A DNA stretch of 14,706 bases from positions 1 to 14,706 of the forward strand of contig CAMCNM010000018.1 in NCBI GenBank assembly GCA_945876015.1, in the 5' to 3' direction. Origin of the DNA: Gemmatimonas phototrophica (GTDB lineage: Bacteria > Gemmatimonadota > Gemmatimonadetes > Longimicrobiales > Gaopeijiaceae). Position numbers and translations under genes: made by a program. Numbering within the stretch: position 1 is the stretch's first letter; each line of letters begins with the position of its first letter. The notes under the pieces were generated by a model that worked only from the letters and a program-made list of their open reading frames with translations, was not told where the DNA came from and ran no database searches. Positions 1-14,706 of the stretch are shown here, in pieces.

Positions 1-1187
1 TATCCTCGGAGGTCTCGACCGGAAACCCGACCGGGCCGAGCAGGAACGCCTTCGCGACATCGATCTCGGCGCCCGGCACCATCTCGACCCGGAGCCGCTC
101 CACCTGCGCCAGCGCCTCGCCGATCGCATCGGCCGCGGTGCCCGCGGGCGCATCGAAGGTCGCCTCCCAGACGCCGAAGTCGGGGCGGCGCGTGGCCGAC
201 GTGCTCGCCCCGTACGCCCAACGCTTCTCGCGCAGGATCCGGTCGAGCCGCGCCGACGGCCCGCCGCCGAGCACCACATCGGCGACGATGAGGGGGGTCC
301 AGCCGGGATCGGTCGCGCGCGGCAGCAGGTGGCCGACCCGCACGGACGCCTGCACGGTGCCCTGCTGGTGGACCAGGACGACGCGCGTGTCCTCCGGGGC
401 GGGGGGCCTTCCGTAGGTCAGCGCGGGCACCGCGGTCTGGCTCCAATCGCCGAACGCGCGCTCGATCGCCGCCGCCGCCTGGTCCGCGGTCACCGGGCCG
501 GAGACCACGAAGAGCGCCGCCGACGGATGGAACCAGAGTCGGTGGTACGTCACCAGGCTGATCCGGTCGATCGCCTGGAGCGTCTCCGGAGTCTTGAGCT
601 TTCCGTACGGGTGGCTCCCGTAGACCGCTCGTGTGAACGCACGGCTGGCGAGGAGGGCGGGCTGGTCCAGGCCTCTCTTCCAGGGCCGATTGCGCGCGGG
701 AGCGCATCTGATTGACCTGGTCTTCCGGAAACGTCGGGTTCATCACGACGTCCGCCATCAGCTCGAGGCCAGCTTGCAGGTCGGGCTCCAGCACGCCGAG
801 GTAGATCGTCGTCCAGTCCGAGGACGCCGCGGCCAGAAGCGTTCCACCCATGAAGTCGATCGCTTGCGCGATGTCGGCGGCCGTGCGGGTCGGCGTGCCC
901 CTGGTCAGCATCGACGCGACGAGCGCGGCCGTCCCGACCTTGTCCCCGAGATCGACCGCGGTGCCTCCGCGCACCACCAGGTCCACGTTGACGAACGGGA
1001 CCTCGCTCTGCGTGGCCACGACGAGCTTCGCGCCGTTGCTCAGCGTGCGCTCGACGAACGGAGGGAACTCGGTCCGGCCCATCGGGCGGGGCGGTGGCGG
1101 CGCCGGTTTCTGCGCCTCCGCACCCGTCGCCGCCACAGCGGCCAGCACGGCGGCGACCAGCGCTGTGAGACTCCCTGGAGTCCTCAT
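1..1187 (-). CDS. M16-family peptidase-like subunit, non-catalytic type; apparent frameshift, 3' end outside window
   Basis: The protein starts MRTPGSLTALVAAVLAAVAA and has a signal peptide ending near GAEAQ (residue ~26), so it is exported. The M16 N-terminal domain follows (ERTLSNGAKLVVATQ, then VDLVVRGGTAVD). Where an active subunit has HxxEH, this one reads TAALVASMLTRGT with no His or Glu pair, as in the non-catalytic partner of two-subunit bacterial M16 proteases. After residue ~171 the start frame turns into Arg/Pro/Gly-rich nonsense. The M16 homology resumes one base over, from GLDQPALLASRAFTRAVYGS at about position 673, and runs open to position 1 with typical second-domain sequence (GGGPSARLDRILREKRWAYG). 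This implies one extra base near 671-680. The start ATG (1187-1185) overlaps the stop of the upstream M16 gene (TGATG), so the two are translationally coupled. The family call is firm. Whether the frameshift is real or an assembly error is open. Confidence 0.8.
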   Translation of the reverse strand, partial: MRTPGSLTALVAAVLAAVAATGAEAQKPAPPPPRPMGRTEFPPFVERTLSNGAKLVVATQSEVPFVNVDLVVRGGTAVDLGDKVGTAALVASMLTRGTPTRTAADIAQAIDFMGGTLLAAASSDWTTIYLGVLEPDLQAGLELMADVVMNPTFPEDQVNQMRSRAQSALEERPGPARPPRQPCVHTSGLREPPVRKAQDSGDAPGDRPDQPGDVPPTLVPSVGGALRGLRPGDRGPGGGGDRARVRRLEPDRGARADLRKAPRPGGHARRPGPPAGHRAGVRAGRPPAAARDRSRLDPPHRRRCGARRRAVGAARPDPAREALGVRGEHVGHAPPRLRRLGGDLRCARGHRGRCDRRGAGAGGAAPGRDGAGRRDRCREGVPARPGRVSGRDLRG

Positions 1188-2563
1188 CAGTCGCCCCCGC
1201 GCGCCGGGCGGGCGATCACCACCGCGCGATTGGCGGGCGTCAGGTAGGTGCGCGCCACGCGGCGGACGTCCTCGAGCGTGACCTCCTCGTAGCGAGCCAT
1301 CTCGCCGTTCACCCAGAACGGATCGCCGTGATGGAGAACCGCGCTCTGCAGCTGCTGGGCCCTGGTCTGCGCCTTCATGCGACCGGTGACCAGGGAGACA
1401 CGCAGATGGTTCTTCGCCTTAGCCAGCTCCCGCTCGGTCACGTCCTCGCTCTGGAGTCGCGCGACCTCCTCGGAGACCATTTCCTCCACGCGGCCGATGT
1501 CCACGCCCTCGTTAGCCATCGCGCCGAGCAGGAGAGTGCCCGGGCCGCGCCGTGTGCGCAGGGCCGAGGCCACATCGCGCGCCGCTTCCTCGCGGTGCAC
1601 CAGCCGTTCTTTCAGCCGGCTACTCTCGCCCGCGCCCAAGATCGTCGCGAGGGCCGAGAGCGCGTACGCGTCCGCCGGGTCCGACGGCGCGTTGTACGTG
1701 ATCCACACCAGCGGCAGCTGCGCCAACGGATCGACCACTGCGAGCCGCCGCTCGCCGGTGGTGCGAGGCGTGGGAGGGAACGGCGGAAGGTCGGGAAGCG
1801 GCGCGCCGCGCGGGATCGGGCCCAGATACTCCTCCGCCGCCCTTCTCACGTCCGCCGTCGTGACGGCGCCGACCACGGTGAGCACCGCGTTGTTGGGCAC
1901 GTAGTACTTCCGATAGAAGCCGCGCACATCCTCGGTCGTCGCGGCAACCAGGTCCGCGGTGGATCCCAGGGGCGGGTGCCGATACGGCGCGTAGTCGGTG
2001 GCGAGTGTATCGACCGCGATCTGGGCCGCGGCATAGGGCTGGCCGTCCACCCGCTGAAGCCGCTCGTCCAGGACCATCCCGAGCACCGCCCGGAACGCCT
2101 CATCGCTGATCTCGACGCGGGCCATGCGCTCGGCGTGCATCCAGAGCGAGAGGTCGAGCTGGTTGGCCGGTAGCAGCTCTCCGAACTCGGTCCGGTCGTA
2201 GTCCGTGGCGCCGCCCGTCAGGCCACCAGCTCGCGAGATGAGCCGGTCGTACTCCCCGTCCGTCAGGTTCGCGGTCGGCTCGAAGAGCATGTGCTCGAGG
2301 AGGTATGCGAAGCCGGTACGCCCGGGCGCCTCGTGGGCGCTGCCCACTCCGTACACCATCGAGACCGCCACCAGCGGCGCGGAGTGGTCCTGCGACACGA
2401 TGACGCGCAGCCCGTTGGCGAGCGTGAACGTGTCGATCGGGATCGGCGGGAGGACGAAGCGATCCTGCGCAGCGGCGGGGCGCGGCGTCGACAGAGCGAG
2501 CAGAATGGCGAACAGCGCGGCGCCGCCCGGCCACGACCACCTGCGCGCTTCAGGCTGGATCAT
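1187..2563 (-). CDS. Secreted M16-family (insulinase/processing-peptidase-like) protein with altered zinc motif
   Basis: This 458-residue protein has a signal peptide (hydrophobic core GGAALFAILLAL, likely cleaved near AAAQ, residue ~33), followed by two M16 domains. The N-terminal domain has FTLANGLRVIVSQDHSAPLV and the zinc region GRTGFAYLLEHMLFEPT at residues 81-97. In active M16 enzymes this is HxxEH; here position 87 is Tyr, while Glu90, His91 and the third ligand Glu167 (VLDERLQ) remain. The C-terminal domain is complete (GAGESSRLKERLVHREEAA; final TYLTPANRAVVIARP). Family members cleave peptides in the periplasm with a non-catalytic partner, which is the gene immediately downstream (one-base overlap). 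Zinc binding may be weakened or lost, so peptidase activity is uncertain. The ATG at 2563 is chosen because the signal peptide begins right after it. Confidence 0.9.
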   Translation of the reverse strand: MIQPEARRWSWPGGAALFAILLALSTPRPAAAQDRFVLPPIPIDTFTLANGLRVIVSQDHSAPLVAVSMVYGVGSAHEAPGRTGFAYLLEHMLFEPTANLTDGEYDRLISRAGGLTGGATDYDRTEFGELLPANQLDLSLWMHAERMARVEISDEAFRAVLGMVLDERLQRVDGQPYAAAQIAVDTLATDYAPYRHPPLGSTADLVAATTEDVRGFYRKYYVPNNAVLTVVGAVTTADVRRAAEEYLGPIPRGAPLPDLPPFPPTPRTTGERRLAVVDPLAQLPLVWITYNAPSDPADAYALSALATILGAGESSRLKERLVHREEAARDVASALRTRRGPGTLLLGAMANEGVDIGRVEEMVSEEVARLQSEDVTERELAKAKNHLRVSLVTGRMKAQTRAQQLQSAVLHHGDPFWVNGEMARYEEVTLEDVRRVARTYLTPANRAVVIARPARGGD

Positions 2564-2617
2564 CGACGACGGTCTCCGGGCGGGTCTCCGGGTGTCTTCG
2601 CTGTTTCGCGCGGCGGG

Positions 2618-2625
2618 AATATACC
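2618..2625. promoter_or_regulatory. AT-rich patch in divergent intergenic region, possible -10 element
   Basis: The 110-base gap between the divergent M16 operon and the TMEM175-type gene holds a single AT-rich patch. Read on the minus strand it contains TATATT, a good -10 match about 55 bases before the M16 start. Read on the plus strand it gives TATACC. No convincing -35 box was found for either direction, so this is only a candidate. Confidence 0.25.
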
Positions 2626-2663
2626 ATTGTGGCCAGAGTGGGGGGCGTTCGCGGACCGAGACC

Positions 2664-2670
2664 GGAGGAG
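2664..2670 (+). promoter_or_regulatory. Ribosome binding site that sets the start of the TMEM175-type gene
   Basis: GGAGGAG lies 3 bases before the GTG at 2674. A longer in-frame reading from the GTG at 2629 would put this strong Shine-Dalgarno sequence inside the coding region and add 15 residues that do not look like the family. The later ATG at 2689 would cut off the conserved Arg of RxxxFSD. Both points favour 2674. Confidence 0.7.
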
Positions 2671-2673
2671 AGC

Positions 2674-3264
2674 GTGAACAAGGGACGGATGGAGGCGTTC
2701 AGCGACGGGGTGATCACGGTCATCATCACGATCATGGTGCTCGAGCTGAGGACGCCCGAAGGGATGGACTGGGCCGCCCTGGAGTCCCAGATGCCCATCT
2801 TCCTGAGCTACCTGCTGAGCTTCGTGTTCGTCGGCATCTATTGGGCGAACCACCATCACATGTTCCAGTGCGTGGAGGGGATACACGGCGGCGTGCTGTG
2901 GGCCAACTTGCACCTCCTGTTCTGGCTGTCGCTCACTCCCTTCGTCACCGCGTGGATGGGCGAGACGCACTTCGCCCCCTGGCCCGTCGCGCTCTACGGC
3001 GTGGTCCTGCTCATGTCCGGGACCGCGTACTTCATCCTGTCCCGGGTGCTGCTGAGGCACCACGGCGAGGACTCGACGTTCGCGGCCGCGCTGGGTAGCG
3101 ACTTCAAGGGCAAGATCTCGCTCGTGTGCTACACGGTCGCGATCCCGCTCGCGCTCGTCCGGCCAAGGGCGGCGTGCGCGAGCTACGTCGCCGTCGCCCT
3201 CACCTGGCTCGTTCCGGACCGGCGCTTCGAGCGGGTGCTCTCCGGGCAGCCGCGGCGGGTATAG
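2674..3264 (+). CDS. TMEM175/DUF1211-family integral membrane protein (potassium-channel type)
   Basis: The protein has 196 residues and begins with GTG. The TMEM175 signature RxxxFSD is present at residues 5-11 (RMEAFSDG), followed by the first helix (VITVIITIMVLEL). Next comes FLSYLLSFVFVGIYWANHHH, typical of bacterial DUF1211 proteins, and about six membrane segments can be drawn (roughly 12-25, 41-57, 74-94, 103-125, 147-162, 165-180). Characterised bacterial TMEM175 homologues are potassium-permeable channels with the FSD helix lining the pore; ion selectivity here is inferred from family only. It is the first gene of a plus-strand run, divergent from the M16 operon, and ends 7 bases before the next start. 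Confidence 0.9.
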   Translation: MNKGRMEAFSDGVITVIITIMVLELRTPEGMDWAALESQMPIFLSYLLSFVFVGIYWANHHHMFQCVEGIHGGVLWANLHLLFWLSLTPFVTAWMGETHFAPWPVALYGVVLLMSGTAYFILSRVLLRHHGEDSTFAAALGSDFKGKISLVCYTVAIPLALVRPRAACASYVAVALTWLVPDRRFERVLSGQPRRV

Positions 3265-3271
3265 TCCCGGT

Positions 3272-3586
3272 ATGCTCCTCGAAAAACGCGTGGTCTCGCG
3301 CAAGACGCCGCTCGACGGCAAGCTCGAGGTCTCCGATCTCACCGCCGCGCGCATCGCAGATCTCGGCCCTGCGTTTTGGGTGTCATCGCCCGGGGGAGAC
3401 GCGCGCGGCAAGGTAGAATCGTTCGAGTGCACGTGCGGCAAACGCCCCGGCGGACGGCACATCCACCACTTCGTCGCGAGCCCCCTCCTGAAGGGCCTGA
3501 CCGAAGGCGCCGAAGTGCGCGTGGAGCTGGATGAGAGCGAAGCCCGGGTCAGGATCGTCCCCACCACAACCGGAACCAACGCATGA
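3272..3586 (+). CDS. Small hypothetical protein with CxC...HxHH cluster
   Basis: I do not recognise the family of this 104-residue protein. It is soluble and mixed alpha/beta in character, with no signal peptide or membrane helix. Its most distinctive stretch, at residues ~52-67, is FECTCGKRPGGRHIHHF: two Cys one residue apart, followed by three His. This arrangement could bind zinc or another metal, but that is inference. The C-terminal part (EGAEVRVELDESEARVRIVP) looks like a beta-strand pair. It begins 7 bases after the channel gene stop, without a clear Shine-Dalgarno sequence, and its stop overlaps the start of the OsmC gene (ATGA). It is therefore probably co-translated with OsmC, which supports it being a real gene. 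Confidence 0.7.
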   Translation: MLLEKRVVSRKTPLDGKLEVSDLTAARIADLGPAFWVSSPGGDARGKVESFECTCGKRPGGRHIHHFVASPLLKGLTEGAEVRVELDESEARVRIVPTTTGTNA

Positions 3587-4083
3587 ACGCGGAAGAGCTC
3601 AGGGCCATCCAGGCGCCCATCAAGGAGAGGTACAAGTCCGAGCCGGAGTCCGCGCTCGTGACGCTCCGGGCCGAGGCGACGACCGAGGAAGGAATCTCCT
3701 GCAGCGTCGATACGGGCCGCGGGCTGGTGGAAGCGGGCTTCCATTCCGGAACCGGGGGAGACGGCAGCCTCGCCTGCTCGGGCGACATGCTGCTCCAGGC
3801 CCTGGTGGCGTGCGCGGGCGTGACGCTCCGCGCGGTGGCGACCGCGATCGGCGTGGATCTGCGTAGCGCGCGCATCACCGCCGAGGGCGATCTAGATTGG
3901 CGCGGCACGCTGGGCCTCTCGAAGGAAGTGCCCGTGGGCTTCAAGGAGATCCGCCTCCGGTTCGCGCTCGACTCGAACGCCACCGAGGAGCAGAAGGCGA
4001 CGCTGCTCAAGCTGACCGAGCGCTACTGCGTGATCCTGCAGACGCTCCGCCAATCGCCCCCGGTCACCGCGTCGATCGGATGA
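3583..4083 (+). CDS. OsmC-family protein
   Basis: This 166-residue protein has the OsmC/Ohr fold pattern. An N-terminal beta region is followed by the helix LLQALVACAGVTLRAVATAIG with Cys77, then strands (RLRFALDSNATEEQKATLL), then a second helix with Cys149 in ERYCVILQTLRQSPPV. Two cysteines at these places are the redox pair that reduces organic hydroperoxides in characterised OsmC and Ohr enzymes. The usual Pro after the second Cys is replaced by Val, so this is a divergent subgroup and its substrate is uncertain. It is cytoplasmic, with no export signal. The start overlaps the previous stop as ATGA, and its own stop overlaps the methyltransferase start (ATGA). Confidence 0.88.
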   Translation: MNAEELRAIQAPIKERYKSEPESALVTLRAEATTEEGISCSVDTGRGLVEAGFHSGTGGDGSLACSGDMLLQALVACAGVTLRAVATAIGVDLRSARITAEGDLDWRGTLGLSKEVPVGFKEIRLRFALDSNATEEQKATLLKLTERYCVILQTLRQSPPVTASIG

Positions 4084-4712
4084 CCGAGAAGGTCTACGAC
4101 GCTCGCTACTTCAGCCGCTGGTACCGGAAGGGACGCTCGGTCTCGCCGGCGGAGGCCGTCGGGCGTCGCGCGCGGCTGGCGGTGGCCGCCGCGGAATACG
4201 TGCTCGAGCGGCGCGTGCGGTCGGTGCTCGACGTGGGGTGCGGTGAGGGACCGTGGCGCGCGCCGCTTCGCCGCCTCCGGTCGGGTCTCACCTACGTGGG
4301 GGTCGATCCGAGCGAGTACGTGGTCCGCCGGTTCGGTCGGCGGCGCGGCATCCGCCGTGGGAGCTTCGGCGAGCTGGGCTCGCTTGGCCTCCGGCGCTCG
4401 TTCGACCTCGTGGTATGCGCCGACTTCCTGCAGTACGTGAGCTCGGGCGAGCTGAAGCGCGGCCTCTCCGCGCTGCGCCGCCTGGCTCGTGGCATCGTGT
4501 ACGCGGACCCGTTCACGTCCGACGACGACTTCGAGGGCGATCTCGAGGGATGGCAGCACCGCACACCCGCGGCCTATCGTCGAGCGTTCGGAGCCGCGGG
4601 ATTCGTTCAGTGCGGACTCAACTGCTGGGCGGCGAAAGCGGTACGGGACAACCTCAATGCGCTCGAGATGTGCCACGGATCGATCACCCCGGGGCGGAAC
4701 GAGAAGCGATGA
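4080..4712 (+). CDS. Class I SAM-dependent methyltransferase
   Basis: This 210-residue protein has a Rossmann methyltransferase core. Motif I is VLDVGCGEG at residues 49-57; the acidic residue binding the ribose of SAM is in YVGVDPSEY (Asp76); FDLVVCADFLQYV (~108-120) corresponds to the motif IV region of Methyltransf_11/25-type enzymes. The N-terminus (MTEKVYDARYFSRWYRKG) resembles small-molecule or lipid methyltransferases, but the acceptor cannot be named. The reading frame is open further upstream, but ATG 4080 is chosen because it overlaps the OsmC stop (ATGA) and removes an Arg-rich antiframe extension. The end overlaps the next gene's start, again as ATGA. Confidence 0.88.
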   Translation: MTEKVYDARYFSRWYRKGRSVSPAEAVGRRARLAVAAAEYVLERRVRSVLDVGCGEGPWRAPLRRLRSGLTYVGVDPSEYVVRRFGRRRGIRRGSFGELGSLGLRRSFDLVVCADFLQYVSSGELKRGLSALRRLARGIVYADPFTSDDDFEGDLEGWQHRTPAAYRRAFGAAGFVQCGLNCWAAKAVRDNLNALEMCHGSITPGRNEKR

Positions 4713-5203
4713 GCATCGGAAAGGCGATGTTGGCCGAGTTCGACATGGAGATGACCACGACGCGGAAGACGCTGGAGCGCGTGCCGGGCGAGAAGGGCGC
4801 GTGGAAGCCACACGAGAAGTCGTTTTCGCTCGGGCATCTGGCGCAGCTGGTGGCACGGATGCCGGGATGGCTCACGCTGATGCTCGGCAACACCGAGATG
4901 GACCTGGGCGGCGGGCCCGGCTACAGCCTCGAGACCACCGAGACGCTGCTCCGGGTCTTCGACGAGAACGTGCGCGAAGCGCGCCACGCGCTCGAGCAGG
5001 TGGGCGACGCGGACTTGGCGGTGACGTGGTCGCTCAAGATGGGCGGTAACGTGGTGATGGCCCTACCCCGGAAGGTCGTGGTGCGACAGACGATCAACCA
5101 CCTCGTGCACCACCGCGGCCAGCTGAGCGTCTACCTCCGCCTGCTCGACGTACCGGTGCCGTCGATGTACGGCCCGACCGCGGACGAGCCCTGGGGGTCG
5201 TGA
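4709..5203 (+). CDS. DinB-superfamily protein (putative metal-dependent enzyme)
   Basis: This 164-residue four-helix-bundle protein carries the DinB histidine triad: His43 in SFSLGHLAQLV, and His131 and His135 in INHLVHHRGQLSVYLRLL (HxxxH). The C-terminal signature VPSMYGPTADEPWG is characteristic of the DinB/DfsB-like group. Members bind a divalent metal and some act as thiol S-transferases (for example bacillithiol or mycothiol dependent); the substrate here is unknown. ATG 4709 is chosen because it overlaps the methyltransferase stop, although the frame is open far upstream. The next gene starts inside its stop codon (GTGA). Confidence 0.9.
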   Translation: MSIGKAMLAEFDMEMTTTRKTLERVPGEKGAWKPHEKSFSLGHLAQLVARMPGWLTLMLGNTEMDLGGGPGYSLETTETLLRVFDENVREARHALEQVGDADLAVTWSLKMGGNVVMALPRKVVVRQTINHLVHHRGQLSVYLRLLDVPVPSMYGPTADEPWGS

Positions 5204-5796
5204 AGCCCCGGTTCTTCAAGACCGCCGACGCGTTTCGCGCCTGGCTCGAGAAGAACCACGCCCGCGCCGACGAGCTGCTGGTCGGCCTGTACAAGCGCGG
5301 ATCGGGCAAGCCGAGCATGACCTGGCCCGAGTCGGTGGACCAGGCGCTCTGCTTCGGCTGGATCGACGGCGTGCGGAAGTCGATCGACGAGGACGGCTAC
5401 ACGATTCGCTTCACGCCGCGCCGGCCGAAGAGCATCTGGAGCAAGGTGAACGTGCGGCAGGTGGGCGAGCTGACCGAGCGGGGCCTCATGCGGCCGGCCG
5501 GGCTGGCCGCGTTCGCGAAGCGGACCCCCGAGAGAACCGGCATCTACGCCGCGGAGCAGTCCGACGTGAAGATGGACGAGGCATTCGAGCGCACCTTCCG
5601 GGCCGGCCGGCGCGCGTGGAAGTTCTTCGAGGGGCAGCCCCCCTGGTATCGACGGACCGCCACGTGGTGGGTGATCAACGCGAAGCGGGAGACGACACGC
5701 CTTCGGCGCCTCGATACCCTGATCGCCCGATCGGACGCGGGTGAGTGGATCGGCCCGTTGGAAACAGCACGAGCGGCGCGCGGACGAAAGAGCTAG
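5200..5796 (+). CDS. YdeI/OmpD-associated-family protein
   Basis: This 198-residue protein begins with GTG overlapping the DinB stop (GTGA). It carries the family hallmarks TWPESVDQALCFGWIDGVRK (~41-60) and FTPRRPKSIWSKVN (71-84), followed by a C-terminal helical half ending in an Arg/Lys-rich tail. Relatives are annotated YdeI/OmpD-associated or bacteriocin-protection proteins, with only loose functional data on envelope stress and antimicrobial peptide tolerance. There is no signal peptide, so it is probably cytosolic. It is the last gene of the plus-strand run and converges on the phosphonate operon with a 10-base gap and no visible terminator hairpin. Confidence 0.87.
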   Translation: MKPRFFKTADAFRAWLEKNHARADELLVGLYKRGSGKPSMTWPESVDQALCFGWIDGVRKSIDEDGYTIRFTPRRPKSIWSKVNVRQVGELTERGLMRPAGLAAFAKRTPERTGIYAAEQSDVKMDEAFERTFRAGRRAWKFFEGQPPWYRRTATWWVINAKRETTRLRRLDTLIARSDAGEWIGPLETARAARGRKS

Positions 5797-5806
5797 GCGA
5801 AGGCGC

Positions 5807-6871
5807 TCATCCGAGCACCGCGCTCAGGGCTCCGAGCAGCCGCTCCATGTCCGGGTCGGTGATTTCGCCCATCACCGCGATGCGGAAGATCCCCGCGGCG
5901 AGCCGGCCCTGACCGGCGTAGATCACAAAGCCGTTTCGCTTGAGTCCGTCGTGCAGCCTCTCGTAGCTCAAGCCGTGCGGCAGGCGAAACGCGCTCAACA
6001 CGCACGAGCAGTCGCCCTCGGGCAGGAGCGGCTCCACGGCCAGCTCGATCAAGCGGCCGCGCACGTGCTCCATGAGCGCGCGGTAGCGGGCCCGGCGCAC
6101 CGTCCATCCGCCCGCTCCGTCGAGCTCCGTGAGCGCCTCGTCCAGCGCGTAGCACGCCTGCACCGCGGGCGTGAAGAGCGTGTCGCCCGCGTCCTGGGCT
6201 CGGCAGTGCGCGGCCAGATCGAGGTAGAGGCCGCGCCGGGGATCGCTTCCTTCGAGCAGCGATCGCCGCAGCAGCACGAAAGAAACGCCGGGCACGCCGT
6301 GCAGGCACTTGTTCGCGGTGGACGCGCACGCGGCGAGACCGGTGAAGTCGATCTGCTCCGCTCCGAAGCTGCTGACGGCATCCAGCAGCAGCGACGTGCG
6401 GCCGCCGGGGCCGGCGACCGCGAGGTCGTTCAGCCGACCCGAGGTCGTCTCGTGATGCACGAGCGCGATCCGGTGCGCGGGGAGCGAGACCCTCGCCAGC
6501 GCGGCACGTAAACGCGACGGATCCACCGCGTCCTCCCAGCCGTGACGAACCGGGGTGCAGGCGATACGGTGCGCGACGGCGATCTGTGACATGCGCTCGC
6601 CGTAGGCGCCGTTCTCGACCACGACCAGCTCGCCGTCCGCCGGCACCAACGAGCCGAGCATCGCTTCGACCGCCGAGGTGCCCGAGCCGGTCAGCAGCAC
6701 CGCCGCCCACTCCCCCGGATCCAGACCGTAGACCGCGAGCAGCTTCCGGCGAATGCCCGACTGGAGGTCGGAGAACTCGGGCTCGCGGTGGCACAGGTCG
6801 GGGCGGAGCATGGCCTCGCGCACGCGCCTGCTGAGCGTGACCGGACCGGGGTTGAGGAGGATGGTGCTCAC
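5807..6871 (-). CDS. phnW: 2-aminoethylphosphonate:pyruvate transaminase (PhnW-like)
   Basis: This 354-residue class V PLP aminotransferase matches PhnW. The N-terminus [20 protein letters not shown] is typical, as are HREPEFSDL, the phosphate-binding TGSGTSAVEAML (~61-72) and HHETTSG (~139-145). The PLP aspartate is Asp164 in LLDAVSSFGA, and the Schiff-base lysine is Lys188 in STANKCLHGVPG. PhnW interconverts AEP plus pyruvate with phosphonoacetaldehyde plus alanine. Because pepM and ppd sit directly upstream, it is inferred to work in the synthetic direction, producing AEP. The frame is open to 7057, but GTG 6871 is chosen: it overlaps the ppd stop (GTGA) and begins exactly where family sequence begins. 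It is the last gene of the operon. Confidence 0.9.
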   Translation of the reverse strand: MSTILLNPGPVTLSRRVREAMLRPDLCHREPEFSDLQSGIRRKLLAVYGLDPGEWAAVLLTGSGTSAVEAMLGSLVPADGELVVVENGAYGERMSQIAVAHRIACTPVRHGWEDAVDPSRLRAALARVSLPAHRIALVHHETTSGRLNDLAVAGPGGRTSLLLDAVSSFGAEQIDFTGLAACASTANKCLHGVPGVSFVLLRRSLLEGSDPRRGLYLDLAAHCRAQDAGDTLFTPAVQACYALDEALTELDGAGGWTVRRARYRALMEHVRGRLIELAVEPLLPEGDCSCVLSAFRLPHGLSYERLHDGLKRNGFVIYAGQGRLAAGIFRIAVMGEITDPDMERLLGALSAVLG

Positions 6872-8025
6872 GGTGCGATGTGCCGCATGAGCCGCGCCGC
6901 GACATCCTCTGGCACCAGCGCCGGTCGCGGGAGGTTCGGAACGGTTCCAGGACGCGTCTTCAGATGCAGGAAGCGCGGTCCGGGCAGCCCGCGGCTCCCG
7001 CAGACTTCGTCCACGAGCGCGACGTCGTCGCCGCTCACCACGCTCCGGTATCCGCACGCCGCGGCCACCGCGCCGAAGTCCACGCCCGCGCTCACGGTCT
7101 TCTGGGCGCCCGTCGAATCGTAGGCTTCATCGTCGATCACGATGTGGGTGAGGTTGTCGCCGCCGTAGGCGCCCACGGTCGCGAAGTTGCCCATGCGCAT
7201 GAGCGCGGCGCCGTCGCCGTCCACCACGATCACCTCGCGGTCGGGCGCCTGCAGCGCGACCCCGAGCCCTAGCGAGGATACGCACCCCATCGAGCCGACC
7301 ATGTAGAGCTGGTTGGGGCGGTCGGCGAGCGCGCAGAGCTCGCGGCCCGTGTACCCGGTGGTCGCGATCACGACCGAGGAGGCTTCGGGCGACCGATCGA
7401 CGACGCGGCGGAGCGCCTCGTTCCGCGACGCGCGCTCCCCCGGACGACGCCGGAATCCGTCGTGGCGCGTCCTCGGCGCCGGCCCTGCGTGCGCCGGCGC
7501 GGGGGCGCCTCCGAGCAGGCCGGACGGAGCGACCGTGCCCTTCTGCATGACCAGGGCGAACGGACGGCGCTCACCGGCCATGTGGGCCCGCGCCTCCTGG
7601 AGGACTCCGTCGATCGCGCCGGCCTCGGCGGGGAAGTCGCGCCACGGCACCTCCATGGAGTCGAGCAGGCGGGTCGTGATGCGGCCCATGAGCGCGTGCT
7701 GCGGCTCGTCCTGCACGCCCGGCGCCCCGCGGTGCGTGCAGATCAGCAGCACGGGAAGCCGGAACGTCCAGGTGAGCGACGTGAGCGGGCTCACCGCGTT
7801 GCCGAGCCCCGAATTCTGCATCATCGCGACCGCGCGCCCGCCTGCCAGCGCGACCCCGGCCGCGGTAGCGACCGCGTCGCCCTCATTCGCCGAAGCGACG
7901 TACCTCAGCGAGCCGTCGCCAATCACGTAGTCGATGAACGGCGTGAGGAAGGAGCAGGGCACACCGGCGTACGTGCCGAAGCCGAGCGCGCGGGCGCGCT
8001 CGACGAACTCGCGCGCCTCGATCAC
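6868..8025 (-). CDS. ppd: Phosphonopyruvate decarboxylase
   Basis: This 385-residue ThDP enzyme decarboxylates phosphonopyruvate to phosphonoacetaldehyde, pulling the unfavourable PEP mutase reaction forward. The N-terminal PYR domain has [17 protein letters not shown] and the cofactor-activating Glu48 in [16 protein letters not shown]. The C-terminal PP domain has the family signature [16 protein letters not shown], then [15 protein letters not shown], and the ThDP/metal motif [13 protein letters not shown] (268-280). Its partner reads [12 protein letters not shown] (297-308), where relatives usually have an Asn in the DN/NN pair. The length is normal for the family; sulfopyruvate decarboxylase is a related alternative, but the pepM neighbour argues for phosphonopyruvate. 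GTG 8025 is chosen because it overlaps the pepM stop (GTGA); upstream sequence in this frame is antiframe nonsense. The end overlaps phnW the same way. Confidence 0.93.
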
Positions 8026-9692
8026 CCTTCGCCCGCCGCGAACGAGTCGGCGTTCTCGAGATCGCGTAGCGAGTTCACGTCCAGCCACCGACCGGTGATG
8101 TAGTTGACCGAGATCGGCCGGCCGATCTCGACCAGATGGTTGAGCAGGTGGCGGACGCCCAGCTCCGGGAATTTCTCGATGCCGCGCAGGTCGGCCAGCG
8201 CGCTCCGCAGCCACTCCACCCCTTCGCCCTGCGCGCGCAGCAGCCCGATCCAGCGGCCGTCGGCAGCGCGCCCACCCTCCCCCCGCTTTCCGGTGACGCC
8301 CTCGAGCGTCACGGCTTTCTCCCAGACGTCGAGGTCGTCGGGGCGGCTGCAGTATGCCCAGTCGGGAGCGCCGCTCACGCGTGTCTCGTCGGGCGCCGAG
8401 TCCACCACGACCGTGAGCGACGCCGAGCTGGCGAGGAGATCGGCGAGCACGTAGCGGCGGAACAGGAGATCGCCGTAGCAGATCACCGTGTCGGCGGTGA
8501 ACGCGTCCACCGCGCACGCGAGGCTGGCCAGCTCGCCGGTGGTGGCATGATCCGGATTGCTCACTGTGGTGACGCCGGAGACGTCTACCGCGTCCGCGCG
8601 GTAGCCCGCCACCGCGGTGATCGAGTCCACGCCCTCGCGCTTGAACGCGTCCGCGAGCCGGCGCAGGATCGGCCTGCCCGCCACGGAGACCATCATCTTG
8701 GGCCGGTCCGAGGTCAGGTCACCGAGCCCCTTCCCCTCCGTCGCGCCGAGCACCACGGCCGAGCGCTCGACGCGCCGGCTCGCCAGGTAGCGGCGCTCCG
8801 CGCGGTCGAGCTCCTCCTCGCCCTGGAGGCGGAAGATCTCCTGCACGCTGGCGATGCGGTCCTCGACGTCGAGCACCGTGCCGTCCCGCACGATCTGGTT
8901 CGCGGCCAGCTGCATCGCACGGGTCGCGGCGCGAATCAGGTGGTTGGACCAGATCGCGACGCTCACGCCCGCGTTCCGGAAGACCTCGATCGGCGTGCTG
9001 TAGTAGGTGGTGGGCACGATCACGACCGGGGCGCGCCCGTCCCACGCGTGCATGAACGCGAGGATCTCGTCCGGCTGGGTGCGCTTGCTGTGGATCAGGA
9101 TCGCGTCGGCGCCCGCGGCGTGATACGCCTCGGCCCGGCGCAGCGCCTCGGTCAGCCCCCATCCGGCGATCAGCGCCTCGGTGCGCGCCACGATGCAGAA
9201 GTCGGCGTCGCGCTGGCTATCCTTTCCCGCCGCGATCTTGCCGCAGAACTCCTCGACGTCGGCGAGCTTCTGCCGCTCGCCGCGCACGAAGCTGTTCGAC
9301 TTCGGGAAGAGTTTGTCCTCGATGCACACTCCGGCCACGCCGCGCTGCTCGAGCTTCTGCACCAGCCGGCGCATGTTGTTGAAGTCGCCGTAGCCGGTGT
9401 CGCCGTCGAGCAGGATCGGGAGGGTGGTCGCGTCGGTCATGAACTCCAGCATCTCGACCACCTGCGTCCAGCTCGCCTCGTTGTGATCGCGCACGCCGAA
9501 CTGCGCGGACATCGCGAGGCCGCTCGCCCAGATCGCCTTGCAGCCGGCCTCCTCGACGATCCGTGCCGAGAGCCCGTTGTGGGCCTCGAGCAGGATCTCG
9601 AGCTCGGGGGATTGGAGCAGCGCGCGGAGTCGCGACGTGCGACGCTCCGGGGCGCCCTCTCCGGCGGGCATCGGCGTGGGACTAGTGGGCAT
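8022..9692 (-). CDS. pepM: Phosphoenolpyruvate phosphomutase fused to C-terminal nucleotidyltransferase domain
   Basis: This 556-residue fusion has an N-terminal PEP mutase/isocitrate lyase-type barrel (~22-300) with [27 protein letters not shown] (96-106) and [10 protein letters not shown] (125-134). The EDKxxxKxNS signature separates true mutases from related hydrolases and lyases. It converts PEP to phosphonopyruvate, forming the C-P bond. The C-terminal domain (~311-556) is a sugar-1-phosphate-type nucleotidyltransferase with an atypical loop, [20 protein letters not shown]. It also has YGDLLF (406-411) and [14 protein letters not shown] (535-548), which supply the two expected metal aspartates. 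PEP mutases with such a domain are known; the domain is thought to transfer a nucleotidyl group onto the phosphonate, but its substrate here is unproven. The start overlaps the upstream gene by 11 bases; ATG 9671 is an alternative without overlap. Confidence 0.93.
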
Positions 9693-10425
9693 CGATCGCC
9701 GGCAGAACCACGTCGCGCGCGCGCGCGACGTCCTCGGGGAAGTCGATCTCGATCCAGGGCAGGCCGGTGACGTCCTCGACGAAGAAGGCCGCGGGATCGG
9801 CGAGGATCAGGTCACGCACGGCGTCCTCGTAGGGCAGCGCGCGACCCCCCGCGACGAGCATCCGCTCCAGCCGGCCCGCGAGATCGGCCGCCTGCGGCGC
9901 GGCGAAGCGGAAGAAGCCGACCGACTCACCCTGTGTGTCGAAGCGCAGATCGGGCGCCACCTTCTTGCTGAACTCGACGACGCGCCCGTCCGCCACGCAG
10001 ACCTTCACCGGCTCGTCGCCCGGAATGAAGCCACGGTCCATCGCCAGGCAGCTGCCCGAGCGACGGGCGAGCCGACCGAGGATCTCGGGAGCGTAGAGCA
10101 CGTCGGCGTCCATCAAGACGACGCCGCCGCCGTGGCGGAGCGCGCCGCGCATGGTCCAGAGGCTGACGATGCTCCCCTCCCTGAAATCAGGATTGATGAC
10201 CGTGGACACGTGCGCGTCGTACTCGGAGTCGGCGATCTCGCCGAGTACCGTATCCGACTCGTGCCCCACGCAGACGCGGATGTCGTCGATACCGAGGGAG
10301 ACGAGGTTACCGAGATGGCGCTCGAGGAGCGATACACCGCCGAAGCGGAGCAGGCACTTTGGGGCCCGGTGGCCGCTCGGCTCGAGCCGCGCCCCGACAC
10401 CCGCGGCCAGGATGATCGCCTGCAT
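9682..10425 (-). CDS. LicC/PntC-like cytidylyltransferase (predicted CTP:2-aminoethylphosphonate type)
   Basis: This 247-residue NTP transferase has [14 protein letters not shown] then APKCLL (nucleotide-binding loop and catalytic Lys, residues 1-26), the metal-binding VLMDADVLY (103-111), and a C-terminal [13 protein letters not shown] (224-236) that supplies the second metal aspartate. [20 protein letters not shown] resembles CTP:phosphocholine and PntC-type CTP:AEP cytidylyltransferases. As first gene of an AEP-making operon, it is inferred to activate AEP as a CMP ester; a sugar nucleotidyltransferase role is the alternative. The frame is open to 10491, but ATG 10425 is chosen because a good GAAAGGA ribosome site lies 8 bases before it and the family N-terminus begins there. 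No clear promoter is visible on this strand in the 164-base upstream gap. Confidence 0.85.
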
Positions 10426-10433
10426 GGTTTGGG

Positions 10434-10440
10434 TCCTTTC
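10434..10440 (-). promoter_or_regulatory. Ribosome binding site of the phosphonate operon's first gene
   Basis: GAAAGGA on the minus strand, 8 bases before ATG 10425. It decides this start over the longer reading from 10491, whose extra 22 residues are Arg/Pro-rich and unlike the family. Confidence 0.65.
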
Positions 10441-10498
10441 GGGGCGTGGTGAACTCGCTGGACGATGGCGGCGGCTCGCGAGCGGGGGCAAGGCGTCC

Positions 10499-10526
10499 TT
10501 GCGCGCGCGCTGTCCGGAGGTATGAT
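10499..10526 (+). promoter_or_regulatory. Candidate sigma-70-type promoter for the GNAT/YghO-like gene
   Basis: A TTGCGC -35 box (10499-10504) and a TATGAT -10 box (10521-10526, one mismatch to consensus) are separated by 16 bases. Transcription would begin near 10533 and give a leader of about 57 bases. The element lies in the gap between this gene and the divergent phosphonate operon. Confidence 0.5.
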
Positions 10527-10589
10527 CGGGACCGACCCACCCCGTCGCGCACGGCGTGCCCCGGCGCGCCCCTAGAGAGGCCCCTCGCG

Positions 10590-11726
10590 TTGTCCGTCGA
10601 AGTCGTTCCCGTCCGTGGAAGAAGGGCGTTCTCCCGATTCATCGGCCTCCCCTGGCGCCTGATCGACCGCCGAAAATACCCGCAGTGGGTCCCGCCGCTG
10701 CGCGCTTCGGTGGTCGACAACCTCGACCAGAAGGGGAACCCCTTCTACCGGGAAGCCGACCGCGAACTGTTCCTCGCCTGGGACCGGGGGCGTGTCGTGG
10801 GCCGCATCGCGGCAATCGAGAATCGCCGGCACAACGCGTTCCACGAGGACCGGGTCGGCTTCTTCGGCTTCTTCGAGTCGGTGGACGACGTCGAGGTGGC
10901 AGCCGCGCTCCTGAACGCCGCGTCGAGCTGGCTGGCCGCGCGCGGGCTCGACTGCATGCGCGGGCCGGTGAGCCCCTCGACCAACCACGAGTGCGGGCTC
11001 CTCGTGGACGGGTTCGAGTCCCACACCGCGTTCATGACCACCTGGAATCCCCCGTACTACGAGCGCCTGCTCGAGAGCGCGGGGCTGGCCAAGGCCAAGG
11101 ATCTGCTCGGGTTCTGGATTCCGTTCGACGGGAGCTTCAAGCTGCCCGATCGCTGGCATCGTCTGGCCGACAGAGCGCGGGGGAGCAGGGAGTTCAGCTT
11201 CCGGCTGGTGGACCGGTCCAACTATCAGCGCGACTCGGATCGCGCGTGGGACGTCTACAACGGGGCGTGGGAGAAGAACTGGGGCTTCGTCCCGATGAGC
11301 CACGCCGAGTTCAACCACATGTCGGACATGCTCCGGCTCCTGCTGCTCGACGAGTTCGTGCACTTCGTCGAGGTCGGCGATCAGCCGGTAGGGCTCGCCA
11401 TCTCTCTGCCCGATTACAACCTCACGTTGAAGCGCGTCCCCGGCGGCCGGCTGCTCTTCGCGCTGCCCATGCTCCTGTGGGACCGCAGTCGGATCAGGCA
11501 CGGGCGCGCGATGATGCTGGGCGTGAAGGACGGCTACCGCGCCCGCAGCATCTATCCGCTCATGATCGACGAAGCGATTCGGCGCGCGTACGCGTATGGG
11601 GCGGTGGGCACCGAAGCGTCGTGGATCCTCGAGGACAACACCAGGATGCTGGTCTTCCTGGAAGAGGGCGGGCTCAAACCTCACAAACGGTGGCGCATCT
11701 ACGACCGCGCCATCCCGCTCGTCTAG
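10590..11726 (+). CDS. GNAT-fold N-acyltransferase-like protein (YghO-like)
   Basis: This is a protein of about 378 residues from TTG 10590. The N-terminal half has DNLDQKGNPFYREADRELFLAW and GRVVGRIAAIENRRHN (a GNAT beta-strand region). GPVSPSTNHECGLLVDGF (~125-142) follows, then WNPPYYERLLESAGLAKAKD, and a second GNAT-like unit ends with YPLMIDEAIRRAYAYGAVGTEASWILEDN. This arrangement is that of uncharacterised YghO-like acyltransferase-fold proteins; no substrate is known. The frame is open from GTG 10446, but TTG 10590 fits better: AGAGAGG lies 9 bases before it, a promoter candidate lies between the two sites, and the upstream 48 codons look non-coding. It is divergent from the phosphonate operon. 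Its stop shares a CTAG with the stop of the convergent Omp85-like gene. Confidence 0.8.
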   Translation: MSVEVVPVRGRRAFSRFIGLPWRLIDRRKYPQWVPPLRASVVDNLDQKGNPFYREADRELFLAWDRGRVVGRIAAIENRRHNAFHEDRVGFFGFFESVDDVEVAAALLNAASSWLAARGLDCMRGPVSPSTNHECGLLVDGFESHTAFMTTWNPPYYERLLESAGLAKAKDLLGFWIPFDGSFKLPDRWHRLADRARGSREFSFRLVDRSNYQRDSDRAWDVYNGAWEKNWGFVPMSHAEFNHMSDMLRLLLLDEFVHFVEVGDQPVGLAISLPDYNLTLKRVPGGRLLFALPMLLWDRSRIRHGRAMMLGVKDGYRARSIYPLMIDEAIRRAYAYGAVGTEASWILEDNTRMLVFLEEGGLKPHKRWRIYDRAIPLV

Positions 11727-13495
11727 AAGCTGTCCGGACCGAGCCCGAGCCGGTGGCTCCGGACCGCGTCGGGCGTGGTGAAGCCGGCGCGCAGCCGGTT
11801 GAGCTCGAACGTCACGCGGAAGATCGGCGAACCCTGCGCTCCCGGCCCCACGGGGAAGACGATGTCGGGCCGCCAGACGTTGCGGCTCCCAGCCGGGAAC
11901 GCGATGCGAAGCCCGAAGCCGGCAGCGGCCTTCCAACCCGAGTCGGTCCCGAACGGGACGTCGCCGGGCCAGACGCGTCCGAGGTCGGCGAACAGCGTGG
12001 CCCCGAGGTCGAAGGCGTTCTGGGGCATGCGCGGGAAGGTGATGCGGTCCTCGACCACGAAGAGCGCCTGCCGGCCCCCGGGAAAGCGGTCGTTCCCGAG
12101 CGATCGCACGCCCTCCCTCCCGCCCAGCGTGAGCTGATAGGGAAGCTGGGTTCGCCAGCCTCCCGCTCCCGAGGCGCGCAGAAAGAGGATCTGGCCGGGG
12201 ATCCCGCGGACGTACGTCACGAATTCGGCTTCCGCGAGCAGATCCTTCCACTCCCCCATCTCGTGCCGACTTTCCGCGGTGAGGCCTCCGTGGAGCAGCA
12301 GCGGACCGGTGAGCAGGCCCCAGCTCCCATGCACGCGGCCGTAGAAGTCGTGCAGCGCCACGGCGCCACTCGGCATAAGCACGGGCACGCTCTTTCCGAC
12401 CGTCCCGCCGAGGAAGAACCCGAGGCTCGCGAGCTGCTCGTCGCGCACCGCGTCGAGCCCTTCGATCGTCTCGTAGCTATAGCGGCGAATACCGGCGTGC
12501 ACGCTGAGGCGAGTCACCGCCCCCGAGGCGCTCTGCCGACCGACCGATTCGACCAGCGGCCCGGGCGGCGCGAAACGCTCGTCGAACTTGCCTTCGTACG
12601 CGACCTGGGCTTCTTCGGGCAGGTACGATTGCCGGGTGAGGCTGCCGCCGAGGACGAGCGAGGAGCCGGGATCGCCCGCGCGCGCCGCCGCGGAGATCTC
12701 GAGCGCCTGCACGCGCATCGCCACGAGAACATGGGAGTAACCCTCCGCACCGTCGGTCGCGTACGCGAACAGCGCCGGATAGGAGCTGAACGCCTCGCGG
12801 GCGGAAACCCGGCCGACATCGCCCGCGAACGGATGATCCACGGCTTCGGAGAACGCCGTCCCGTCCGGGGCGCTCGCGATCCGGAAGGAGGCGCTCGTGC
12901 GTTGGAAGACGCTCGGCACCGACAGGCTGAACGATTTGCTACGCTGCTCCAGCCTCTGGTAGCGCGCTGCCTCGACGAACAGGCCACGGCCCAGGAAGTT
13001 CTGCTCGGTGAAGCGGAAGCTCTCGAGGTTCAGGCCCTCGTCGTACGTGATGCCGAGATCGCCCTTCGTGCTCCACTGGTCGCGAGTTTCGACGCGCACG
13101 ACCTTTCCGCCCACGCTATCGTCCTGGACGAGAACGCGCGCGTTCGCGATGAACGAGTGGCGCTCCAGAAGCCGCGGGGAGTCGGTCGCGAGCAGGGGGT
13201 CGAAGCAGTCGCCTTCCTCGAACAGGAGCTCGCCGCGGATGAAGCCGGGCCGGGTCCGGACGTGCAGGTGGTTGGCCATCCGGAAGCCCCAACCGACGAT
13301 GCCGGTAGGGGACTGGCCCGGGGGGCCCAACCCGCCGTTGTCGATGTCGATGCGCGAGATTCGACCCTCGGGGCAGACCTCGGCCTGGGCGACGGTCGTC
13401 TGAGCGGCCGAAGGATGGACGATCCCCAGTACGGCGACCAACGCCAGGAGGACACCGGTGGCGGCACTTCTCGGGATGCATAGGCGGGCGTTCAC
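11723..13495 (-). CDS. Omp85/BamA-TamA-like outer-membrane barrel protein
   Basis: The protein is 590 residues from GTG 13495. It has a signal peptide (AATGVLLALVAVLGIVHPSAAQ, cleaved near residue 31-32). A single POTRA-like segment (~43-139) follows: CPEGRISRIDIDN, then RPGFIRGELLFEEGDCFDP and LLERHSFIANARVLVQD. A long region of alternating hydrophobic strands forms the predicted 16-strand barrel. Near residue ~480, GGREGVRSLGNDRFPG aligns with the conserved loop-6 motif of Omp85 barrels, and the chain ends in Phe as outer-membrane barrels often do. With one POTRA-like unit it is much shorter than BamA, so it is more likely a TamA/TpsB-like or lineage-specific transporter than BamA. GTG 13495 is chosen because the signal peptide starts there; a longer frame would run into the divergent epimerase gene. 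The Shine-Dalgarno sequence is weak. Confidence 0.85.
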   Translation of the reverse strand: MNARLCIPRSAATGVLLALVAVLGIVHPSAAQTTVAQAEVCPEGRISRIDIDNGGLGPPGQSPTGIVGWGFRMANHLHVRTRPGFIRGELLFEEGDCFDPLLATDSPRLLERHSFIANARVLVQDDSVGGKVVRVETRDQWSTKGDLGITYDEGLNLESFRFTEQNFLGRGLFVEAARYQRLEQRSKSFSLSVPSVFQRTSASFRIASAPDGTAFSEAVDHPFAGDVGRVSAREAFSSYPALFAYATDGAEGYSHVLVAMRVQALEISAAARAGDPGSSLVLGGSLTRQSYLPEEAQVAYEGKFDERFAPPGPLVESVGRQSASGAVTRLSVHAGIRRYSYETIEGLDAVRDEQLASLGFFLGGTVGKSVPVLMPSGAVALHDFYGRVHGSWGLLTGPLLLHGGLTAESRHEMGEWKDLLAEAEFVTYVRGIPGQILFLRASGAGGWRTQLPYQLTLGGREGVRSLGNDRFPGGRQALFVVEDRITFPRMPQNAFDLGATLFADLGRVWPGDVPFGTDSGWKAAAGFGLRIAFPAGSRNVWRPDIVFPVGPGAQGSPIFRVTFELNRLRAGFTTPDAVRSHRLGLGPDSF

Positions 13496-13543
13496 GGCCA
13501 GGAAGTACCGGCCAGCGGCGTTGGGGCGCAAGCGCGCGTGACC

Positions 13544-14584
13544 ATGTTGCCTCAGTCCGCGCGCGTGTTCGTTACGGGCGGAACCGGCCTCGTCGGATCG
13601 CACGTGGCCACCCAGCTGGTATGCCTGGGCAATCCGGTGCGCGCGCTCCATCGCGCCGACTCGGACGTGACCTACGTCGCGGGCCTCGGCTGCGAGCTCG
13701 TGGTCGGCGACACGCGAGACGAGATCGAAACGCTGGCCGCCGCGATGGCAGGATGCGACGCGGTGGTGCACACGGCCGCGGTGACGTACGTCAAGCTGCC
13801 CTGGGAGAAGGTCCGGGAGATCAATGTTGGGGGGACGGAGCGGGTTATGAGAGCAGCCGCGCGCGCCGGCGTGAAGTCGGTCGTGCACGTCTCTTCGGTC
13901 GCCGTGCACGGGGGCCGCCCCGGCCGCTCCGACGAATCGTCCCCGACGGACGCCCCGCTCCTTCCCCGCGAGCTCTACGCGCGCTCGAAGCGGGAGGCCG
14001 AAGCGGTCGTGCACGCCACTGCGCGTGAGCTGGGCCTCTCCGCCACGATCCTCCGTCCGGCTGCCGTGTACGGCGAGCGCGACCGGCTCTTCACGCCGAC
14101 CGTGGTGAGGACGCTCCGATTGCCCGTGCAGTTCCTCCTGGGCGACGGACACGGCACGATCGCGGCGGTCTACGCGGGGAACGTGGCGGACGCGGTGGTG
14201 ACGGCGCTCGGCGCGACGGCCCCCTCACCAGGCGCTCGGGCGCAAGGCGCCCGGATCTTCGACTTCGGCGCGGACAACCCGCTCGACCAGCGCCAGCTCT
14301 ACACCGCGCTCACGCGCGCGCTCGAGGTGCCCTTCCGACCGGCTCCCCTGCCCGGAGCGATGGTCCTCGCGGCCGCGCGCATCGCGGACGCCATCGGCCT
14401 CCGCATCCCCGGCGCGCACGAGCTGCCGCTCCCGCGCACCGTGCGCCTCGCGATCGGGCCCAACCCGTACGGCTCGGAGAAGATCCGCGCGGAGCTGGGC
14501 TGGTCGCCTCCGTTCTCGCTGGATGAGTCGCTCGAGCGCACCGCGCGCTGGGTGGCGCGCGAGCGTCGCTCGTTCGGGATCTGA
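13544..14584 (+). CDS. NAD(P)-dependent epimerase/dehydratase (extended SDR)
   Basis: This extended short-chain dehydrogenase/reductase has about 346 residues. Near the N-terminus VFVTGGTGLVGSHVA gives the TGxxGxxG dinucleotide-binding motif. The rest of the family pattern follows: CDAVVHTAAVTYVK, INVGGTERVMRAA, VHVSSVAVHG, the catalytic YARSK (YxxxK), then ILRPAAVYGERD. The C-terminal part (NPYGSEKIRAELGWSPPFSLDESLERT) is typical of sugar or sterol-type epimerase/dehydrogenases. The substrate cannot be fixed: nucleotide-sugar epimerase, dihydroflavonol/3-beta-hydroxysteroid dehydrogenase-like and carotenoid-related enzymes share this layout. ATG 13544 and GTG 13538 are both in frame; the ribosome site is weak for both. 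It is divergent from the Omp85-like gene with a gap of only about 48 bases. Confidence 0.9.
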   Translation: MLPQSARVFVTGGTGLVGSHVATQLVCLGNPVRALHRADSDVTYVAGLGCELVVGDTRDEIETLAAAMAGCDAVVHTAAVTYVKLPWEKVREINVGGTERVMRAAARAGVKSVVHVSSVAVHGGRPGRSDESSPTDAPLLPRELYARSKREAEAVVHATARELGLSATILRPAAVYGERDRLFTPTVVRTLRLPVQFLLGDGHGTIAAVYAGNVADAVVTALGATAPSPGARAQGARIFDFGADNPLDQRQLYTALTRALEVPFRPAPLPGAMVLAAARIADAIGLRIPGAHELPLPRTVRLAIGPNPYGSEKIRAELGWSPPFSLDESLERTARWVARERRSFGI

Positions 14585-14591
14585 GCCGGAG

Positions 14592-14706
14592 CTAGGCGGC
14601 GGAGTGCTCGATCAAGCCGAGCAGGCGCCGCCGTCCCTCAAGCACCCACGCCCGATACGCCGCCGTGTCCGCGCGGTGCGTGGGCAGGTAGTCGAGCAGC
14701 GCGGTC
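14592..14706 (-). CDS. C-terminal end of an unidentified protein (5' part outside window)
   Basis: An open minus-strand frame enters at the window's right edge and encodes TALLDYLPTHRADTAAYRAW, then VLEGRRRLLGLIEHSAA, before a TAG at 14594-14592. It looks like an amphipathic helical C-terminus. With 37 residues visible, no family can be named. It converges on the epimerase gene with 7 bases between the stops. The natural codon pattern and fit to the gap support a real gene. Confidence 0.55.
   Translation of the reverse strand, partial: TALLDYLPTHRADTAAYRAWVLEGRRRLLGLIEHSAA

Follow-up and report, generated by a model that had tools for sequence, protein, structure and literature searches.

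The window, i.e., the whole stretch of DNA analysed, is an entire 14.7 kb contig from a 2.0 Mb genome that is 73% complete. Its phosphonate operon encodes two PF12804 nucleotidyltransferase-type domains, one standing alone and one fused to the C-terminus of the PEP mutase (PepM), which raises the question of which of them would activate the 2-aminoethylphosphonate (AEP) product and what the other one does. The four genes lie on the minus strand, with the separate nucleotidyltransferase first, followed by the pepM fusion, ppd, and phnW. All four reading frames of the original prediction match, and its 11-base overlap, its two GTGA overlaps, and its mutase signature were found in the sequence (Table 1). 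Similar gene sets are present in gamma-, beta-, and alphaproteobacteria, in Methylomirabilota, and elsewhere in the window's phylum; since the set recurs in other phyla, it is far beyond chance.

Table 1. Positions of the operon genes, domains, signatures, and gene overlaps in the window.
Feature	Position	Strand	Description
Separate PF12804 nucleotidyltransferase	9682..10425	-	247 aa; PntC-like; predicted CTP:2-aminoethylphosphonate cytidylyltransferase
Separate-enzyme signature (18 residues, residues 6-23)	10357..10410	-	R13 and K23 correspond to R15 and K25 of T. denticola PntC
PepM bearing a C-terminal PF12804 domain	8022..9692	-	556 aa; TIGR02320 384.8 bits; PF12804 45.6 bits
PepM signature (10 residues)	9291..9320	-	present in the pepM fusion reading frame
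Fused PF12804 domain, residues 301-556	8025..8792	-	PntC fold without the catalytic Arg and AEP-amine acids of PntC
Altered signature of the fused domain (18 residues)	8697..8750	-	no Arg at the R15 position
Phosphonopyruvate decarboxylase (Ppd)	6868..8025	-	385 aa; GTG start; TIGR03297 412 bits
PhnW/AEPT-type aminotransferase	5807..6871	-	354 aa; GTG start; K188; TIGR03301 346.7 bits
Nucleotidyltransferase/pepM overlap	9682..9692	-	11 bases
pepM/ppd overlap	8022..8025	-	4 bases, GTGA
ppd/phnW overlap	6868..6871	-	4 bases, GTGA

In the NCBIfam profile scan, PepM and Ppd passed the cut-offs of their families (319.55 bits for TIGR02320 and 312.5 bits for TIGR03297, respectively). The PepM part carries PF13714 and the EDKX5NS motif, and it matched the mussel PepM (1m1b) with an E-value of 1.6e-120. 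The transaminase scored 14 bits below the cut-off of 360.8 for the PhnW-AepZ family TIGR03301. Its best PDB matches are AEP:pyruvate transaminases, and K188, already singled out in the original prediction, aligns with a lysine in the closest-matching AEP transaminase of known structure. Despite the sub-cut-off score, these two features point to an AEPT-like product. The predicted synthesis of AEP is well supported by inference from the family scores and PDB matches of the three enzymes: PepM would convert PEP to phosphonopyruvate, Ppd would decarboxylate it to phosphonoacetaldehyde, and the PhnW-type enzyme would aminate the latter to AEP.

The separate enzyme (PF12804, 49.8 bits; Pfam cut-off 27) had been proposed for structure comparison, and T. 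denticola PntC was found to be its closest solved structure. PntC ranked first among solved relatives both by profile and by fold, the Foldseek margin over the inositol-1-phosphate enzyme 4mnd being small. The residues R13, K23, and K154 correspond to the catalytic Arg15, Lys25, and Lys153 of T. denticola PntC-AEPT (6PD1/6PD2), with the Lys153 pairing uncertain by one residue, and the metal ligands match as well. Of the acids contacting the AEP amine, Glu196 is represented by E200, and D106 occupies the Glu104 place, an Asp as in LicC. The signature reads G-V-G-A-R-X8-P-K, compared with the strict GXG(T/S)RX4-8PK; Arg and PK are kept, and Ala replaces T/S. While the PntC of T. denticola is fused to AEPT, the PntC-like enzyme of the window stands alone. 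Among separate enzymes, a looser pattern, GxGxRx4-10PK, was present in 39 of 42 from the first set and only 3 of 8 in-locus ones from the hold-out; as a poor marker there, it was replaced by the Arg. The PntC-like activation assigned to this gene is well supported by inference from profile, fold, and most catalytic residues, and the predicted enzyme would use AEP and CTP to form CMP-AEP, the putative activated donor for later transfer.

The fused domain also exceeds the Pfam cut-off (45.6 against 27 bits) and has the PntC fold, with 6PD1/6PD2 as its closest solved structure. The original prediction regarded it as one more nucleotidyltransferase; this has become doubtful, since every sampled fusion lacks both the catalytic Arg and the acids contacting the AEP amine. 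In the window, the R15 position is Gly, and Tyr106 and Val213 stand where PntC has Glu104 and Glu196. The Arg was present in 0 of 58 fused domains versus 59 of 60 separate enzymes, counts that are not independent because the rows are related and some are nearly identical (L065/L103, L107-L109). An acid was found neither at the Glu104 place in any of the 58 fused domains nor at the Glu196 place in any of the 57 with a letter there. The metal Asp was kept in all 58 and the PK Lys in 51, the Lys being lost (PL) in four fusions of the window's own phylum; the second metal acid, E226, was retained in only 13 of the 58. The fused domains also have a motif of their own, an Arg after LAAS or its like (32/43), where the window has E. 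All 43 fused domains sampled in the first set fell into one clade of the tree, and their entropy equalled that of the separate-enzyme set, so the domain is not decaying, and simple decay was ruled out. Since it lacks the PntC residues for the leaving pyrophosphate and the AEP amine, the fused domain is most likely not an AEP cytidylyltransferase. Judged by its residues, it would not be a PntC and is probably a ligand-binding or assembly module; it could also be an enzyme with other chemistry, given the conserved metal Asp, PK Lys, and own motif.

From the 28 matches of one search, 20 regions were fetched, one match (G410) was L051 itself, and seven were left out. L120, with no PepM passing the filter, and L053, L054, and L059, cut off by contig ends, were not included, and domains no longer than 200 residues were omitted from the counts. 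As a hold-out, 95 Methylomirabilota genomes were used, 18 of which had a match, one of them already in the first set; 15 of the 17 new matches had the C-terminal domain. None of these 15 domains had the Arg, the Glu104 place was Tyr (9) or Phe (6), and the Glu196 place was Phe (8), Leu (6), or Ile (1). E226 and D228 were both kept in 9 of the 15, which ruled out the loss of E226 as a universal feature of the fusions. The PepM part of these nine was without EDKX5NS and under the TIGR02320 cut-off, and such PepM-like parts may not be mutases. All eight in-locus separate enzymes of the hold-out belonged to loci among these nine, and all had the Arg, as did ten unlinked separate enzymes, one of them a fragment, drawn from the first set and the hold-out; a weak second match in L190, at 35.5 bits, was omitted.

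A separate PF12804 enzyme was found in the fetched locus of 43 of the 58 fusions (35 in the first set and 8 in the hold-out). In L106, the separate enzyme belongs to a second operon homologous to Burkholderia-type clusters, and in L111, it is located about 12 kb from the fusion. In L107 and L108, a PF01467 cytidylyltransferase accompanies an Fe-alcohol dehydrogenase, with no PhnW match, and the fusions L038, L109, and L195 lie at contig ends, so that their loci are not judgeable. Only an unlinked separate enzyme was found for eight fusions (L037, L113, and L181-L186). For L181-L186 (L183 on a 4.9 kb contig), the search of the locus gave no separate cytidylyltransferase; each of these genomes has one at another site, in one case interrupted by a stop. 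These six fusions are the best cases against the reading that the separate gene activates. Among 35 PepM-free Methylomirabilota genomes, chosen from the 77 without a match, 21 carried a separate enzyme with at least 160 bits. The eight unlinked cases are therefore no evidence of coupling, and the notion that each fusion is paired with a separate enzyme of its own is weakened. The P value of about 1.2e-5 for the fused/separate count, whose table included the unlinked cases and ignored kinship, is not proof. Of the ten PepM loci without the C-terminal domain, four had a separate enzyme.

The main text of Rice et al. (2019; PMC6697681) describes Pnt (phosphonyl tailoring) clusters and two PntC enzymes making CMP-AEP, the assayed Ari1348 (by description a LicC-sized monomer) and the transaminase-fused Tde1415; the R15A variant of T. 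denticola PntC had less than 10% activity. According to that text, PF12804 is fused to about one-third of Ppm/PEP mutases, which of them C-terminally not being specified, and these fusions are counted as nucleotidyltransferases and form the basis of the argument that nucleotidyl activation is the dominant mode in phosphonate biosynthesis. The clusters share ppm, ppd, aept, and a LicC-like cytidylyltransferase with the window, and the three shown in its Fig. 3c combine, like the window, a Ppm-fused nucleotidyltransferase with another 1-2 genes away; unlike the window's fusion, neither assayed enzyme is a Ppm-fused PF12804 domain (PMC6697681). No remark on altered residues in Ppm-fused PF12804 domains was found in the main text of PMC6697681, and none of the other papers listed from the non-subscription literature dealt with PepM-fused PF12804 domains by title and abstract. 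Fom1 of fosfomycin biosynthesis is likewise a PepM bearing a cytidylyltransferase domain; however, as described in PMC6697681, that domain is N-terminal, belongs to PF01467, and is active on hydroxyethylphosphonate, whereas the window's domain is C-terminal, belongs to PF12804, and is without the catalytic residues of PntC. The flavophos cluster (PMC12871164) was set aside, its accessible text containing no nucleotidyltransferase or cytidylyl terms. The operon is an ordinary Pnt-type system of a little-known lineage, of a published type and not new; the new point is the residue-altered domain fused to PepM.

The fusion was matched at 1e-60 or better in 9 of 395 genomes of the window's phylum, its own genome included, and had no match at this threshold in the two other genomes of the window's genus. 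A scan of named genomes yielded 23 fusion loci, mostly from Lysobacterales and other gammaproteobacteria, with some from betaproteobacteria and one from Methylomirabilota. In 21 of these 23 loci, as in the window, pepM is directly preceded by the nucleotidyltransferase gene; L052 has two such genes after phnW, and L038 has none in the 3.3 kb upstream of pepM. The nearest copy from the window's own family, G123 (L031), carries the gene after phnW. The PepM of the window is 76% identical to that of the Methylomirabilota locus L038, 74% to that of Mycetohabitans, 69% to that of G123, 58-63% to those of G297, G307, and G036, and 44-47% to four other class-level copies. In the tree, the window's fused domain fell, at 100/100, among those of Methylomirabilota and of beta- and gammaproteobacteria, separately from G123. 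Inter-phylum transfer would be the natural reading of this identity and tree pattern. No empty site was found, and the flanking window genes were unmatched except for the 10572-11726 protein (14 relatives' loci, 1.5 kb on either side). The four-gene core seems to move between phyla and to be joined there to differing downstream genes.

We consider it probable that this is a Pnt-type operon in which the separate nucleotidyltransferase makes CMP-AEP and the fused domain is a conserved non-catalytic or otherwise repurposed PntC paralogue, most likely not an AEP cytidylyltransferase; the domain may bind CTP or a CMP-phosphonate and may regulate or organise PepM. A more specific proposal is offered tentatively, as slightly less than an even chance: the C-terminal PF12804 domain would be a pseudo-cytidylyltransferase descended from a single old PntC paralogue, which lost AEP-CTP catalysis and now controls the thermodynamically unfavourable first step as a docking module or feedback sensor binding CTP or CMP-phosphonate, in pathways of both the AEP type and the hydroxyethylphosphonate type. 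A product-sensing paralogue without catalytic activity is known in GMPPA, and the structure search returned 7d72 and 7d74, which we take to be chains of the GMPPA/GMPPB complex. This complex may serve only as a works-like model, a sensor of nucleotidyltransferase fold beside an active enzyme, which has this fold in common with the window's domain. It appears unlikely that the two PF12804 domains both work as nucleotidyltransferases, the fused one acting on another substrate or with another nucleotide through its variant motif and the separate one on AEP. The retention of the metal Asp in all and of the PK Lys in most fusions, conservation equal to that of the separate set, the six Methylomirabilota loci without a linked alternative (neighbours of L184 and L185 scanned), and the counting of such fusions as nucleotidyltransferases by Rice et al. 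(PMC6697681) are in keeping with two active domains, but the Arg is absent throughout, its replacement in T. denticola PntC leaves little activity (PMC6697681), E226 is mostly lost, and four own-phylum fusions are also without the PK Lys. Improbable, in our estimate, is the activation of phosphocholine, inositol-1-phosphate, or a sugar-1-phosphate by the separate enzyme, with the product serving as an acceptor or co-head-group. Such a substrate would fit the best NCBIfam match of this enzyme, an inositol-1-phosphate cytidylyltransferase (73.9 bits, far below the cut-off of 580), the first rank of the inositol-1-phosphate enzyme 2xme in a single-sequence phmmer search, and the LicC-like Asp106; the first rank of PntC by profile and (narrowly) by fold, E200, the 11-base overlap with pepM, and the occurrence of such a gene in most fusion loci argue for AEP instead.

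A putative surface decoration by AEP, through the attachment to a lipid or surface glycan put forward in the original prediction, is plausible. Scans of 10 window proteins pointed to no transferase, flippase, or glycosyltransferase, and neither did two further searches of the window, one with a pattern for CDP-alcohol phosphotransferases and one with the transferases of related clusters; three CDP-alcohol phosphotransferase matches in the window's genome are all on other contigs. This would suit a soluble phosphonate natural product as the end product in place of a lipid or surface decoration, as would the finding that squalene-hopene cyclase (PF13243), part of one candidate lipid setting, was detected in 0 of 11 own-phylum genomes (that of the window, G000, being 73% complete). 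Such an end product is nevertheless rather improbable: CMP activation fits transfer, and a CDP-alcohol phosphotransferase and a glycerophosphotransferase-like gene were matched near the core in 7 and 9 of 36 comparison loci, respectively, many of which are incomplete. The former was also found in L103-L105 and in the second operon of G738, and its loci often include a 2OG-Fe(II) oxygenase or PhyH-like gene and a lysylphosphatidylglycerol-synthase-type protein. Lysobacterales-type loci contain PEMT/ICMT-like, glycerophosphotransferase-like, and YidC-like genes together with PhyH, and at least two downstream gene sets were distinguished. Hopanoid-type genes surround the core in L051 and in Roseomonas (L067), for which linkage of pepM to a hopene cyclase gene has already been reported (PMC8776678, in part); a hopanoid link for the window was rejected on the PF13243 result.

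If the C-terminal fused domain is not an activating enzyme, the published count of PF12804 fusions (PMC6697681, main text) would need to be split, and the separate gene would be the better marker of CMP activation. The control of phosphonate flux would then be directly testable with one purified protein.

The 384-aa protein encoded beside the operon, for which the Pfam and NCBIfam scans gave no match, was present at 1e-60 in 19 of the 34 searched genomes, including that of the window itself. It was also found within 8 kb of pepM in the loci L034 and L035. The top NCBIfam match of the SDR-type epimerase was HpnA, with a sub-threshold score (143.6 bits against a cut-off of 367.65). The coordinates of these genes and of the compared clusters are listed in the table.

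Features of the window and of the comparison loci
Feature	Location	Remark
Deviant motif of the domain fused to PepM	window 8697-8750	LGATEG vs. LAASRG usual in its clade
384-aa protein	window 10572-11726	no Pfam/NCBIfam match
Omp85-like protein	window 11723-13480	near contig end
SDR-type epimerase	window 13538-14584	near contig end
PepM fusion, Ppd, Fe-alcohol dehydrogenase, PF01467 cytidylyltransferase	L107:4087-10072; L108:3994-8400	
pnt core amid hopanoid-type genes	L051:231-20103; L067:1546-19599	
Extra genes by Lysobacterales-type pnt core	L050:13655-18879	also L041, L045, L046, L049, L055, L057, L058, L060

The lysine of the PntC signature (PK) was also lost (PL) in four fused domains from the window's own phylum (L034-L037), which carry an insert in the GxGxR region. 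Nine PepM-like proteins of Methylomirabilota (L189-L197) lack the EDKX5NS motif and possibly catalyze a different reaction; a variant PF12804 domain is still fused to them, and eight of these nine loci contain a separate nucleotidyltransferase. PepM-family matches (H118 and H119, 33-34% identity) were located on plasmids of about 8.7 kb from the insect symbiont Candidatus Stammera capleta.

In L107 and L108, the transaminase and PntC are replaced by the Fe-alcohol dehydrogenase and the PF01467 cytidylyltransferase, and these clusters look like a hydroxyethylphosphonate version. L107 also contains a flippase-like gene, scoring slightly below the Pfam cut-off. In one genome (G529), the hydroxyethylphosphonate-like cluster L107 occurs alongside a cluster of the AEP type (L115), and each of the two has a fused PepM.

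The additions in the nine Lysobacterales-type loci were a CDP-glycerol glycerophosphotransferase-like gene and a PEMT/ICMT-like gene, the latter not seen in L045. Where the contig extends far enough, a YidC-like gene was present, and a PhyH dioxygenase in most cases. The hopanoid-type genes surrounding the core in L051 and L067 comprise those for an MMPL transporter, HpnH, HpnG, dxs, and VacJ, accompanied by CDP-alcohol phosphotransferases; in Roseomonas, a squalene-hopene cyclase is among the neighbors. The association of the core with hopanoid-type and CDP-alcohol phosphotransferase genes suggests an AEP-bearing lipid at L051 and L067.
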